Shown one piece after another: positions 1 through 64,000 of a stretch of DNA of 64,000 bases. Numbering within the stretch: the stretch's first letter is position 1; each line of letters begins with the position of its first letter. The notes under the pieces are model-generated. The model had not been told where the DNA came from and ran no database searches. It saw only the letters and a program-made list of their open reading frames with translations. Position numbers and translations under genes: made by a program. The DNA lies in the NCBI GenBank assembly GCA_021561035.1, contig CP067346.1:3689001-3753000 (forward strand). Direction: 5' to 3'. This DNA is from Clostridioides sp. ES-S-0054-01 (GTDB lineage Bacteria; Bacillota; Clostridia; Peptostreptococcales; Peptostreptococcaceae).

Positions 1-1
1 T

Positions 2-322
2 GGAGATTTAAAAAATTTACAGTTAAGCCCAGAGTTATTTAAAAATGATGCTTTGATATACACTAACATAGATGAAGTATCTATATGTAATAATGATAGT
101 AGCAAATATATAACTCTATCTATGAAAGATTTCCCTCTAGTTGGCATTTGGACCCCTTATTATAGTGAAACTAATTCTACTGCTCCATTTTTATGTATAG
201 AACCTTGGTATGGTCTTGCTGATAGTATACATTCTAATAAAATTTATAAAGATAAGAAATTCATTAATAAACTGAGTAAAGGAAAAATTTTTAATGCTTC
301 TTACAGTATAAATATACATTAA
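2..322 (+). CDS. Aldose 1-epimerase (GalM/LacX-like), C-terminal part, cut by window edge
   Basis: The reading frame is open from base 2 at the window edge to the stop at 322, so the gene begins outside the window. The translation before the first possible start (TTG at 53) already fits the family: a leucine-rich stretch followed by LFKNDALIY. The segment PFLCIEPWYGLADS (bases 184-225) is typical of the aldose 1-epimerase C-terminus. These enzymes interconvert the anomers of aldoses in the cytoplasm. The catalytic His and Glu region cannot be fully judged from this fragment. A hairpin about 190 bp downstream may end the transcript. The family call is good; the substrate is unknown. Confidence 0.75.
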   Translation, partial: GDLKNLQLSPELFKNDALIYTNIDEVSICNNDSSKYITLSMKDFPLVGIWTPYYSETNSTAPFLCIEPWYGLADSIHSNKIYKDKKFINKLSKGKIFNASYSINIH

Positions 323-493
323 ATAAAATTCAGTTTCATGTGTTACCAAAGTAATAAAATATTTTTATATAAGTTAGTATAAGAATATGAAATAGTATTA
401 TTTAATATTCCTTAATCAAAAAATATTGCTGGAATATAGTCTAAAAATATTTATGTGTATTATTTAAATAGAAATTCATTTTCTAAGTGATGA

Positions 494-800
494 TTAGGTA
501 TTTATTGATAAGGTTATGATTTCAAAAATCATAGCCTTATTTTCATAAATATCCATAGTTGTTAAGTATAATGATTTGTACAAAGAATAATATGAAGGGA
601 AAATAGACTTTGATTTTGTAATCTTTCTTAATAATCTATTGTAACTTTTCGTTGAATTTGTAGTATATATCAATGTTCTTATCTCTTGAGGATATTTAAA
701 ATATATTGCTAGTTCATTCCAATTACTTTGCTAACTTCTTAATGCTATCGCATATTATCTTTGTTTATGACTTCATTTCAATAGACTATTGTAATTAGGT
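494..800 (-). pseudogene. IS256-family transposase remnant (C-terminal end)
   Basis: On the minus strand, bases 754 down to 494 translate to a recognisable IS256-family transposase C-terminus: NWNELAIYFKYPQEIR, then IYTTN, then NRLLRKITKSKSIFP, then SLYLTTMDI. The family pattern is NW-EL--FFKYP-EIRK-IYTTNAIES-NR-LRK-TK---FP followed by ALKLLYLA-MDI. One in-frame TAG replaces the usual Trp of the SW--NW motif at about 734. Upstream of about 755 the similarity appears to continue weakly in another frame. There is no start codon, no catalytic N-terminal half and no visible terminal inverted repeats, so this is a dead fragment. The upstream boundary is approximate. Confidence 0.8.
510..545 (+). 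terminator. Hairpin downstream of the aldose epimerase gene
   Basis: An 11-bp stem with one G-U pair (510-520 with 528-538) and a 7-nt loop is followed by TATTTT on the plus strand. It lies inside the transposase remnant, so it may derive from the insertion element, but it is positioned to end plus-strand transcription from the epimerase gene. Confidence 0.55.
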
Positions 801-1180
801 GAATACCAATATGCGTTGAAATACTTTAGCTTTACTCTTTATTTTACATGTTGAAATTTATAGAAAAATAAGATATCATTATATTTAACAGAATATTCAA
901 TGAATTAAGGATAAGATATGTATAAAATTATGAACTTAATTAAAAATACATCGGTATAACTTAAATACATCTATTTTGTTATTTTATAAAATATATAAAT
1001 TTTATGGTTAAATCAAAGTTATTTTAATAATTATAAGTACTTAATTAATTTACTATTTTCTAAATAGTTGAAAATAATATGTATCTCTTCCTTCCTAATT
1101 AATTCAACATTAATATAAGATTTATTATATTATCTAGTTCTCATGGCTGTATCTACAAATATTAAAAAAGGAAATCTATC

Positions 1181-1411
1181 ATGAATTCAAACAAATTACC
1201 TGAACCACTAAAAAAACAAATCACACATATTATCATCATTAATGTTATTCAATTTATAGGTATGTTATCATTATTTGAAATATATGGAATGAAACAGTTA
1301 ATATTTATTCCATGGACGATTATGTTTCTATTATCAACATACACAAGAATTTTAGTATTAAAAAATAGAAAAAAAGGAGATGTAAAAAATAATGAGAAAC
1401 AAAGTAGATAA
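1181..1411 (+). CDS. Small membrane protein of unknown function
   Basis: This 76-residue protein has an AAAGGAAA ribosome site about 8 bases before the ATG. It has two hydrophobic segments (about residues 15-33 and 39-57) separated by a short polar turn, and a Lys/Arg-rich C-terminal tail (NRKKGDVKNNEKQSR), so a two-helix membrane protein with a cytoplasmic tail is likely. I do not recognise a family. A second, broken ORF begins inside its 3' end with its own ribosome site, an arrangement seen in two-gene membrane-protein operons. Because the surroundings are decayed, the gene may be a relic. Confidence 0.5.
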   Translation: MNSNKLPEPLKKQITHIIIINVIQFIGMLSLFEIYGMKQLIFIPWTIMFLLSTYTRILVLKNRKKGDVKNNEKQSR

Positions 1412-1719
1412 GTTCTTAGAGATAATATCTGTAGCCTTAGTAAGTAATTAATATTTAATATATCCAGTTATGTTTATGCAAGCTCAAATATGGATGACCT
1501 ATAGCTCTAGAATCAAGTTCCATATACATGTGTTTCCCTTTCTTAGAATATTTACACATATTGCAACATTTTTAAAAGTATATTATAGTAAACTAATAGA
1601 ATTATTTAGGCGTACCAACAGGAGAATATGGATTTGATGCCTGTGCAATTGGCTTCCCTACAACATCTGTAACTAAGGAAGGTAGAACTGTTCCCCATCC
1701 ATCAATAAAATGGATATAA
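1392..1719 (+). pseudogene. Decayed ORF remnants downstream of the small membrane protein gene
   Basis: An ATG at 1392, preceded by AAAAGGAGATG, opens a frame encoding MRNKVDKFLEIISVALVSN and then stops. Protein-like sequence resumes in another frame (LIYPVMFMQAQIWMTY, from about 1455). Separately, bases 1609-1719 encode GVPTGEYGFDACAIGFP and more, up to a stop. The two parts need not come from one gene. I cannot assign either to a family. Frame changes and stops indicate decay. Confidence 0.4.
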
Positions 1720-1769
1720 CAAATAATATAATAGGTGACATGTTATTTTCCAAGTGAATCTATACAATA

Positions 1770-1797
1770 AAAAGGCTTATAAATTATAAGTCCTTTT
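1770..1797 (+). terminator. Hairpin terminator after the decayed region
   Basis: AAAAGGCTTAT pairs with ATAAGTCCTTTT, with one bulged base and a short AT loop, and runs into TTTTATT. It would end plus-strand transcripts from the small membrane protein region. Confidence 0.5.
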
Positions 1798-1855
1798 ATT
1801 GAGTAAAGTTAAATTCTCCAATAAATTTTTTTATATTTCACTTTTATTAAACATA

Positions 1856-1933
1856 AAAAGTGTGCATTTTCCTTTATATAGTGATATTTAATATTTTAAT
1901 TATCACCACTTTTTAGAAGAACACACACTTTAT
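1856..1933 (-). terminator. Branched hairpin, likely terminator of the PTS/peptidase operon
   Basis: An outer 8-bp stem (AAAGTGTG at 1857-1864 with CACACTTT at 1924-1931) encloses an inner GTGATA/TATCAC stem (1881-1906). On the minus strand the outer stem runs into TTTTT, 94 bases past the stop of the MalY-like gene. Confidence 0.45.
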
Positions 1934-2026
1934 TTTAACGACCACTGTAATGCAAAGTTCCAGTAATATTTACTAACTAAATAATATGCTCTTATATAAA
2001 CCCATAAACATCTTATTCTCTATAAT

Positions 2027-3214
2027 TTAACAATACATGCTTGTATAAGTTTTTTTAATTCTATTTAGAGCCTCATTTAATGTTTCTTTAGGACATCCTA
2101 TATTAAGACGGATAAATCCATCTCCATCTTTTACAAAATAACTTCCAACTACCATAGTTAAATTTGCATGTCTAAAAAATGTTTTAGCTTCTTCTTCGTT
2201 TTCAAAAACTTCTCTCACATCTATCCAAGCTAGAAAAGAAGAATCAGACTTCATAACCTTTGCTTTTGGTATATATCTTTCAAAGAAGTCATAAACTATT
2301 TCAAAATTATTTTCTACATAATTGTTCATCTCATCTAGCCATTTTTCACTTTCATTGTACGCTGCAACAATTGCTGGTATTGCAAATACATTTGGAGAAG
2401 TTATTGAATTACTTTTTAGTCTTTCTAACAAAGTTTCTCTAACTTTTAAATCTCTTATTAATACATAAGAGGTTTTTAGTCCACCTAAGTTAAATCCTTT
2501 ATTAGGAGATACACATATTATACTATTTTTATAAATTTCTGGATGTGCATTCCATAAAGATACAAATCTATAACCTTTAAATACTACATCTCTATGAATT
2601 TCATCACTTACCAAAAGTACATTATACTTTAAACATAACTCTGATACTTGATACAGTTCTTCTTTTGTCCATATGCGACCTGATGGATTTTGTGGACTAC
2701 AGAATATAAATAATTTTATATTTTCGTATTTCATTTGTTTTTCTATATCTTCTAAATCTAAATAATACCTATTATTCTCTAACTTTAAGGAACTACAACA
2801 TAACTTTCTATTATTGTTTACTACAGCTTCTGCAAAAGGGTCATAGGCAGGTGTATTTATCAATACACCTTCTCCTTCTTTAGTGTATGCTTGGACTATA
2901 TAATGAAGCGTTGAAACAGTACCAAAAGTCAACTTTATCCATTCTTTTTCTACATATATATCAAATCTTCTTTTATTCCAATTTATAATAGCATCATAGA
3001 AGTCATCTCCTATAAAAGTATAACTATAATCTCCTACTGATGCTCTTTTTAAGATAGATTCTCTTATAGCAGGAGCACATTCAAAATCAATATCAGCTAA
3101 ATCCATAGGAATTGCATCTTCATTTAAGCCGAACTTTTCTTTAATTACATGATTGCTCCATTTCCTACAATTCCCTTCTTTGCGATTTAATACTTTGTCA
3201 AAATTATATTTCAT
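2027..3214 (-). CDS. MalY/PatB-type PLP-dependent aminotransferase or C-S lyase
   Basis: This 395-residue protein has the fold-type I PLP architecture of the MalY/PatB branch of class I/II aminotransferases. Visible motifs are SPQNPSGR (173-180), DEIH (204-207), whose Asp contacts the PLP ring nitrogen, and SPNKGFNLGGLKTSY with Lys239 as the probable Schiff-base lysine. MalY/PatB enzymes usually cleave C-S bonds (cystathionine beta-lyase type), releasing pyruvate, ammonia and a thiol; a true aminotransferase is also possible. It lies 4 bp after the M24 peptidase gene and is the last gene of the PTS/peptidase operon. An amino acid, perhaps sulfur-containing, released by the operon's peptidases is therefore a plausible substrate, but this is inference. 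Confidence 0.85.
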   Translation of the reverse strand: MKYNFDKVLNRKEGNCRKWSNHVIKEKFGLNEDAIPMDLADIDFECAPAIRESILKRASVGDYSYTFIGDDFYDAIINWNKRRFDIYVEKEWIKLTFGTVSTLHYIVQAYTKEGEGVLINTPAYDPFAEAVVNNNRKLCCSSLKLENNRYYLDLEDIEKQMKYENIKLFIFCSPQNPSGRIWTKEELYQVSELCLKYNVLLVSDEIHRDVVFKGYRFVSLWNAHPEIYKNSIICVSPNKGFNLGGLKTSYVLIRDLKVRETLLERLKSNSITSPNVFAIPAIVAAYNESEKWLDEMNNYVENNFEIVYDFFERYIPKAKVMKSDSSFLAWIDVREVFENEEEAKTFFRHANLTMVVGSYFVKDGDGFIRLNIGCPKETLNEALNRIKKTYTSMYC

Positions 3215-3218
3215 AATT

Positions 3219-4289
3219 TTACTCTCCTAATATTATAAAATCTTTTGATGTCTCATTGATTGGGACACCTTTCCCATCTATTATAACAATGTCATCCTCT
3301 ATCCTAACTCCCCCTATATTTGGAATGTAAATTCCTGGCTCACAGGACATTACCATACCCTCTGTTAATATATCATCACTATTTGGGTTTAGGGTAGGAA
3401 CCTCACCATCTCCAAGACCTATACCATGACCCAATCCATGATTAAAATATTCACCAAATCCATGTTTATCTATAATTTCTCTAGCTACTTTGTCAACATC
3501 TCTGGCCTTAACTCCTTCTTTTATTGACTCTATTGCAGATAATTGTGCTTCTAATACTACATCATATATCTCTTGAATAATTTCAGGAGGTTTACCTATA
3601 GATATTGTACGAGTCATATCCGATTGATACCCCTGATAAACAACACCAAAATCTATTGTTATAGCTTCATTCGTTTTCAGTTTTTTGTTTGTAGGTCTTC
3701 CATGTGGCATTGCCCCTCTTTCTCCTGATACCACTATTGTTTCAAAAGACATACCACTTGCACCTTTTTTCAATGCATGATACTGAATTAGAGCTGATAC
3801 TTCTAGTTCAGTCATATCTTTTTTAATCTCAGAAATAACCTCACTAAATACCTCATCTGTAATCTCACAAGCCTTTTTAATAAGTTCAATCTCTTCTTTA
3901 GATTTTATAGCCCTTAACTTCCACAATTCATTGGTTATTAAATTGATTTCAAAACCTGCATTTTTTAGCAAAATATACTCTTGTATACTCATAGCTTGAT
4001 TTTCTATTGCCAACTTGCCTATATTCAGTTCTCTTAATAACTCAATTATATTTGGTATATAAGAACCTTGAGATACAACTCTTTTTATGAAACCAGTCGT
4101 TTTTTTATCTGCTTCATCAGTATATCTACCATCTAGAATTTGATAATTTTTATCTTTAGTAACAAGTACATACACACCACTACCTGATAGTGCCCCTAGA
4201 TATCTCTTAGTATTTTTAGCTTTAATCAAAAGAGCGTCAACACCTCTTTTATGAATTAAGTCTACTAGTCTCTCTATTTTATTATTCAT
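3219..4289 (-). CDS. M24-family metallopeptidase, Xaa-Pro peptidase type
   Basis: This 356-residue protein has an N-terminal creatinase-like domain (about 1-125) and a C-terminal pita-bread M24 domain. The five metal ligands are visible: Asp213, Asp224, His288 (GLGHGIG), Glu317 (EPGIY) and Glu331 (RIEDD). His196 (MPHGRP) fits the first active-site His. The second active-site His, normally seven residues after the metal His (VHE/IHE), is Gly295 here (GLGDGEVP), which may change substrate range or activity. There is no clear ribosome site, and the ATG lies 9 bp after the EIIC stop, which suggests translational coupling. It probably cleaves Xaa-Pro or related peptides in the cytoplasm. Confidence 0.88.
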   Translation of the reverse strand: MNNKIERLVDLIHKRGVDALLIKAKNTKRYLGALSGSGVYVLVTKDKNYQILDGRYTDEADKKTTGFIKRVVSQGSYIPNIIELLRELNIGKLAIENQAMSIQEYILLKNAGFEINLITNELWKLRAIKSKEEIELIKKACEITDEVFSEVISEIKKDMTELEVSALIQYHALKKGASGMSFETIVVSGERGAMPHGRPTNKKLKTNEAITIDFGVVYQGYQSDMTRTISIGKPPEIIQEIYDVVLEAQLSAIESIKEGVKARDVDKVAREIIDKHGFGEYFNHGLGHGIGLGDGEVPTLNPNSDDILTEGMVMSCEPGIYIPNIGGVRIEDDIVIIDGKGVPINETSKDFIILGE

Positions 4290-4298
4290 AGCAAAATA

Positions 4299-5621
4299 TT
4301 AAAAGTCCAGCCCTAAGTCGTCTAATAAGTCTTCTTCTTCTTTAGAGAATATATTCTTTGTTTCTTCTTTTTGTTTTTTATTGTTTTGTTGACGTTCCAT
4401 TATTTTAAAGAATGGCCAATATAACAAGACTGCTAATACTAATTGCAATGCATTTGCTAATATAGAATGCCAATCTCCATTAGTTAAAAACCCTTCTAGG
4501 AATACTCCTACATATGGAGGGTCAAATACTGGTTTTGCTAACCATCCCCAGTGCATAAAAAACATTGGTAATGTACCTATTATAGCTCCACCAAATACAT
4601 GTGGTATAAACATTATTGGATTTAATATTATCGGTGCACCAAATAATATTGGTTCATTTATTCCAAATAATGCAGGGAATAATGATACACGTCCAATCTT
4701 CTTATAAGAGGCATTTTTTGATAACATACATGCAATTACACAGCCTATACTGATTCCACAACCTGTAAATCCAAAGAATGCACTTGAAGCTCCTGCTGTA
4801 AAGAAATGAGGTATTGTTTCGCCAGCTTGCATAGCTGCTATATTTTCAGCTATAAATGTAATCATTATAGGTCTAGTTATAGGGCTAAATACTGATGAAT
4901 GTATTCCAAAAAAGAATATAGTACATATAGCAAAGTTAAGTGCAAGAACTGACCACGGATTATCCATACTACCTACTAATGGAGATAAAAATTGAGTAAG
5001 TATCTGTGGAGGTAATTCTCCAAACACCTTTAATGAAACAAAACGAGCAACTATAAAAGTTCCACAAACTATTATAGTAGTTGGTATTAATTCAAAAGAC
5101 CTAGATACAAAATCAGGTACATTTTCTGGCATTTTTATTGTGATATTCTTCTTACTACAAAAATTATATAACTCTACAGAACCAAGCCCTGCTATCATAC
5201 CTGTAAATAACCCTTTAGCTCCTAAATTTCCTATTTCTAATGCACCATCTGGTGTGAATGATGCTACTAGGAATAGAAAAGAAAAAGTTGATAGTGCAAC
5301 ACAACCTGGTATATATAACTTATAATAATTACCTAGATTGAAAGCAATACACATACAAGCATATAATCCTATCAAACCTATGGAAAGACTTACTGGCAAA
5401 TCTAGTATTGCTGAATTATTCAATATAAATTTGCTTATTGAGTTATTTTCTCCAAGCATATTTGGAAGTGCTGGAAGTATTGCAAATATACTTCCTAATA
5501 TTGTGAATGGTGTCATAGCTACCATACCAGCCTTTATAGAACCAAGATGACGCTGATTGTCAACCTTGTGAGCTAAAGGCATAAATACTCTATTCATAAA
5601 CGCTTCAAATTTTGAAAACAT
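4299..5621 (-). CDS. PTS lactose/cellobiose-family EIIC permease
   Basis: This 440-residue polytopic membrane protein begins with KFEAFMNRVFMPLAHKVDNQRHLGSIK, the usual start of CelB/LacE-type EIIC domains. It contains the late signature GINEPILFGAPIILNPIMFIPHV. Around ten hydrophobic helices are evident, and a hydrophilic acidic tail follows (EEEDLLDDLGLDF). It translocates and phosphorylates the sugar together with the separate IIA and IIB proteins encoded upstream. The ATG follows AAGGGGGATTAAAT. No fused IIA or IIB domain is present. The substrate cannot be read from sequence; the family handles beta-glucosides, chitobiose, lactose and related sugars. Confidence 0.92.
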   Translation of the reverse strand: MFSKFEAFMNRVFMPLAHKVDNQRHLGSIKAGMVAMTPFTILGSIFAILPALPNMLGENNSISKFILNNSAILDLPVSLSIGLIGLYACMCIAFNLGNYYKLYIPGCVALSTFSFLFLVASFTPDGALEIGNLGAKGLFTGMIAGLGSVELYNFCSKKNITIKMPENVPDFVSRSFELIPTTIIVCGTFIVARFVSLKVFGELPPQILTQFLSPLVGSMDNPWSVLALNFAICTIFFFGIHSSVFSPITRPIMITFIAENIAAMQAGETIPHFFTAGASSAFFGFTGCGISIGCVIACMLSKNASYKKIGRVSLFPALFGINEPILFGAPIILNPIMFIPHVFGGAIIGTLPMFFMHWGWLAKPVFDPPYVGVFLEGFLTNGDWHSILANALQLVLAVLLYWPFFKIMERQQNNKKQKEETKNIFSKEEEDLLDDLGLDF

Positions 5622-5652
5622 ATTTAATCCCCCTTTTCCCTCAATCTTCTTA

Positions 5653-5988
5653 TTATCCTTGAGCTAATTGATGTTTCTTGTAAGTTATTAATGCTAACTT
5701 CATAACTGTAGCTCCATCCATTTTTCCATAAACATCTTTATCTATTACTGCAAAAGGTTTATTTTTTGGCTCTAATATTCCTTTTAAGAAATCTATTTTG
5801 TGAGCTATTTGAGGACCTATAAGTACTATATCCCAATCATCAACCTCACTTTCTATTGAATCTGCTGGTATAGCTGTAAATTCAAAATCTTTTTCATTAA
5901 GTTTAGTACTTTCTTTTACTACCTTCTTCATATTTTGCATTAGCATATTAGTAGAAAATCCACCTGCACAACATAATAATATTTTCAT
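5653..5988 (-). CDS. PTS lactose/cellobiose-family EIIB
   Basis: This 111-residue protein starts MKILLCCAGGFSTNML, the P-loop-like phosphocysteine motif of CelB/LicB-type EIIB domains. Cys6 or Cys7 is the likely phosphorylated residue; two adjacent cysteines and an extra residue before the Ser-Thr make the exact assignment uncertain. It passes phosphate from EIIA to the sugar held by EIIC. It lies 31 bp before the EIIC gene, with AGGAGG upstream of the ATG. The 99-bp gap to the EIIA gene is the largest inside this operon, and no terminator is evident there. Confidence 0.9.
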   Translation of the reverse strand: MKILLCCAGGFSTNMLMQNMKKVVKESTKLNEKDFEFTAIPADSIESEVDDWDIVLIGPQIAHKIDFLKGILEPKNKPFAVIDKDVYGKMDGATVMKLALITYKKHQLAQG

Positions 5989-6087
5989 AATAATTCCTCC
6001 TAAAATTTGTATTTTTTATTATCTTTTGAAAGCATTTAAAACTTTCTAAAAGAAAATTTATGTAAATAATTTATTTATACACTCCAA

Positions 6088-6393
6088 CTACTTATCAAAA
6101 CAATCTATCAAAGCCTCTATCAAGTCTTTAGCTAGTTGAGAAGTCATATAATGGTCTTGGGCATGTACCATTAAAAGACTCATTGCTGGACTTTCAACAT
6201 CCTCATTTAAATCTTGAGTTATTAATTCTGTCTGTATTCTGTGAGCTTCAATATCTATTTTACGAGCCTCCTCTATTAACAACTTTGCTCCTTTAAAATC
6301 TTTTGCCTTAACTTTTTTTAAAGCCTCAAAAGCTTTTGATTTACTTTCTCCTGCAGTTGATATAAGCTCCATTATTTGTACTTCTGTTGACAT
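6088..6393 (-). CDS. PTS lactose/cellobiose-family EIIA
   Basis: This 101-residue, mostly helical protein matches LacF/CelC-type EIIA in length and motif. MVHAQDHYMTSQLAKDLI contains His77, the expected phosphorylation site, and Asp80, the metal-binding Asp of the trimer. It accepts phosphate from HPr and passes it to EIIB. It lies 14 bp downstream of the M42 peptidase gene in the same operon. Confidence 0.92.
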   Translation of the reverse strand: MSTEVQIMELISTAGESKSKAFEALKKVKAKDFKGAKLLIEEARKIDIEAHRIQTELITQDLNEDVESPAMSLLMVHAQDHYMTSQLAKDLIEALIDCFDK

Positions 6394-6407
6394 TTTCCTA
6401 TTCTCCT

Positions 6408-7451
6408 TTAAATAAAATTTCTTATATGTTTATATTTTTCTTCATCAAAATTTAAAATTAACTGTGTATATAATCTTATAATGGCATCCAAATCTTTATT
6501 ACTTACTATCGAAAATGCACAATGACCATATCTAACTGGTACACAAGTTACTACACAAGGTTTCCCTTCATTTACAAGATGTGCTTCTCCTCCATCAGTC
6601 CCACCTGATTCAAACATATCATGTTGAAGTAGTATGTTGTTTTCATCAGCAATTTCTATTACATAATCTATCATTTTCCTACTAGGGACTAGAGTCCTAT
6701 CTCTATGCATTAGCATTATACCTTTATCGATTTGCTTCTGATTTGTATAGTCTCTTACAAACTCATTCTTAGCACATGCTACATCTATTACAAATACTAT
6801 ATCGGGATTTATTAATTGCGTTGCTGTCTTTGCTCCCCTTATTCCAACCTCTTCACTACTTGTAGCTGCAAAGTGAACATTACAATTTAGATTCTTCTTA
6901 TCTAACTCTTTTAAAACCTCTCCAATCACAAAGCATCCTATCCTATCATCAAAAGCTTTTCCCACTAATCGGTCTGAAAGAGTAAATTCTTCAAAGTTTG
7001 TTGTATAGGTCACCATATCCCCAACATGAATCCCTAAATTGTATACCTCTTCTTCTGTATATGCTCCAATATCTGCATATATATTTTCGGCTTTACCATC
7101 ATTATATGTAGCATTTATGATAGCAGGTATTTTTTTCCCTTCTCGTGTTGTAATTCTAATTTTTTGAACAAACTGTGCAAGGGGCTTTACTCCTCCTATT
7201 GTTATTAGGTGAATCATACCAAGTTTATCTATACTTCTCACCATAAATCCAACTTCATCCATATGAGCACAAATCATTACATTTGGTGCATTTTCATCTT
7301 TTATCTTGGAAAAGATTATACTCCCTAGCCCATCACATATAACTTTATCACTATAAGCTCTTAGCTCTTTTAATAAAACTTGTCTAACCTCCTCTTCATT
7401 AGAAGCTATACCATCTGCCTCTGATAATCTCTTAAAAAATTCTATATTCAT
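6408..7451 (-). CDS. M42-family metallo-aminopeptidase (FrvX/YsdC-like)
   Basis: This 347-residue protein carries the M42 zinc-peptidase motifs in order: AHMDEVGFMV (metal His), FDDRIGCFV (bridging Asp), ATSSEEVGIRGA (catalytic and metal Glu), IDVACA (metal Asp) and VRYGHCAFSIV (last metal His). Family members form large tetrahedral dodecamers that remove N-terminal residues from short peptides in the cytoplasm. Some are annotated as glucanases, which is doubtful. It sits 2 bp after the regulator gene and 14 bp before EIIA. The pairing of an M42 peptidase with a PTS and a PRD regulator recalls the frv operon of enterobacteria. Confidence 0.9.
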   Translation of the reverse strand: MNIEFFKRLSEADGIASNEEEVRQVLLKELRAYSDKVICDGLGSIIFSKIKDENAPNVMICAHMDEVGFMVRSIDKLGMIHLITIGGVKPLAQFVQKIRITTREGKKIPAIINATYNDGKAENIYADIGAYTEEEVYNLGIHVGDMVTYTTNFEEFTLSDRLVGKAFDDRIGCFVIGEVLKELDKKNLNCNVHFAATSSEEVGIRGAKTATQLINPDIVFVIDVACAKNEFVRDYTNQKQIDKGIMLMHRDRTLVPSRKMIDYVIEIADENNILLQHDMFESGGTDGGEAHLVNEGKPCVVTCVPVRYGHCAFSIVSNKDLDAIIRLYTQLILNFDEEKYKHIRNFI

Positions 7452-7453
7452 GT

Positions 7454-9355
7454 CTAACCTCCCAGGTAGATTTTTAACTTATACATAAACTCTTCATAGG
7501 ATTGCGATTTATTTAGCATATCTACCATATCCTTATCTGCCATAATCTTACTTAAATATTTAGATATTTGTTTATGAAGCTCTAAATTTCCCTTTATTAA
7601 TGAAATCATGAAAATAATCTTTGGCACCCTATTTTCATAACTAATATCAGTTTGTATTAAAGACACTGATATAATATTTTTATTACCTGTCATTTCAATT
7701 GGATGGGGTATCGCTACACCATTTGTATAAATAGTACTCAAATAGCTCTCTCTTTCCCACACATCTTTAGGATACGTTGGAGAACAAGCTCCTTCATCAA
7801 CTATGCATTGTGACATGCTATCAATGACATCCTTATATTTGAGTTTCTCTTTTATACATCTAAAGTGATTCTTATCAAACAGACCTAATATATATTGCTT
7901 TGGACTTGATATATTTCCTATATGGTCTGCAAATCTAACACTTTCTTTAATATCCAAATAATCTAGCTCATCTAAAATTTCATTTATAAGTATAACTGGG
8001 GCATTTATTTCAAATAAAAGACTTGTTATTGAAAAAATCAAATCTGGTGTAAATTCTACTACAGCTTTTTCTTCTAGTAATGAAAAATTTTTTATATCAG
8101 CATTTGGAAATATTTCTTTAAGTCTTAAATTTATCAAAAATGCACTACCTCCACCAGAAGAGCATATTATTGCTATCTTATATTTTTTATTAAAATTAGC
8201 CTCTTCTCTCTTTTCAAAAGGAACAGCAATATGAGTAGCTATAAAACCTATTTCATCTTGACTTATTTTTATATGATACTCATCTTCTATGATTTTTGAA
8301 AATTGAATAGATAAATTAAAAACAGTTGGATACTGTTGACTTATCTTAACTGAAAAAGGATTTATTATCTTGTGATTCTTCTTTATACGTTCTATTAAAC
8401 ATGCAATATGTAAATAAAATAAATTAAGAAACTCTTTATCCTCCAAAAAATTAGAGTTATACTTTTTATCTATATCTCTAAAAAATTTACACATTATATC
8501 TTGAAGTTTATTTTTATCTATATTCTTTATAGTGGCTTTCTTATCTTTAGTCCTTAATTTTATAAGTTGCTTTAAGTAATACTTTTCATCATGAGAAAGA
8601 TTATATTTTTTATCTCTAAAAATTTTATCTAATAAGTCATCTATAATTAAATCTTCTGTATATAATTCTAAATCATTAGCATCTCTTGCTACTCTCATAC
8701 TAACTCTTATATACAATATAATAATTTGTGCTAATATTTCCTCAAGCTCTGTTAAGTTAACTTCTAAGTTATGTTTATTAAGAACATTTTTTATTGTGCT
8801 TCTGATATTATCTAATTTAAAACTATCTATAAACTTATTTCTGTACTCTGTTATATTTCTATTACCTTTAAAATAATTATCCACTAATATACTTTGGATT
8901 TCTTTTACAGAACCTTCTATTTTAATTCCATAATGAGCCTTTCGTTCCAATTTTAATTCTGTATCCTTTATCTTTTCATCTATCTTTTTCAAATCATTTT
9001 TTATTTGAGATGAACTTACTAAAAATTTTTTACTTAACTGTTCTATAGTTTTATAACCTTCATTTATTAAAAGTTCTACTATTATAGACTCTAACCGTTG
9101 TTCTGGATTTTCAACTAAATCTGAGGGTAAGTTTTTTAGGTAATGCTCGAATTTATCTTGGTCTTTAATATTTAGAATATATCCCAATTTAGACTTATAT
9201 TCTAATTTGAAACCATTACATTCTTTTATAGTTTCTATCTTTTTTATTTCATTTCTGATAGTTCGAGTAGATACCCCCAACTTATCTGCAAAATAATCTA
9301 TATTTAGATAACCACTACTATTTTTCAATGTCTCAAGAATAATGCGTTCTCTCAT
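7454..9355 (-). CDS. BglG/MtlR-type PRD transcriptional regulator with EIIB- and EIIA-like domains
   Basis: This 633-residue regulator reads N to C as follows: a helix-turn-helix (about 1-60, VSTRTIRNEIKKI), a second HTH/Mga-like segment (about 90-150), two PRD domains (about 190-410), an EIIB-like domain with the Cys motif ICSSGGGSAFL, and a mannitol/fructose EIIA-like domain with GVAIPHPIEM. The layout is that of MtlR/LicR/ManR DNA-binding activators rather than RNA-binding LicT antiterminators. PTS-dependent phosphorylation would tune activity. The ATG follows GGGAGGTGGGG. It is the first gene of the operon it presumably controls and lies 2 bp from the M42 gene. Confidence 0.9.
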   Translation of the reverse strand: MRERIILETLKNSSGYLNIDYFADKLGVSTRTIRNEIKKIETIKECNGFKLEYKSKLGYILNIKDQDKFEHYLKNLPSDLVENPEQRLESIIVELLINEGYKTIEQLSKKFLVSSSQIKNDLKKIDEKIKDTELKLERKAHYGIKIEGSVKEIQSILVDNYFKGNRNITEYRNKFIDSFKLDNIRSTIKNVLNKHNLEVNLTELEEILAQIIILYIRVSMRVARDANDLELYTEDLIIDDLLDKIFRDKKYNLSHDEKYYLKQLIKLRTKDKKATIKNIDKNKLQDIMCKFFRDIDKKYNSNFLEDKEFLNLFYLHIACLIERIKKNHKIINPFSVKISQQYPTVFNLSIQFSKIIEDEYHIKISQDEIGFIATHIAVPFEKREEANFNKKYKIAIICSSGGGSAFLINLRLKEIFPNADIKNFSLLEEKAVVEFTPDLIFSITSLLFEINAPVILINEILDELDYLDIKESVRFADHIGNISSPKQYILGLFDKNHFRCIKEKLKYKDVIDSMSQCIVDEGACSPTYPKDVWERESYLSTIYTNGVAIPHPIEMTGNKNIISVSLIQTDISYENRVPKIIFMISLIKGNLELHKQISKYLSKIMADKDMVDMLNKSQSYEEFMYKLKIYLGG

Positions 9356-9644
9356 ATCCCCACCTCCCTCAGTATTATTATCTTTTTCAAAGTAGTATAA
9401 TAAACAAAAATATTTTCTTATAAAAATTAAACTCTTTATTTGTATTTATCGAAATTTATATCCTAGTACATTTTAACACTAAAATTTAAGATATATATTT
9501 CATAATAATAAAATATATAGTTCAATTTTTATTATATTTTAATTATATATGTAATACTTTATCAATAAAAGCTGATATTTTTCATCAATTAAATGAAAAA
9601 AATACACCATTATACCTATAATTGATATAAAATTTTCATATAAT
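9356..9644. other. AT-rich upstream region of the PTS/peptidase operon
   Basis: This 289-bp region holds no gene. It must contain the promoter of the regulator-led operon. I saw no convincing sigma-54 -24/-12 element, no RAT-type antiterminator hairpin and no clear -35/-10 pair. A possible -10 (TATACT, minus strand, about 9400) lacks a good -35 partner. Confidence 0.4.
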
Positions 9645-9683
9645 AAATATCCTAAACTTATAAAAAATAAATTTAGGATATTT
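9645..9683 (-). terminator. Terminator of the agaS-aldolase transcript
   Basis: A 16-bp AT-rich stem with one mismatch (9645-9660 with 9668-9683, core AATATCCTAAA) has a short loop and lies just downstream of the aldolase stop. It is flanked by T/A runs on both strands and could work in both directions. Confidence 0.7.
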
Positions 9684-9689
9684 TATTTT

Positions 9690-10541
9690 TTATGCCTTAT
9701 TTACAGACCCACATACTCTAATCTTTTCTTTTACAAAATCCTTTACTGATTGAAGTCCTGCTAATCCATATTTCTTAGGGTCTATAACTTCAGAATCCTT
9801 ACTTAAAACTTTTTTAACTCCATTACTGTATGCAATTCTTAATTCAGTTGCATAGTTAACTTTTGCTATTCCTCTTTTTATAGCCTCTTTTATAATATCA
9901 TCACGTATTCCTGAACCTCCATGTAATACCAAAGGTATTGAAACTACCTTTTTAATTTCTGATAGTCTATCTAAATCTATTTTAGGTTCACCTTTATACA
10001 ATCCATGCGCTGTACCTATAGCTACAGCTAACGAAGATACTCCTGTTCTATTGACAAACTCTTTTGCCTCTTTTGGATTTGTATAATCATTACTATCTCC
10101 ACCATCTAAATCATCTTCTTTCCCACCAACTTTTCCAAGTTCTGCTTCCACTGGTATAAGAGACGGGCTACATGCTTTTACTACTGATTTAGATAGAGAT
10201 ATATTATTTTCAAAACTTTCATGAGAACCATCTATCATTATTGATGTATAACCATTTCTCAAAGCTTTCATTGCAAGGTCAAAACTTGAACCATGGTCTA
10301 GATGCATTGCTACAGGTATATTTACTCTTTCTGCAGCAACCTTTGCGTTTGCTAGATAATAATCAAGACCTGCATACTTTACAGTTGATGGAGTAGTTTG
10401 TAATATAACTGGAGAATTTAACTCCTCAGCAGCTTCTATAACAGCAATTACCATTTCCATATTTTCCACATTAAATGCTCCTACTGCATATTTTTCATCT
10501 TGTGCATTTTTAAGCATAGATGTTGTTGTTACTAATGCCAC
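9690..10541 (-). CDS. Class II tagatose/fructose-bisphosphate aldolase (KbaY/GatY type)
   Basis: This zinc-dependent aldolase of the FbaA/GatY/KbaY family cleaves ketose-1,6-bisphosphates to DHAP and glyceraldehyde-3-phosphate. Visible motifs are GAFNVENMEM, MHLDHGSS (catalytic Asp and zinc His), VEAELGKVGGKED, AIGTAHGLY (zinc His), LHGGSGI (zinc His) and KVNYATELR. The frame extends to a TTG at 10556, but the GGGGGGT ribosome site lies inside that extension, so the GTG at 10541 (283 residues) is the better start. It follows agaS by 47 bp. With AgaS and the PfkB kinase it completes a tagatose-phosphate route from galactosamine-6-phosphate. The tagatose assignment is inferred from context. Confidence 0.88.
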   Translation of the reverse strand: MALVTTTSMLKNAQDEKYAVGAFNVENMEMVIAVIEAAEELNSPVILQTTPSTVKYAGLDYYLANAKVAAERVNIPVAMHLDHGSSFDLAMKALRNGYTSIMIDGSHESFENNISLSKSVVKACSPSLIPVEAELGKVGGKEDDLDGGDSNDYTNPKEAKEFVNRTGVSSLAVAIGTAHGLYKGEPKIDLDRLSEIKKVVSIPLVLHGGSGIRDDIIKEAIKRGIAKVNYATELRIAYSNGVKKVLSKDSEVIDPKKYGLAGLQSVKDFVKEKIRVCGSVNKA

Positions 10542-10588
10542 ATTGATACCCCCCAAATGATTTAATTATAATGTTTTAATAAATACTT

Positions 10589-11752
10589 TTAGTATTCATA
10601 TATTGTTACACCTTTTACTACTCTATTTACTGTTCCCGTAGCTGATGGTGTGTCTGGCTTATTTTCAACTTTTATAGATACAAATAATGCTATAGTTTGT
10701 GCAAATAATATGTATGGCATTGCAAGATACACATCTGGTAATTTATTGTATTTTCCTTCAAACTCAAACTTTGTCCCTGAGAAATTATTTTCATCTTCTA
10801 CTGACACTGAGCAAGAAAGTTTAGCAATTTTATCTCTTTTTATCTCTTCTAAAACATCTAAATCATATTTTCGTGTATATGAACAATTAGATACAAATTC
10901 AAATACAAGTGTCTTTTCATCAATAAATGATTTTGGACCATGTCTAAATCCCATAGGAGAATCATATACTGTAGCTATTTTCCCTGCTGTAAGTTCTAAA
11001 AGTTTTAGTTGTGCTTCTTGTGTCAAACCACCCAATCCTCCTGAACCTAAATATACAACTCTATCAAAATCTTTATTTATTAACTCATGTATTTCATCTT
11101 TTCTATCTATAACACTTCTTCCCATTTCAATTATTGCATTTATATATGACTTTTCTATATCATCTTCTAAACTATCAAATATTAACATAGCAGATAACAT
11201 CATACATGAAAAACTTCCTGTCATAGCAAAACCTTTATCATTTGATTTTGATGGCATTAATAACAAGTAATTATTTTCATCATTTTTAGTCATTTTAGCC
11301 AGTTCTCCTTCTGGATTACAAGTTATAGCTAAATGATAAAAATTATCTACAATCTGATTTCCTAAATTTAGGGCAGCTAAACTTTCAGGGCTATTTCCAC
11401 TTCTTGCAAACGAAACTAATAACGTTGGTACATCTTTTTTTAAGTAATCATATGGATTAGAAACTATATCTGTAGTAGGTATTGTTTCAAATATGTATTT
11501 TCTTATGTCATTTTTATTTTTAAGATAAGGAAGTATTGAGTTTCCTATATAAGCTGAAGTTCCAGCACCTGTAAATATAACTCTAAACTGACCGTGATTA
11601 TTACTTATTGTATCTATAAATTGGTTCAATTTTTCCTTATTGGATTTATATATTTCATAAGTTTCTAACCATAATTCAGGTTGTTGTTTTATTTCGTTAG
11701 TCGTTATTATTGCACCTAAATCTTTTAGTTTTTGTTCTTCTAGTTTAAACAT
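10589..11752 (-). CDS. agaS: AgaS-type SIS-domain aminosugar-phosphate deaminase/isomerase
   Basis: This protein of about 387 residues has two SIS domains. Family features include FTGAGTSAYIG (first sugar-phosphate loop), SFARSGNSPES (Ser-rich phosphate loop) and YDSPMGFRHGPKSF near the active site. AgaS converts galactosamine-6-phosphate to tagatose-6-phosphate and ammonia. The first ATG (11758) is only one base from the AAGGGG ribosome site, while the second (11752) has 7-base spacing and is preferred. The gene heads a two-gene unit with the aldolase. A strong promoter and a perfect 16-bp palindrome lie upstream, which suggests repression by the GntR protein encoded 3 kb away. Confidence 0.9.
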   Translation of the reverse strand: MFKLEEQKLKDLGAIITTNEIKQQPELWLETYEIYKSNKEKLNQFIDTISNNHGQFRVIFTGAGTSAYIGNSILPYLKNKNDIRKYIFETIPTTDIVSNPYDYLKKDVPTLLVSFARSGNSPESLAALNLGNQIVDNFYHLAITCNPEGELAKMTKNDENNYLLLMPSKSNDKGFAMTGSFSCMMLSAMLIFDSLEDDIEKSYINAIIEMGRSVIDRKDEIHELINKDFDRVVYLGSGGLGGLTQEAQLKLLELTAGKIATVYDSPMGFRHGPKSFIDEKTLVFEFVSNCSYTRKYDLDVLEEIKRDKIAKLSCSVSVEDENNFSGTKFEFEGKYNKLPDVYLAMPYILFAQTIALFVSIKVENKPDTPSATGTVNRVVKGVTIYEY

Positions 11753-11793
11753 TTTCATTCCCCTTTCATACTTATAACATTTAATTTTGGTAA

Positions 11794-11809
11794 TGAGGTT
11801 ATAACCACT
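11794..11809. promoter_or_regulatory. Degenerate copy of the 16-bp GntR-type operator
   Basis: TGAGGTTATAACCACT matches AGTGGTTATAACCACT with two or three changes in the left arm. It lies 41 bp upstream of the agaS start and about 200 bp from the perfect copy, so it could be an auxiliary site in the leader. Confidence 0.6.
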
Positions 11810-12006
11810 TTTTAGTGTAAAAAAATATGCTTTTTTATATTTTTTTAATAAGACTTTTTATTACTACTAAAACTAATTTTTAAATATACTCTATAGATTT
11901 TGATTACTGTTATAGGTTATTTTTAGTTTATTTTAAAAAATTTAATAGAATTATATTATAGACGTTTTGGCATTTTTATTTTATGATAAAAATTTATTTA
12001 AACCAA

Positions 12007-12022
12007 AGTGGTAATTACCACT
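12007..12022. promoter_or_regulatory. Perfect palindromic operator upstream of agaS
   Basis: AGTGGTAATTACCACT is a perfect 16-bp palindrome directly downstream of the -10 of the agaS promoter, where a bound repressor would block transcription. It shares TGGT-AT-ACCA with three other sites in the cluster, the pattern expected for a HutC/NagR-type GntR regulator. Confidence 0.82.
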
Positions 12023-12028
12023 AATCCA

Positions 12029-12057
12029 AATATAAATTAATTTGAATTTTTTGTCAA
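12029..12057 (-). promoter_or_regulatory. Promoter of the agaS-aldolase unit
   Basis: On the minus strand a perfect -35 (TTGACA, 12057-12052) is followed after exactly 17 bp by TATATT (12034-12029). The operator begins 7 bp further downstream. The leader to the agaS start is long, about 270 nt. Confidence 0.8.
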
Positions 12058-12177
12058 TACATAAAATATTTATATCAATCAATTTTATAGGTATTTTTTA
12101 AAATTACTTTATCAATTATCTTTATTTCACCATTGATTTACCTGTATAAACTTCGTATTTATTTTTTTGACACAAAG

Positions 12178-12206
12178 TTTACAAATTTATCTGTCTGAAT
12201 TATAAT
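12178..12206 (+). promoter_or_regulatory. Promoter of the YceM/MviM-like oxidoreductase gene
   Basis: TTTACA (12178-12183), a 17-bp spacer and a perfect TATAAT (12201-12206) lie 39 bp before the ATG. No copy of the 16-bp operator overlaps this promoter. Confidence 0.7.
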
Positions 12207-12244
12207 CAGTTCTATAAATATAAAAAATACTGGGAGAAACTATT

Positions 12245-13162
12245 ATGAAAAATATAAAAATAGGTATGATAGGTCTTGGCTCTATAGCTCAAAAGGCATA
12301 TTTACCTGTCTTAACAAAATCTGAGAAATTTGAATTTGTAGGAGCTTTTACTCCAAATAAAGCCAAAAGAGAAAAAATCTGTAGTGATTATAGACTCACA
12401 CCATTTGATTCTATTGAATCTTTAGCTAAAAAGTGTGATTGTATTTTTCTACATAGCTCTACAGAAACACACTACGAAATTATAAAGATATTATTAAGTT
12501 TAGGTATTCACATATATGTAGATAAACCGCTTGCTTCAACAGTAGAGCAAGGAGAAGAGCTTATCGAATTAAGTATGAAAAAAAACCTAAATTTAATGGT
12601 TGGATTTAACCGTAGATTCTGTCCTATGTACAAAGAAATTAAAAGGAATGCCACAGAAATTGTATCTATCAATATATGTAAACATGGATTAAATTCTCTA
12701 AGAAATGTTGGATTTGACAGTACACTTATAGATGACTATATACATGTTATTGATACTGCTTTATGGTTAGCAGATAGTGATGTCAAAATTGCTGGAGAGG
12801 ATTTATTTTTAACAGACAATAAGAATCTAATATTTGTAAGTCATAAGCTTAAAGGTAAAAACTTTTCCATAAATACCTCTATGCATAGAAATTCTGGAAC
12901 AAAATTAGAACAAGTTGAAATTCTTTCAAAAGGTAAGATTCAAAGAGTTAAGAACCTTAATATACTGGAAATAGAGGAGAATGGAAATCTAACTTCAAAA
13001 CAAAGTGGTGCATGGGTAAATATATTAAAACAAAAAGGCTTCGAGGATATAACAAATCATTTCATTGATTGCCTAGAAAATAATATAAAACCAGCAATTA
13101 GTGGAGAAGAGTGTGTTAAAGCTCAAAGATTACTAGAGAAAATTATAGGTTCAGTAAAATAG
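12245..13162 (+). CDS. Gfo/Idh/MocA oxidoreductase, YceM/MviM-like
   Basis: This 305-residue NAD(P)-dependent oxidoreductase has an N-terminal Rossmann fold (GMIGLGSIAQKAYLPVL, residues 7-23), VDKPLAST in place of the classic EKP, and NLMVGFNRRFCPMY. The stretch DDYIHVIDTALWLAD and the total length fit the YceM/MviM subgroup of enterobacteria, whose physiological substrate is unsettled. Its ATG follows GGGAGAAACTATT. It is transcribed opposite to agaS, has its own promoter and lies inside the amino-sugar cluster, so a side reaction on a sugar or sugar acid is possible but unproven. Confidence 0.85.
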   Translation: MKNIKIGMIGLGSIAQKAYLPVLTKSEKFEFVGAFTPNKAKREKICSDYRLTPFDSIESLAKKCDCIFLHSSTETHYEIIKILLSLGIHIYVDKPLASTVEQGEELIELSMKKNLNLMVGFNRRFCPMYKEIKRNATEIVSINICKHGLNSLRNVGFDSTLIDDYIHVIDTALWLADSDVKIAGEDLFLTDNKNLIFVSHKLKGKNFSINTSMHRNSGTKLEQVEILSKGKIQRVKNLNILEIEENGNLTSKQSGAWVNILKQKGFEDITNHFIDCLENNIKPAISGEECVKAQRLLEKIIGSVK

Positions 13163-13174
13163 ATATTTATTATA

Positions 13175-13303
13175 AAAATGTGGGGGTCTCAAAATTAACT
13201 TTTTAGTTCATGAGACACTCTTTTTTGTATGAAATCAAATATATTTTCAGCATTTCAACAATGAAAAAGATACTTACTCTCTATTTTGAGACATCCCCAT
13301 TTT
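13175..13303. repeat. ~125-bp repeat element with imperfect inverted ends, copy 1
   Basis: The ends form a long imperfect inverted repeat (TCTCAAAAT at 13188-13196 with ATTTTGAGA at 13282-13290, extended by G-rich/C-rich arms and AAAAATG/CATTTTT). The core, from AACTTTTTAGTTCATGAG through to CATTTCA, is nearly identical to the copy at 16561-16684. It contains a small AACT/AGTT hairpin followed by CTCTTTTTT. The element sits between the convergent oxidoreductase and kinase genes, where it can end both transcripts. It encodes no protein. Confidence 0.75.
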
Positions 13304-13379
13304 TATATAAGACTCTGCTTTTTATATATCAAATTATATTACATTCACATTAAACTTATTATATTCACATTAAATCTAT

Positions 13380-14309
13380 TCAACTTAACTTCGTTACTTC
13401 AACTAAATTCTGATACTTCTCAACTTCTTCTAAACATACAAATCCAGTTTCCATATTTAGGGCATTGCTTATGCCACAAGCATTTGCAAATTTAAGTAAA
13501 TTTTCTATTTTATAACCCCTTAAAATACCTACACTAAATCCAGCTATAGTGCTATCTCCACTACCTACAGTATTTACACATTTTACATGTGGTACTTTCA
13601 CATCATATACACTATCTCTACTTAAATAAACCATTCCATCCTTTCCTAAAGATATACATACATTTTCTGCCCCCATTTCAAGAAGTTTTTTTCCTGATAA
13701 TATAATTTCCTCCCTTGACTCTATATTAATCCCTAATAAACTTCTTATTTCATCTATATTTGGCTTTATTAAATATGGTTGCGACTTTAAAGCTACTTTT
13801 AAAGCATCTCCTGATGTATCTAATATAAATTTTATATTATTTTCTCTACATAAATTACCTAACTTTTTATAATAGTCTGTTGGCATATTTTCACAATAAC
13901 TACCAGATGCCACTAATATTTTAGTATTTTTTATTACTTCATCTATGTCATTTTCAAACCTCTCTAAATCGCTTTTTTCCACCCTCGGTCCCTTTTCTAA
14001 AAATTCTGTACTCATTTTATTGTCTTCGATTATATTTAGACAATTTCTAGTTTCCTGCTTTATATCTGTAAATTTATTTTGTATATCTAATTTTTTAAGT
14101 TCATTTTGTATGAATTTTCCATTGAAACCCCCTAAAAATCCCATAGCTAAAGGACTTTCTTTTAAAATTTTACATACTTTGGCTACATTTAATCCTTTGC
14201 CTCCAGCAGTTGCATTTGTCCTTACTACCCTTTGCACCTCACCTATATTTATACTATTTACTCTATACATTCTATCTATGGATGGGTTGAATGTTATTAT
14301 TGTAATCAT
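13380..14309 (-). CDS. PfkB-family sugar-phosphate kinase (tagatose-6-phosphate or 1-phosphofructokinase type)
   Basis: This 309-residue ribokinase-fold enzyme of the LacC/FruK branch starts MITIITFNPSIDRMY. It has TNATAGGKGLNVAKV (the PfkB N-terminal signature), IKPNIDEIRSLLG and the C-terminal signature NTVGSGDSTIAGF, whose Asp is the catalytic base. It phosphorylates a ketohexose phosphate; in this cluster tagatose-6-phosphate from AgaS would give tagatose-1,6-bisphosphate for the neighbouring aldolase. 1-phosphofructokinase is the main alternative. A near-consensus promoter and an operator copy lie upstream, so it is probably a third transcript under the same repressor. Confidence 0.88.
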   Translation of the reverse strand: MITIITFNPSIDRMYRVNSINIGEVQRVVRTNATAGGKGLNVAKVCKILKESPLAMGFLGGFNGKFIQNELKKLDIQNKFTDIKQETRNCLNIIEDNKMSTEFLEKGPRVEKSDLERFENDIDEVIKNTKILVASGSYCENMPTDYYKKLGNLCRENNIKFILDTSGDALKVALKSQPYLIKPNIDEIRSLLGINIESREEIILSGKKLLEMGAENVCISLGKDGMVYLSRDSVYDVKVPHVKCVNTVGSGDSTIAGFSVGILRGYKIENLLKFANACGISNALNMETGFVCLEEVEKYQNLVEVTKLS

Positions 14310-14398
14310 ACTAGATTCTCCTCATTATTAATTTTTTATTTTTATAAATAATAAATTAATATGTAAAAATATAAAAGCCTCGTCTATAATACATCTTA

Positions 14399-14414
14399 AG
14401 TGGTTATTACCAAT
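14399..14414. promoter_or_regulatory. GntR-type operator upstream of the PfkB kinase gene
   Basis: AGTGGTTATTACCAAT is a near-perfect copy of the palindrome, changed only in the outer right arm. It begins 4 bp downstream of the -10 of the kinase promoter. Confidence 0.75.
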
Positions 14415-14417
14415 TTG

Positions 14418-14446
14418 AATATAAATTATTTCACTCTTTTTGTCAA
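14418..14446 (-). promoter_or_regulatory. Promoter of the PfkB kinase gene
   Basis: On the minus strand TTGACA (14446-14441), a 17-bp spacer and TATATT (14423-14418) form a near-consensus vegetative promoter. The layout relative to the operator is the same as for agaS. Confidence 0.8.
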
Positions 14447-14509
14447 TGCATCATAATTTTGAAATAAATTAATAGTATTACTTATTTGATTTTGATTAAA
14501 CTTTACTCA

Positions 14510-14538
14510 TTGACAGAAATAATTGTATATTTTATAAT
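14510..14538 (+). promoter_or_regulatory. Consensus promoter of the gntR-nagA unit
   Basis: TTGACA (14510-14515), a 17-bp spacer and TATAAT (14533-14538) match the sigma-A consensus at every position. The operator at 14544-14559 covers the expected transcription start. Confidence 0.85.
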
Positions 14539-14543
14539 CAAAT

Positions 14544-14559
14544 TGTGGTTATAACCACT
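14544..14559. promoter_or_regulatory. GntR-type operator at the regulator's own promoter
   Basis: TGTGGTTATAACCACT matches the palindrome at 15 of 16 positions and overlaps the predicted start of the gntR transcript, 21 bp before the ATG. This suggests negative autoregulation. Confidence 0.8.
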
Positions 14560-14579
14560 TAGAAAGGACTATAATTTTT

Positions 14580-15305
14580 ATGATAAAAAGAAATGATAAA
14601 AGACCAATATATGACCAACTTGTCGAAATACTAAGGACTAAAATTGAAAATGAGATGGAACCAAATGATAGAATGCTTTCCGAAAGAAAAATTTGTGATG
14701 AATATGGAGTAAGTAGAACTACAGTTAGATTAGCTATGGCTGAATTAGAACATATGGGATATATATACAAAAGACATGGAAAAGGAACTTTTGTCGCTGC
14801 ACTCAGTCAAAATTCCCAAAACTTAATGGACAGTTATAGCTTTACAGATTATATGAGAACACAAGGAAAAAAACCAAGTACAAAAGTATTATCATTTGAA
14901 GTAGTAGAAAGTACAAAATATTTTTCTGAGAAATTAGGTATAGCTCCTGGTGAAAAAATAATAAAAATAATGCGTCTAAGACTTGCTGATAATCTTCCTA
15001 TGATGCTTGAAAGAACATATCTTCCTATGAAAGAATTTACAGGACTGACACAAGAAAAAATAGAACAAAAACCTCTATATGAGATATTTAGAGAAGATTA
15101 TGGAGAGATTATTAAGGTGGCTGATGAGGAATTTTCAGCAGGAATAATATCCGATAAGGAATCAAAGCTATTAGAAGTACCAGGTGATTCACCTTGCCTA
15201 AAATTACTTCGTACAACATATAATGATGATAATATAGTTATTGAATTTACTTTGAGTGTTGCTAGAAGCGATAAATTTGTATATAAGGTAAGGCATGTAA
15301 GATAG
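14580..15305 (+). CDS. GntR/HutC-family regulator with UTRA domain, probable amino-sugar repressor
   Basis: This 241-residue protein has an N-terminal winged helix (KRPIYDQLVEILR, then MLSERKICDEYGVSRTTVR, about residues 6-70) and a C-terminal UTRA effector domain (about 90-235, with RLRLADNLPMMLERTYLP). It resembles NagR/DasR/AgaR2-type repressors, which bind sugar phosphates such as glucosamine-6-phosphate or galactosamine-6-phosphate. Four palindromic sites in this cluster are its most likely targets, including one at its own promoter. It is followed by nagA after 85 bp with no terminator, so the two are probably co-transcribed. Confidence 0.88.
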   Translation: MIKRNDKRPIYDQLVEILRTKIENEMEPNDRMLSERKICDEYGVSRTTVRLAMAELEHMGYIYKRHGKGTFVAALSQNSQNLMDSYSFTDYMRTQGKKPSTKVLSFEVVESTKYFSEKLGIAPGEKIIKIMRLRLADNLPMMLERTYLPMKEFTGLTQEKIEQKPLYEIFREDYGEIIKVADEEFSAGIISDKESKLLEVPGDSPCLKLLRTTYNDDNIVIEFTLSVARSDKFVYKVRHVR

Positions 15306-15390
15306 CAAATTTTAAATAGATTTCCAGAAAACTTGATATTTTATAAACGTCAAGACTACAAATGATAGTATAAATTATAAGGAGGTAGTT

Positions 15391-16545
15391 TTGAAAAATT
15401 TTATTTATGCAGATAAATTTTTTATGAAGTGTGGAATCAAGGAAAAAGGTTACCTTAGCATAATTGATGGCAAATTTGGTGAATTTCAACAAGAAACACC
15501 AGATATTACTGATAGTGTTATAGACTTTTCAGGTAAGTATATTGCTCCTGGCTTAGTTGATACTCACATCCATGGTCTTTTAGGTGCAGACATCATGGAT
15601 AATACATTTGAAGCAATAAACACAATTTCAAAAGGGTTATTAAAATATGGAGTGACTTCTTTCTTACCCACAACTTTAACTGATTCTATAGATACACTAA
15701 GTGATTCTATAGAAAATATAAGTAATAACTATGATAAAGTCGAAGGAGCAAAAATACAAGGAATTTATTTAGAAGGACCCTTTTTTACAGAAAAATATAA
15801 AGGTGCTCAAAACGAAAAATATTTTAAAGACCCTAGCATAGATATTTTAAAATCATGGCAAAAAAAATCAAAAAATTTAATAAGAAAAATAGCAATTGCC
15901 CCAGAGCGTAAAAGTTCAATAGAATTCACAAAATACGCTACTAAAAATAATATATCAGTAGCACTTGGTCATAGTTCAGCTACATTTGAACAGGTTAAGC
16001 AAATTGTTAATTCTGGAGCTAAAGTGTTTGTACACATGTATAATGGAATGAGTCCTCTAAATCACAGAGAACCTGGAATGGTTGGAGCAGCTATGGCACT
16101 AAAAAACACTTATGCTGAACTAATATGTGATGGACATCACGTAAGCCCCATAGCTGCTAAAATAATAATGGATATTAAGTCTAGAAACAATATTGCTTTG
16201 ATTACAGATTGTATGAGAGCTGGTGCTATGGATGATGGTCAATATACTCTTGGCAAGTTTGATGTCAATGTAAAAAATGGTGTTGCAAGATTAAATAGTG
16301 GAAGTTTAGCCGGAAGTGTATTAACAATGGATAATGCTGTAAGAAATATAGTTGATTGGAATATATCAACTTTAGAAGATGCAATAAAAATGGCTACATA
16401 TATACCTGCTTTAAGTTGTAATATTGATAATGTCTGTGGCTCTATATACCAAGGTATGGATGCAGATTTTATAGTAATAGATAATGACTTTAATATACAT
16501 AAAACTTATATAAATGGTATATGTAAGTATGCTGCTAATAAATAA
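15391..16545 (+). CDS. nagA: N-acetylglucosamine/galactosamine-6-phosphate deacetylase (NagA/AgaA)
   Basis: This 384-residue amidohydrolase removes acetate from N-acetyl-hexosamine-6-phosphate in the cytoplasm. Motifs include GLVDTHIHGLLGADIMD (metal HxH), YLEGPFF (metal Glu), ALGHSSATFEQ (metal His), HMYNGMSPLNHREPG, ICDGHHVSP and LITDCMRAGAMDDG with the catalytic Asp. The start is a TTG at 15391 preceded by AAGGAGG with 5-base spacing; no ATG fits. AgaS and the aldolase nearby suggest an N-acetylgalactosamine-6-phosphate preference (AgaA), but sequence alone does not separate the two activities. Confidence 0.9.
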   Translation: MKNFIYADKFFMKCGIKEKGYLSIIDGKFGEFQQETPDITDSVIDFSGKYIAPGLVDTHIHGLLGADIMDNTFEAINTISKGLLKYGVTSFLPTTLTDSIDTLSDSIENISNNYDKVEGAKIQGIYLEGPFFTEKYKGAQNEKYFKDPSIDILKSWQKKSKNLIRKIAIAPERKSSIEFTKYATKNNISVALGHSSATFEQVKQIVNSGAKVFVHMYNGMSPLNHREPGMVGAAMALKNTYAELICDGHHVSPIAAKIIMDIKSRNNIALITDCMRAGAMDDGQYTLGKFDVNVKNGVARLNSGSLAGSVLTMDNAVRNIVDWNISTLEDAIKMATYIPALSCNIDNVCGSIYQGMDADFIVIDNDFNIHKTYINGICKYAANK

Positions 16546-16560
16546 GTTCTATATAAAAAT

Positions 16561-16684
16561 ATAATGGGTGTTCCAAAATGAACTTTTTAGTTCATGAGGC
16601 ACTCTTTTTTGTATGAAATCAATATATTTTCATCATTTCAGCAATTAGAAAGAGGCTTATCTCTATTTTGAGACAGCCTCTTTT
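16561..16684. repeat. ~125-bp repeat element with imperfect inverted ends, copy 2
   Basis: This second copy of the element at 13175-13303 shares the core from GAACTTTTTAGTTCATGAG through TTTTTTGTATGAAATCA to CATTTCA almost exactly. The left end (GGGTGTTCCAAAAT) is more diverged from the right end (ATTTTGAGACAGCCTC) than in copy 1. It lies between the convergent nagA and ctpB genes and is followed by TTTTAT, so it can act as a terminator. No ORF is present. Confidence 0.75.
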
Positions 16685-16728
16685 ATAATCCTCTTCATTT
16701 TATACCATAAGTTTATAAAAATCAAATC

Positions 16729-17877
16729 CTATTTAGCAATCTGTTCTCTAAGCCATTTAGTTGCTACATCCAGCTGTTTATTTTCATCTTTCTCTTCAAT
16801 TGTAGGCTTTATTCCTTTTTCATTGATATAATCTCCATTAGGTGTAAAGTATTGTGCAGTAGTTAGTTTGTATCCTGTTCCATCTTTCAATCTTACAACT
16901 GATTGTACCAATCCTTTACCAAAAGTTGTAGTACCTACAGAAATACCTTCTTTATTATCAACGATTGCAGCTGTTAGTATTTCAGCAGCAGAGGCGCTTT
17001 CTCCATTAGTCAAGACCACTATTGGAAGTCCCAATTTTTCTTTATCAGATTTCAAGTACTCGGTGTTTCCTTTGTTGTCTTTTGTATATACTATAGTTCC
17101 TTCACCAATTAGCTCATCAGCAACTTCTTTACATATATCTAGCATTCCACCAGGATTATTTCTAAGGTCAATTACTAATCCCTTAATATCCTTTGCTTTT
17201 AATTCTTTTAAAGCTTTGTCAAAGTCAGTATATGTACTTGATATAAATTGGGTAATTTCTATATATCCTAAGTCATTATCAATTACTTTACTTTCTATAC
17301 TTTTCTCGACTATCTGTTCTGTTTTTACTTTAAAGCTTAGTTGTTTGTCTTCTCTTAATACTGTCAGCTCAACTGTTTTCCCCTTTTTACCCTTCATCAT
17401 ACTCACAGCTTCGTCTGAATTTTTATATGACACAGATTTTCCATTTACTTTTACTAGCTTATCACCTGCTTTTACACCTGCTTTTTCTGCTGGAGAATCT
17501 TTCATAGGAACTACCACTAGTCCGCCATCTTTTGATGCTCCTATATACATACCTACACCAACATAAGAGCCTTCACTATCATTTATTAAATTCTCCATTT
17601 CATCTTTAGTATAATAACCAGAATATTTATCATTTGTTCCTAAGAACAAACCTTTTGATGCTCCATCTACCAAATCATTATCAGATACTTTTTTATAAAA
17701 ATCTTGTTTTATAATAGATTCTAATCCTAACAACTTATCATATTTTTTATAGTCTTCATAGAGTTCTTTCGATATTACAACCTTATTACCCAATGTTAAC
17801 TGAAATGATGACGTAACCATAGCTGTTATAATTACTAAAATCACCCCTAAAAAAATAGCCTTCTTCTTTGAAATCAC
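16729..17877 (-). CDS. S41-family C-terminal processing protease (CtpA/CtpB type), membrane-anchored
   Basis: This protein of about 382 residues has an N-terminal transmembrane anchor (AIFLGVILVIITAMVTSS), an external linker, a PDZ domain (about 95-180, VPMKDSPAEKAGVKAGDKLVKV) and an S41 peptidase domain. Catalytic residues are Ser in TNGESASAAEIL and Lys in TTFGKGLVQS. Such proteases trim secreted or membrane proteins at their C-termini; CtpB of Bacillus cleaves SpoIVFA in sporulation. The ATG of the longest frame abuts the AAGGAG site, so the GTG at 17877, with normal spacing, is the likelier start. A PrcB-like protein is encoded nearby. Confidence 0.9.
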   Translation of the reverse strand: MISKKKAIFLGVILVIITAMVTSSFQLTLGNKVVISKELYEDYKKYDKLLGLESIIKQDFYKKVSDNDLVDGASKGLFLGTNDKYSGYYTKDEMENLINDSEGSYVGVGMYIGASKDGGLVVVPMKDSPAEKAGVKAGDKLVKVNGKSVSYKNSDEAVSMMKGKKGKTVELTVLREDKQLSFKVKTEQIVEKSIESKVIDNDLGYIEITQFISSTYTDFDKALKELKAKDIKGLVIDLRNNPGGMLDICKEVADELIGEGTIVYTKDNKGNTEYLKSDKEKLGLPIVVLTNGESASAAEILTAAIVDNKEGISVGTTTFGKGLVQSVVRLKDGTGYKLTTAQYFTPNGDYINEKGIKPTIEEKDENKQLDVATKWLREQIAK

Positions 17878-18038
17878 AAGATACATCTCCTTTTACATAA
17901 ACTATTATTATTATATGACTAGCTGTTATTTTTATTACATTTACCCAAATATATTGCTTTATTGTAATAAACTATACTAAAATTTATATTAAATATAATT
18001 GATGTACACATTATAACACATTAGAGGAGGAATATTTT

Positions 18039-18608
18039 ATGAAAAAAGAATTTAGGAAAAAAGTTATTGAATCCAGAAAAAATAAAAGTGCGCACTTTGT
18101 ACTTAGTAATTCAAATTTAATAACAGAAAAATTACTTCAAATGGAAGATATAAGAAATGCAACTAATGTAATGCTTTATTTAGATTTTAACAATGAAGTT
18201 CAAACAGATAATTTAATCAAAAAACTTTTGTCCCTAAAGAAAATAGTCTCAAGCCCTATCACAATAAAAGAAACTCATACATTAATCCCTACTCAAATAA
18301 CAGATTTAAAAGATGGATTTAGGATTGGAACATATGGAATAAGAGAACCTAACGAAAAATCACCTACAATTGATATTAAGACCTTGGATGTTGTAATTGT
18401 ACCAGCTGTAGCATATGATATACATTGCTATAGACTAGGATATGGTGGAGGATTTTATGATAGATTTTTAGAAAACTTAAGAAAAGATGCCATAACTATA
18501 GGAATAGCATTTGATTTCCAGATATTCGATTCTATTCCAAAAGAAACTCATGATGCCCAATTAGACTATATAGTTACTGAAACTAGAATTATCACTCCAA
18601 GTAATTAG
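18039..18608 (+). CDS. 5-formyltetrahydrofolate cyclo-ligase
   Basis: This 189-residue protein of the MTHFS/YgfA/YqgN family converts 5-formyl-THF to 5,10-methenyl-THF using ATP. Visible motifs are the N-terminal KKEFRKKVIESRK basic helix, VMLYLDFNNEVQTD, and the C-terminal signature VVIVPAVAYDIHCYRLGYGGGFYDRFL. It has the normal family length. GAGGAGGAATATTTT precedes the ATG. It is transcribed alone, divergent from ctpB, and ends in a hairpin. Confidence 0.93.
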   Translation: MKKEFRKKVIESRKNKSAHFVLSNSNLITEKLLQMEDIRNATNVMLYLDFNNEVQTDNLIKKLLSLKKIVSSPITIKETHTLIPTQITDLKDGFRIGTYGIREPNEKSPTIDIKTLDVVIVPAVAYDIHCYRLGYGGGFYDRFLENLRKDAITIGIAFDFQIFDSIPKETHDAQLDYIVTETRIITPSN

Positions 18609-18671
18609 AACATCAAATACTCTAATATAGTAATAAATTTTACTTTTAACATTTTACTCAATAAGCATTTT

Positions 18672-18737
18672 AAGTCATGGCTTTTACAACAATAAGAACC
18701 ATACATAATTTACTTACATTAATAAAAACCATGACTT
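18672..18737 (+). terminator. Terminator of the formyl-THF cyclo-ligase gene
   Basis: AAGTCATGG (18672-18680) pairs with CCATGACTT (18729-18737) across a 48-nt AT-rich loop and is followed by TATTGT. The long loop lowers confidence. Confidence 0.5.
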
Positions 18738-18777
18738 TATTGTACAATACGCAGTTATTTAATTATAAAATATCTTC

Positions 18778-19194
18778 TTATTTCGTCGCATTTAATTCTA
18801 TTCTATCTGGAAGCTCGCTCATATTTGTTTCAACAACTATGTATGGAAAAGAATTCTCTCTATCTTTATACTTTATCTTGACTCTCAAAACATCCTTTCC
18901 TTCTTCAATCACACTTTCTATTTTGTCCATTTCTATACCGTATTTATTATTTCCTCTAGTCACTATAATATATATTTTGTTATCAATTTTAGCTGCTAAT
19001 GCTCTTTCTTCATTTGTATACTTATCCATCACATCAAGTATCTTTTCTGGTATTGAATTTCTTTGTAATACTGTATAATCTATGGGTTTAGATTTCTCTA
19101 CAAACATACTTGGTATGAATATAAATCCACCTATAACAAATACAAGAGCTATAACTCCATAAATTATACCTTTAATATTAAACTTTACATTCAA
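18778..19194 (-). CDS. Membrane-anchored protein with PrcB-like C-terminal domain
   Basis: This protein of about 138 residues has one N-terminal transmembrane segment (IIYGVIALVFVIGGFIFIP) and an extracytoplasmic part. The strand-rich C-terminal half, with KIYIIVTRGNNKYGIEMDKIE and VLRVKIKYKD, resembles the PrcB_C domain first described in a protease-complex inhibitor of Treponema. The longest frame starts at an ATG at 19212, but AGAGGAG lies inside it, so TTG at 19194 is the better start, with GTG at 19203 as an alternative. It is alone between two terminators. Its role is unknown; a link with the nearby CtpB protease is speculative. Confidence 0.6.
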   Translation of the reverse strand: MNVKFNIKGIIYGVIALVFVIGGFIFIPSMFVEKSKPIDYTVLQRNSIPEKILDVMDKYTNEERALAAKIDNKIYIIVTRGNNKYGIEMDKIESVIEEGKDVLRVKIKYKDRENSFPYIVVETNMSELPDRIELNATK

Positions 19195-19348
19195 TCTTAT
19201 CACTCCTCTCATATATTCTAAATATATGATTTATAACCTTATCTTAGACTCTAAATTATTGATTAGGATATATTTATACATAATTACAAATATATGTAAT
19301 GCAATTAAAAAACATGTTTTCCCTATTTGGTAATAGGCTACAAAATAA

Positions 19349-19392
19349 AAAGAGTTATATGAAAACAACGAAACTGTTTTCACATAACTCTT
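19349..19392 (-). terminator. Terminator of the ykvI-like gene
   Basis: An 18-bp stem with one mismatch (AAAGAGTTAT...GAAAAC, 19349-19366, with 19375-19392) and an 8-nt loop lies 22 bp past the transporter stop. The minus strand continues into T-rich sequence. Confidence 0.75.
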
Positions 19393-19413
19393 TGGTTTAC
19401 AATACTAAAATAT

Positions 19414-20508
19414 TTATCTGCCACTAATTCCTTCTCGATATCCAGATGTTTTTGTAATCTGTCTATAAAGAACACAAACCAGTATTATTACGCCCATATA
19501 TCCAGTATATGGATATAAAATACCAACCAGCTTATCAAATGGTAGGAATCCACCTATAAGACCTAATATAGCTGTTATTAAAGTTATTAACTTAAATTTA
19601 GGATGATTATCTTCTACAAATCTATTAGTTACTGACCATAATAAAGGTACAGCTGTTGTATATATACCTAATATAAGAACTATTGAGAATAAAATTCCAA
19701 CTATTGGAGAAATCTTATCAGCTAAGAATAATGAAGGTATTGCTTTTGAATATAAGTTGCCTATATCAGAAAGAATAGCTAAGTGCATCATTATAGCCGC
19801 TGCCATAAGTGCTACCCCACCTAATATACCACCACAAATAGCTTCTTTTTTATTAGCAGCACTTGCTCCTAACCCAGTTAAAAACGCCATAACAACAATT
19901 GTATTATAAGTAGTATATATTACACCAGATAGGTAAGCATTTGGAACTGGTTTAGCTACCTTTACAGTACTAAGAACCTGTGCAGCCTCTCCTATATTAC
20001 CTATATTATTAGCTAAACTTATACCACCAACTAAAAGTGTAAAGATTATTATTATAGGACCTATTCCACCTAGTATCTTTGATAATTTATCAAGACCTAG
20101 TGAAACAGTTAATAATGCTACTATTGCCATACCAACTCTACCTACAAATGGATTTAATCCATAATATTCAGTTAAAGTTGCTCCTGCTCCTGAAATCATT
20201 ACTACAAAAACACCAAATAAGAATAAAGGTCCAAACCACTCAAAGAATATTCCTAAATACTTACCGCAATAAACACGATAAATTTTGATAGGCTCTTTAA
20301 GTTTAAGTTCTTTACCTTTTGACATAACTGAAGCGCCCATCCATGAGAATAACACCATTGAAATTATCCCACCAATAATACCTGCAAAACCATAAAAAGA
20401 GAAGAATTGCATTATTTCCTGTCCTGTTGCAAATCCAGAACCGATTACTGTTGCTACATACGCACCTGCGAAACTGATGACTGTTTTAACATTTACTTTT
20501 TCTGACAT
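19414..20508 (-). CDS. YkvI-family membrane transporter (LeuT-fold)
   Basis: This 364-residue polytopic protein has about ten hydrophobic helices. It starts KTVISFAGAYVATVIGSGFATGQEIMQFF, the unwound first helix typical of YkvI proteins of the amino-acid/sodium symporter superfamily. Other segments fitting the family are GAGATLTEYYGLN and YTTYNTIVVMAFLTGLGA. The substrate is not known; amino acid or related solute uptake is the usual guess. It is monocistronic. The ATG follows GGGAGGTAACTGAG. Confidence 0.8.
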   Translation of the reverse strand: MSEKVNVKTVISFAGAYVATVIGSGFATGQEIMQFFSFYGFAGIIGGIISMVLFSWMGASVMSKGKELKLKEPIKIYRVYCGKYLGIFFEWFGPLFLFGVFVVMISGAGATLTEYYGLNPFVGRVGMAIVALLTVSLGLDKLSKILGGIGPIIIIFTLLVGGISLANNIGNIGEAAQVLSTVKVAKPVPNAYLSGVIYTTYNTIVVMAFLTGLGASAANKKEAICGGILGGVALMAAAIMMHLAILSDIGNLYSKAIPSLFLADKISPIVGILFSIVLILGIYTTAVPLLWSVTNRFVEDNHPKFKLITLITAILGLIGGFLPFDKLVGILYPYTGYMGVIILVCVLYRQITKTSGYREGISGR

Positions 20509-20847
20509 ATCTCAGTTACCTCCCACATGAAATTTTTTCATCTGCTTAAACAATTCTATAAACTACCTATAATTTCCTTTAACATAAAATACATGATAAC
20601 TGTTTTATAGCTTTTTAGTATAATAACTTAAAACTTATAATATATTTTTTATACCTAGACCTCCCTCCATAAATTTTTTTAAATTCTTTTTTGTCTCAGT
20701 AGTCGTTATATATAAAATTAATTTCTCTATAAATTATATATTAGTCATATTTTTCTGAATAGTCAATATATATTTGAATATTTCCTCTATTTTTGTAAAA
20801 ATTTGAATATTTTGTTATATTTTTGATATATTGATATAATGTATAAA
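20509..20847. other. Leader/promoter region of the ykvI-like gene
   Basis: About 340 bp without a gene. On the minus strand this is the upstream region of the transporter. No riboswitch or T-box fold was recognised, and no convincing -35/-10 pair was found. Confidence 0.35.
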
Positions 20848-20891
20848 AAAGAGAGGTATAAATTAATATAGCAATTTACACCTCTCCTTTA
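20848..20891 (-). terminator. Terminator of the split transketolase genes
   Basis: AAAGAGAGGT...AAATT pairs with AATTTACACCTCTCCTTT across a short loop, 42 bp downstream of the transketolase C-half stop. The GC-richer tip of the outer stem and the flanking A/T runs suggest use in both directions. Confidence 0.7.
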
Positions 20892-20932
20892 AATATATTA
20901 TATTATTAACAAACATAAATAATTTATATATC

Positions 20933-21874
20933 TTACATTCCTTTGGCAATAATAGCTTCTTTAGCAGCCTTTACTATGTCATCACAAGTCAATTCATATT
21001 TTTTTAACAATTCATTTGGAGTACCAGATTCTCCAAACGAATCTTTAATTCCAACTTTTTTTACAATAGTTGGATGAAACTCTCCTACTATCTCACTTAC
21101 AGCAGAACCTAATCCTCCAATTATGCTATGTTCTTCTACAGTTACAATAGCATGCGTTTCTCTTGCTACTTTTAATATTAAATCTTTATCTATAGGTTTT
21201 ATGGTAGACATATTTATAACTTTAACACTTACACCTTCTTCTTGCAACTTTTCTTGTGCCAATAGAGCCTCATTTACCATAATTCCACAAGCTATAATTG
21301 ATACATCATTTCCATCTCTTAAAACTGTACCTTTCCCTATTTCAAACTTATAGTTTTCATCAAATAAAACTGGCACTGAACTTCTTCCTAGTCTAACATA
21401 AACAGGTCCATTATACTTAGCTACTTCAAAAATCATTTTTTCTGTTTCAACTCCATCAGCTGGAACAAGAACTGTCATATTTGGTATAGCTCTCATTATA
21501 GCGATATCCTCTACACTTTCATGAGATGCTCCGTCTTCTCCAACAGTAAGACCTGCATGAGTAGCACAGATTTTTACATTTAGTTTTGGATAACAAACTG
21601 AATTTCTTATAACCTCAAAGGCTCTTCCTGTAGCAAACATAGCAAAAGTACTTGCAAAAGGTATTTTACCAGCAGTTGATAATCCACAGGCTGCACCTAT
21701 TAAATTTTGTTCAGCTATACCCATATTAAAAAATCTATCTGGAAATGATTTGTAAAAATCATGTGTTTTTGTAGATTTTGATAAGTCTGCATCTAACACC
21801 ACAACATTGTCATTTATTTGACCTAGTTTTACTAACGCTTTACCATATGCTTCTCTCGTAGCCATTTTACTCAT
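20933..21874 (-). CDS. tkt: Transketolase, C-terminal subunit
   Basis: This protein of about 313 residues corresponds to the pyrimidine-binding and C-terminal domains of transketolase. It shows [36 protein letters not shown], with the Glu that activates thiamine diphosphate, and [24 protein letters not shown]. It works with the N-terminal subunit encoded just upstream; split transketolases are common in Clostridia and archaea. They interconvert pentose and triose/hexose phosphates. The longest frame starts at GTG 21883, but AGGAGG with 8-base spacing selects the ATG at 21874, which overlaps the stop of the upstream gene by 8 bases and suggests coupled translation in equal amounts. Confidence 0.93.
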
Positions 21875-22694
21875 TATCAGCACCTCCTAGTTCAAGCAAG
21901 GCTCTTTCTAATTCCTCATCACTTGGAGCTGTCCCATGCCATCCTGCTTGATTTTCCATAAAAGATATTCCTTTACCTTTTATAGTCTTTGCAACTATCA
22001 TTGTAGGTTTTTTAACTGTTGATTTAGCTATATCAAGAGCAGCAAATATTTGGTCAAAATCATGTCCATCTATTTCAATTACATTCCAACCAAAAGCTTT
22101 AAATTTATCAACTATTGAACCTAAATTCATTACACTTTCTATATCTCCATCTATTTGAAGTCCATTATTATCTAAAAAAGCAATTAAATTATCAAGCTTA
22201 TAATGTGCAGCACTCATAGCAGCTTCCCAAACAATTCCTTCTTGAACTTCACCATCACCAAGTAAAGTATATACATTCCATGGAGCATTATCCAGCTTTG
22301 ATGCCATAGCCATACCACACGCAACTGAAAAACCTTGACCTAAAGAACCTGTTGATATCTCTACACCTGGCGTGCCTTTCATATCTGGATGACCTTGTAA
22401 CATCCTACCGATTTTCCTTAGACCATTTAGTTCTTCCTTATCAAAATAGCCTTTTTCAGCCAATGTAGCATACAATGCTGGTGCAGCATGCCCTTTTGAT
22501 AATACAAATCTATCTCTATCTTCCATTTTAGAATTTGAAGAATCCACATTCATTTCATCAAAGTATAATGCAGTAAGTATTTCAACTACTGATAATGACC
22601 CTCCTGGATGTCCAGATTTGGCTCTATGTATCATTGAGACTATATCTCTTCTTATGATACGCGCAATCTCATTTAATCCTTTATGGTCTCTCAT
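21867..22694 (-). CDS. tkt: Transketolase, N-terminal subunit
   Basis: This 275-residue protein is the thiamine-diphosphate (PP) domain. It has [30 protein letters not shown] and the cofactor motif [34 protein letters not shown], the classic GDG-X(25+)-NN signature. It pairs with the C-terminal subunit, whose start overlaps its stop. GGGAGG lies 8 bases before the ATG. No other pentose-phosphate gene adjoins, although rpiB lies about 14 kb away. Confidence 0.94.
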
Positions 22695-22833
22695 GCAATT
22701 AACCTCCCTTGAGTTCGTAATTTTATATCAATTCCATATTATTATATCACTTTTATGCTATTTTTTTGCGTTATTTTTAATTTTATTAATATAGTACACT
22801 AAAATTAAACCCTAAGAGATATTTAAAAGAAAA

Positions 22834-22862
22834 AGGGATTGTCTAATAAAAGACAAATCCCT
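22834..22862 (-). terminator. Terminator of the alr-mazEF unit
   Basis: AGGGATTGTCT pairs with AGACAAATCCCT around a short AATAAA-like loop, immediately after the mazF stop, with a T-rich tail on the minus strand. Confidence 0.78.
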
Positions 22863-22864
22863 CT

Positions 22865-23227
22865 TTAGAAAGTAAACAATCCTAAACTTATTTGAAGTCC
22901 ATCATCTACTTTTATCATCATATTTTCATCTAGACAACCAATTTTTTCCCTCAGTCTCTTTTTATCAATGGTTCTAATTTGTTCTAAAAGAATTACTGAG
23001 TCTTTATTAAGCCCATATTCATTGGAACTTATCTCTACATGAGTAGGTAATTTGGCTTTATTAATCTGAGATGTTATAGCTGATACTATAACTGTAGGAC
23101 TATATTTATTACCTACATCATTTTGTATTATCAGAACAGGTCTAACGCCTCCCTGCTCTGAACCAACAACTGGACTTAAATCAGCGTAATATAAATCACC
23201 ACGCTTTATTTCACAATTAGTACTCAC
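22865..23227 (-). CDS. mazF: MazF/NdoA-type endoribonuclease toxin
   Basis: This protein of about 120 residues closely follows NdoA of Bacillus: [30 protein letters not shown], then [21 protein letters not shown], then [17 protein letters not shown]. The conserved Arg of GGVRPV and the Thr/Ser of the AITSQ loop are the active-site residues of these mRNA interferases. The frame extends further upstream to an ATG, but NdoA homologues begin near KRGD, so the GTG at 23227 is preferred. It overlaps the antitoxin stop by 11 bases. It should be neutralised by the MazE-like protein encoded just before it. Confidence 0.93.
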
Positions 23228-23504
23228 CTTGGGCAATCTTCCCTTCATTTTTATCATCAGAAGATACTTCTTCAACTGTCATACCTAACTCAGCTAGTGA
23301 CAGATTAATTTGACCCATTTCTCTATAACCCGTTTTCATAGATTCTTTAATATGAATTCTCTTTTTCTGAGTTATATAGAACTGAAAAGCAGCTTTTGCA
23401 AAATCTTCTCTGTTACTGTTCTCCATCTGAACTATACTATCAACTTCAGAAATCAGAGAGTCTGGTAAAGTAACTTCTATTTTTTCTTTACTCTTATCGT
23501 ACAC
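23217..23504 (-). CDS. mazE: MazE/EndoAI-type ribbon-helix-helix antitoxin
   Basis: This 95-residue protein has an N-terminal ribbon-helix-helix DNA-binding motif ([20 protein letters not shown], about residues 7-45) and a C-terminal toxin-binding tail with [13 protein letters not shown], as in EndoAI of Bacillus. The start is a GTG preceded by GGGAGG. It lies 32 bp downstream of the alanine racemase gene, the same order (alr-antitoxin-toxin) as in Bacillus subtilis. It probably autoregulates with MazF, but an operator cannot be assigned because there is no gap with an obvious palindrome. Confidence 0.9.
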
Positions 23505-23536
23505 AAAATCGCCTCCCAGATTATAATATCATGGTT

Positions 23537-24694
23537 TTATTTTAGCAAATAACTGTTTATTTGTACAAGCTCATTATTTTCCATATAAACACGGTCAACT
23601 CTTCTTGATATCATACATAACACTTCATAGTTTATAGTTCCTAAGTCTTTAGCTATACGCTCAGCTGTAACTTCGCCTTCTCCAAATAGTATAACCTCAT
23701 CTCCAACTTTTATGTCTATATCTTTGTCAATTCTAACCATTATTTGATCCATGCATATTCTACCAACTACATCAAACACTTCTCCTTTAATAAGAACCTT
23801 TGGATTTTTTTGAATTCTAGTAAATCCATCTGCGTATCCTATTGGAACTGTAACTATTGTTTCTTTACCAGTAGTTGTGTATTTTAGTCCATAACTTATT
23901 CCTACACCTGGTTCAACTTGTTTTATATGTCCGATTTTTGATTTTAATTTCATGGCTGTTCTTAATTCTAACCTATCTTTAAACACATCATCAGATGGAT
24001 AATGACCATATAATATTATTCCTGCTCTTACCATATTTAATCTTAAATCAGGGCAATCTATAATAGCTGCACTGTTTGATACATGTTTTATAGCTATTTT
24101 TACACCAGCCTCATCCAATTTATCAGACATAAATTTATAATTACTAGCTTGTTTATAAGTGTACTCTTTACTTACTTCATCAGCTGTAGCAAAATGAGTA
24201 AACATACCTTCTAAATCTATATATTCTAATTTATTTAATTTTATTATTTCCTGTACTGACTCCTCATTAGGTTGAAAACCTATTCTAGTCATCCCCGAGT
24301 CTATTTTAACATGAACACAGGCTTTTTCTTCTAAAGATTTTGCAATTTCGTTTATCTTTTGTGCTGTTTCTAAAGAATAAACTGTCATAGTTATTTTATT
24401 TTTTATAGAATCTTCGAAAGCTTCGTCTGGAGTATATCCCAAGTTCAAAATAGGAAGTGTTATGCCATTTTGTCTAAGTTCAATTCCTTCAGCAGTTCTT
24501 GCTACTGCTAAATAATCTACCTTTTCTTTTTCTAATAATTTTGCAACTTCTACTGCACCATGCCCATATGCATCAGCTTTTATTACTCCACAAACCTTAA
24601 TATCTTCTTCTAATAAATTTTTAATATTATTTAAGTTAAATCTTAAGTTATCTAGATTTATCTCTGCCCATGTAGGCACTGTTATTTTTTGCAT
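23537..24694 (-). CDS. alr2: Alanine racemase, probably the spore-associated Alr2
   Basis: This 385-residue fold-type III PLP enzyme interconverts L- and D-alanine. VIKADAYGHGAVEVA contains Lys39, the PLP lysine. The second catalytic residue is the Tyr of GVGISYGLKY; HVSNSAAI, RAGIILYG and VGRICMDQIMVRID are also diagnostic. It lies 14 bp after a lipoprotein gene that matches GerS. In C. difficile gerS and alr2 form one operon, and Alr2 affects the use of alanine as a co-germinant. That literature role transfers only if this is the same locus, which the neighbours support. Confidence 0.93.
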   Translation of the reverse strand: MQKITVPTWAEINLDNLRFNLNNIKNLLEEDIKVCGVIKADAYGHGAVEVAKLLEKEKVDYLAVARTAEGIELRQNGITLPILNLGYTPDEAFEDSIKNKITMTVYSLETAQKINEIAKSLEEKACVHVKIDSGMTRIGFQPNEESVQEIIKLNKLEYIDLEGMFTHFATADEVSKEYTYKQASNYKFMSDKLDEAGVKIAIKHVSNSAAIIDCPDLRLNMVRAGIILYGHYPSDDVFKDRLELRTAMKLKSKIGHIKQVEPGVGISYGLKYTTTGKETIVTVPIGYADGFTRIQKNPKVLIKGEVFDVVGRICMDQIMVRIDKDIDIKVGDEVILFGEGEVTAERIAKDLGTINYEVLCMISRRVDRVYMENNELVQINSYLLK

Positions 24695-24708
24695 GTCTTT
24701 AGTCCCCC

Positions 24709-25299
24709 TTAGTTTCTGTATTCAAAATCTTTGTATTTTACTGTAAATCTTGGCACTCCCTCTTTATCCAACACTTCCATTTTTTCAGGACTTTTTGTGT
24801 CAGCATTTACATATAATACTTGCTTGTTAAAATATTTATTATCCCCAGGAATAAAAGTCTCTAAAACCAAATGTCCTTTGGATAACTTTACTTTCATCTC
24901 TTCGTTTTGAAGATAGTTTTTTATAAAGTCTCCTATAAAAAGATATTGATTATTTTTTCCTGTATTAGGTAACTCCACTATATCACTAATATTTGGATTT
25001 TTAACTAATATTTTATCACCTTGATATTCTATACTTTTCCCTTTTAAATGTTTTGGGGAAATTACTTCTAATTTATAGTTATCGGTTTTTTTATACGTAT
25101 GAATTAAAACATAATTGTGCGGGCTTCTATTTCCAACTACTTCTACTTCAGCTTTACAACTGTAAGAATTCATATCAGAAATCTGCTTTTGAAAATCTTT
25201 GTATACTTCTTCTTTTGTGGACTGTCGTTTTTGGCATCCTATTACAATTATAACCAGTGCCAAGAACATAATACATACTATGGTCCACTTTTTTCTCAC
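24709..25299 (-). CDS. gerS: Lipoprotein with LolA-like fold, germination protein GerS
   Basis: This 196-residue protein starts at a GTG after AGGAGGTGTGAT. Its signal peptide ends in a lipobox (VIIVIGC, Cys22), followed by a strand-rich domain like outer-membrane lipoprotein-sorting proteins (SYSCKAEVEV, LIHTYKKTDNYKLEV, VLYVNADTKSPEKMEVLD). Size, lipobox and position directly before alr and mazEF match C. difficile GerS, which is needed with CwlD for cortex modification and so for germination. Known GerS expression is in the mother cell. Only 20 bp separate it from the CBS-domain gene, so a gerS promoter would have to lie inside that gene. Confidence 0.88.
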   Translation of the reverse strand: MRKKWTIVCIMFLALVIIVIGCQKRQSTKEEVYKDFQKQISDMNSYSCKAEVEVVGNRSPHNYVLIHTYKKTDNYKLEVISPKHLKGKSIEYQGDKILVKNPNISDIVELPNTGKNNQYLFIGDFIKNYLQNEEMKVKLSKGHLVLETFIPGDNKYFNKQVLYVNADTKSPEKMEVLDKEGVPRFTVKYKDFEYRN

Positions 25300-25319
25300 A
25301 TCACACCTCCTATTTCAGT

Positions 25320-25781
25320 TTATTCATTGTATAAAGCTTTTATTATATCATATCTACAAATTATACCTTTAAGTTTATTGTCATCATCTACTACAGGAAC
25401 TCTATTTATTGATTTTTTAATCATTATATTAGCTACATCATCAAACTTATCATCTTCATGAACCTTTATTATATCTTTAGACATAAGTTCTCCAACCTTA
25501 TATGCAGCTACTTGCTTTATATCTTTTTCTACTTTTTTTAAATCATCTAAGAAAATCAATCCTTGTAATAGATTTATATAGAGAGGTGCTTCTATATATT
25601 TTTCTTTTTTAAGAATATCTGTTTCAGAAATTATTCCAACAACTCTATCCTCTGAATCTACAACTGGCAGACCTCCTATTTTTTCTGCAATTAGCATATT
25701 GGCTACATCTGCTATACTATCATCTTGTTTTGCTACTATTACATCTGTTGTCATTATTTCTTTTGCTGTTTTATCCATCAT
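25320..25781 (-). CDS. Tandem CBS-domain protein
   Basis: This 153-residue protein consists of two CBS motifs (about 9-65 and 93-150): AKEIMTTDVIVAKQDDSIADVANMLIAEKIGGLPVVDSEDRVVGIISETDIL, and VGELMSKDIIKVHEDDKFDDVANIMIKKSINRVPVVDDDNKLKGIICRYDII, shown here as landmarks of each half. CBS pairs bind adenine nucleotides and act as sensors. No effector domain is attached. It lies between acpS and gerS in one probable transcript; why is unclear. Confidence 0.9.
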   Translation of the reverse strand: MMDKTAKEIMTTDVIVAKQDDSIADVANMLIAEKIGGLPVVDSEDRVVGIISETDILKKEKYIEAPLYINLLQGLIFLDDLKKVEKDIKQVAAYKVGELMSKDIIKVHEDDKFDDVANIMIKKSINRVPVVDDDNKLKGIICRYDIIKALYNE

Positions 25782-25795
25782 AATGTAATCACTCC

Positions 25796-26176
25796 TTAGT
25801 CCTTAATTATGGTTATCGCATTTGCTATAGCATAATCTTTTGAATGTGATATTGAAACTTTTATTTCTAAAACATTATAATCTATGCACATTTTTGCTAG
25901 ATTATTATAAGTTTTTACTATTGGTTTTCCCATTTCATTTCTGAGAACTTCTATATCTTTAAAGTTAAACACTCTAATCCCTGTACCCATAGATTTACTT
26001 ATAGCTTCCTTAGCTGCGAAATTACCTGCTATACTTTCTGCTTTAAAATTCTTAGAGTTAAAATACTCTATTTCTCTATCTGTAAATATCTTCTCCAAAA
26101 ACCTATTATTTTTCTCTAAGGCTTTTCTTACTCTGTCAATTTCAATTATGTCTACACCAATTTCAAATATATTCAT
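25796..26176 (-). CDS. acpS: Holo-[acyl-carrier-protein] synthase
   Basis: This 126-residue phosphopantetheinyl transferase attaches the CoA-derived arm to acyl carrier protein. It has the family start IFEIGVDIIEIDRV (metal Asp), FTDREIEYF, IAGNFAAKEAISKSMGTG (metal Glu) and the C-terminal VSISHSKDYAIANA. The ATG follows GGAGGAACA. It heads the acpS-CBS-gerS-alr-mazEF direction of transcription, with gaps of only 10-30 bp throughout. Confidence 0.94.
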   Translation of the reverse strand: MNIFEIGVDIIEIDRVRKALEKNNRFLEKIFTDREIEYFNSKNFKAESIAGNFAAKEAISKSMGTGIRVFNFKDIEVLRNEMGKPIVKTYNNLAKMCIDYNVLEIKVSISHSKDYAIANAITIIKD

Positions 26177-26572
26177 TGTTCCTCCAGAAAATTTATAATA
26201 CTTCTTTCAATAATTAATAATGAATTTATAAATTTACTATCGATAATACATATTATTATTTAGTTTATGTTACTTATCTTAATTTAATAATCATTATAAT
26301 AAAACTGTAACTTTTAAAATTATTTGTAATGAATATTATATACAAATCTATTATATTATTTATTATACTACACAACTAAGCAAATTTTTTAAATTTTATA
26401 AAAATTTTATGTGTATTTCTTATATGAAGATGTCTTTACGTACATAAAAGCTGTCCAAATCTTCTTTATCTTATTAATTACAACATCATTTTGCAGTAAA
26501 TTTAAACATTTTGTGAATTTATTATCACTAAAACTTTACAATTTAATCGTTATTTTATTAACATCAAAATGC
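26177..26572. other. AT-rich gap between the atp operon and acpS
   Basis: About 400 bp of very AT-rich sequence precede acpS. I see no RNA gene or convincing ORF. Several TATAAT-like hexamers occur but none has a good -35 at 16-18 bp. Confidence 0.35.
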
Positions 26573-26618
26573 AAAAAAGTCATTTTATCCAAAATATTTT
26601 TGGTCAAAATGACTTTTT
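26573..26618 (-). terminator. Terminator of the atp operon
   Basis: A near-perfect inverted repeat (AAAAAAGTCATTTT...CCAAAA with TTTTGG...AAAATGACTTTTT) lies 19 bp after the atpC stop and has T runs on both flanks. Confidence 0.82.
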
Positions 26619-26636
26619 ACATTCTAAATTAAATTA

Positions 26637-26897
26637 CTAAATCCACTCAGCAGATTCTGTCAATATGACAGTTTTATCTTGAGCCACATTAACGAATCCT
26701 TCTGCTATTTTCGCCTCTTTAAAGCTTCCATCTTTTTTTATCTTTAAAGTTCCTACAGGTATACCTGAAACAAATGGTATATGACCTTTCAATACCCCTT
26801 TGTCTCCTTTTGTAGTTCTAACTACTATCATTTCAACGTCTCCATCATAAAAAGTATTATTTGGAGTTACAACTTTCAATGAAAATTCACTGGCCAT
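26637..26897 (-). CDS. atpC: ATP synthase epsilon subunit, beta-sandwich domain only
   Basis: This 86-residue protein contains the complete N-terminal beta-sandwich that binds gamma and the c-ring (SLKVVTPNNTFYDGDVEMI, then TTKGDKGVLKGHIPFVSG, then AEGFVNVAQDKTVILTESAEW). Typical epsilon subunits continue for about 45-50 residues as two helices that can inhibit ATP hydrolysis. Here the stop follows AEWI, exactly where that domain would begin. The operon terminator starts 19 bp later, so no remnant of the missing part exists. It is the last gene of the operon, 2 bp after atpD. Confidence 0.92.
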   Translation of the reverse strand: MASEFSLKVVTPNNTFYDGDVEMIVVRTTKGDKGVLKGHIPFVSGIPVGTLKIKKDGSFKEAKIAEGFVNVAQDKTVILTESAEWI

Positions 26898-26899
26898 GA

Positions 26900-28297
<1,398 letters not shown>

Positions 28298-28306
28298 CTA
28301 ACCTCC

Positions 28307-29185
28307 CTATTTTAGAGCTTCAACTCCACCAACTATCTCTGTTATCTCTTGAGTTACAGCTGACTGTCTTGCTCTGTTATAACTTAACTCTAAATTAGAT
28401 AGCATTTCATTCGCATTGTCTGTGGCTGATTCCATAGCAGTTCTTCTAGCACCTTGCTCTGATGCAAAAGATTCCAAAATTCCACCATATACTGTACCTG
28501 ATATGAATTGAGGTACAATATAACTTAAAACTGCTTCTGCTGATGGTATATATTGTACTTTTGATTTATTTTGTTTTTCTTCTTTTATTACATTTCCTTG
28601 TTCATCCGTATCTTTTTCAAAAACTAATGGAAGCAATTTTAAAATTTTAACTTCCTGTGATAAAGCTGATTTAAATTTTGTATAAGCAATATAAACCTCA
28701 TCTATTTCACCTTTTTTATACAAGTCAATAACAGTTTGTGAAATTTCTATCGCATCTTCGTATCCACAAGCTTCAACACTATTTATATCTTTTACTATAT
28801 TGTAGTTTCTTTTAGTAAAGAATTCATGAGCTTTCTTTCCAACAGTAATAACTGTTTCCTTTTTACCTTCCATATGAGATACAGATTCCTTTAATATATT
28901 AGAATTGTATCCACCTGCAAGCCCTCTATCTCCAGCTACTACTATATAGCACTTATTTTTTACTTCTCTTTCTTTCAAAAATTCATTTCTAACTCCACGT
29001 GTTGTTTGGGCAATATCTTTTACTGTATCGTATAAAGTATTAAAATATTCTCTTGAATCTTCAGCTTTTTCTTTTGCTTTTCTAAGCTTAGAAGATGCAA
29101 CTAGCTCCATCGCTTTAGTTATTTGCTTTGTACTTTCAACAGTTCCCATACGTGTTTTGATTGCTTTAATTCCAGCTCCTGCCAA
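28307..29185 (-). CDS. atpG: ATP synthase F1 gamma subunit
   Basis: This 292-residue central-shaft protein has the two terminal coiled-coil helices (IKTRMGTVESTKQITKAMELVASSKLRKAK at the start, and ATDNANEMLSNLELSYNRARQSAVTQEITEIVGG at the end, cited as landmarks). The start is a TTG at 29185, 8 bases after AAGGAGG; no ATG fits. A short palindrome (CCTTTTT/AAAAAGG) overlaps this ribosome site and may temper translation. Confidence 0.96.
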   Translation of the reverse strand: MAGAGIKAIKTRMGTVESTKQITKAMELVASSKLRKAKEKAEDSREYFNTLYDTVKDIAQTTRGVRNEFLKEREVKNKCYIVVAGDRGLAGGYNSNILKESVSHMEGKKETVITVGKKAHEFFTKRNYNIVKDINSVEACGYEDAIEISQTVIDLYKKGEIDEVYIAYTKFKSALSQEVKILKLLPLVFEKDTDEQGNVIKEEKQNKSKVQYIPSAEAVLSYIVPQFISGTVYGGILESFASEQGARRTAMESATDNANEMLSNLELSYNRARQSAVTQEITEIVGGVEALK

Positions 29186-29212
29186 TTAATTTACCTCCTT
29201 TTTTAAAAAGGA

Positions 29213-30715
29213 TTATACTTCAACAACAAACTTTTCTTTAAATTCATTTATTGCATCTGTTAAATCATGAGTGAAGTCCTCTCCACTTAATATTTTTCTT
29301 GATATTTCTGGATAATTATTATCTACAAATGCATACAATTCTGATTCAAATCTAGCTATATTATCTATTGGAATGTCCTCTAGATGATTATTTATAACAG
29401 CATATATTATCATAACTTGATTTTCAACTTTTATTGGTTGATGCTCACCTTGTTTTAATATCTCAACAATTCTTTCACCTTGAGCAAGCCTCTTTTTAGT
29501 ATCTTCATCTAAGTCAGAACCAAATTGTGAGAATGCTGCAAGTTCTCTATATTGTGAATATGCAAGTTTTAATGTACCTGCAACTTTTTTCATTGCTTTA
29601 ATTTGCGCAGAACCACCAACCCTTGATACTGATATACCAGGGTCAACTGCTGGTCTTACACCTGAATAGAATAACTCTGGTTGTAAGTATATTTGACCAT
29701 CTGTTATAGATATAACATTGGTTGGTATATACGCTGAAACGTCACCAGCTTGAGTTTCTATTATAGGTAAAGCAGTCATTGAACCTCCACCCAATTCATC
29801 AGATAACTTAGCTGCTCTCTCAAGTAATCTTGAATGTAAATAGAATACATCTCCAGGATATGCCTCACGTCCTGGTGGTCTTCTAAGTAACAATGACATT
29901 TCTCTATATGCAACGGCTTGTTTGCTTAAATCATCATACACTATAAGTACATGTTTTCCATTGTACATAAATTCTTCACCCATAGCTGCACCAGCATATG
30001 GTGCTATATATTGAAGTGGTGCTGATTCAGATGCTGTTGCTGAAACTACTATTGTATAATCTAAAGCTCCACCTTTTTCTAAAGAGCTAACTAATTGAGC
30101 TATAGTAGAACGTTTTTGCCCAATTGCTACATATATACAGATAACATCTTTTCCTTTTTGATTTAATATAGTGTCAATAACTATAGATGTTTTACCAGTT
30201 TGTCTGTCACCTATTATTAGTTCTCTTTGACCTCTACCAATTGGTATCATTGAATCTATTGATTTGATTCCTGTTTGTAATGGTTCATAAACAGACCTTC
30301 TATCTATTATACCAGGTGCTTCAGATTCAACTGGTCTAGTTTTTGTATATGCTATAGGTCCTTTTCCATCTATTGGTTGACCTAGAGCGTTTACAACTCT
30401 ACCTATTAAAGCTTCTCCAACTGGAACTTCAACTATTCTTCCAGTTCTCTTAACTATATCGCCTTCTTTTATTCCACTGTCATCTCCAAGTATAACAGCT
30501 CCAACTACTTCTTCTTCTAAGTTAAGTGCCATACCATATATTTCACCTGGGAACTCTAATAACTCACCAGACATAGCTTTTTCTAATCCATATACACTCG
30601 CTATACCATCCCCAACTGTTAAAACACTACCTGTATCTGTCAACTCAACTTTATTCTCATAATTTTTTATTTGCTGTTTAATTATAGAACTTATTTCTTC
30701 AGGTTTTAAGTTCAT
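29213..30715 (-). CDS. atpA: ATP synthase F1 alpha subunit
   Basis: This 500-residue non-catalytic nucleotide-binding subunit has the Walker [11 protein letters not shown], the alpha-family signature around [18 protein letters not shown], and [35 protein letters not shown]. It has normal length. It lies 16 bp after atpH. Confidence 0.97.
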
Positions 30716-30731
30716 GGGTTCACCGCCATTC

Positions 30732-31277
30732 TTAAGATATTACTTCAGATAGCTTTTCTTTCATCTTATCCAGACGAGTTTTTACAGTGCCATCTATCTG
30801 TTCATTTCCAATTCTAACTAGGACTCCCCCTAGTATAGTCTTGTCAACAACATTTTCTATAGTAACATTTTTGTTGTATTTATTTGAAAGTTTGACTTCA
30901 AGTTCTTTAATATCTGTTTCACTCATTGGAATAGCACTTATTGCTACACCAGCAATTATGTTATTTTTCTTATTTAATAATTCTTTATAAGCTAATTCGA
31001 TATCTTCTAAATATGATATTCTATCCTTATCCACTAGAACTTTTAAAAAGTTTTTTATGTTAGAATTTACTTCATTACTAAAAATAATTTCTACCAAGTT
31101 TTTCTTTTCTGATTTTGAAACTAATGGTGATTTTAAAACTTTGTAGAAATCTTTACTAACTTTAGTCATCATATCTACTACTTTTTCTAGCTCTTTGAAT
31201 AAGACGTCAGTCGAATTTTCTTCTTCTCCTAATTGAAATAGGGCTTCTGCATATCTATTTGCTATTACATTTATCAT
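30732..31277 (-). CDS. atpH: ATP synthase delta subunit
   Basis: This 181-residue peripheral-stalk protein (OSCP) links alpha/beta to the b subunits. [15 protein letters not shown] at the N-terminus and the C-terminal signature [29 protein letters not shown] are typical. Its start overlaps the atpF stop by 4 bases (ATGA), which suggests translational coupling. Confidence 0.94.
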
Positions 31278-31771
31278 TTAGCTTCCCCTACCTCTTTTAT
31301 AAAGTTTTCTATCAATTCCTCATGTTTAGATTTATCTAAATCTTTTTCAATAACTTTAGATGCTGCAAGTAGTGCTATGTTAGATATATCATTTTTGATT
31401 TCATTTATAACCTTTTGTCTTTCTTGTTCTATATCTTTGTTTGCTTTTTCTTTTATATCAAGAGCATCTTTCTTTGCAGTATTTACTATATCATCTGATT
31501 TCTGTTCTGCTCTTATAGTTGCTTGTTTTATTATTTCTTGACCTTCATCTTTAGCAAAATTGATTTTTGACTCATATTCTTTTTTCAGAGCTAAACCTTC
31601 ATTTTTTGCTTTTTCGCCTTCTGCCAAATCATTTTTAATATCATTTTCTCTTGATTCAATTATATTTAATACTGGCTTGAATAAAAGCTTTCTCAGAAGT
31701 AAAAATATTATAAAGGTATTAACAATCTGGAACACAAATTCCCATGTTATACCTACTAGTGCTTTCTCCAT
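31274..31771 (-). CDS. atpF: ATP synthase b subunit
   Basis: This protein of about 165 residues has one N-terminal transmembrane helix (FVFQIVNTFIIFLLLRKLL) and a long, charged, coiled-coil stalk helix rich in Lys and Glu. The longest frame begins at 31789, but AAGGAGG lies inside it, and the ATG at 31771 has the right spacing. A 122-bp gap with two stable hairpins separates it from atpE. Confidence 0.94.
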   Translation of the reverse strand: MEKALVGITWEFVFQIVNTFIIFLLLRKLLFKPVLNIIESRENDIKNDLAEGEKAKNEGLALKKEYESKINFAKDEGQEIIKQATIRAEQKSDDIVNTAKKDALDIKEKANKDIEQERQKVINEIKNDISNIALLAASKVIEKDLDKSKHEELIENFIKEVGEAK

Positions 31772-31801
31772 AATTATCCTCCTTTCCATAAATCATAACT
31801 A

Positions 31802-31876
31802 CTTATAATCACGAGAAGATAAAACTCTTCTCATGATTATAAGTTTGAGATGATTTACCTATAAACCTATCTCAAA
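31802..31876 (-). other. Two consecutive mRNA hairpins between atpE and atpF
   Basis: In the minus-strand transcript, 31843-31826 and 31819-31802 form an 18-bp stem with a 6-nt loop; the single DNA mismatch becomes a G-U pair only in the sense RNA. Just upstream, ATCTCAAA/TTTGAGAT-type arms (31876-31869 with 31851-31844) form a second hairpin. Neither is followed by a U run, so they look like RNA-stabilising or processing elements rather than terminators. Confidence 0.65.
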
Positions 31877-31893
31877 ATATTTAAGGACTAAAT

Positions 31894-32154
31894 CTACATT
31901 CCTAAGTATTTAAAGAATGGATTTACGAATAGAAGTATTATTGATACAACCAAACCGTATATTGCTGAAGACTCTGCTATAGCAACTCCTAGTAATAAAG
32001 TTGAAGTTATATCTCCTTTAGCTTCTGGTTGGTTTCCTACTGCTTCTGCAGCTTTACCTGCTGCTACACCTTGACCTATACCTGCACCTATACCTGTTGC
32101 AACTGCTATTCCTGCTCCTATTGCTGATGCTGCCGCTACTATTGCTGTTTCCAT
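31894..32154 (-). CDS. atpE: ATP synthase c subunit with Na+-type binding motif
   Basis: This 86-residue protein forms two transmembrane helices joined by the polar loop NQPEAKGD. The ion-binding residues of the sodium c-ring of Ilyobacter tartaricus (Gln32, Glu65, Ser66, Tyr70) align with Gln28 (GIGQG), Glu61, Ser62 and Tyr66 ([10 protein letters not shown]), with the same 33-residue spacing. Proton-type rings normally lack this full set. AAGGAGGAAATAATT precedes the ATG, a strong site fitting the high stoichiometry. Hairpins follow the gene. Confidence 0.95.
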
Positions 32155-32218
32155 AATTATTTCCTCCTTAAAACTTTAATTTTTTAAATTATTTTTTATC
32201 TTAATATAAGCTGATTTC

Positions 32219-32923
32219 TTAATCTAATTCTCCTGCACTTGATATAAATACCATTGTTAACATTATGAATATATATGCTTGTAACAATCCTGCAAATAAG
32301 TCAAAATACAAGTGTAATGGGACTGGTATTAATATCTGTCCAATTGGTATTGATAATCCAGGTATTAAGCTAGATATAAAACCTAAAAGTTGATAAAACA
32401 GACCCATTATTATTGTTCCACCTAAAATATTCCCAAATGGACGGAAACTTAATGATATTGGTCTAGCTAGCTCACCTATAATATTGATTGGTAACATTAT
32501 GGCAAGTGGCTGAGCCAATTCTTTAAAGTATGACAACCCCTTAAATTTAACTCCTGCAAAATAAATCATAAAAAATGTAATCATTGCCCATGCAGCAGTT
32601 GTATCTAGGTCGGTTGTTGGTGACCTTAATCCAAGTAATGGACTTAAATTTGAGCATGCGAAAAATAAAAATAAGCTTCCTATGTATGGTATCATATATG
32701 GCATTCTTTTTATTGTATTCTTACCCATAACATTTGTAACCATTTTAGCAAGACCACCTATTGCAAATTCTAAAAATATTTGAATTTTGCTAGTTGGAAC
32801 TTTTTTTAAGTTTCTAGTCAAAAAATAAGATGCTATCGCTAAAAAGGCCATTATTCCCCAACTTACTAGTATTGTTTCACTAATCTTAAAGTTTCCTATG
32901 AGATAATAATGCGCTTGACTCAT
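32219..32923 (-). CDS. atpB: ATP synthase a subunit
   Basis: This 234-residue membrane protein provides the ion half-channels. The essential Arg is Arg161 in ELARPISLSFRPFGNILGG. The usual RLFGN is RPFGN here, a proline next to the key arginine. The C-terminal helix contains LLQAYIFIMLTMVFI with the conserved Gln. AAGGAGG precedes the ATG, and atpI is 2 bp upstream. Confidence 0.95.
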   Translation of the reverse strand: MSQAHYYLIGNFKISETILVSWGIMAFLAIASYFLTRNLKKVPTSKIQIFLEFAIGGLAKMVTNVMGKNTIKRMPYMIPYIGSLFLFFACSNLSPLLGLRSPTTDLDTTAAWAMITFFMIYFAGVKFKGLSYFKELAQPLAIMLPINIIGELARPISLSFRPFGNILGGTIIMGLFYQLLGFISSLIPGLSIPIGQILIPVPLHLYFDLFAGLLQAYIFIMLTMVFISSAGELD

Positions 32924-32925
32924 AC

Positions 32926-33312
32926 TTATGCCTCCTTCCTCTTTAATTTATTTATAAAGTTTTTTGATAATATGACAAACTTTGTACTCAATAATCCCAA
33001 TGCTGTTCCGATTATATTTAAATGCGGTACCTTAGCTGAAGCAATTAGAACAACTGCCATTATAAATAATCTAATGGTATATTGTGCTGACGCATAAGCT
33101 TGTGCCTTTCCAGCGGAAAATGTCACTGATTTTTCCAGTGATATCGCTAATAATCTAAAATTTAACATAGCTATTATAGAGCCAAATATAAGTCCTAATA
33201 ATACTGGCTTACTTAATGTTGATGTTATCAACATTAGCACAATTAAAACTACATCAAATATCACTATACCCTTTGTTACTGACCTTACCTGGTTGAGTAA
33301 TTTTATGTCCAA
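32926..33312 (-). CDS. atpI: ATP synthase subunit I (AtpI-like)
   Basis: This 128-residue protein has about four hydrophobic helices. AtpI proteins assist c-ring assembly or ion supply to the enzyme and are poorly conserved, so the call rests on size, topology and position between atpZ and atpB. The start is TTG at 33312, after GAAGGAAGTG; no ATG suits. Confidence 0.8.
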   Translation of the reverse strand: MDIKLLNQVRSVTKGIVIFDVVLIVLMLITSTLSKPVLLGLIFGSIIAMLNFRLLAISLEKSVTFSAGKAQAYASAQYTIRLFIMAVVLIASAKVPHLNIIGTALGLLSTKFVILSKNFINKLKRKEA

Positions 33313-33316
33313 TATA

Positions 33317-33544
33317 TCACTTCCTTCGTGTATATACTATTAGAGTTTTATAAACACCACTGAAAGCACCTCCAACACCTAACAATAAAAATATTATTGT
33401 AAGAACTGGAGTAGTATTTAATTTACTATCTAAAAATTTTCCTAAGAAAGTACATCCTAATATTGATATTACAATCATCAATCCTATTTGACTTATTAAA
33501 CTAAACAACTTTGCAATTTCTATATGTGTATTTCTTTTACTCAT
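33317..33544 (-). CDS. atpZ: AtpZ-type small membrane protein
   Basis: This 75-residue protein has two transmembrane helices (IGLMIVISILGCTFLGKFLD and VLTIIFLLLGVGGAFSGVY), the pattern of AtpZ/AtpQ-like proteins encoded first in many atp operons. AtpZ with AtpI has been proposed to form a divalent cation channel. It is the first gene of the operon, 4 bp before atpI. Confidence 0.82.
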   Translation of the reverse strand: MSKRNTHIEIAKLFSLISQIGLMIVISILGCTFLGKFLDSKLNTTPVLTIIFLLLGVGGAFSGVYKTLIVYTRRK

Positions 33545-33621
33545 AAATAGTATCCCTCATTATTACAAAATAAATAACATGTAATTAATCTATCTCATAA
33601 ATTTATTTAATTATAAAATAT

Positions 33622-33650
33622 ATCTTACTACTAATCTGATTATTTTTCAA
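33622..33650 (-). promoter_or_regulatory. Candidate promoter of the atp operon
   Basis: On the minus strand TTGAAA (33650-33645), a 17-bp spacer and TAAGAT (33627-33622) lie about 78 bp upstream of atpZ. This is the best -35/-10 pair seen in the 183-bp gap. Confidence 0.45.
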
Positions 33651-33727
33651 ACATTTTCTTTTAATCATAATATGTCATTGTATTTCAGTGTCATAATTTA
33701 GCATTTATTGTCATCTCAATTTTGCCA

Positions 33728-34165
33728 CTAAAATTTTATAAGTTCTATTCCCGCTTCTTTTAATAATTCTGTAGACATATCATCTGGATAATCACCTTCA
33801 TAAACAATTTTTAATATCCCTGCATTTATGCACATTTTTGCACACAAAACACAAGGTCTTGTAGTAACATACAAAGTAGACCCATCTACACTAATACCAT
33901 TATGGGCAGCTTGTATTATGGCATTTTGTTCAGCATGTAATGCTCTACACAATTCATGTCTTTCTCCTGAAGGAATATTTAACTCCTGCCTTTTACATCC
34001 AATATTTTCACAGTGTTCAAGATTTCTTGGAGAACCATTATATCCAGTTGTTAATATTTGTTTGTCCCTTACAATGACAGCACCTACTTGTCTTCTAATA
34101 CAAGTTGAACGCTTTTTCACTACTTCTGCAATTTCCATGAAGTATTCATCCCATGATGGTCTCAT
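33728..34165 (-). CDS. comEB: Deoxycytidylate deaminase, ComEB-type
   Basis: This 145-residue zinc enzyme converts dCMP to dUMP. HAEQNAI gives the zinc His and catalytic Glu, and PCVLCAKMC gives the two zinc cysteines. The N-terminal [31 protein letters not shown] is typical of dCMP deaminases. It is a single gene, 183 bp upstream of the atp operon and in the same direction. Confidence 0.93.
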
Positions 34166-34280
34166 AATTTACTTTTCTCCTCTTTGCTTATGTACTGGTA
34201 CTATATATTTATTAGATTTCAACCTAAATAAATACTTATTTTTATATTATATACACATGTCAATTGAATGTCCAATAAAA

Positions 34281-34327
34281 AAAGAGCATTTTTATCATTT
34301 AAATTTTAAATACCCGTTATATGCTCT
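34281..34327 (-). terminator. Terminator of the yqeB gene
   Basis: AAAGAGCAT pairs with ATGCTCT across a 31-nt AT-rich loop, and on the minus strand runs into a TTTTTTT tract, 64 bp past the yqeB stop. Confidence 0.6.
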
Positions 34328-34390
34328 ATTTAATCTATTAAATTTATTACATCATCTTAATAAAATATTAATAGCTTTATCTAATATAAA

Positions 34391-35206
34391 TTAATTTTTT
34401 GGATAAATTCCATTGTTTAGTATTGCTTCTAAAACCCCTCCAGCTATACATCTAGCTTTATCTGATATTGTAAAAGCATTCTTAACTTCTTCTTTTCTAG
34501 GGTCTATATCTAATATTTTTAAATTTTTATTTACCTTTGCTCCATCTTTTAGCAATCCTCTAAGGACTCCAGATATTGTCGCTCTAACTTCATATTTTTT
34601 TTCATAATCATTAATATAACAAAGTAAGTCTCCCTTTTCAACTATATCACCTATCTTACATACATTTTCCATTATCCCATTGTACTGTGAATGCATTACC
34701 CTCTCTTTAGAAAAACCTTTTATTGCTCCTGGCACTCCTGTATTTTTTTCTGCTCTACCATTAGTTATTATTCTTCCTAGATTATGACCTCTCATTGTCT
34801 CTATAACAACATCTACATCTTCTCCTGCAAAAAAGCCAGGACCTAAGGCTATTGTGAGTGGTGCCATATCTTTAGTCGTGCCTAAATTTTTCTTAGCTAG
34901 TATCCCATCAACCAAAACGATTGGATTTAGCTTAGGTAATTTTTCTCCTTTTGGGTCTATAATCAATGCTACTTTATGTTGAGATAAAGTTTCTTCAATT
35001 TCTTTTTCAGTGTTACAAAGTATGCACTCTACACCTTCAACAGTTACCTTCTTTTCATAAACAGCCTCACAAAAAGAAATTTGCCTTCTTATAGCTAATG
35101 GCTCTTCTATTTCTAGGGCAACTACTTTAAAACCACTATTGTGTAATTTATGAATAACTGCTGTTGCTAAATCTCCAGCCCCTCTTACCACTATACAATT
35201 CTTCAT
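34391..35206 (-). CDS. yqeB: YqeB-family protein of selenium-dependent molybdenum hydroxylase systems
   Basis: This 271-residue protein starts NCIVVRGAGDLATAVIHKLH, a Rossmann-like motif. It carries IIDPKGEKLPKLNPIVLVDGILAKKNLGT and ALGPGFFAGEDVDVVIETMRGH, landmarks of the EF2563/YqeB family. A biotinyl/lipoyl-like hairpin follows (VRATISGVLRGLLKDGAKV). Family members occur with selenium-dependent molybdenum hydroxylases (xanthine dehydrogenase type) as maturation factors. No hydroxylase, selD or molybdopterin gene is in this window, so it is an isolated copy here and its partners must lie elsewhere. Confidence 0.87.
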   Translation of the reverse strand: MKNCIVVRGAGDLATAVIHKLHNSGFKVVALEIEEPLAIRRQISFCEAVYEKKVTVEGVECILCNTEKEIEETLSQHKVALIIDPKGEKLPKLNPIVLVDGILAKKNLGTTKDMAPLTIALGPGFFAGEDVDVVIETMRGHNLGRIITNGRAEKNTGVPGAIKGFSKERVMHSQYNGIMENVCKIGDIVEKGDLLCYINDYEKKYEVRATISGVLRGLLKDGAKVNKNLKILDIDPRKEEVKNAFTISDKARCIAGGVLEAILNNGIYPKN

Positions 35207-35506
35207 GTATTACCACTCCCAATAATATTATTAATATTCCATTCTTAATTTAACTGACACATTTAATACATATAAACTTAATCGTTAGCAACTAACATGC
35301 CACATTGAAATGAACGACTATTATATAGAATCCTGTAAAATAAACATTCTTTTTTAATTGGTAAAAACTTTTTATTCTCAATTCAAGAAAATTATCAATT
35401 CAAGAATTCTTATTTTGAGAAAACATATATAAAAAGGAACCTTCTTACATAAAATTATATCCACTATATAAGAAAATCCCTAAGAAATATTTATGGTTAT
35501 TTATTT
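35207..35506. other. Gap between upp and yqeB with a 12-bp direct repeat
   Basis: About 300 bp without a gene. TCAATTCAAGAA occurs at 35378-35389 and again at 35395-35406, a 17-bp period. The block is flanked by TTCTCAA and TTGAGAA, so it could fold as an imperfect hairpin ending the upp transcript, or hold a regulator site for yqeB. I cannot decide between these. Confidence 0.4.
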
Positions 35507-36136
35507 TTACTTAGTTCCAAATAATCTATCTCCAGCGTCACCAAGACCAGGAATTATATATCCATGTTCATTTAATCTTTCGTCAACTGATGCAACATAT
35601 ATATCAACATCATCATGATATTTTTGTACTTCTGCTATACCTTCTGGTGCAGCTACTAAGTTAGCTAATTTTATACTTTTAGCTCCTTTAGATTTAAGTA
35701 AATCTATAGCTGCTACAGCAGACCCTCCTGTTGCAAGCATAGGATCAACTACTATTATATCTCTTTCTCCTATATCTTGAGGAAGCTTACAATAATATTC
35801 AACTGGTTTTAATGTTTCTGGGTCTCTATATAGTCCTACATGTCCAACTTTGGCTGCTGGCATTAAACTTACTAATCCATCTACCATTCCAAGACCTGCT
35901 CTTAAAATTGGAATTATTGCTAATTTTTTACCTGCAACTACTTTAGATGAGGTCTTTTGAATAGGAGTTTCTACCTCTACATCTTTTAATGGTATATCTT
36001 TTGTTATTTCATATCCCATTAACATTGCAATTTCAGTTAAAAGTTCTCTAAAGTCCTTAGAACCAGTATTTTTATCCCTCATTAAAGTTAATTTATGTTG
36101 TATTAATGGATGGTTTGTCTCTACCACTTTGCTCAT
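35507..36136 (-). CDS. upp: Uracil phosphoribosyltransferase
   Basis: This 209-residue enzyme makes UMP from uracil and PRPP. The PRPP loop is [12 protein letters not shown], the N-terminal part has [26 protein letters not shown], and the uracil-binding C-terminus is [18 protein letters not shown]. It has full family length. It is the last gene of the sua5-phosphatase-rpiB-upp run and has AGGAGGAATTATT before the ATG. Confidence 0.96.
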
Positions 36137-36171
36137 TTTAATAATTCCTCCTGATAAAACTGTAATTTTTA

Positions 36172-36624
36172 TTATTTATTGTGTTTTTCTTCTATTGATT
36201 TAATTATATTTACTCTTCTAGCATGTCTATCACCTTCAAAATCTGTATTAATCCACGCCTCAACTATTTCAAGTGCTAGACCTTTTCCTAAAACTCTTTC
36301 ACCTAATGACAGCATATTTGCATCATTATGTGCTTTTGACATTTTTGCAGAAAATACATCTGATACAACTGCACATCTTATTCCAGGAACCTTATTAGCA
36401 GCTAAAGATATTCCTATTCCTGTACCACAACATAATATTCCATAATCTACTTCTTTATTTATAACTGCATTTGCAACTATCTCTCCATAAACAGGATAAT
36501 CAACAGAATCTGTTGCATTATTAGTTCCATAATCTACACATTCTATGCCTTTATCTTTCAAATAGTTTATTATTTCTTTTTTTAAATTATATCCTCCATG
36601 GTCACAACCTAACCCTATCTTCAT
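36172..36624 (-). CDS. rpiB: Ribose-5-phosphate isomerase B
   Basis: This protein of about 150 residues of the RpiB/LacAB family has [16 protein letters not shown], then [14 protein letters not shown], and [26 protein letters not shown] with the catalytic Cys. It interconverts ribose- and ribulose-5-phosphate; LacA/B-type galactose-6-phosphate isomerase activity is less likely given the lack of lac genes here. The longest frame starts at a TTG at 36639 that overlaps the GGAGG site; the ATG at 36624 is the better start. Confidence 0.92.
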
Positions 36625-36640
36625 TTGTTTATCCTCCAAT

Positions 36641-37090
36641 TCATATTTTTTTTACTATTTCGTTGACAGAATACATTATTTCGTTCATAGTATCCCTATA
36701 AGTACCTAAATTTCCACCAAATGGGTCAGATATATCTGCATCATTTTCATTTACAAACCCTTTAAAAGTATACACTTTTTCTTTGCATTTTGGAACCGCT
36801 TGTACTAAAATTTCTTTATGAGACTTAGTCATTGTTAGTATTATATCTGATTTATCAATTAATTCCTTAGTAATTACTTTACTTTTATGATTTGATAAGT
36901 CTATCCCTAATTCTTTTAACACTTCTATAGAATTTTTAGAAGCGTTCATACCATCTACTGTAGATATACCTGCTGACGATATGCAATATTCTTCAATATT
37001 TCTTCCCGATTCTTCAATTGCCTTCTTTAATATAGCCTCAGCCATAGGGCTTCTACAAGTATTACCTGTACATACAATAAGTATATTCAT
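36641..37090 (-). CDS. Low-molecular-weight protein arginine/tyrosine phosphatase
   Basis: This 149-residue protein has the P-loop VCTGNTCRSPMAEA (C-X5-R, Cys7 and Arg13) and the general-acid Asp in DISDPFGG. Its place next to sua5 and rpiB matches YwlE of Bacillus, an arginine phosphatase in that species. Thr11 in the P-loop (NTCRS) is the residue linked with arginine specificity, so YwlE-type activity is plausible. Confidence 0.88.
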   Translation of the reverse strand: MNILIVCTGNTCRSPMAEAILKKAIEESGRNIEEYCISSAGISTVDGMNASKNSIEVLKELGIDLSNHKSKVITKELIDKSDIILTMTKSHKEILVQAVPKCKEKVYTFKGFVNENDADISDPFGGNLGTYRDTMNEIMYSVNEIVKKI

Positions 37091-37106
37091 ATTTTACAAC
37101 TCCCTT

Positions 37107-38168
37107 TTAAGCCTTTATTACTTTGTACCCTGCTGACTTCAGTAGTCTATTCATAATTGCTTGTCCAACTCCAGTCTTAGGGAACTCTTCTGAGTATATG
37201 ACATCAATACCCTTTTTATCCATTTCTATAAGGGCATCAAACAGATTACTTGCAATTTCTTCAAGAGAACTTCCTAAATCTATTACTTCCCCATCATAAA
37301 ACTCTCGGTTTCTACTAATACACATTACACCTGTCTTTAGACCTTTTTCTCTATTAGATTTTATCATATCATTAATCTTTGTTGCTACATTTTCTCTTTT
37401 TCCAGATATAATATATACATCTGCATTTGGAGAATAGTGTTTATATTTCATTCCAGGAGCTTTAGCTTTTTGATTATCTTCATTTTTACTTAATGATGGG
37501 TCAAGCTTTACTTCTCCAAGAAGTTCTTCTAAAACTTCCTTAGTTATACTTCCTGGTCTCAATATCATAGGAGTTTCTTCTGTTAGGTCTAATACAGTTG
37601 ACTCCAATCCAAAATTACTATCTCCTCCTAAAACTATTCCATCTACTCTTCCATTCATCTCTTCATATACGTGTTTTGCTTTTGTTGGAGATGGTCGACC
37701 TGAGATATTTGCAGAAGGAGCTGCAATAGGTACACCAGCTTCTCTTATTATTGCCCTGGCAATAACATTAGAAGGCATCCTTATTGCAACTGTATCAAGC
37801 CCTCCACTAGTTCTATATGGGATTATATCTTTCTTATTTAATATTATTGTTATAGGTCCTGGCCAAAGCTTTTCTATAACAAGTTTAGCCTTATCACTTA
37901 TATCTTTGGCTAAATCATAGACTTCGTCTTTTTCATATATATGTACTATTAATGGATTATCACTTGGTCTTCCTTTAGCCTCATAAATTTTCTTTACTGC
38001 ATTTTCATCTAACGCATTTGCACCTAGACCATACACTGTCTCCGTTGGAAAAATAACTGTCTTACCTTCTCTAAGAAGTTTTGCTTGTATTCTTATTTCC
38101 TCATAATCAATATTATTTATATCAATATTACTTATAATAGTTTTCATCTTTTGTATGCCTGCTTTCAT
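37107..38168 (-). CDS. ywlC: Threonylcarbamoyl-AMP synthase, Sua5 type
   Basis: This 353-residue protein has the YrdC catalytic domain (about 20-215: GKTVIFPTETVYGLGANA, KGRPSDNPLIVHI, VPIAAPSANISGRPSPT) and a C-terminal Sua5 domain. It makes threonylcarbamoyl-adenylate for the t6A37 tRNA modification. It lies 7 bp after the ZIP transporter gene. The ATG at 38168 lacks an obvious ribosome site; an in-frame ATG at 38147 with a weak AGG is an alternative start. Confidence 0.92.
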   Translation of the reverse strand: MKAGIQKMKTIISNIDINNIDYEEIRIQAKLLREGKTVIFPTETVYGLGANALDENAVKKIYEAKGRPSDNPLIVHIYEKDEVYDLAKDISDKAKLVIEKLWPGPITIILNKKDIIPYRTSGGLDTVAIRMPSNVIARAIIREAGVPIAAPSANISGRPSPTKAKHVYEEMNGRVDGIVLGGDSNFGLESTVLDLTEETPMILRPGSITKEVLEELLGEVKLDPSLSKNEDNQKAKAPGMKYKHYSPNADVYIISGKRENVATKINDMIKSNREKGLKTGVMCISRNREFYDGEVIDLGSSLEEIASNLFDALIEMDKKGIDVIYSEEFPKTGVGQAIMNRLLKSAGYKVIKA

Positions 38169-38175
38169 TTTAATT

Positions 38176-38856
38176 TTATATATAGTTTACAATTATTGTA
38201 CCTAACAAAAAACCAATTATACAATACACACTTTTTGAATTCGGAAAAATTTCTTCCAATACAACATACATCATTGTACCTCCTGCTGTGGCAAGAAATA
38301 CACCTATAAGAGAAGTAAATACTCCTCCAAAATAAACACCTAAAAAACTTCCTAAACCCATAGGCAACCCAGCTATTACAGTAAATAAAATAACTTTACC
38401 TAGTTTCATTTTATTACAAACTAATCCCAATGCCATAGCCAATCCTTCTGGTATGTTATGTAGACCTATAACTATAGCAAGAGTAATACCCAAACTTTCA
38501 GTTGACATAAAAGAAGAACCAATAGCTAGTCCCTCTGGTAAATTATGTAGTAATATACTTATGAATATAAGATATCCAGATGCCACACTTCCAGACATAT
38601 CCAATTTTGTTTTTATGTACATAGTTATGAGAGCTCCAACAAACGTAAATATGACTGTATTGATTATCCCCATTTTGTCCATTGATTCTTTCATCAAATC
38701 AAATACCACTACAGCCAACATTATTCCACCAGATAGTCCCATAAAGAAATTTAAATATTTATCAACTTCTCTTTTAAAAATAGCTGATATTACGCCTCCT
38801 AATCCTGTCCCTATAACACCTGCCAAAAGTCCAATCATTGTTACTTTTAGTATCAT
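38176..38856 (-). CDS. ZIP-family divalent metal transporter (ZupT/GufA-like)
   Basis: This 226-residue protein has about eight transmembrane helices and the two diagnostic motifs ILLHNLPEGLAIG and IGLHNIPEGLAMAL, whose His, Asn and Glu residues line the metal path. It likely moves zinc or other divalent cations into the cytoplasm. It lies 128 bp downstream of prfA, after a terminator, and 7 bp before the Sua5-type gene. Confidence 0.9.
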   Translation of the reverse strand: MILKVTMIGLLAGVIGTGLGGVISAIFKREVDKYLNFFMGLSGGIMLAVVVFDLMKESMDKMGIINTVIFTFVGALITMYIKTKLDMSGSVASGYLIFISILLHNLPEGLAIGSSFMSTESLGITLAIVIGLHNIPEGLAMALGLVCNKMKLGKVILFTVIAGLPMGLGSFLGVYFGGVFTSLIGVFLATAGGTMMYVVLEEIFPNSKSVYCIIGFLLGTIIVNYI

Positions 38857-38927
38857 ATAACCCTCCTATACTTGTATATAACAATTATATACAGTAGAAT
38901 ATGATAACATGACCTAAAATACAAAAT

Positions 38928-38969
38928 AGCTGTTTCAAAATAGAAAATAATTTCTAGAAAGAAACAGCT
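38928..38969 (-). terminator. Terminator of the DUF1385-prmC-prfA unit
   Basis: AGCTGTTTC pairs with GAAACAGCT around a loop with a small internal TTTCTAGAAA palindrome, 16 bp after the prfA stop. The minus strand continues with ATTTTG. Confidence 0.75.
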
Positions 38970-38984
38970 TCTTTAACACATTAC

Positions 38985-40049
38985 TTATATTGCAGTCATT
39001 TTCTCTGTTTGGTCAACAGTAATTAAAGCATCTATCATTTCATCTATATCCCCATCTAAAAATGCATCTAACTTATATAAAGTTAAGTTTATTCTATGGT
39101 CGCTTATTCTACCTTGAGGGAAATTATATGTTCTTATTCTTTCTGATCTGTCTCCTGTTCCGACTTGGCTTTTTCTCTCTGCTGCTATATCTTTGTGTTG
39201 TTCTGCCAATGCTTTATCGTAAAGTCTAGCTTTTAATATTTTTAAAGCTTGCTCTTTATTTTTTAGTTGTGATTTTCCATCTTGACAAGATACTACTTCA
39301 CCTGTAGGTATATGTGTTACCCTAACAGCAGAGTCAGTAGTGTTGACACTTTGTCCTCCATTACCTGAAGAACGGAAAACGTCTATTCTCAAATCATTTG
39401 GATTTATATCAACTTCTACATCTTCAACTTCTGGTAATACTGCAACAGTGGAAGTTGACGTGTGTATTCTTCCACCAGATTCAGTTGATGGTATTCTTTG
39501 AACTCTATGAACTCCAGACTCGTACTTTAATCTTGAATATGCTCCCTTACCTTTTATCATAAAAGATACTTCTTTATATCCACCGACTCCAGTATCACTT
39601 GCACTTAATAATTCTATCTTCCATCTTCTTCTCTCAGCATATCTTGAATACATTCTAAATAAATCACCTGCAAATAGAGCTGCTTCATCGCCTCCAGCTC
39701 CACCTCTAATTTCAACTATAACGTTCTTGTCGTCATTAGGGTCTTTAGGTAATAATAATATTTTTATTTCATCCTCTAAAGGTTCTACCTTTTCTTCCAT
39801 CTCAGCTAACTCCATTTTAGCTAATTCTCTTAATTCCTCATCTGACTCTTCTTGTAAAATTTCTTTTGATTCTTTTATACTATCTAAAACACCTTTATAC
39901 TCTCTGTATTTCATAACAATAGGCTCTAAGTCAGCATGTTCCTTTATATACTTTTGCCAAACTTTTTGATCATTTATTACATCCGGATCACCTATTTTTT
40001 CACTTAAGTCTTTATATGTATCTTCCAATACCTCTAATTTTTTTAACAT
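38985..40049 (-). CDS. prfA: Peptide chain release factor 1
   Basis: This 354-residue RF1 reads UAA and UAG stops. The GGQ motif is in [21 protein letters not shown]; the stop-codon region is [24 protein letters not shown]. The long N-terminal coiled coil is present. It lies 43 bp after prmC, whose product methylates the GGQ glutamine. Confidence 0.97.
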
Positions 40050-40092
40050 ACTTTCACCTCGATTAAATGTAACATATCAATTGTTGATTATA

Positions 40093-40941
40093 TCATATAT
40101 TGTAACCTATAACAACTCTATCAATGCCTTGAATATCCTTCTTTGTATATATTTTTTTATATCCATTACTTTTCATAATATTTATTACATCTTCAGCTTG
40201 ATTATGACCAACTTCATATGCTAATATTCCACACCTATTTAAATATTTCTTACCTTGTTCTGTTATTTTTCTATAAAAGTCCAATCCATCTTCTCCACCT
40301 TCAAGAGCATTATATGGCTCATAATCTTTTACTTGTGTATGCAGAGTTTCTATATCTTGTTTTTTAATATAGGGTGGATTTGAAACTATGATATCAAATT
40401 TTATGTTACTATCACTTATTGCTGTAAATAAATCAGAATTGATATACTTTATTTTTCCACCAACTTCATTTATAATAGCATTTTTTTTAGCTATTTCTAA
40501 GGCTATTTCTGATATATCAAAAGACATGATTTTAGAATTTTCAATGTACTTAGCCAAACTTACTGTAATAGCACCAGAACCAGTACCTATGTCTAGTATA
40601 CTTACATCTTTTTTTTCTTTACATATTTCAATTATCTCTTCTACTAAAGTTTCTGTATCTGGTCTTGGAATCAGTACGCCTTCCTTAACAAAAAAATCTA
40701 ATCCCATAAACTCCCTGTTTTCAACTATATATGCTATTGGTCTTCCATTTAATCTTTCTTTAGAAAAATCTATAAATTTTGTTTCTTGTTCTTCAGTTAG
40801 CTCTTTATTCAGATTTAAGTGAATATATAGCCTGTCAACACCTAATATTTTTTGTAACAATAGCTCTGTATCTAATCTTGGAGTGTCACTTACATCTTTA
40901 AACGTATCTGAATATTTAATAATTATATCTTTTATCGTCAT
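40093..40941 (-). CDS. prmC: Release-factor glutamine methyltransferase
   Basis: This 282-residue SAM-dependent enzyme (HemK family) has an N-terminal helical domain, the SAM loop ILDIGTGSGAITVSLAK and the glutamine-binding NPPY motif in IIVSNPPYIKKQDIE. It modifies RF1 and RF2. It is encoded directly before prfA, the common order. Confidence 0.95.
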   Translation of the reverse strand: MTIKDIIIKYSDTFKDVSDTPRLDTELLLQKILGVDRLYIHLNLNKELTEEQETKFIDFSKERLNGRPIAYIVENREFMGLDFFVKEGVLIPRPDTETLVEEIIEICKEKKDVSILDIGTGSGAITVSLAKYIENSKIMSFDISEIALEIAKKNAIINEVGGKIKYINSDLFTAISDSNIKFDIIVSNPPYIKKQDIETLHTQVKDYEPYNALEGGEDGLDFYRKITEQGKKYLNRCGILAYEVGHNQAEDVINIMKSNGYKKIYTKKDIQGIDRVVIGYNI

Positions 40942-40958
40942 AATAAATATCCTTTTCT

Positions 40959-41852
40959 TTAATCTACTACTGCCTTTAATGCTTCTAAAGCAACCTCTAA
41001 TTGCTCATCATCAGGCTCTTTTGTTGTAAAATATTGCAACATCATTCCTGGATATGCGATAATTTTAGTAAATCCATTATCATATCTTCCAAGAATTCTA
41101 ATTACTTCATAGGATAAACCTGCTACTATAGGTACACATATAATTCTCATAAATATTCTAAATATTGGATTTGGCCAACCGAAAAATGCAAACAATATTA
41201 TTGATACAGCCATAACTATAAATAAAAAATTTGTACCACATCTAGGATGTAACCTTTTAAATTTTTTAGCGTTCTCTACTGTAAGTTCTAAATTATTTTC
41301 ATAGCAATATATAGATTTATGTTCTGCTCCATGATATTGAAAGACTCTTTCTACATCTTTACTTCGTGAAATCAGTACTATATATGCAAATAATATAGCT
41401 ATCCTTATGATTCCTTCTATTAAATTAAGCATAAAATCATTAGGCATTACCTTAGAAAAAGCTCCTCCTACTAATGTAGGTATAAAAATGAATAATCCAG
41501 CAGAAAGTAGCATTGCTATAACTAATGAAAATATTATAATTATATCATTTGCCTTATCTTTAAAAATTTTCTTTATAAATAAATCAAATCTATCCTCTTC
41601 AGCCTCTTCCATAAAAAATTCTGAAGAAAAGTTTAAGCTTTTCATACCTTGAATCATTGTATCTATCATAACAAAAGAACCTCTAATAAAAGGTATCTTA
41701 TCTATATTCTTATCTCTTACCCAACTTTTTATTCTATCTTCTTTTAGTGCTATTTCTCCATCACTTTTTCTAACAGCTACTGCTCTTTTGTCTTTTGACT
41801 GCATCATTACACCTTCAATAACGGCTTGCCCACCTACAGCTTGTTTTGCCAT
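40959..41852 (-). CDS. DUF1385 membrane protein (YqhQ-like)
   Basis: This 297-residue protein begins AVGGQAVIEGVMMQSKDKRAVAVRKSDG, the hallmark of DUF1385, and has EYHGAEHK-like YHGAEHKSIYCYEN with conserved His residues, HPRCGTNFLF, and several transmembrane helices. The function is unknown; Firmicute genomes often place it next to rpmE and prfA, as here. It lies 17 bp before prmC. Confidence 0.9.
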   Translation of the reverse strand: MAKQAVGGQAVIEGVMMQSKDKRAVAVRKSDGEIALKEDRIKSWVRDKNIDKIPFIRGSFVMIDTMIQGMKSLNFSSEFFMEEAEEDRFDLFIKKIFKDKANDIIIIFSLVIAMLLSAGLFIFIPTLVGGAFSKVMPNDFMLNLIEGIIRIAILFAYIVLISRSKDVERVFQYHGAEHKSIYCYENNLELTVENAKKFKRLHPRCGTNFLFIVMAVSIILFAFFGWPNPIFRIFMRIICVPIVAGLSYEVIRILGRYDNGFTKIIAYPGMMLQYFTTKEPDDEQLEVALEALKAVVD

Positions 41853-41961
41853 CCACTCACCTCATTTTATTGTATTTAGAATACTCAATTTTACATATTT
41901 ATTATTATAATACAAAAAGACAATTTAAAGTAGAATATGAATGTTTTTTTGTAATAAAATA

Positions 41962-41983
41962 GGAGTTGGCTTCCTCCAACTCC
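41962..41983 (-). terminator. Terminator of rpmE
   Basis: GGAGTTGG pairs with CCAACTCC around a 6-nt loop, 14 bp after the rpmE stop, and on the minus strand runs into TATTTTATT. Confidence 0.82.
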
Positions 41984-41996
41984 ACTTTTATAAAAA

Positions 41997-42197
41997 TTAG
42001 TCCATTTTGAATCTTTTCTTGAATTTGTCGATTCTTCCACCTTTTTCTATGTTCTTTTGTTTTCCTGTATAGAACGGATGGCACTCTGAACATATTTCAA
42101 CTTTTATTTCGTCCTTAGTTGAACCAGCAACAAATGTGTTCCCACAAGCACAACGCACTTCAACTGGATTGTATTTTGGTTGTATTTCCTTTTGCAT
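41997..42197 (-). CDS. rpmE: Ribosomal protein bL31, zinc-binding form
   Basis: This 66-residue protein has [23 protein letters not shown] and [14 protein letters not shown], so the four Cys positions of the zinc-containing (C+) L31 form are present. The GTG-initiated longer frame (42206) overlaps the AGAGGTG site, so the ATG at 42197 is used here. Confidence 0.96.
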
Positions 42198-42340
42198 TAT
42201 AGTCACCTCTTCTCTTTATTTAAAAAAATTAATTATATTAACTTTCTTTTTACATTATCAACTACATTATTATAGCATAACTTATTATGCCATTCAAGTG
42301 ATTTTTCCATTACTTCATATAATCTATATTTACATTTGTA

Positions 42341-42386
42341 TTATTGATTTTACAAATTCTTTATTGATTTTACAAACTCTTTATTG
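42341..42386. repeat. 20-bp tandem duplication at the end of rho
   Basis: TTATTGATTTTACAAATTCT (42341-42360) is followed directly by TTATTGATTTTACAAACTCT (42361-42380), 19 of 20 identical, and a partial third copy. The rho stop codon (42350-42352) lies in the outer copy, so the duplication sets the last residues of Rho. Confidence 0.85.
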
Positions 42387-43939
42387 TCCTTAGTTCTTTT
42401 TATAAGTTCAATGACTTTGTCTGTAATTTCCATTACTGAATTATTACTCATCTCTCTTCTTAATCTCCAAAGAGCTGTCTTTTCTTCATCATCAAGCAAT
42501 AAGTCATCTCTTCTTGTACCGGATTTATAAATATCTATTGCAGGGAATATTCTTTTTTCTGCTAATTTTCTATCTAGGTGTAATTCCATATTTCCTGTAC
42601 CTTTAAATTCTTCAAATATTACATCATCCATCCTAGAACCAGTTTCAACTAGTGCTGTTCCTAGTATTGTCAAAGAACCGCCTTGTCTAATATTTCTGGC
42701 TGCCCCAAAGAATTTCTTAGGACCATGAAGTGCACCAGGGTCAATACCTCCAGATAAAGTTCTACCTGTAGGAGATATTGTAAGGTTATATGCTCTTGCT
42801 AACCTAGTTATACTATCTAGTAAAATTACTACATCTTTACCATGTTCAACTAATCTTTGAGCTCTATTTAACACCATCTCTGCAACTTTGACATGATGAC
42901 TTGATACTTGGTCAAAAGTAGAATATATAACGTCTCCTTCAATCGATTCTTTCATATCAGTAACTTCCTCTGGTCTTTCGTCTATAAGGAGTACTATAAG
43001 TTCAACATTTGGATGATTTTTAGCTATACTATTTGCAACACTTTTTAAAAGAACTGTTTTCCCCGCTTTTGGAGGTGCTACTATCAATCCCCTTTGCCCT
43101 TTTCCTATAGGTGAAATTAAATCTATAATTCTTGTAGCTATTTCATTTCTATTAGTTTCCAGTGTAAGTCGTTCTTCTGGAAATATTGGTGTTAATGTCT
43201 CAAATGCATTTCTTTGTATAGCTGTGTCAGGGTTTTCATCATTTATTTTTTGAACATATAAAAGTGCTCTAAATTTCTCTCCGCTTTTTGGATGTCTAGT
43301 TATTCCTTTAATCTTGTCTCCTGTTTTCATATTAAATCTTCTTATTTGAGATGGTGAAACGTAAACATCACCTTCAGTAGATAAATAATTTGAACCCCTT
43401 AAAAAACCAAATCCATCTGGCAGAATTTCAAGCACACCTACTACTTCATCTTCTTTTGATGTATTGAATTCATCTACTATCTTAGATTCATCAACCTGTT
43501 TAGGCATATAATAGTTTTTATTATTATTTCTGACCACTCTATTAGACATATTTGATGACTTATTACAATCATTTACATTCGTTGTCTTACTATAATCATT
43601 TCTTTGATTTCTGTTTTCTTGGTTTTGGGAAATATTTTGAGTATCTATTTCTTTCTTGTTGTATGATTTGGTAGGGCTCTTATATTCAACTTCTTTTTCT
43701 ATACTTTCACGCTCTATATTTTCTTTTCTATTTTTTATGTCTTCTTTAATATCTTCATTTTTTTCTTTAATCTCTTCGTTTATTTTTTCCTCATTTTTAA
43801 TTTTGGAATTTATAATCTCAATTAACTCATTTTTCTTATATGTAGTAATTGATTTTATTTTTAATTCTTTAGCTATATCTCGTAGCTCAACTAAGGTCTT
43901 ACCACCTAATCCTTCTAATACTTTATCATCTAAAATCAA
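42350..43939 (-). CDS. rho: Transcription termination factor Rho with long N-terminal insertion
   Basis: This protein of about 529 residues has the Rho N-terminal helical domain ([21 protein letters not shown]), then a roughly 110-residue low-complexity stretch rich in Glu/Lys and then Asn (about 50-160), the RNA-binding OSB domain ([15 protein letters not shown]) and the RecA-like motor (Walker [13 protein letters not shown], Walker [16 protein letters not shown]-loop/R-loop region). Bacillus Rho is about 430 residues, so the insertion is the difference. The ATG of the longest frame overlaps the AGGAGG site; the TTG at 43939, with 6-base spacing, is the likely start. Confidence 0.95.
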
Positions 43940-43954
43940 AAAAATCCTCCTCAT

Positions 43955-44225
43955 CTATATATTCATTTATATACATACTTATTTTGGAAATTGAAGGCAT
44001 GAAAAAGAAAAGTTTTATTTAAACAGTTAAGTCTAATAATATCACTATTTATACATTATGGTCAATAAATAAAATTTAAAACATTATTACCTATTATATT
44101 ACTGTATCTCAAGTCCAATCTTAGCACGTTTTTATAAATTTATCACTATATTTATATCTTATAATAATATTTTCCTTTAAAATATGCAACTATTATAAAA
44201 AATTTTTTTTACATTTATAAATTCT
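43955..44225. other. AT-rich gap upstream of rho
   Basis: About 270 bp with no gene or RNA that I can recognise. It must hold the rho promoter. Long A/T runs occur but no strong -35/-10 pair stands out. Confidence 0.35.
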
Positions 44226-44287
44226 AAAAACCATATATAACTAAAGTGTTGTAAGTTTTAAACTACATCAAGTTATATATGGTTTTT
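44226..44287 (-). terminator. Strong terminator after the microprotein gene
   Basis: A perfect 17-bp stem (AAAAACCATATATAACT at 44226-44242 with its complement at 44271-44287), with a loop holding a further GTTTTAAAC palindrome, lies 36 bp past the stop of the 36-codon gene. T runs flank it on the minus strand. Confidence 0.82.
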
Positions 44288-44322
44288 ATATTTATGTATA
44301 TCAACTGCTTTTGTTTATCCTA

Positions 44323-44433
44323 TTACATAGTTGCAATCATACTCAAAACAGCTGTTATACTCGTTAATACAAGAATTCCCACAATCCCAACAGCTATTAT
44401 TCTATTAATTCTTTTCTGACTTGATTTTGCCAC
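44323..44433 (-). CDS. 36-residue membrane microprotein downstream of galU
   Basis: A GTG at 44433, six bases after AAAGGTGATG, opens a 36-codon frame. The product starts MAKSSQKRINRI, a basic head, and continues with one hydrophobic helix (IIAVGIVGILVLTSITAVLSM) before the stop. Head-plus-helix architecture and size resemble DUF4044-type small membrane proteins of Firmicutes, though I cannot confirm membership. It lies 20 bp after galU, and a perfect-stem terminator follows, which supports a real transcribed end gene. Its function is unknown. Confidence 0.68.
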   Translation of the reverse strand: MAKSSQKRINRIIAVGIVGILVLTSITAVLSMIATM

Positions 44434-44453
44434 TGTACATCACCTTTCATTAA

Positions 44454-45419
44454 TTATTTTTGAATTTCAAGTTCTCTAATTTCATTGACTTCAGCTAAAT
44501 CTATTTTTTCATCTGTATTATTGTATAACACATTACTATTTTTATCAAATTCACTACATATATGTTTCAAATATTTTATAAAATCTTCCTTAAGGTCTTC
44601 TTTCTTTAGAGCGAAGTCAACAGTAGCTTCTAAAAATCCTAGTTTATCACCAACATCATATCTCTTACCTTCAAAATTGTATGCATACATAGCTTCTTTC
44701 TTAGACAATATCTTTAAAGCATCTGTGAGTTGTACCTCTCCACCTTTACCTGGTGGTAAATCCTTAAGAATATCAAAGATTTCAGGAGTTATTATATATC
44801 TACCTAAAATAGCAATATTTGAAGGAGCTTTTCCTGATTCTGGCTTTTCTACCATATCTTTTACCTTATAAACTCTACCTTCTATATTTTTTGCTTCTAT
44901 TATACCATATTTATTAGTATCTTCTTGATTCACTTTTTGAACACCTAATATTGTAGTTCTATACTCCTCATATGCGTCTGTTAGTTGTTTTAGACAAGGT
45001 ACATCATTGTCCACAATATCATCACCTAACATTACTGCAAAAGGCTCATAACCTATAAAATGCCTAGCACAATAAATTGCATCTCCCAATCCTTTTGGCT
45101 CTTTCTGTCTTATATAATGTATGTTAATCATGTTAGATATATTTTGTACTATCTCTAACAATTCTTTCTTTCCTTTTTTCTCTAAATCAAGTTCCAATTC
45201 TACAGATTTATCAAAGTGGTCTTCAATAGATTTTTTATTTCTACCTGTTATTATTAGTATTTCCTCTATTCCTGAAGCCACAGCTTCTTCTATTATGTAT
45301 TGTAGAGTAGGCTTATCAACTATTGGTAACATTTCTTTTGGTTGTGCCTTTGTAGCTGGCAAAAATCTAGTTCCTAAACCTGCTGCTGGTATTACGGCTT
45401 TTTTAACTTTAACTTGCAT
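44454..45419 (-). CDS. galU: UTP-glucose-1-phosphate uridylyltransferase
   Basis: This protein of about 321 residues makes UDP-glucose for glycolipids and wall glycans. It has KKAVIPAAGLGTRFLPATKAQPKEMLPIVDKP (nucleotide-binding signature with Lys), FAVMLGDDIVDN and GGEIQLTDAL-like GGEVQLTDALK. The frame opens at a GTG at 45434 that overlaps the GGGAGATG site, so the ATG at 45419 is used. It follows the pepF-like gene after a terminator. Confidence 0.95.
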   Translation of the reverse strand: MQVKVKKAVIPAAGLGTRFLPATKAQPKEMLPIVDKPTLQYIIEEAVASGIEEILIITGRNKKSIEDHFDKSVELELDLEKKGKKELLEIVQNISNMINIHYIRQKEPKGLGDAIYCARHFIGYEPFAVMLGDDIVDNDVPCLKQLTDAYEEYRTTILGVQKVNQEDTNKYGIIEAKNIEGRVYKVKDMVEKPESGKAPSNIAILGRYIITPEIFDILKDLPPGKGGEVQLTDALKILSKKEAMYAYNFEGKRYDVGDKLGFLEATVDFALKKEDLKEDFIKYLKHICSEFDKNSNVLYNNTDEKIDLAEVNEIRELEIQK

Positions 45420-45447
45420 AGAATCATCTCCCACTAATTAATAAATA

Positions 45448-45472
45448 AAAAGTCCTATATTGATAGGACTTT
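45448..45472 (-). terminator. Terminator of the pepF-like gene
   Basis: AAAGTCCTAT pairs with ATAGGACTTT around a 4-5-nt loop, about 60 bp after the stop, with a T run on the minus strand. Confidence 0.78.
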
Positions 45473-45532
45473 AAACTTTTAGTATATTTTATCATTAATT
45501 CGATATATTTACCACGTGGATTATAATAATCT

Positions 45533-47422
45533 TTATAATAGCTTTTCAAGTTCAGCTACTAAACTGTCAAATTTTTTGATTGTATTTTCTATAGGTTTTG
45601 TATTAGTTAAATTTATGCCACTTGATTTTAATAAGTTTATTGGATAATCTGAACTTCCCTTTTTAAGGAAGTTTATATAGTTATCTGAACCATTTTTTAG
45701 TATATCTTGGGCAAAACTTACTCCTGCACTACAACCTGTAGCATATTTATAGACATAGAAACTATTATAAAAGTGTGGGATTCTAGCCCATCCGACCTTA
45801 GATAATTGGTCTAATTCATAGTTTTGTCCATAATATTTTTTAAGAAGTTGTCCCCAAACATCATTTAATACTAATGCATTTACACTTTTTCCTTTTTCTA
45901 CTAACTCATGTATAGTTTTTTCAAATTCAGCATACATAGTTTGTGTATAAAGAGTGTCCTTTATCAAGTCTAAATATTGTGTTATATAATAAGCTTTTTC
46001 ATCATTACCTTTAGCCTCTCTTATAAGCATCTCATAAAGCAATGCTTCATTAGTTGTAGATGCAACCTCATGAGTAAATATAGACGGATTTGAATTAAAA
46101 TAATTCTGATTCTTAGAACTTAGGTATTCGTATACAGCATGACCAAGTTCATGTGATAAAGTTGAAACTGAACCTAATGAATTATTATAATTTAAAAGTA
46201 TATATGGATGATTTTCATAAACAGATAAGCAGTATCCACCACTTACTTTATTTTCATGTGAATAAACATCTATCCATTTTTCATTGAAAGCTTTATACAC
46301 TACATCATTGTATTCTTTTCCTAAAGGTGACAACGCTGAGTATACTATACTTTGTGCCTTTTCATAATTAATATTATTATCAGCAGTCTTAACTATAGGT
46401 ACAAACATATCATATGAATGAACCTTATCTAATTTTAATACCTTTTTTCTTAAATCTATATATTTGTGTAGACTGTCCATATTGCTATTTACAGTCCTTA
46501 TTAAATTATTGTATACTTTTTCATCTACATTATCAGATTCCAAATACATTTCTAAAGAAGACTCATAACCTCTCTCTTGAGAATAAAAAATATTCTTTTT
46601 CACTTGACCAGTAATCAAACCTGCAATTGTATTTACATTATCATTGTAAGTTATAAGTTCATCTTGATAAGCTTTTTTCCTATTTTCTCTATCTGATGAT
46701 TCTAATTCACTTGCATATTGAGCTGGTGTCAAATTAGTTTTTCTATCCATATTCCTAAATAATTCATAAACTTGACTTGGAAGACTACTTATTGAAGACA
46801 CTTTGCTTAGGATGTCTTCTGACTTATCATCCAAATAATGTACTTTATTTCTTCTTATATCCCTTAAATATGCACCATATTTCCTATTTATATTTTTATT
46901 TGAAATAATTTTCTTATAATCTTTGTTTGATAATTTTAATATCTCTAATTCTAAATCCGAACAAATCCCCATATAGTTGCCATAGGATTTACTCATAGTA
47001 TCATTCATATCTAAATATTTATATGAATTTTTATTAGTATCTTGTTTTAATTTTACATAGGCAGAAAGTCTATTTAATCTTATATCAAGCTTTTCCTTGA
47101 TATTTAAGGCAAAAGACAAATGTGTTGGTGATTTTGTTACTTTACCTATGTAATTTTTTAATTCTTTAGTATCTTTATCAAAACTCTTAAGTTCTTTTTT
47201 CCATTGGTCATCACTTTTAAATAAAGATTGTAAGTTCCAACATGTTTTTTCATAATCTATTTCTTGTTTTTTTTCAGCATCATCTTCAGTATCATTATTC
47301 ATGACAGTAACTGCTCTATCATTATTCTTTTGATATCCTTGGTCAGCTTTTATACTTATTATTAACATGCAAAAAATAGAAATAAATAAAGGTATTATTG
47401 CTTTGCACAATTTTCTATTCAT
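45533..47422 (-). CDS. M3-family oligoendopeptidase (PepF-like) with N-terminal export/anchor segment
   Basis: This protein of about 629 residues has the M3 zinc site in TLSHELGHAVYEYLSS (HExxH) and a downstream Glu in FTHEVASTTNEALL. The upstream helical PepF domain is intact. Unlike ordinary cytosolic PepF, it starts with MNRKLCKAIIPLFISIFCMLIISIKA, a positively charged head plus hydrophobic core, followed by a polar linker with an acidic run. It is therefore probably secreted or membrane-tethered, cutting oligopeptides outside the cell. The ATG at 47422 is chosen because AAAGGA lies 9 bases upstream. A hairpin covers that ribosome site. Confidence 0.9.
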   Translation of the reverse strand: MNRKLCKAIIPLFISIFCMLIISIKADQGYQKNNDRAVTVMNNDTEDDAEKKQEIDYEKTCWNLQSLFKSDDQWKKELKSFDKDTKELKNYIGKVTKSPTHLSFALNIKEKLDIRLNRLSAYVKLKQDTNKNSYKYLDMNDTMSKSYGNYMGICSDLELEILKLSNKDYKKIISNKNINRKYGAYLRDIRRNKVHYLDDKSEDILSKVSSISSLPSQVYELFRNMDRKTNLTPAQYASELESSDRENRKKAYQDELITYNDNVNTIAGLITGQVKKNIFYSQERGYESSLEMYLESDNVDEKVYNNLIRTVNSNMDSLHKYIDLRKKVLKLDKVHSYDMFVPIVKTADNNINYEKAQSIVYSALSPLGKEYNDVVYKAFNEKWIDVYSHENKVSGGYCLSVYENHPYILLNYNNSLGSVSTLSHELGHAVYEYLSSKNQNYFNSNPSIFTHEVASTTNEALLYEMLIREAKGNDEKAYYITQYLDLIKDTLYTQTMYAEFEKTIHELVEKGKSVNALVLNDVWGQLLKKYYGQNYELDQLSKVGWARIPHFYNSFYVYKYATGCSAGVSFAQDILKNGSDNYINFLKKGSSDYPINLLKSSGINLTNTKPIENTIKKFDSLVAELEKLL

Positions 47423-47471
47423 AAAAAGCCATCCTTTCAATAAATTTACTTAATAATAGGATGGCTTTTTT
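47423..47471 (-). promoter_or_regulatory. Terminator-like hairpin overlapping the pepF-like ribosome site
   Basis: On the minus strand AAAAAGCCATCCT (47470-47458) pairs perfectly with AGGATGGCTTTTT (47435-47423), and the last T abuts the ATG. The right arm contains the AAGGA ribosome site. The structure looks like an intrinsic terminator whose U tract touches the start codon, so it could stop transcription or hide the ribosome site. Confidence 0.7.
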
Positions 47472-47523
47472 CAGATATATTATTCAATTATTCATACTAT
47501 ATAAATAAATATCGAATTAATAG

Positions 47524-47758
47524 TTATCCACATAATAATCAACATATTCACAGGTTTTCTTTGTATAGAAATTTAGTTATTTCAACATGAATCTCTTTTG
47601 ATAATAGCTTTTGTTTTTTCTTTTTTTACATTTTATTAACATTTCTGCCATACTTATCAACAATTTTTGTTGATTTATATGTTTTTTTTGTTAATAACTA
47701 TACTTTTTTCAAAAGTCTATTAACATATTATACACAAGTTATCCACAGTTTATACACA
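47524..47758. other. DnaA-box cluster between spoIIE and the pepF-like gene
   Basis: Perfect TTATCCACA boxes occur at 47524-47532 and 47739-47747; TTATACACA occurs at 47728-47736 and 47750-47758; TTATCAACA occurs at 47654-47662. All are in the same orientation. The last three boxes start at 47728, 47739 and 47750, an exact 11-bp spacing, so they sit on one face of the helix. The surrounding 230 bp is very AT-rich. No dnaA or dnaN gene is nearby. Confidence 0.7.
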
Positions 47759-47772
47759 TAATTTTGTAAACT

Positions 47773-50145
47773 TTATTTTGTACATATTTTCGTAACTAAA
47801 ACAGTCATGTCATCTTCGATTTGTAACGCTTGTAACTCTAATGCTCTATCTAATATTAAATTTGATATTTCCTTTGGATTTGTAGTCTCTATATTCTTTA
47901 AGAAGTATATTAACCAATTATCTCCTAAATTGTTATTTCTTCCTGCATCTACAATTCCATCAGAAACCATTATAACATAGTCTCCTTCCTTAACTTTTAC
48001 ATTTTTTCTATCAATTTTTACATCTGATAATATACCCACAGGCAATGATGATGATGATATTAAATCGACTTCTCCATCCTCTCTTTTTATATAAGTAGAA
48101 CACGCTCCCATCTTTATAGTTTCTAAACAGCCTCGTTTTAAATCTAAAATTCCTAAATCCAGAGTTGAAAACATCTCTTCTGAAGACTTTAATAGCAACA
48201 TATTATTTATAGTATCAATAACTATTTCGTCTTTAATTTTTGCATCTATCATTTTTTCCAGTATATCAATAGTGGCAGAAGATTCTTCATATGCTTTTTT
48301 ACCTTTTCCCATACCATCACTTATAGCCATCATATACTTACCATCATTTATCTCCATGTATGTGTAATTGTCTCCACAAAGAATATGTCCATCCCTTGAC
48401 ATCGCTGAAACTTCTGTTACAGCCTTATATTTTTGAGATTTAACGAATGTTGCCTTACATTTACCTCCTAAACAATGGCACCCTATTTTTCTAACAGACA
48501 TATTTTCACCTACTAGGTCTGAAATTATATTTACAATTTTATCTTCACACATGCATCCATCATGGCAAGTTTTCTTTTCTATTGATATTTCAAATTCACT
48601 GTTACTCTTTGTTAAGTAACTTACTTTATCAACTGTTATGTCATATCTTTCTAACTGCTCATATATATTTTTTTCCTTTTCTATATCCAGCATTATATCG
48701 CCTTCTAAATCTTGGGATAGCGATTTAATTGATTTTGAAATACTTCTTATCTGATTTGCTATTAACTTTCTACTTTCTGAAAACTTCACACTCCAATCAT
48801 AATCTAATACAAACATCTTGTAATAGTGATTTGATATTTTCACTATTGACTCTGGTTTCATACATTCCTTTCTAAAATTTTTAGGTATATCGTTTAGACT
48901 TAACTCTCCTTTCTCCTCAATTTTTTCAAGAATGTTATATATCATAGTGTATGTATGATTAAATCTTGATTCCCAACACATTCTTCTCATACTACAACTT
49001 TTACATTCATCATTATGAATCATATCTATTACATTAGCTATATCTCTTTGGTCTAACACCTTATCTTTTTCTCTTATCTTATCAAATGTATCTGCAAGGT
49101 CGTCGTAAGTTTTATAAATACTATTCAATCTACTATTAGTTAGATTCTTGCTTCTCATAATATAATCGTATACGATTTCATTTGAAGCTACATTACTTTT
49201 TATTAATTTTTCAATCTTATTAAATAACCTCTCTGGCAACACTATAACTATTAAACAACCCAATAGTATATCTCTTAATTGCATCATATTAGAAGTAATA
49301 CCAGAAGTATATAGGTATATTATTATCCAGCTTAGAATATATCCTAGTATACAGAAATATTTATTTATTTTATTAAATGCACCACTTATTAATCCTGAAA
49401 AAGAATATATCCCCATATAAATAGCTGATGTCATATTATTTAAAATGGATGCTACCCCAATAATTACACCACTAGATGCTCCCATGGTAGCTCCACCTAC
49501 TATGGAGGTCAGTAATATCAATACTGTTGATAAAATGGTCCTTATTGATATTCCAAACAAGGATATATCACCTATCCCCATTATGCTAAAGGTCAGCAGT
49601 AAACTTATTGAGATAGCTTCTTCTGTCCGTACAGACATCCTATTGTTGACATTGGCCATTAAACCTATCCCATAAGAAAACACATATATAGATATAAACA
49701 TTATTATTGCTTCTACACCTGCTATAAGAAGATTGTACGTATACCTATTTGAAAAGAAAGCTTGTCCCATGGAAATTGGAAGTAATATCATTGCACCTAT
49801 AAATGCTACCTTAGCAATTGAATCTGATAATTTTAATTTCTTATTCATCGCCATAAATATTGTAAGGCACACAGCATATTTTGCTACATTTCCAAAATCA
49901 TTAGATGATAACAATATTCCTAATAATGTTGATATGAATACAGGTATCTTGTACTTATCAATCTTTGATGCACATATAAAAAATGCAATTCCTAAGGGAG
50001 CTACAGAGTCTACTATAATAGACCTACTAAGTAAAAATCCCATTACGGCGAATGCCGCCGTAGTAAAATCAATATATCCGCTTATTAATTTTATGACATT
50101 TGGTTTTACAGTTTTATTCTTCACAACTGCTACACTTCTTTGCAT
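47773..50145 (-). CDS. spoIIE: Stage II sporulation protein E
   Basis: This 790-residue protein has about ten N-terminal transmembrane helices (residues 15-310), a central regulatory region with a Cys cluster (HNDECKSCSMRRMCWE), and a C-terminal PP2C phosphatase domain (about 575-790) with GDNYTYMEINDGKYMMAISDGMGKGKKA and VIMVSDGIVDAG, whose Asp residues bind the metals. In sporulating Firmicutes SpoIIE dephosphorylates the anti-anti-sigma factor SpoIIAA and so activates sigma-F in the forespore. AGGAGG precedes the ATG but sits within a hairpin. Confidence 0.96.
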   Translation of the reverse strand: MQRSVAVVKNKTVKPNVIKLISGYIDFTTAAFAVMGFLLSRSIIVDSVAPLGIAFFICASKIDKYKIPVFISTLLGILLSSNDFGNVAKYAVCLTIFMAMNKKLKLSDSIAKVAFIGAMILLPISMGQAFFSNRYTYNLLIAGVEAIIMFISIYVFSYGIGLMANVNNRMSVRTEEAISISLLLTFSIMGIGDISLFGISIRTILSTVLILLTSIVGGATMGASSGVIIGVASILNNMTSAIYMGIYSFSGLISGAFNKINKYFCILGYILSWIIIYLYTSGITSNMMQLRDILLGCLIVIVLPERLFNKIEKLIKSNVASNEIVYDYIMRSKNLTNSRLNSIYKTYDDLADTFDKIREKDKVLDQRDIANVIDMIHNDECKSCSMRRMCWESRFNHTYTMIYNILEKIEEKGELSLNDIPKNFRKECMKPESIVKISNHYYKMFVLDYDWSVKFSESRKLIANQIRSISKSIKSLSQDLEGDIMLDIEKEKNIYEQLERYDITVDKVSYLTKSNSEFEISIEKKTCHDGCMCEDKIVNIISDLVGENMSVRKIGCHCLGGKCKATFVKSQKYKAVTEVSAMSRDGHILCGDNYTYMEINDGKYMMAISDGMGKGKKAYEESSATIDILEKMIDAKIKDEIVIDTINNMLLLKSSEEMFSTLDLGILDLKRGCLETIKMGACSTYIKREDGEVDLISSSSLPVGILSDVKIDRKNVKVKEGDYVIMVSDGIVDAGRNNNLGDNWLIYFLKNIETTNPKEISNLILDRALELQALQIEDDMTVLVTKICTK

Positions 50146-50152
50146 AAAAAAA

Positions 50153-50195
50153 CCTCCTCTTTTGTTTATATTAAGAATTGTAACAAAGAGGAGTA
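50153..50195 (-). promoter_or_regulatory. Terminator-like hairpin overlapping the spoIIE ribosome site
   Basis: In the minus-strand RNA, ACTCCTCTTTGTT (from 50195) pairs with AACAAAAGAGGAG (ending at 50154) around a 12-15-nt loop, followed by GTTTTTTT and then the ATG. The AGGAGG ribosome site lies in the right arm. It lies 40 bp after the ppx stop, so it may end ppx transcripts while being part of the spoIIE leader. Confidence 0.68.
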
Positions 50196-50234
50196 ATTTT
50201 TTTTGTCATAATCGGTTTTAAAAATCAAAAAATA

Positions 50235-51155
50235 TTAATACATTTTTTTTGACTTTTGACATATTAAGCCTTCCAAATTATCGTATTCACTTACGGTTAT
50301 TTCTTCTATTTCTAATTTTTCCATTATTATATTCAATATTTTTACACCAGCAGTTATAATATCCGCACGTTTTTCTTGTAGCCCTTTTAAGTTCTTTTTA
50401 TCACTTAATGTCATCTTTATTAATTTTTGTAGAATTTTTTCTATTTCTTTTTTGTGTATTTTACTATTATGTACTTTTTCCATAGAGTAAACCTCTAATT
50501 CTTGATTCATTGCTGATAATGATGTAATCGTACCGCCTATGCCTATAAGAGTTTTTAATCCTCTTTTTTTTATATAGTTTAAAGTTTCATCAATCTCATT
50601 ACATATAAATGAACTCATAGCTTTAAACTCTTCATCTTCAATAATATCATGTTTCAAAAATCTCTCTGTCATCCTAAGAGCACCTACATTTTCACTTTTA
50701 TTAAATTTGATTCCTTCTAAGTCACCTACAATAAATTCTGTTGAACCTCCTCCAATATCTATAACAATAATAGTATCATCATCTTGTATGCCTTCTAAGA
50801 CACCCTTAAATCCCAAATTCGATTCTTCTATTCCTGTAACTATATCAACATCTATTCCAGTTTCTTCTTTAGCTAATTTAACAAAGTAATCTCCATTTTT
50901 ACTGTCTCTAAGAGCAGATGTCCCCATACAGTAAATTTTTTCACACTTTTCATTATTACACTTATCAGAGAATTCTTTTAATGCTTTTATATTTCTTTGA
51001 ATAGCATCTTCCTTTATATATCCTTTATTATCTACACCATGACCAATTCTAGTTGTATTAACAAATTTTTTTCTGTTTATGAGCCTTCCATCTCTATAAT
51101 CTGCTACTAATAATCTCATTGAGTTTGTCCCAATGTCTATAGCTCCTACTTTCAT
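50235..51155 (-). CDS. ppx: Ppx/GppA-family exopolyphosphatase
   Basis: This protein of about 306 residues is from the ASKHA fold. It has KVGAIDIGTNSMRLLVADY (phosphate 1), YCMGTSALRDSKNG, VIDIGGGSTEFIVG (phosphate 2) and LIGIGGTITSLSAM. It hydrolyses polyphosphate or pppGpp. The longest frame starts upstream, but GAGGAGG lies inside it and the ATG at 51155 fits. It is a short, single-domain form of about 300 residues without the C-terminal HD domain found in E. coli Ppx. Confidence 0.92.
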   Translation of the reverse strand: MKVGAIDIGTNSMRLLVADYRDGRLINRKKFVNTTRIGHGVDNKGYIKEDAIQRNIKALKEFSDKCNNEKCEKIYCMGTSALRDSKNGDYFVKLAKEETGIDVDIVTGIEESNLGFKGVLEGIQDDDTIIVIDIGGGSTEFIVGDLEGIKFNKSENVGALRMTERFLKHDIIEDEEFKAMSSFICNEIDETLNYIKKRGLKTLIGIGGTITSLSAMNQELEVYSMEKVHNSKIHKKEIEKILQKLIKMTLSDKKNLKGLQEKRADIITAGVKILNIIMEKLEIEEITVSEYDNLEGLICQKSKKMY

Positions 51156-51179
51156 TATGAAATACCTCCTCAATAAAAA

Positions 51180-51211
51180 CAAAAAGCCATCCTTAACTGA
51201 ATGACTTTTTT
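51180..51211 (-). terminator. Terminator of the hup-rqcP-yabPQ-divIC run
   Basis: AAAAAGTCATT pairs with AGGATGGCTTTTT through G-U pairs in the minus-strand RNA, and a T run follows. It lies 56 bp after the divIC stop and before ppx. Confidence 0.7.
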
Positions 51212-51266
51212 ACTAAATCTTAAATTTTAAAATCAATATATCTGTAAACTTATTAGCAAGATTTAA

Positions 51267-51551
51267 TCAACGATTTATATCTACATAAACTGTTTCATTA
51301 GGTTTTACCATATTTAATCTTTTTCTTGCTATTTCTTCTAAGTCTCCTTCATATGATTTTTCATCTTTCTTTAAGCTGTTTATTTGTATTTCAGTCTTTT
51401 TTAACTGTTTATTTAGACTTGCTATTTCTTTTTTATATTCCTTAGCTTTTGTGTACTCAAATACGAATCCAGTCATCATACTAAAAATTGATATTCCTAA
51501 AAATAAACTGATAACAATGATTTGTCCTGAAAATTTTTTTCTTAAGTTCAT
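51267..51551 (-). CDS. divIC: Septum formation initiator DivIC
   Basis: This 94-residue bitopic protein has a short basic head, one transmembrane helix (IIVISLFLGISIFSMMTGFVF), an extracytoplasmic coiled coil (YKKEIASLNKQLKKTEIQINSLKK) and the conserved end EEIARKRLNMVKPNETVY. DivIC/FtsB-family proteins form part of the division complex with FtsL and DivIB. It lies 5 bp after yabQ, as in Bacillus. Confidence 0.93.
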   Translation of the reverse strand: MNLRKKFSGQIIVISLFLGISIFSMMTGFVFEYTKAKEYKKEIASLNKQLKKTEIQINSLKKDEKSYEGDLEEIARKRLNMVKPNETVYVDINR

Positions 51552-51556
51552 TTTTC

Positions 51557-52090
51557 CTACACCCTTTTTTTAGTTTTATTTTTTTTCTTCTTAGGTTTTG
51601 ATTTTTTCTTGTTTTTTAATTTTTTATTTGATTTTCTTTTTATACTTTTTTTCGTCGCTATAAATATGTTTGGTATATAAAATATAATATCAAATAGTAG
51701 GTGTAGTGAATAGATTATAACGTAATACAAATTGTTCAAAAAACTGACTATGTAATGTGTAACTTTTTTAAAAGAATTCCTCACAAAACGAATTATTTTA
51801 TTGATAATTGATAAAACAATTTTACTTATGGTGTTGTAGTATAAAATAAAACCAATAAACAAAGCCACAAAATGGTAATATCTTAAATCAAAAAACTCTG
51901 TAAGGTTTATTGTCACGAATATTATAACTGTAGCTAGAAACCAAAACAATACATCAAAGATTATCGCAAAATAATTGATGAATTTAAAATTTCCCCTTAG
52001 CCCTCTATAAAAATCAAACAACACTCCTATGAGTATCCCACCATAAATAGTAGCATAAAAAATGCTTACATCTTGAGTAAAAGGTATCAT
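51557..52090 (-). CDS. yabQ: Spore cortex biosynthesis protein YabQ
   Basis: This 177-residue membrane protein begins with the YabQ-type region (FYATIYGGILIGVLFDFYRGLRG), has several hydrophobic helices, and ends in an unusually basic tail (KKSKPKKKKNKTKKRV). In Bacillus YabQ sits in the outer forespore membrane and is needed for cortex formation. It begins directly at the yabP stop and lies 5 bp before divIC. Confidence 0.9.
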   Translation of the reverse strand: MIPFTQDVSIFYATIYGGILIGVLFDFYRGLRGNFKFINYFAIIFDVLFWFLATVIIFVTINLTEFFDLRYYHFVALFIGFILYYNTISKIVLSIINKIIRFVRNSFKKVTHYIVSFLNNLYYVIIYSLHLLFDIIFYIPNIFIATKKSIKRKSNKKLKNKKKSKPKKKKNKTKKRV

Positions 52091-52345
52091 CTATCTAAAT
52101 ACCTTTTTCAAAAAACTCTCTTGTGGCTTTTTAGGCTTTGCATACACCATAGAATTTATAGTTCCATCTATGCTAATTATATTTTCGTCTATACTTAGCT
52201 TGCTCATATCTAGGTTCTCGCCTTCAATTACCATCTCTCCTACAGAAGTTTTAAGCTCTACTCTTTTATCATTAAAAGAATATATGTGCTCAACTCCTGA
52301 AATAACTAGCTTTGATCTATCTTTCAAAGTTATGTTCTGTTCCAT
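52091..52345 (-). CDS. yabP: Sporulation protein YabP
   Basis: This 84-residue protein has the YabP/YqfC fold: LKDRSKLVISGVEHIYSFNDKRVELKTSVGEMVIEGENLDMSKLSIDENIISIDGTI, cited as the family landmark. YabP is made in the mother cell and works with YabQ. GGGGGGATATT precedes the ATG. Confidence 0.92.
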   Translation of the reverse strand: MEQNITLKDRSKLVISGVEHIYSFNDKRVELKTSVGEMVIEGENLDMSKLSIDENIISIDGTINSMVYAKPKKPQESFLKKVFR

Positions 52346-52406
52346 AATATCCCCCCAGTAAATATTTCACTAATACTACTATTAATATACTAGAGGACTA
52401 TTAATT

Positions 52407-52649
52407 TTATTCTAAAATTTCGTACATTTCTTTTGCATCATTTTTTAATACACGTTCTTTTACTTCATTTATCTTAAACTTCATCTTCTTCTCTCCAAAT
52501 TGTATTTCTAATGTATCTCCAATATTCACTTCCGAAGAAGATTTAGCAACTTTTCCATTTATAGTAACAATTCCTTTATCACATGCATCTTTAGCAACAG
52601 TTCTTCTCTTTATAATCCTAGATACTTTTAAAAACTTATCTAATCTCAT
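52407..52649 (-). CDS. rqcP: S4-domain RNA-binding protein RqcP
   Basis: This 80-residue protein is a single S4 domain (MRLDKFLKVSRIIKRRTVAKDACDKGIVTINGKVAKSSSEV). RqcP (YabO/HslR-like) helps RqcH add alanine tails to stalled nascent chains on 50S subunits. The longer frame begins at GTG 52658 within the AAGGTG site; the ATG at 52649 is chosen. It lies between hup and yabP, the usual order. Confidence 0.93.
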   Translation of the reverse strand: MRLDKFLKVSRIIKRRTVAKDACDKGIVTINGKVAKSSSEVNIGDTLEIQFGEKKMKFKINEVKERVLKNDAKEMYEILE

Positions 52650-52676
52650 AATTATCACCTTCCTTTAGCTCTATAG

Positions 52677-52707
52677 AAAAAGTGTGGTAAATTTATCCAC
52701 ACTTTTT
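52677..52707 (-). terminator. Terminator of hup
   Basis: A perfect stem (AAAAAGTGTGG at 52677-52687 with CCACACTTTTT at 52697-52707) and 9-nt loop lies 14 bp after the hup stop, with T runs on both strands. Confidence 0.85.
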
Positions 52708-52721
52708 CACAAGATTTCTAA

Positions 52722-53000
52722 TTATCCATTTATTATATCCTTTAATCCTTTTCCAGCTTTGAAAACTGGTGCTTTAGAAGCTGGTATATCTATAACTTGC
52801 TCTGGATCTCTTGGATTTCTTCCTTGTCTAGCAGCTCTTTCTCTTGTCTCAAATGTTCCAAATCCAACTAATTGAACTTTTTCATTATTTACTAGTGCAT
52901 CTTGAACAGAACTCATAAATGCGTTTAACGCAGCCTCTGCTTCCTTCTTTGTTAATCCACTTTTTTCTGCCATCTTTGATACTAATTCAGCTTTATTCAC
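52722..53000 (-). CDS. hup: HU-family DNA-binding protein
   Basis: This 92-residue HU protein has MNKAELVSKMAEKSGLTKKEAEAALNAF and the DNA-binding arm GFGTFETRERAARQGRNPRDPEQVIDIPASKAPVFKAGK, cited as landmarks. It begins at GTG 53000 after AGGAGGTAAATATC. It compacts DNA and has its own terminator, which fits high expression. Confidence 0.96.
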   Translation of the reverse strand: MNKAELVSKMAEKSGLTKKEAEAALNAFMSSVQDALVNNEKVQLVGFGTFETRERAARQGRNPRDPEQVIDIPASKAPVFKAGKGLKDIING

Positions 53001-53088
53001 GATATTTACCTCCTAAAAATGTTTATAATATAGACTTCTATCTTTGTGATAAAAGTTCTAGATTTTTGACAAATTTCCTTCCACAATT

Positions 53089-54537
53089 TTATTGTTTTTT
53101 AGCCTGATTCCAAAATTCATCCATCTCTTCAAGTGTCATGTCTTCTAATTTTTTATTTAAATTCATTGCACTTTTCTCTACAAACTCAAATCTATTTATG
53201 AATTTATCTGTAGTACAGTTCAAGGCTTCTCCTGAGTCTATGTCTAAAAATCTAGCTAGATTTACTATCGAAAATAATAAATCGCCTAGTTCTTCCTTTA
53301 TGTATTTTATATTCCCGACCCTGTGTTCGTCAAGTAATTCCTGATATTCTTCTTCAATTTTTTTAAATACATCTTCTACATCGTCCCAATCAAAGCCAAC
53401 AAGTGCTGCTTTATGTTGAACTTTACTAGCCTTCATAAGAGCTGGTAAATGTTTTGGTATCCTTCTAAGGCCATCTGTTATAGTACTTTCGCCTTTCTCT
53501 TCTTTCTTTAATTCTTCCCAAGTTTTTTCAAACTTAGACATATCTAGTTTTGCACCACTAAATATATGAGGATGTCTATGAATTAATTTTTTACATATGC
53601 CATTTACTACTTCTTTTAAATCAAAGTAGCCTTCCTCATTTCCTATCTGGCAATGGAATATAACTTGTAAAAGAACGTCTCCTAGTTCTTCTACCATTTC
53701 ATCTATATCATTATTATCAATTGCATTACAAAGTTCATATGCTTCCTCTATAACAGAATTTTTTAATGATTGATGTGTTTGTTTTTTATCCCATTCACAT
53801 CCAGATGGACTTCTAAGTGTATTAACTATTATTTCTAAGTCATGTACTGTATTATACATCTTTTTAGAACTTTTGGGTATATATAAGCTAGTTAAATAGT
53901 CAAAAAAGTTTTCATTTCTGTCTAATTCGCAAAGCTTTATAAACTTTTTACTTTCTAAATCTTTGACACCTACTCCATTTACTATACATACTTCTTGATT
54001 ATAGTCGTAGTGTTCCATAAGCTTTAACTTTACATTAGATGCTATAAATTTATCATATACTTGAGTTATTATCACACTTGTATCTAAGTCTATATATGAA
54101 TTTTCTATTTCAAAAGCATCTATCAATTTAAATCCCTCAGATGGGTCTATAGCCAAATAGTTAAACATAGCGTCTACAAAGCTCATAGAAGGCAATATTT
54201 CTACTTCTATGTGATTTTCATTGGCTAATCTCTCTATTATACTTACAGTCTTTTCTGCGACTCTTGGATGACCAGGAACAGCATATACTAAGTCACCCTT
54301 TGCAGATTCTTCTATGATAAATTCAGATATTTTTAAATAAACATTATCAAAATTTTCCTCATTTTCATAAAAGTGGTCTAAAGAAGTGTATTGTATAGTT
54401 TCTTTAAGTTTATCAATTATTGGATGTTTCTCTGTTCTAAAAAAAACTCTAGGGCTATTTTTTAAAGTTTCTAACACACCTTGGCTTATAAGAGAATAAT
54501 CTCCTGGTCCAAGACCTACAATACTTATCTTACCCAT
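53089..54537 (-). CDS. mazG: YabN/MazG fusion: tetrapyrrole-methylase domain plus NTP pyrophosphatase
   Basis: This protein of about 482 residues joins an N-terminal SAM-dependent methylase-type domain (ISIVGLGPGDYSLISQGVLE, VYAVPGHPRVAEKTV) to two MazG repeats (LRSPSGCEWDKKQTHQSLKNSVIEEAYEL, and EELGDVLLQVIFHCQI with the metal Glu/Asp). MazG enzymes hydrolyse nucleoside triphosphates, including aberrant ones. YabN of Bacillus has the same layout. AGGAGTGATGTT sets the ATG at 54537. Confidence 0.92.
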   Translation of the reverse strand: MGKISIVGLGPGDYSLISQGVLETLKNSPRVFFRTEKHPIIDKLKETIQYTSLDHFYENEENFDNVYLKISEFIIEESAKGDLVYAVPGHPRVAEKTVSIIERLANENHIEVEILPSMSFVDAMFNYLAIDPSEGFKLIDAFEIENSYIDLDTSVIITQVYDKFIASNVKLKLMEHYDYNQEVCIVNGVGVKDLESKKFIKLCELDRNENFFDYLTSLYIPKSSKKMYNTVHDLEIIVNTLRSPSGCEWDKKQTHQSLKNSVIEEAYELCNAIDNNDIDEMVEELGDVLLQVIFHCQIGNEEGYFDLKEVVNGICKKLIHRHPHIFSGAKLDMSKFEKTWEELKKEEKGESTITDGLRRIPKHLPALMKASKVQHKAALVGFDWDDVEDVFKKIEEEYQELLDEHRVGNIKYIKEELGDLLFSIVNLARFLDIDSGEALNCTTDKFINRFEFVEKSAMNLNKKLEDMTLEEMDEFWNQAKKQ

Positions 54538-54643
54538 AACATCACTCCTATTAGCAAATTTCACTTTATTTTTATATTATAATACAAATAAGGAGCTTTA
54601 CTATTTGTATAGTATTTCCTTTATTTGCATATATATTCCTATA

Positions 54644-56257
54644 TTATCTTATAAGTTTAACTTTTTTTAACAATTTATATAATTTATCACCTTTTGGCAT
54701 AGTCAAAATCTCTTCTTTTTTAATTCCACCTATTCCAAGTATTACTACTACATATACAATTCCACCAATACCTATTGCAATTATTGTGGATATGCTATTT
54801 CCTAAGAATCCAACTAAAGCACCATAACTCAACTTAACTATTATAAACATTGTCATAACTGTTATAAATGGCTTTATTATAAATTCTTTTTTAGAGAAGT
54901 TTACGTTCATGTGTTTTTTGACATATAATAAGTTAATCATGGATGCCACAAAGTACGCTGTAACTGTACCAAAGGCTGAACCCAATACATTAATATCTGG
55001 TATACCTGTTAAAGTATAACTTATTACAATTTTGCATAACATACCAACACATAAAGCAATTACAGGTACTATTGGTTTTCCCATTCCTTGAATTATACCA
55101 GTCAATGTCTGTATTAATCCTAAAAATAATACACATGGAGTGAGAGTAAATAAAATAGTTCCTACAGAAGATGGTTCATGTGGAAATAAAAGACCCATTA
55201 TTGGTATTGCTAAAGAAGCCATACCAAACGCACAAGGTAATACTATAAGTAAAGTTACCTTAACTGCACTCTTAGTATCTTTTCTAGCCTTTGACTTATT
55301 TCCTAATGCATATGCTTTAGAAATTGCTGGAACTAAGCTCATACTCATTGCAGTTGTTATAACTGCTGGTAAATTTATTGTGGCCATTGCCATACCTGTT
55401 AATTGACCAAACATTGAATTTGCTACTTTGTATGTAAAACCTGCTTCCATAAGTCTTCTTATTACAATAACATTATCTATCATATTTACAAGTGGCATTA
55501 CTGATGCTCCTATAGTTATGGGAATAGCAACAGTTAAAAGCTTTTTAAAAATATAAGAAACTCTCTCATCTTTAAACCTTTGACTTGCATCTATTTCTGC
55601 TCTACGCTCTTTTCTCCCTAGCATATAAGCAAACACCAAATAAAGCATAGATGCTATTGAACCTATTGTAGCTCCTGATATAGCACCCGCTGCCCCAAAA
55701 GTCTGCCCTAGACTCTTCATAAGGAAGTAAGCCAAAGTAAGACCTAATACAACTCTAAAAAACTGCTCTGCAACTTGAGACACAGCAATCTTAGTCATAT
55801 CTTGTCTCCCTTGAAAATATCCTCTATATGCAGACATTGCAGGAACAAATAGTAATGCTGGAGCAATGGCTTTCATAGAGTATAAGGCACCTGGATTTTT
55901 CATTATGTTTGTTACTATGTAGTCGGCTCCAAAAAATAATATACAAAATGATATTATGCCGGTAATGAATAAAACTGTATGTGACACCTTAAATATCTTA
56001 TTTGCTCCTTTAAAATTTCCAATGGCAACTTTTTCCGAAACCAATTTTGCTACAGCTGTTGGAAATCCAGCGGTAGCTAATGTTAGAAATAGAGTATACA
56101 CAGGATAAGCAGCCTGATAGTATCCCATACCCTCTGAACCAATCATGTTTCCAAGGGGAATCCTAAAAAATCCACCCATTATTTTTACGATTACACCTGC
56201 TAGCCCAAGTATAAGGGCTCCTTTTAGAAAGGAGTCTTTATTTTTGTTATTGTTCAT
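54644..56257 (-). CDS. spoVB: SpoVB-like MATE/MOP-superfamily lipid flippase
   Basis: This protein of about 537 residues has 14 hydrophobic helices and belongs to the MOP superfamily (GALILGLAGVIVKIMGGFFRIPLGNMIGSEGMGYYQ, landmark of SpoVB/YtgP proteins). It probably flips a lipid-linked peptidoglycan or polysaccharide precursor. The position next to spoVT and mazG fits SpoVB, which is needed for cortex synthesis in Bacillus. The better start is ATG 56257 after GGAGG; a longer frame begins at 56287. Confidence 0.88.
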   Translation of the reverse strand: MNNNKNKDSFLKGALILGLAGVIVKIMGGFFRIPLGNMIGSEGMGYYQAAYPVYTLFLTLATAGFPTAVAKLVSEKVAIGNFKGANKIFKVSHTVLFITGIISFCILFFGADYIVTNIMKNPGALYSMKAIAPALLFVPAMSAYRGYFQGRQDMTKIAVSQVAEQFFRVVLGLTLAYFLMKSLGQTFGAAGAISGATIGSIASMLYLVFAYMLGRKERRAEIDASQRFKDERVSYIFKKLLTVAIPITIGASVMPLVNMIDNVIVIRRLMEAGFTYKVANSMFGQLTGMAMATINLPAVITTAMSMSLVPAISKAYALGNKSKARKDTKSAVKVTLLIVLPCAFGMASLAIPIMGLLFPHEPSSVGTILFTLTPCVLFLGLIQTLTGIIQGMGKPIVPVIALCVGMLCKIVISYTLTGIPDINVLGSAFGTVTAYFVASMINLLYVKKHMNVNFSKKEFIIKPFITVMTMFIIVKLSYGALVGFLGNSISTIIAIGIGGIVYVVVILGIGGIKKEEILTMPKGDKLYKLLKKVKLIR

Positions 56258-56342
56258 AACATAACCTCCACACTGTTTATATAACAAACTTTAATATACC
56301 ATATTTTTAATGCTATATTCAATATTTTACACAAAAACTTCA

Positions 56343-56367
56343 AAAGACCTTCATTTAAAAGGTCTTT
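56343..56367 (-). terminator. Terminator of spoVT
   Basis: AAAGACCTT pairs with AAGGTCTTT around a 7-nt loop, 10 bp past the spoVT stop, followed by a TTTTG stretch on the minus strand. Confidence 0.8.
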
Positions 56368-56376
56368 ATGATAAAA

Positions 56377-56916
56377 TTATTGAACTTGTTTTCCTAAAAA
56401 GTTAGCAGCAATTTTTAAAGATTTTTCTTCACTTTCTGCAATTGTATCTTTATCTTTTGAAACAACTACAATTGAACCTATACAGTCACCAGATGCACTA
56501 ATTATAGGCATGATAACTTGACTAGTATATTCTTTTTGGTCTTCTTTAAATAAAGGTAAAATGTTTTTATCTTTTGAATACTTTACTGTTCTTTCACTTA
56601 TTATTGCTTCTAACTCATCACTTATACTTTTTTCTTTATAATCTTTTTTAGGAAGCTTAGATACAGCTATTATAGAATCTAAGTCTGTTATCAACACACC
56701 ATATCCTAGTACTTCAGCTAATGTTTCAGCATATTCTTGAGAGAATTCATTTAATTCTCCTATTGGAGAGTATTTTTTAAGTATGACTTCTCCATCTTTT
56801 GCTGTAAATATCTCTAAAGGATCTCCTTCTCTAATTCTTAATGTCTTTCTTATCTCTTTTGGGATAACTACCCTTCCAAGATCATCTATTCTTCTAACTA
56901 TACCTGTTGCTTTCAT
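56377..56916 (-). CDS. spoVT: Stage V sporulation regulator SpoVT
   Basis: This protein of about 179 residues has an N-terminal AbrB-type swapped-hairpin DNA-binding domain (MKATGIVRRIDDLGRVVIPKEIRKTLRIREGDPLEIF) and a C-terminal GAF-like domain (about 60-175). In Bacillus and C. difficile SpoVT adjusts forespore sigma-G gene expression. The GGAGGG site and a 10-base spacing favour the ATG at 56916 over 56934. It has its own terminator. Confidence 0.95.
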   Translation of the reverse strand: MKATGIVRRIDDLGRVVIPKEIRKTLRIREGDPLEIFTAKDGEVILKKYSPIGELNEFSQEYAETLAEVLGYGVLITDLDSIIAVSKLPKKDYKEKSISDELEAIISERTVKYSKDKNILPLFKEDQKEYTSQVIMPIISASGDCIGSIVVVSKDKDTIAESEEKSLKIAANFLGKQVQ

Positions 56917-56980
56917 ATTTTTTAATCCCTCCATAAATTACTTTAAGTTTATTTTTACCATTGTTAAGAAAAATATACAA

Positions 56981-57014
56981 AAAAAGCTATATCTTATCTA
57001 GATATAGCTTTTTT
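56981..57014 (-). terminator. Terminator of prsA
   Basis: AAAAAGCTATATCT pairs with AGATATAGCTTTTT around a short TATCT-like loop, 26 bp past the prsA stop, with T and A runs on both sides. Confidence 0.82.
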
Positions 57015-57039
57015 AATCATATTACTCTTTTTTTAGTTT

Positions 57040-58035
57040 TTAGATTGTGATTTTATTTATTACTTTTTCATCTTTTTCTACCTTAGCTTCTTTAGTTAAT
57101 TTTTCTATTTGCTCTTGATATTTATTTTTTAATAATTGGTCTTTTATAGTTTCTTTAGCATCTTCAAATGATGTTTGCTCATTTATTTTATCCGTTACTT
57201 TAATTATATGGTATCCATATTGAGTTTCAACTAAATTAGAAACTTGACCCTTTTTCATAGAAAAAGCAGCCTCTTCAAACTCAGCAACCATTTGACCTCT
57301 TGAGAAAAATCCTAATTTACCTCCATCACTTGCTGTAGAATCTTGTGAATATTTTTTTGCTACTTTTGCAAAATCTTCTCCTGATTTAACCTCTTTAAGA
57401 GCCTCTTCAGCCTTTTTCTTAGCTTCGGTCTTTTCCTTATCTGAAAGTGGCTTATTATTGTCATCTACTGTTTTCAATAAAATATGAGAGGCTTCTACTT
57501 CATCTTTTTTAAATTCATCTTTATGTGTATCATAGTATTTTTTCATTTCTTCATCTGATATTTTAGTCTTTTTAGTAAAATTGCTTTGATAGTTTTGCAT
57601 TGCTAAATCTTTCTCTTGTTGGTCTTTTAAAAACGCATCATCTATTCCTAATTTCTTAAGCTGTTCTTTATATTTTTCATCTTTACTCATAGCATCTTTT
57701 AATTCTTTAAAACTTTTTTCAACATCCTCTTTTTTAGGAAGTAAGTTGTCTTTTTTAGCTTGAGAATATATTACTTCTGTAGTTATAAGTTGGTCAAGAA
57801 TTAAGTCTTTAAACTTGTCCTTATATTTTACACCCTTTTCAACTTCCTTATCCCATATATCTTTTCCATAAGTTTGTTCCATAGAATCTTTATAAAGAGC
57901 TATAGTTTTTTTAAACTCATCTGATGATATCTTTGTCCCTTCAACTGTCGCCACAGTTTCTCCTTTACTAGAACTACAGGCAGTCACAGATACTACCAAA
58001 ATCATAGCTATTGCCAATGTTATTACTTTTTTCAA
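57040..58035 (-). CDS. prsA: PrsA-type foldase lipoprotein (parvulin peptidyl-prolyl isomerase)
   Basis: This 331-residue exported protein has a lipobox VSVTAC with Cys20, an N-terminal SurA-like helical region (about 30-165), a parvulin rotamase domain (about 175-275, EASHILLKTVDDNNKPL, GGKLGFFSRGQMVAEFEEAAFSMKKGQVS) and a lysine-rich end. It folds secreted proteins on the outer face of the membrane. The start is TTG at 58035 after AAGGGATG. It lies 30 bp after mfd. Confidence 0.92.
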   Translation of the reverse strand: MKKVITLAIAMILVVSVTACSSSKGETVATVEGTKISSDEFKKTIALYKDSMEQTYGKDIWDKEVEKGVKYKDKFKDLILDQLITTEVIYSQAKKDNLLPKKEDVEKSFKELKDAMSKDEKYKEQLKKLGIDDAFLKDQQEKDLAMQNYQSNFTKKTKISDEEMKKYYDTHKDEFKKDEVEASHILLKTVDDNNKPLSDKEKTEAKKKAEEALKEVKSGEDFAKVAKKYSQDSTASDGGKLGFFSRGQMVAEFEEAAFSMKKGQVSNLVETQYGYHIIKVTDKINEQTSFEDAKETIKDQLLKNKYQEQIEKLTKEAKVEKDEKVINKITI

Positions 58036-58065
58036 ATTTAAAACATCCCTTCTTAAATTTACAAG

Positions 58066-61000
58066 TTATTTCACCTTGCACATTTTTTCTAATAATTCTT
58101 CTAATTCTGTAACTATATTATAACCTATTTTCTGTTTAGTTCTATACTTTGTTATTGGAACTAACAATATTTCATCTTTTAATTGTCTTATTTTTTCTAT
58201 TTTTAATATCTTACACAGTGATTTTATATAAGCTATTGTAAGAAGTGTCTGAACTGGTTTAGGTATATCAGAGAATCTATCCTCAAGTTCTTCCTGTATA
58301 TCCAACATATCTTCTTTATTTTCAATAGAAGCTATTTTCTTATACATTTCAATCTTAATCAATTCATCTTTGATATAATTATCTGGAATGTATGCATTTA
58401 CACTTAAATCTATTTCAACATCAATTTCTTCCACAATAGGTTCGCCTTTAACCTTTTTAATTGCATCATTAAGCATTTTTACATACAAGTCATAACCTAT
58501 AACTGCCATATGACCATGTTGTTGGGAACCTAAAATATTTCCAGCTCCCCTTATTTCAAGGTCTCTCATTGCTATTTTAAAACCAGAACCAAACTCTGTA
58601 AATTCTCTGATAGCTTTTAATCTCTTCTCTGCTATCTCACTTAGAGTTTTATCTTTTTCATATAAAAGATATGCATATCCTTGTCTTGAGCTTCTTCCAA
58701 CCCTACCTCTCAATTGATAAAGTTGAGCTAACCCCATTTTATCTGCATCATATATAATCATTGTGTTTGCATTGGATATGTCCATACCAGTTTCAATTAT
58801 TGTAGTGCAGACTAATACATCATAATCTTTATTTAAAAATCCTAGGATTATATTTTCTAATGATTTAGAAGTCATTCTTCCATGTGCAACAGCCACTCTA
58901 GCATCTGGCACGAGCTTTTGAATCATACTTGCCATCTCTTCAATGTGTTCAACTCTATTGTATACAAAAAATACCTGTCCACCCCTACCTAGTTCTCTCT
59001 CTATCTCATCTTGAATTACGCTTTCCTTACTCTCTGTAACATATGTTATTACAGGATGTCTTTCTTGTGGAGGTTCTTCTATAACACTCATATCTCTTAT
59101 TCCACTTAAAGACATATGTAAAGTTCTTGGTATAGGAGTTGCTGAAAGTGTAAGTACATCTACTGTAGATTTAATTTTCTTTAAAGCTTCCTTATGTTTT
59201 ACTCCAAATCTTTGCTCTTCATCAATGACTACAAGACCCAAGTTTGGTAAATTTATATCTTTGGATATTATTCTATGTGTTCCAATCAAAATATCTACTA
59301 ATCCTTTTTTAGCATCTTCAATAATTTGTTTTTGTTGCTTTGGAGTTTTAAATCTACTTAAAACTTCTACTCTCAAAGGATAATTTTCAAATCTCTCTTT
59401 GAATGTATTATAATGTTGTTGAGCTAATATTGTTGTTGGAACCAACACAGCAACTTGCTTTTGGTCCATACAAGCTTTAAAAATACTTCTAATAGCTACT
59501 TCTGTTTTTCCATAACCAACGTCTCCACATACAAGTCTATCCATTACCCTACTTGATTCCATATCTTTTTTAGTTTCCTCTATCGCCTTTAATTGGTCTT
59601 CTGTTTCTTGATATGGAAACAACGATTCAAACTCTGCTTGCCAAGGTGTATCTTTTGAAAACTTATATCCTTGTATTTTTTCACGTTTTGCATAAAGCTC
59701 AATTAAGTCCTTTGTCATATCTTCAATTTCTTTTTTAACTTTTGCTTTTGCCTTTGTCCATTCGTTTGTTCCAAGCTTATTTAACTTAACTTTTTCTACT
59801 TCTGCACCAATATATTTTTGTACTTTGTCCATCTGGTCTATTGGCACATATAGATTATCTCCACCTTGATATACTATTTTCATATAATCTTTTTTGATAG
59901 CATTGACCGTAATTTGTTCAATTCCTGTGTATCTACCTACACCACTATTTTCATGAACTACATAGTCTCCAACACTTAAATCTAAAAATGATTCTATTTT
60001 CTTTCCTTTTTTAACTTTTTTATTGCTAGTCTTAGACGCTCTTTTATAAACACCTATCATTTCATTGTCTGTTATAACAACAAACTTTATGGATTTATAC
60101 TGAAAACCACTGTTTATGTGTGCAGGTACAATTATAACTTGAGAAGATTTAATTTCAATATCTCTACCTTTAGAAACAGTCGTTTCTAAGCCTTTATCCA
60201 ATAAATCTTTTCCTAATTTATTTGCCCTTTCTAAGGTATTTGTTGCTAAAATTATTTTGTATCCATTGTATTTCAGCCTATTTAATTCTTCTACAAGCAA
60301 ATCTACCTTTCCATTAAATGTAGGAACTTCTCTACTTTCAAAGTTGATTATAGATTTTATAGAAAAATTATTTATAGACTTTGGCAATAGTGAGTTTAAT
60401 ACTACAGACTTGTCTTTTACTAAGTACTCTAAATCTGTATAATGATATAATAATTTACCTTGGCTCTTAATAGCCAGACCTCTTTCAAGATTTAATTTAT
60501 AATTTTCTCTAAACTCATTTATATAATTTTCGCATCTTTCTTTAAGCCTTGTTATATCGTTGATAAACACTATTGCATCATCTGCTAGATAAGTAAATAT
60601 GCTTTTGTTTTCTTCTGGATAAATATAATCTATATAGTTTTCTACACCTTCAAAATAAGTCTTGCTTGATATATAATCTATATTTTGAAATGTACCTTCA
60701 TCAGTATTTTTAGTTGTTTCTTTTTTTAGTTTAACTAATGCATCTGTAGTTTTCTCTGGATAAATAAATTCCCTAGATGGAGTTATAGAGAATTGTTTCA
60801 ATTTATCAATTGATTTTTGTGAATATACGTCAAAAGTTCGTATGGAATCTATCTCATCATCAAATAATTCCATACGAATTGGATTTGTATATTCAAGTGA
60901 AAATACATCAATAATTCCACCTCTTATACTAAATTGACCAAACCCCTCTATTTTTGAAACTCTTTCATATCCTAATGAAACTAATTTCTCAGTTAATTTC

Positions 61001-61452
61001 TCTAAATCTAAGTTATCTCCTACTTTATAATGAGATACACTATCAAGTAAAACTTGTTTTGGTATGTATTTTCTTAAAACTGCTTCAATAGAAGTTACTA
61101 AAATTATTTTTTCCTTATTTGCTAGTTTTAACAATACCTTTAGTTTCTTTGCTTCTTCGCTTCTGTCCTTTGCATCCAAGTGATAAAAATAAACATCTTG
61201 AAAGCCTAAATATTCAACTTTATCTTCAATATAAAAACTTAAATCTTCATATACTTTCTTTGCTTCTAAATCACTACTCGTTATAAAAATCATTTGTCGT
61301 GATAAATCATTAAACATAGAATACGATATATGAGGTTTTTGTACTGGTAAAAGTCCATTAACCAATAATGAGCCTTTTGTATTTTTTATACAGTTTATTA
61401 TATCTTTATACTCTTTTGAATTTTGCAAAGGATATAAAAAAACATCATTCAT
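58066..61452 (-). CDS. mfd: Transcription-repair coupling factor Mfd
   Basis: This 1128-residue ATP-dependent translocase has the UvrB-homology N-terminal region, the RNA polymerase-interacting domain (FLDLSVGDYVVHENSGVGRYTGIEQI), a helicase core with Walker A GDVGYGKTEVAIR, Walker B VVIDEEQRFGVKHKE and motif VI QLRGRVGRSSRQGYAYLL, and the C-terminal TRCF domain. It removes stalled RNA polymerase and recruits UvrA. It has full length and lies between pth and prsA, as in Bacillus. Confidence 0.97.
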   Translation of the reverse strand: MNDVFLYPLQNSKEYKDIINCIKNTKGSLLVNGLLPVQKPHISYSMFNDLSRQMIFITSSDLEAKKVYEDLSFYIEDKVEYLGFQDVYFYHLDAKDRSEEAKKLKVLLKLANKEKIILVTSIEAVLRKYIPKQVLLDSVSHYKVGDNLDLEKLTEKLVSLGYERVSKIEGFGQFSIRGGIIDVFSLEYTNPIRMELFDDEIDSIRTFDVYSQKSIDKLKQFSITPSREFIYPEKTTDALVKLKKETTKNTDEGTFQNIDYISSKTYFEGVENYIDYIYPEENKSIFTYLADDAIVFINDITRLKERCENYINEFRENYKLNLERGLAIKSQGKLLYHYTDLEYLVKDKSVVLNSLLPKSINNFSIKSIINFESREVPTFNGKVDLLVEELNRLKYNGYKIILATNTLERANKLGKDLLDKGLETTVSKGRDIEIKSSQVIIVPAHINSGFQYKSIKFVVITDNEMIGVYKRASKTSNKKVKKGKKIESFLDLSVGDYVVHENSGVGRYTGIEQITVNAIKKDYMKIVYQGGDNLYVPIDQMDKVQKYIGAEVEKVKLNKLGTNEWTKAKAKVKKEIEDMTKDLIELYAKREKIQGYKFSKDTPWQAEFESLFPYQETEDQLKAIEETKKDMESSRVMDRLVCGDVGYGKTEVAIRSIFKACMDQKQVAVLVPTTILAQQHYNTFKERFENYPLRVEVLSRFKTPKQQKQIIEDAKKGLVDILIGTHRIISKDINLPNLGLVVIDEEQRFGVKHKEALKKIKSTVDVLTLSATPIPRTLHMSLSGIRDMSVIEEPPQERHPVITYVTESKESVIQDEIERELGRGGQVFFVYNRVEHIEEMASMIQKLVPDARVAVAHGRMTSKSLENIILGFLNKDYDVLVCTTIIETGMDISNANTMIIYDADKMGLAQLYQLRGRVGRSSRQGYAYLLYEKDKTLSEIAEKRLKAIREFTEFGSGFKIAMRDLEIRGAGNILGSQQHGHMAVIGYDLYVKMLNDAIKKVKGEPIVEEIDVEIDLSVNAYIPDNYIKDELIKIEMYKKIASIENKEDMLDIQEELEDRFSDIPKPVQTLLTIAYIKSLCKILKIEKIRQLKDEILLVPITKYRTKQKIGYNIVTELEELLEKMCKVK

Positions 61453-61468
61453 TTAAATCTCCCTCTCA

Positions 61469-62029
61469 CTATCCATTGTATTTGTTCATAGACATATCTA
61501 TATTTTCTCTTATTATTGAGTCAATAGCATATGCTGCTTTTTCTAGTGCTTCATTTATATTATCAGATTCTTCTTTTCTAAATCTAGAAAGTACAAAGTC
61601 TGCTAAGTCTTGACCAACTTCTGGCTTAGATACACCTACTCTTACTCTTGGAAAATCATTTGAACCTAGGCATTTAGTTATGGATTTCATACCATTATGA
61701 GTTCCTCCACTTCCTTTTTTTCTTATGCGTATCTTTCCAACATCTAAATCTATATCATCGTATACTACTACTATGTTACTTAAATCAACCTTGTAATATT
61801 TATATATATCTATTAATGTTTCTCCACTTAAATTCATATAAGTTTGTGGCTTTACTAATAATACTTTTTCAGTACCTACTCTCCCCTCACCAATTAAGGC
61901 TTTATGCTTTATTTTAGTAACACTAATATTGTATTCTTTGGCAAGAATATCTATAACATCAAATCCAACGTTATGTCTAGTCTTCTCATATTTCTTTCCT
62001 GGATTACCTAACCCTACTACTACGTACAT
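61469..62029 (-). CDS. pth: Peptidyl-tRNA hydrolase
   Basis: This 186-residue enzyme releases tRNA from dropped peptidyl-tRNA. It has [24 protein letters not shown], with the catalytic His of [16 protein letters not shown] and [30 protein letters not shown]. In Bacillus the gene is also known as spoVC. AGGAGGTAAGAA precedes the ATG. Confidence 0.96.
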
Positions 62030-62042
62030 TTCTTACCTCCTG

Positions 62043-62705
62043 TTATATAAATTTGTATAACAGACTATAATAGAAATCAAATATATTATACTCTGTAAAT
62101 ATTATTAAAATTGTTGCTAAGGAAATAAAAGGTGTAAAAGGAATTTGCTTTTTTATACTTATATCTTTAAACATTTTAGTTATGTATAAAATAGCAAAAA
62201 ACAAAAACGCTAAAATAAATGATAAAACTATCGCATAAAATCCATATCTATTTCCCAATGCAAAGCAACATAAGCTATAGAGACCTACATCTCCATAGCC
62301 TAATCCTTTTGTTAGTTTAGCAATAATATAAGGTATAATAAAGCCTATAATTAGTCCAAATATATGATTTATATAGTCAAATTGGACGATATTGTAAAAG
62401 CCCAAAAAAATTATACCTTGAACTATTATACCACTAACTATTGTTATATCATATACATATATTGTGTAGTAATCTACAATGGATATAATTATTAGAAATG
62501 GAATTAATAGCATATATTGTACACATTCTACACTAATTCCAAATTTTAGATATACTAATACAGATAAAACTACAGTTATTATGTAAATAAAAAGCATATT
62601 ATATAAATTTTTCTTTACTCTATCACAAAAAATACATAGAGATTTATTTATCAAATGTGCAAAAAATAAGGAAATTACTATTATATACTCCATAGTTTGT
62701 AGCAC
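62043..62705 (-). CDS. A24-type prepilin peptidase-like protein lacking the Cys-rich domain
   Basis: This 220-residue protein has about seven hydrophobic helices. The A24 catalytic aspartates appear as DYYTIYVYD (first site) and GLGYGDVGLYS (GxGD). It lacks the N-terminal C-X2-C...C-X2-C methyltransferase domain present in the neighbouring pilD. It may process a subset of prepilins or be a diverged copy. Neither the GTG at 62705 nor an ATG at 62693 has a good ribosome site, so the start is uncertain. It lies between pilD and pth. Confidence 0.75.
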   Translation of the reverse strand: MLQTMEYIIVISLFFAHLINKSLCIFCDRVKKNLYNMLFIYIITVVLSVLVYLKFGISVECVQYMLLIPFLIIISIVDYYTIYVYDITIVSGIIVQGIIFLGFYNIVQFDYINHIFGLIIGFIIPYIIAKLTKGLGYGDVGLYSLCCFALGNRYGFYAIVLSFILAFLFFAILYITKMFKDISIKKQIPFTPFISLATILIIFTEYNIFDFYYSLLYKFI

Positions 62706-62796
62706 TTTAGTAATAGGGTTAATAATAATATTGTCCTTATTAGATACTTTAATTCATTTTTATAAAAATTAAAACTTGATTTAGTTTAACTATTAT

Positions 62797-63579
62797 CTAC
62801 ATAATCATAGAAAAATAAAGTTCAAATAACTGTTTTCCACATAAGATTGTTATTAATGCTCCAATTGATATAAATGGACCATAAGGTATAACAGAATTGT
62901 ATTCCTTTCCTTTTATCTTACTTAAAATTATCACACAAATTCCATATACTGCTCCTACATAAACGCTTAGCAAAGCTGTCAAAAGACCATTTTTAACACC
63001 CATATAAAAACCCAGCATTGCAAATAGTTTAACATCTCCTCCACCCATACACTCTTTTTTTATTATAAATTCAATAAGAATCACGATAATCCAAACACTT
63101 CCTCCACAAATAAAAGCACCTATAATCGAATCCTTAATTGGAATCTCTTTAAATAAGAAATTGAAAATTATAGCAAATATAGCTCCAAAAACCAGTATTT
63201 TATCTGGTATTATAAAGTGGTCAATATCTATAAATGTAATTATAATCAGTAAGGACACAAGAATCAAATAATAAACAGTAGATTTAGATACTCCATATAA
63301 CATAAATACTGCTAAAAATAAAATTCCTACAATCAATTCTACTATAACATATCTACTAGAAATTTTCTCATAACAATATCTACACTTTCTACCACTCATT
63401 AAATAGCTTAGTACTGGTATCAAGTCTATTGGCTTTAGTTTAGTATTACAACTCATACAATGGGAAGGAGGTCTAGAAATAGATATACCTTCTGGAATCC
63501 TAAAAATGCAAACATTAAAGAAACTTCCAAATAATAGCCCAACTATAAATACATATAAATTAACGATTACAATATCCAT
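62797..63579 (-). CDS. pilD: Type IV prepilin peptidase/N-methyltransferase PilD
   Basis: This 260-residue bifunctional enzyme cleaves the leader of type IV prepilins and methylates the new N-terminus. The N-terminal domain has two CxxC pairs (CMSC and CRYC); the peptidase aspartates are in FIDIDHFIIPDKIL and MGGGDVKLFA. Several transmembrane helices are evident. Its start overlaps the pilT stop by 20 bases, so the two are co-translated in the pilus operon. Confidence 0.93.
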   Translation of the reverse strand: MDIVIVNLYVFIVGLLFGSFFNVCIFRIPEGISISRPPSHCMSCNTKLKPIDLIPVLSYLMSGRKCRYCYEKISSRYVIVELIVGILFLAVFMLYGVSKSTVYYLILVSLLIIITFIDIDHFIIPDKILVFGAIFAIIFNFLFKEIPIKDSIIGAFICGGSVWIIVILIEFIIKKECMGGGDVKLFAMLGFYMGVKNGLLTALLSVYVGAVYGICVIILSKIKGKEYNSVIPYGPFISIGALITILCGKQLFELYFSMIM

Positions 63580-64000
63580 TGTAGTTTACTCCACCTATCA
63601 TTCTTGCCATAAACTCTTGGTCAGTACATCTACTAAGTGCCATATCTTTTGTAATCTTTCCATTTTTATAAAGTTCCATTAAATCTTGGTCCATAGTTTT
63701 CATACCTGCTTTAACTCCAGTTTGTATCATGTTTGGAATTTGATATGTTTTACCTTCTCTTATCAGGTTTTTTATTGCTGGAGTAGCAAACATCAATTCA
63801 ATCGCAGCTATTCTGCCTTTTCCATCTGCTGTAGGAAGTAACTGCTGTGATACTACACCTTCACAAACTGTAGATAGCTGTGTTTTTATTTGTTGCTGTT
63901 GAGATGGTTGGAACATGTCCACTATTCTATCGATTGTCTTAGCCGCCCCAACTGTATGTAGTGTTGAAAATACTAAATGACCTGTCTCTGCTGCTGTTAA
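63560..64000 (-). CDS. pilT: Type IV pilus retraction ATPase PilT, C-terminal part, cut by window edge
   Basis: The frame is open from the stop at 63560 to the window edge (147 codons). Its first residues are LTAAETGHLVFSTLHTVGAAKTIDRIVDMF, the PilT His-box region after Walker B. It continues with LSTVCEGVVSQQLLPTADGKGRIAAIELM and ends in the family tail. The Walker A part lies beyond the window. PilT depolymerises the pilus and so drives twitching. The rest of the pilus operon, and any cyclic-di-GMP riboswitch before it, would be to the right. Confidence 0.94.
   Translation of the reverse strand, partial: LTAAETGHLVFSTLHTVGAAKTIDRIVDMFQPSQQQQIKTQLSTVCEGVVSQQLLPTADGKGRIAAIELMFATPAIKNLIREGKTYQIPNMIQTGVKAGMKTMDQDLMELYKNGKITKDMALSRCTDQEFMARMIGGVNYNGYCNR

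Follow-up and report, generated by a model that had tools for sequence, protein, structure and literature searches.

A conserved cluster of DnaA boxes between spoIIE and pepF as a candidate oriC-proximal scaffold for tuning replication initiation

Clusters of DnaA boxes outside the replication origin of Bacillus subtilis were reportedly described by Okumura et al. in 2012. Deletion of six such non-oriC clusters leads to early initiation of replication (PMC5295017 and PMC13220808). In Escherichia coli, the datA locus near oriC promotes hydrolysis of DnaA-ATP, and the cores of DARS1 and DARS2 each consist of three boxes, one of them opposed, with equal spacing at both loci (PMC5742627). According to a 2026 review, B. 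subtilis has neither datA nor DARS, and whether this organism has regulators that balance DnaA-ATP and DnaA-ADP is stated to be unknown (PMC13220808). Clostridioides difficile is reported to have no homologue of YabA or Rok (PMC7561715).

In this report, we analyze a group of DnaA boxes between spoIIE and a pepF-type gene of Clostridioides sp. ES-S-0054-01, located in a window of 64,000 nucleotides that spans 3,689,001-3,753,000 of the genome (by window, we mean the whole stretch of DNA that was analyzed). On the basis of sequence comparisons, we propose that this noncoding, oriC-proximal cluster is a scaffold for DnaA and that it holds back or adjusts the initiation of replication, and we assign this proposal a probability of about 0.6.

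Boxes of the cluster and their chromosomal setting

The interval between spoIIE and pepF (47441-47772) is noncoding and has a GC content of 20%. It contains four exact matches to TTATNCACA (shuffle mean, 0.08) and seven matches to TTATNMACA (shuffle mean, 0.22), and none of 20,000 dinucleotide shuffles gave a count as high in either case. A preliminary description of this DNA listed five boxes in one direction within 235 bp, and all five are found on the plus strand: TTATCCACA at 47524 and 47739, TTATACACA at 47728 and 47750, and TTATCAACA at 47654. Re-reading also bore out the exact 11-bp steps between the boxes at 47728, 47739, and 47750. The count of five, however, missed further boxes in the same 235 bp, at 47633 and 47689, as well as weaker ones at 47536 and 47544 (Table 1).

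Table 1. Features of the spoIIE/pepF cluster, its neighbors, and related clusters. Positions refer to the window or, for companion clusters, to the genome
Feature	Position	Strand	Remarks
pepF-type oligoendopeptidase gene	45533..47440	-	TIGR00181, 524.2 bits; cluster directly upstream
DnaA box TTATCCACA	47524..47532	+	Cluster anchor, offset 0
Weak box TAATCAACA	47536..47544	+	Offset +12; other genera often have TTATNMACA here
Weak box ATATTCACA	47544..47552	+	Offset +20; common to several genera
Spacer motif TTTAGTTATTTCAA	47572..47585	.	Offset +48; no DnaA box
Box TTATTAACA	47633..47641	+	Offset +109
Box TTATCAACA	47654..47662	+	Offset +130; 21 bp past the +109 box
Inverted box TTATTAACA	47689..47697	-	Offset +165
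Exact boxes TTATACACA/TTATCCACA/TTATACACA	47728..47758	+	At 47728/47739/47750, 11-bp steps; offsets +204/+215/+226
spoIIE	47773..50145	-	TIGR02865, 628.8 bits; cluster follows its 3' end
spoIIE/pepF cluster			7 boxes (TTATNMACA)
oriC1			7 boxes; at dnaA
oriC2			6 boxes; at dnaA; DnaA-trio adjoining
Cluster in dnaB-purA interval	3902850-3903086		5 boxes, partly within a small ORF; 22 kb from oriC; dnaB/purA by model
Cluster upstream of 16S rRNA gene (by reading)	147864-148113		6 boxes: three TTATCCACA and three TTATAAACA; 148 kb from dnaA
Cluster upstream of hpf-/secA-like genes (by reading)	195482-195702		4 boxes; tandem TTATCCACATTATCCACA
Cluster in G057			Offsets 0, +20, +108, +129, +164 inverted
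Cluster in G058			Offsets 0, +20, +105, +149, +162 inverted
Cluster in G059			Offsets 0, +20, +108, +129, +165 inverted

Single boxes are not enriched, either genome-wide (237 occurrences of TTATNCACA versus 241 of the reversed motif) or, when one mismatch is allowed, within the 64-kb window (125 observed, 122.6 expected). It is the clustering of boxes, and not their number, that is unusual. The genome-wide count against chance that the preliminary description had proposed as a check supports this: same-strand pairs of exact boxes 0 to 30 bp apart give four matches at three places in the genome, and the reversed pattern gives none. Across the family, such pairs occur in at least 66 of 71 genomes, and the reversed control has at least 13 matches in 12 genomes. 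The TTATNMACA pattern, like the triple and spacer-motif patterns introduced below, was picked after the family data had been seen. Therefore, the reversed-motif controls carry more weight than the raw counts.

The genome is a single contig of 3,925,358 bp, with dnaA at the start of the record. Because the cluster lies about 189 kb from dnaA and oriC, it is not oriC, yet it is oriC-proximal. That it is not the ordinary origin had been proposed before, and this view holds, with oriC1 and oriC2 (with DnaA-trio) flanking dnaA at that distance. We searched the 456 kb around oriC for at least four TTATNMACA boxes in 300 bp and found six clusters: oriC1, oriC2, and four non-oriC clusters, including the one at spoIIE/pepF. 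By the same criterion, none was found in 400 kb of control sequence (1.8-2.2 Mb). The core pair of the cluster upstream of the 16S rRNA gene and the tandem TTATCCACATTATCCACA of the cluster upstream of the hpf- and secA-like genes are each found in all eight genomes of the genus. Far from oriC, between genes that read as queA- and ruvB-like, two exact boxes and three variants form a less compact group (2935570-2935751).

In oriC2 of this genome, TTATTAACA and TTATCAACA stand directly before the DnaA-trio, and this trio matches that reported for C. difficile (PMC7561715). These variants are therefore likely to be real boxes in this lineage. With seven boxes in AT-rich DNA, as many as in oriC1, the cluster might itself be viewed as a second or relic origin. 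We rejected this candidate for its missing DnaA-trio: nothing like the trio of oriC2 is present at the cluster, where one T-rich run alone fits a loose trio pattern. Given also that a bipartite oriC is present at dnaA, we regard an origin at this location as scarcely conceivable.

The distance from dnaA to the cluster could be determined in 18 genomes with long contigs, directly in 10 and by assuming that the contig closes on itself in 8, and ranges from 124 to 267 kb. In the four Clostridioides genomes and G013, the cluster is on the left arm; the 13 remaining genomes have it on the right arm. This steady distance fits an early-replicating element, but synteny alone may explain it.

Conservation and spacing across genera

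Of 71 genomes of the family, 54 have a long SpoIIE match, and 53 of these were examined (G009 was excluded because its contig ends inside spoIIE). In 49 of the 53, at least three TTATNMACA boxes occur in 300 bp, no more than 500 bp after spoIIE. The mean is 5.5 boxes per 500 bp after spoIIE, versus 0.26 for the reversed motif, which forms no clusters in these 53 genomes; the genomes in such counts are not independent, and eight belong to one genus. Boxes after spoIIE are also found in Metaclostridioides mangenotii, Romboutsia maritimum, R. timonensis, Faecalimicrobium dakarense, and Asaccharospora irregularis. The four genomes with fewer than three boxes are G016, which has two, and G046, G047, and G051. 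Loss of boxes in close relatives that keep the flanking sequence, which the preliminary description had named as evidence against a DnaA-related function, was not seen, and all eight genomes of the genus retain the seven boxes. Outside the family, 19 order-level genomes had a spoIIE 3' flank that could be read, and in none of them does such a cluster follow the gene (20 loci were sampled, and G088 was dropped because it has no downstream sequence).

To compare spacing, we counted offsets from the pepF-side TTATCCACA (offset 0) in 56 genomes of 18 genera, that is, the 53 genomes above and three without spoIIE. Offsets of G045, G050, g7, and g16 were not used where automatic anchoring misplaced or missed rows. 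Boxes recur across genera at +12 and/or +20, at +109, at +130, and, inverted, at +165. Of the 56 genomes, 45 (from 16 genera) have a 21-bp pair, 31 (from 12 genera) have a 12-bp pair, and 24 (from 9 genera) have a 35-bp inverted pair. The combined spacing of 107-111 and 21 bp is found in 30 of 56, and 11 genera have +109 and +130 to within 2 bp, frequently accompanied by boxes at +12 and, inverted, at +165. Spacings, including the 21-bp pair, vary in some genera (g7, g16, and g37). Judging from these alignments, the conserved core is composed of the modules 0/+12/+20 and +109/+130/+165. The 11-bp array, which was emphasized in the preliminary description, is present in all eight genomes of the genus, but in other genera is placed elsewhere or partly missing; it is less conserved than the two modules, and the emphasis was misplaced.

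An exact triple (box, 21 bp, box, inverted box) gives 28 matches in 25 of the 71 family genomes, and its reversed control gives none. The spoIIE/pepF-type locus accounts for 23 of the 28. Four of the five remaining matches were read: three are between dnaB- and purA-like genes in g11 (M. mangenotii and its kin), and the fourth, in g6, is next to a dnaB-like gene (gene names by reading). The fifth is in G049. The dnaB/purA-type cluster of g11 has the same geometry of box, 21 bp, box, 35 bp, and inverted box, at a place similar to that of the dnaB-purA cluster of this genome. Among 391 class-level genomes sampled, 9 contain the triple, and 6 of these are outside the family.

When seven genera are stacked without gaps, boxes have an identity of 0.85, compared with 0.52 for spacers and 0.38 for the left flank. 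The value for boxes is inflated, since the genera were selected for having boxes at 0, +109, and +130, and masks slid by one base still give 0.81. These values bear on an alternative in which the cluster is a passive sink for DnaA, the number of boxes alone counts, as has been proposed for the B. subtilis clusters, and the geometry simply follows from slow divergence. Box number and strength do differ among genera, yet some cluster is retained, and in B. subtilis, one cluster reinserted at various places partly restores timing (PMC5295017). However, the spacings recur in 9 to 16 genera despite the divergence of the spacers, a comparison that carries a selection bias on three of the boxes. Because fixed spacing favors a structured complex, we consider a passive sink unlikely, while granting it appreciable weight.

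The spacer between the modules contains a conserved motif. Its consensus is found with at most two mismatches at +47 or +48 (or +39 in G085) in 25 of 53 genomes. In G084 and G085, the spacer is shorter, and the motif is still 61 bp before the next module. Shuffled spacers contain a match as good, at any position, in 137 of 5,000 cases. We rejected a promoter at this motif, as sigma-70-type promoter matches in the region number 5, versus 5.6 expected by chance. Since the motif is no DnaA box, the locus might instead be bound by a different protein or be an RNA gene, and merely resemble a group of DnaA boxes. The boxes, however, differ chiefly in positions 5 and 6, where DnaA boxes tolerate variation, and M. 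mangenotii has exact boxes at the places where weak boxes stand here. Moreover, 46500-49000 contains no Rfam match at or above the gathering score, on which ground the RNA gene was rejected. We regard this explanation as highly improbable.

Neighboring genes and the genus without spoIIE

The gene order in Clostridioides is ppx-spoIIE-cluster-pepF-galU. In the genus g34, spoIIE is absent; the profile gives 24.9-36.7 bits in G057, G058, and G059, versus a cutoff of 490.8. In all three of these genomes, the cluster is located between ppx and galU, and no pepF is present at the locus (ppx and galU were identified by model in G057 and by reading in the other g34 genomes). In g6, by contrast with this retention, the cluster is at galU in none of the eight genomes (of nine) with a readable galU, and a ppx-like gene adjoins galU in seven. 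In g7, g16, and g37, a different ORF follows the cluster, often in convergent orientation (by reading).

These arrangements bear on whether DnaA regulates transcription of pepF at this site, or has control over spoIIE or over termination of that gene. Such control is suggested by the position of the cluster in the window, directly upstream of one gene and downstream of the other, and by the fact that DnaA of B. subtilis controls genes such as sda (PMC4447404). Opposing it are the g34 loci, the varied ORFs of g7, g16, and g37, and a promoter count that is not above chance. Because the cluster persists without spoIIE and without pepF at the locus, regulation of these genes is unlikely as a conserved role and was rejected as such; in any form, we consider this explanation quite doubtful. 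Coupling to sporulation through spoIIE, which the preliminary description had suggested, is not supported, as the boxes lie beyond the 3' end of spoIIE, and the three g34 genomes lacking this gene all keep the cluster. Since the cluster is kept where both neighbors are missing, it probably contributes to the timing of chromosome copying rather than controlling sporulation.

Retention in g34 together with absence in g6 indicates that neither spoIIE nor pepF as such is the reason for keeping the cluster, and that it can be lost. Likewise, the 4 of 53 family genomes with fewer than three boxes, the 8 of 8 readable g6 genomes without the cluster, and its absence from all 19 order-level genomes indicate that it is dispensable over longer times.

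Two other observations concern these loci. On the minus strand, a hairpin at 47423-47470 (-20.4 kcal/mol, z -4.7; 1 of 200 shuffles is as stable) is followed by T's, with an ATG at 47422. It encloses the likely Shine-Dalgarno sequence of pepF, and AGGATGGCT is visible in all seven stacked genera. The hairpin could be a terminator or a lock on the ribosome site. Also, in G057, whose genome has no spoIIE, an HU-like gene (95.5 bits, below the cutoff of 157) is located at 5693-5971 of locus L145, just upstream of ppx and a few hundred bases to 1.5 kb from the cluster.

Proposed role and comparison with known systems

We consider it very likely that DnaA binds the cluster, and a role in replication initiation is likely. 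In the mechanism we propose, DnaA would bind the modules 0/+12/+20 and +109/+130/+165 and the 11-bp array, and the bound DnaA would form one structured complex of fixed shape, perhaps bent over the fixed-length spacer. Duplication of the cluster soon after initiation would withdraw or inactivate DnaA, so that less would be available to oriC. Early re-initiation would thereby be held back, jointly with the three other oriC-proximal clusters. The complex might act by binding alone, or by changing the nucleotide or oligomer state of DnaA. A more specific and rather speculative version of the latter, which we rate as improbable, is a geometry-dependent switch in which DnaA assembled on the modules, perhaps with a bend imposed by another protein at the +48 motif, would change its nucleotide or oligomer state; in this Gram-positive lineage, the Peptostreptococcaceae, the cluster would then be the counterpart of datA or DARS.

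Our search of open-access full text found no description naming this cluster, and no paper joining DnaA boxes with spoIIE. A compact, rigidly spaced scaffold near oriC, together with its three companions, offers a concrete hypothesis for how initiation is limited in this family.

Compared with the origins of C. difficile, oriC1 and oriC2, the cluster has the same box types, including TTATTAACA and TTATCAACA (PMC7561715). Unlike them, it has no dnaA/dnaN context and no DnaA-trio beside its boxes, and therefore does not have the characteristics of an oriC.

The E. coli elements provide partial parallels. Like datA, the cluster is noncoding, is near oriC, is duplicated early, and has several boxes in one direction (PMC5742627). 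Unlike datA, it has one inverted box. Also, datA requires an IHF site, and B. subtilis is said to be without IHF (PMC13220808). A titration or datA-like role, which the preliminary description had considered, is plausible: it would agree with a location near oriC, with retention in many genera, and with the rigid geometry. The comparison with the DARS core concerned box orientation, and one box opposes the other two in 24 of 56 genomes; the cluster has many more boxes than that core. A DARS-like role, based on three boxes with one inverted, is only an analogy.

Like the non-oriC clusters of B. subtilis, which are mostly intergenic, this cluster has several DnaA boxes outside oriC, grouped beyond chance, and it is oriC-proximal (its distance from dnaA in 18 genomes, with contig closure assumed for 8, is 124-267 kb). 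Unlike this cluster, the eight strongest regions listed for B. subtilis are all located away from spoIIE, ppx, and galU. Fixed spacing across genera is a feature of the cluster described here. The scaffold is of the same general kind as the B. subtilis clusters and datA, but it sits at a new place and has a fixed geometry.
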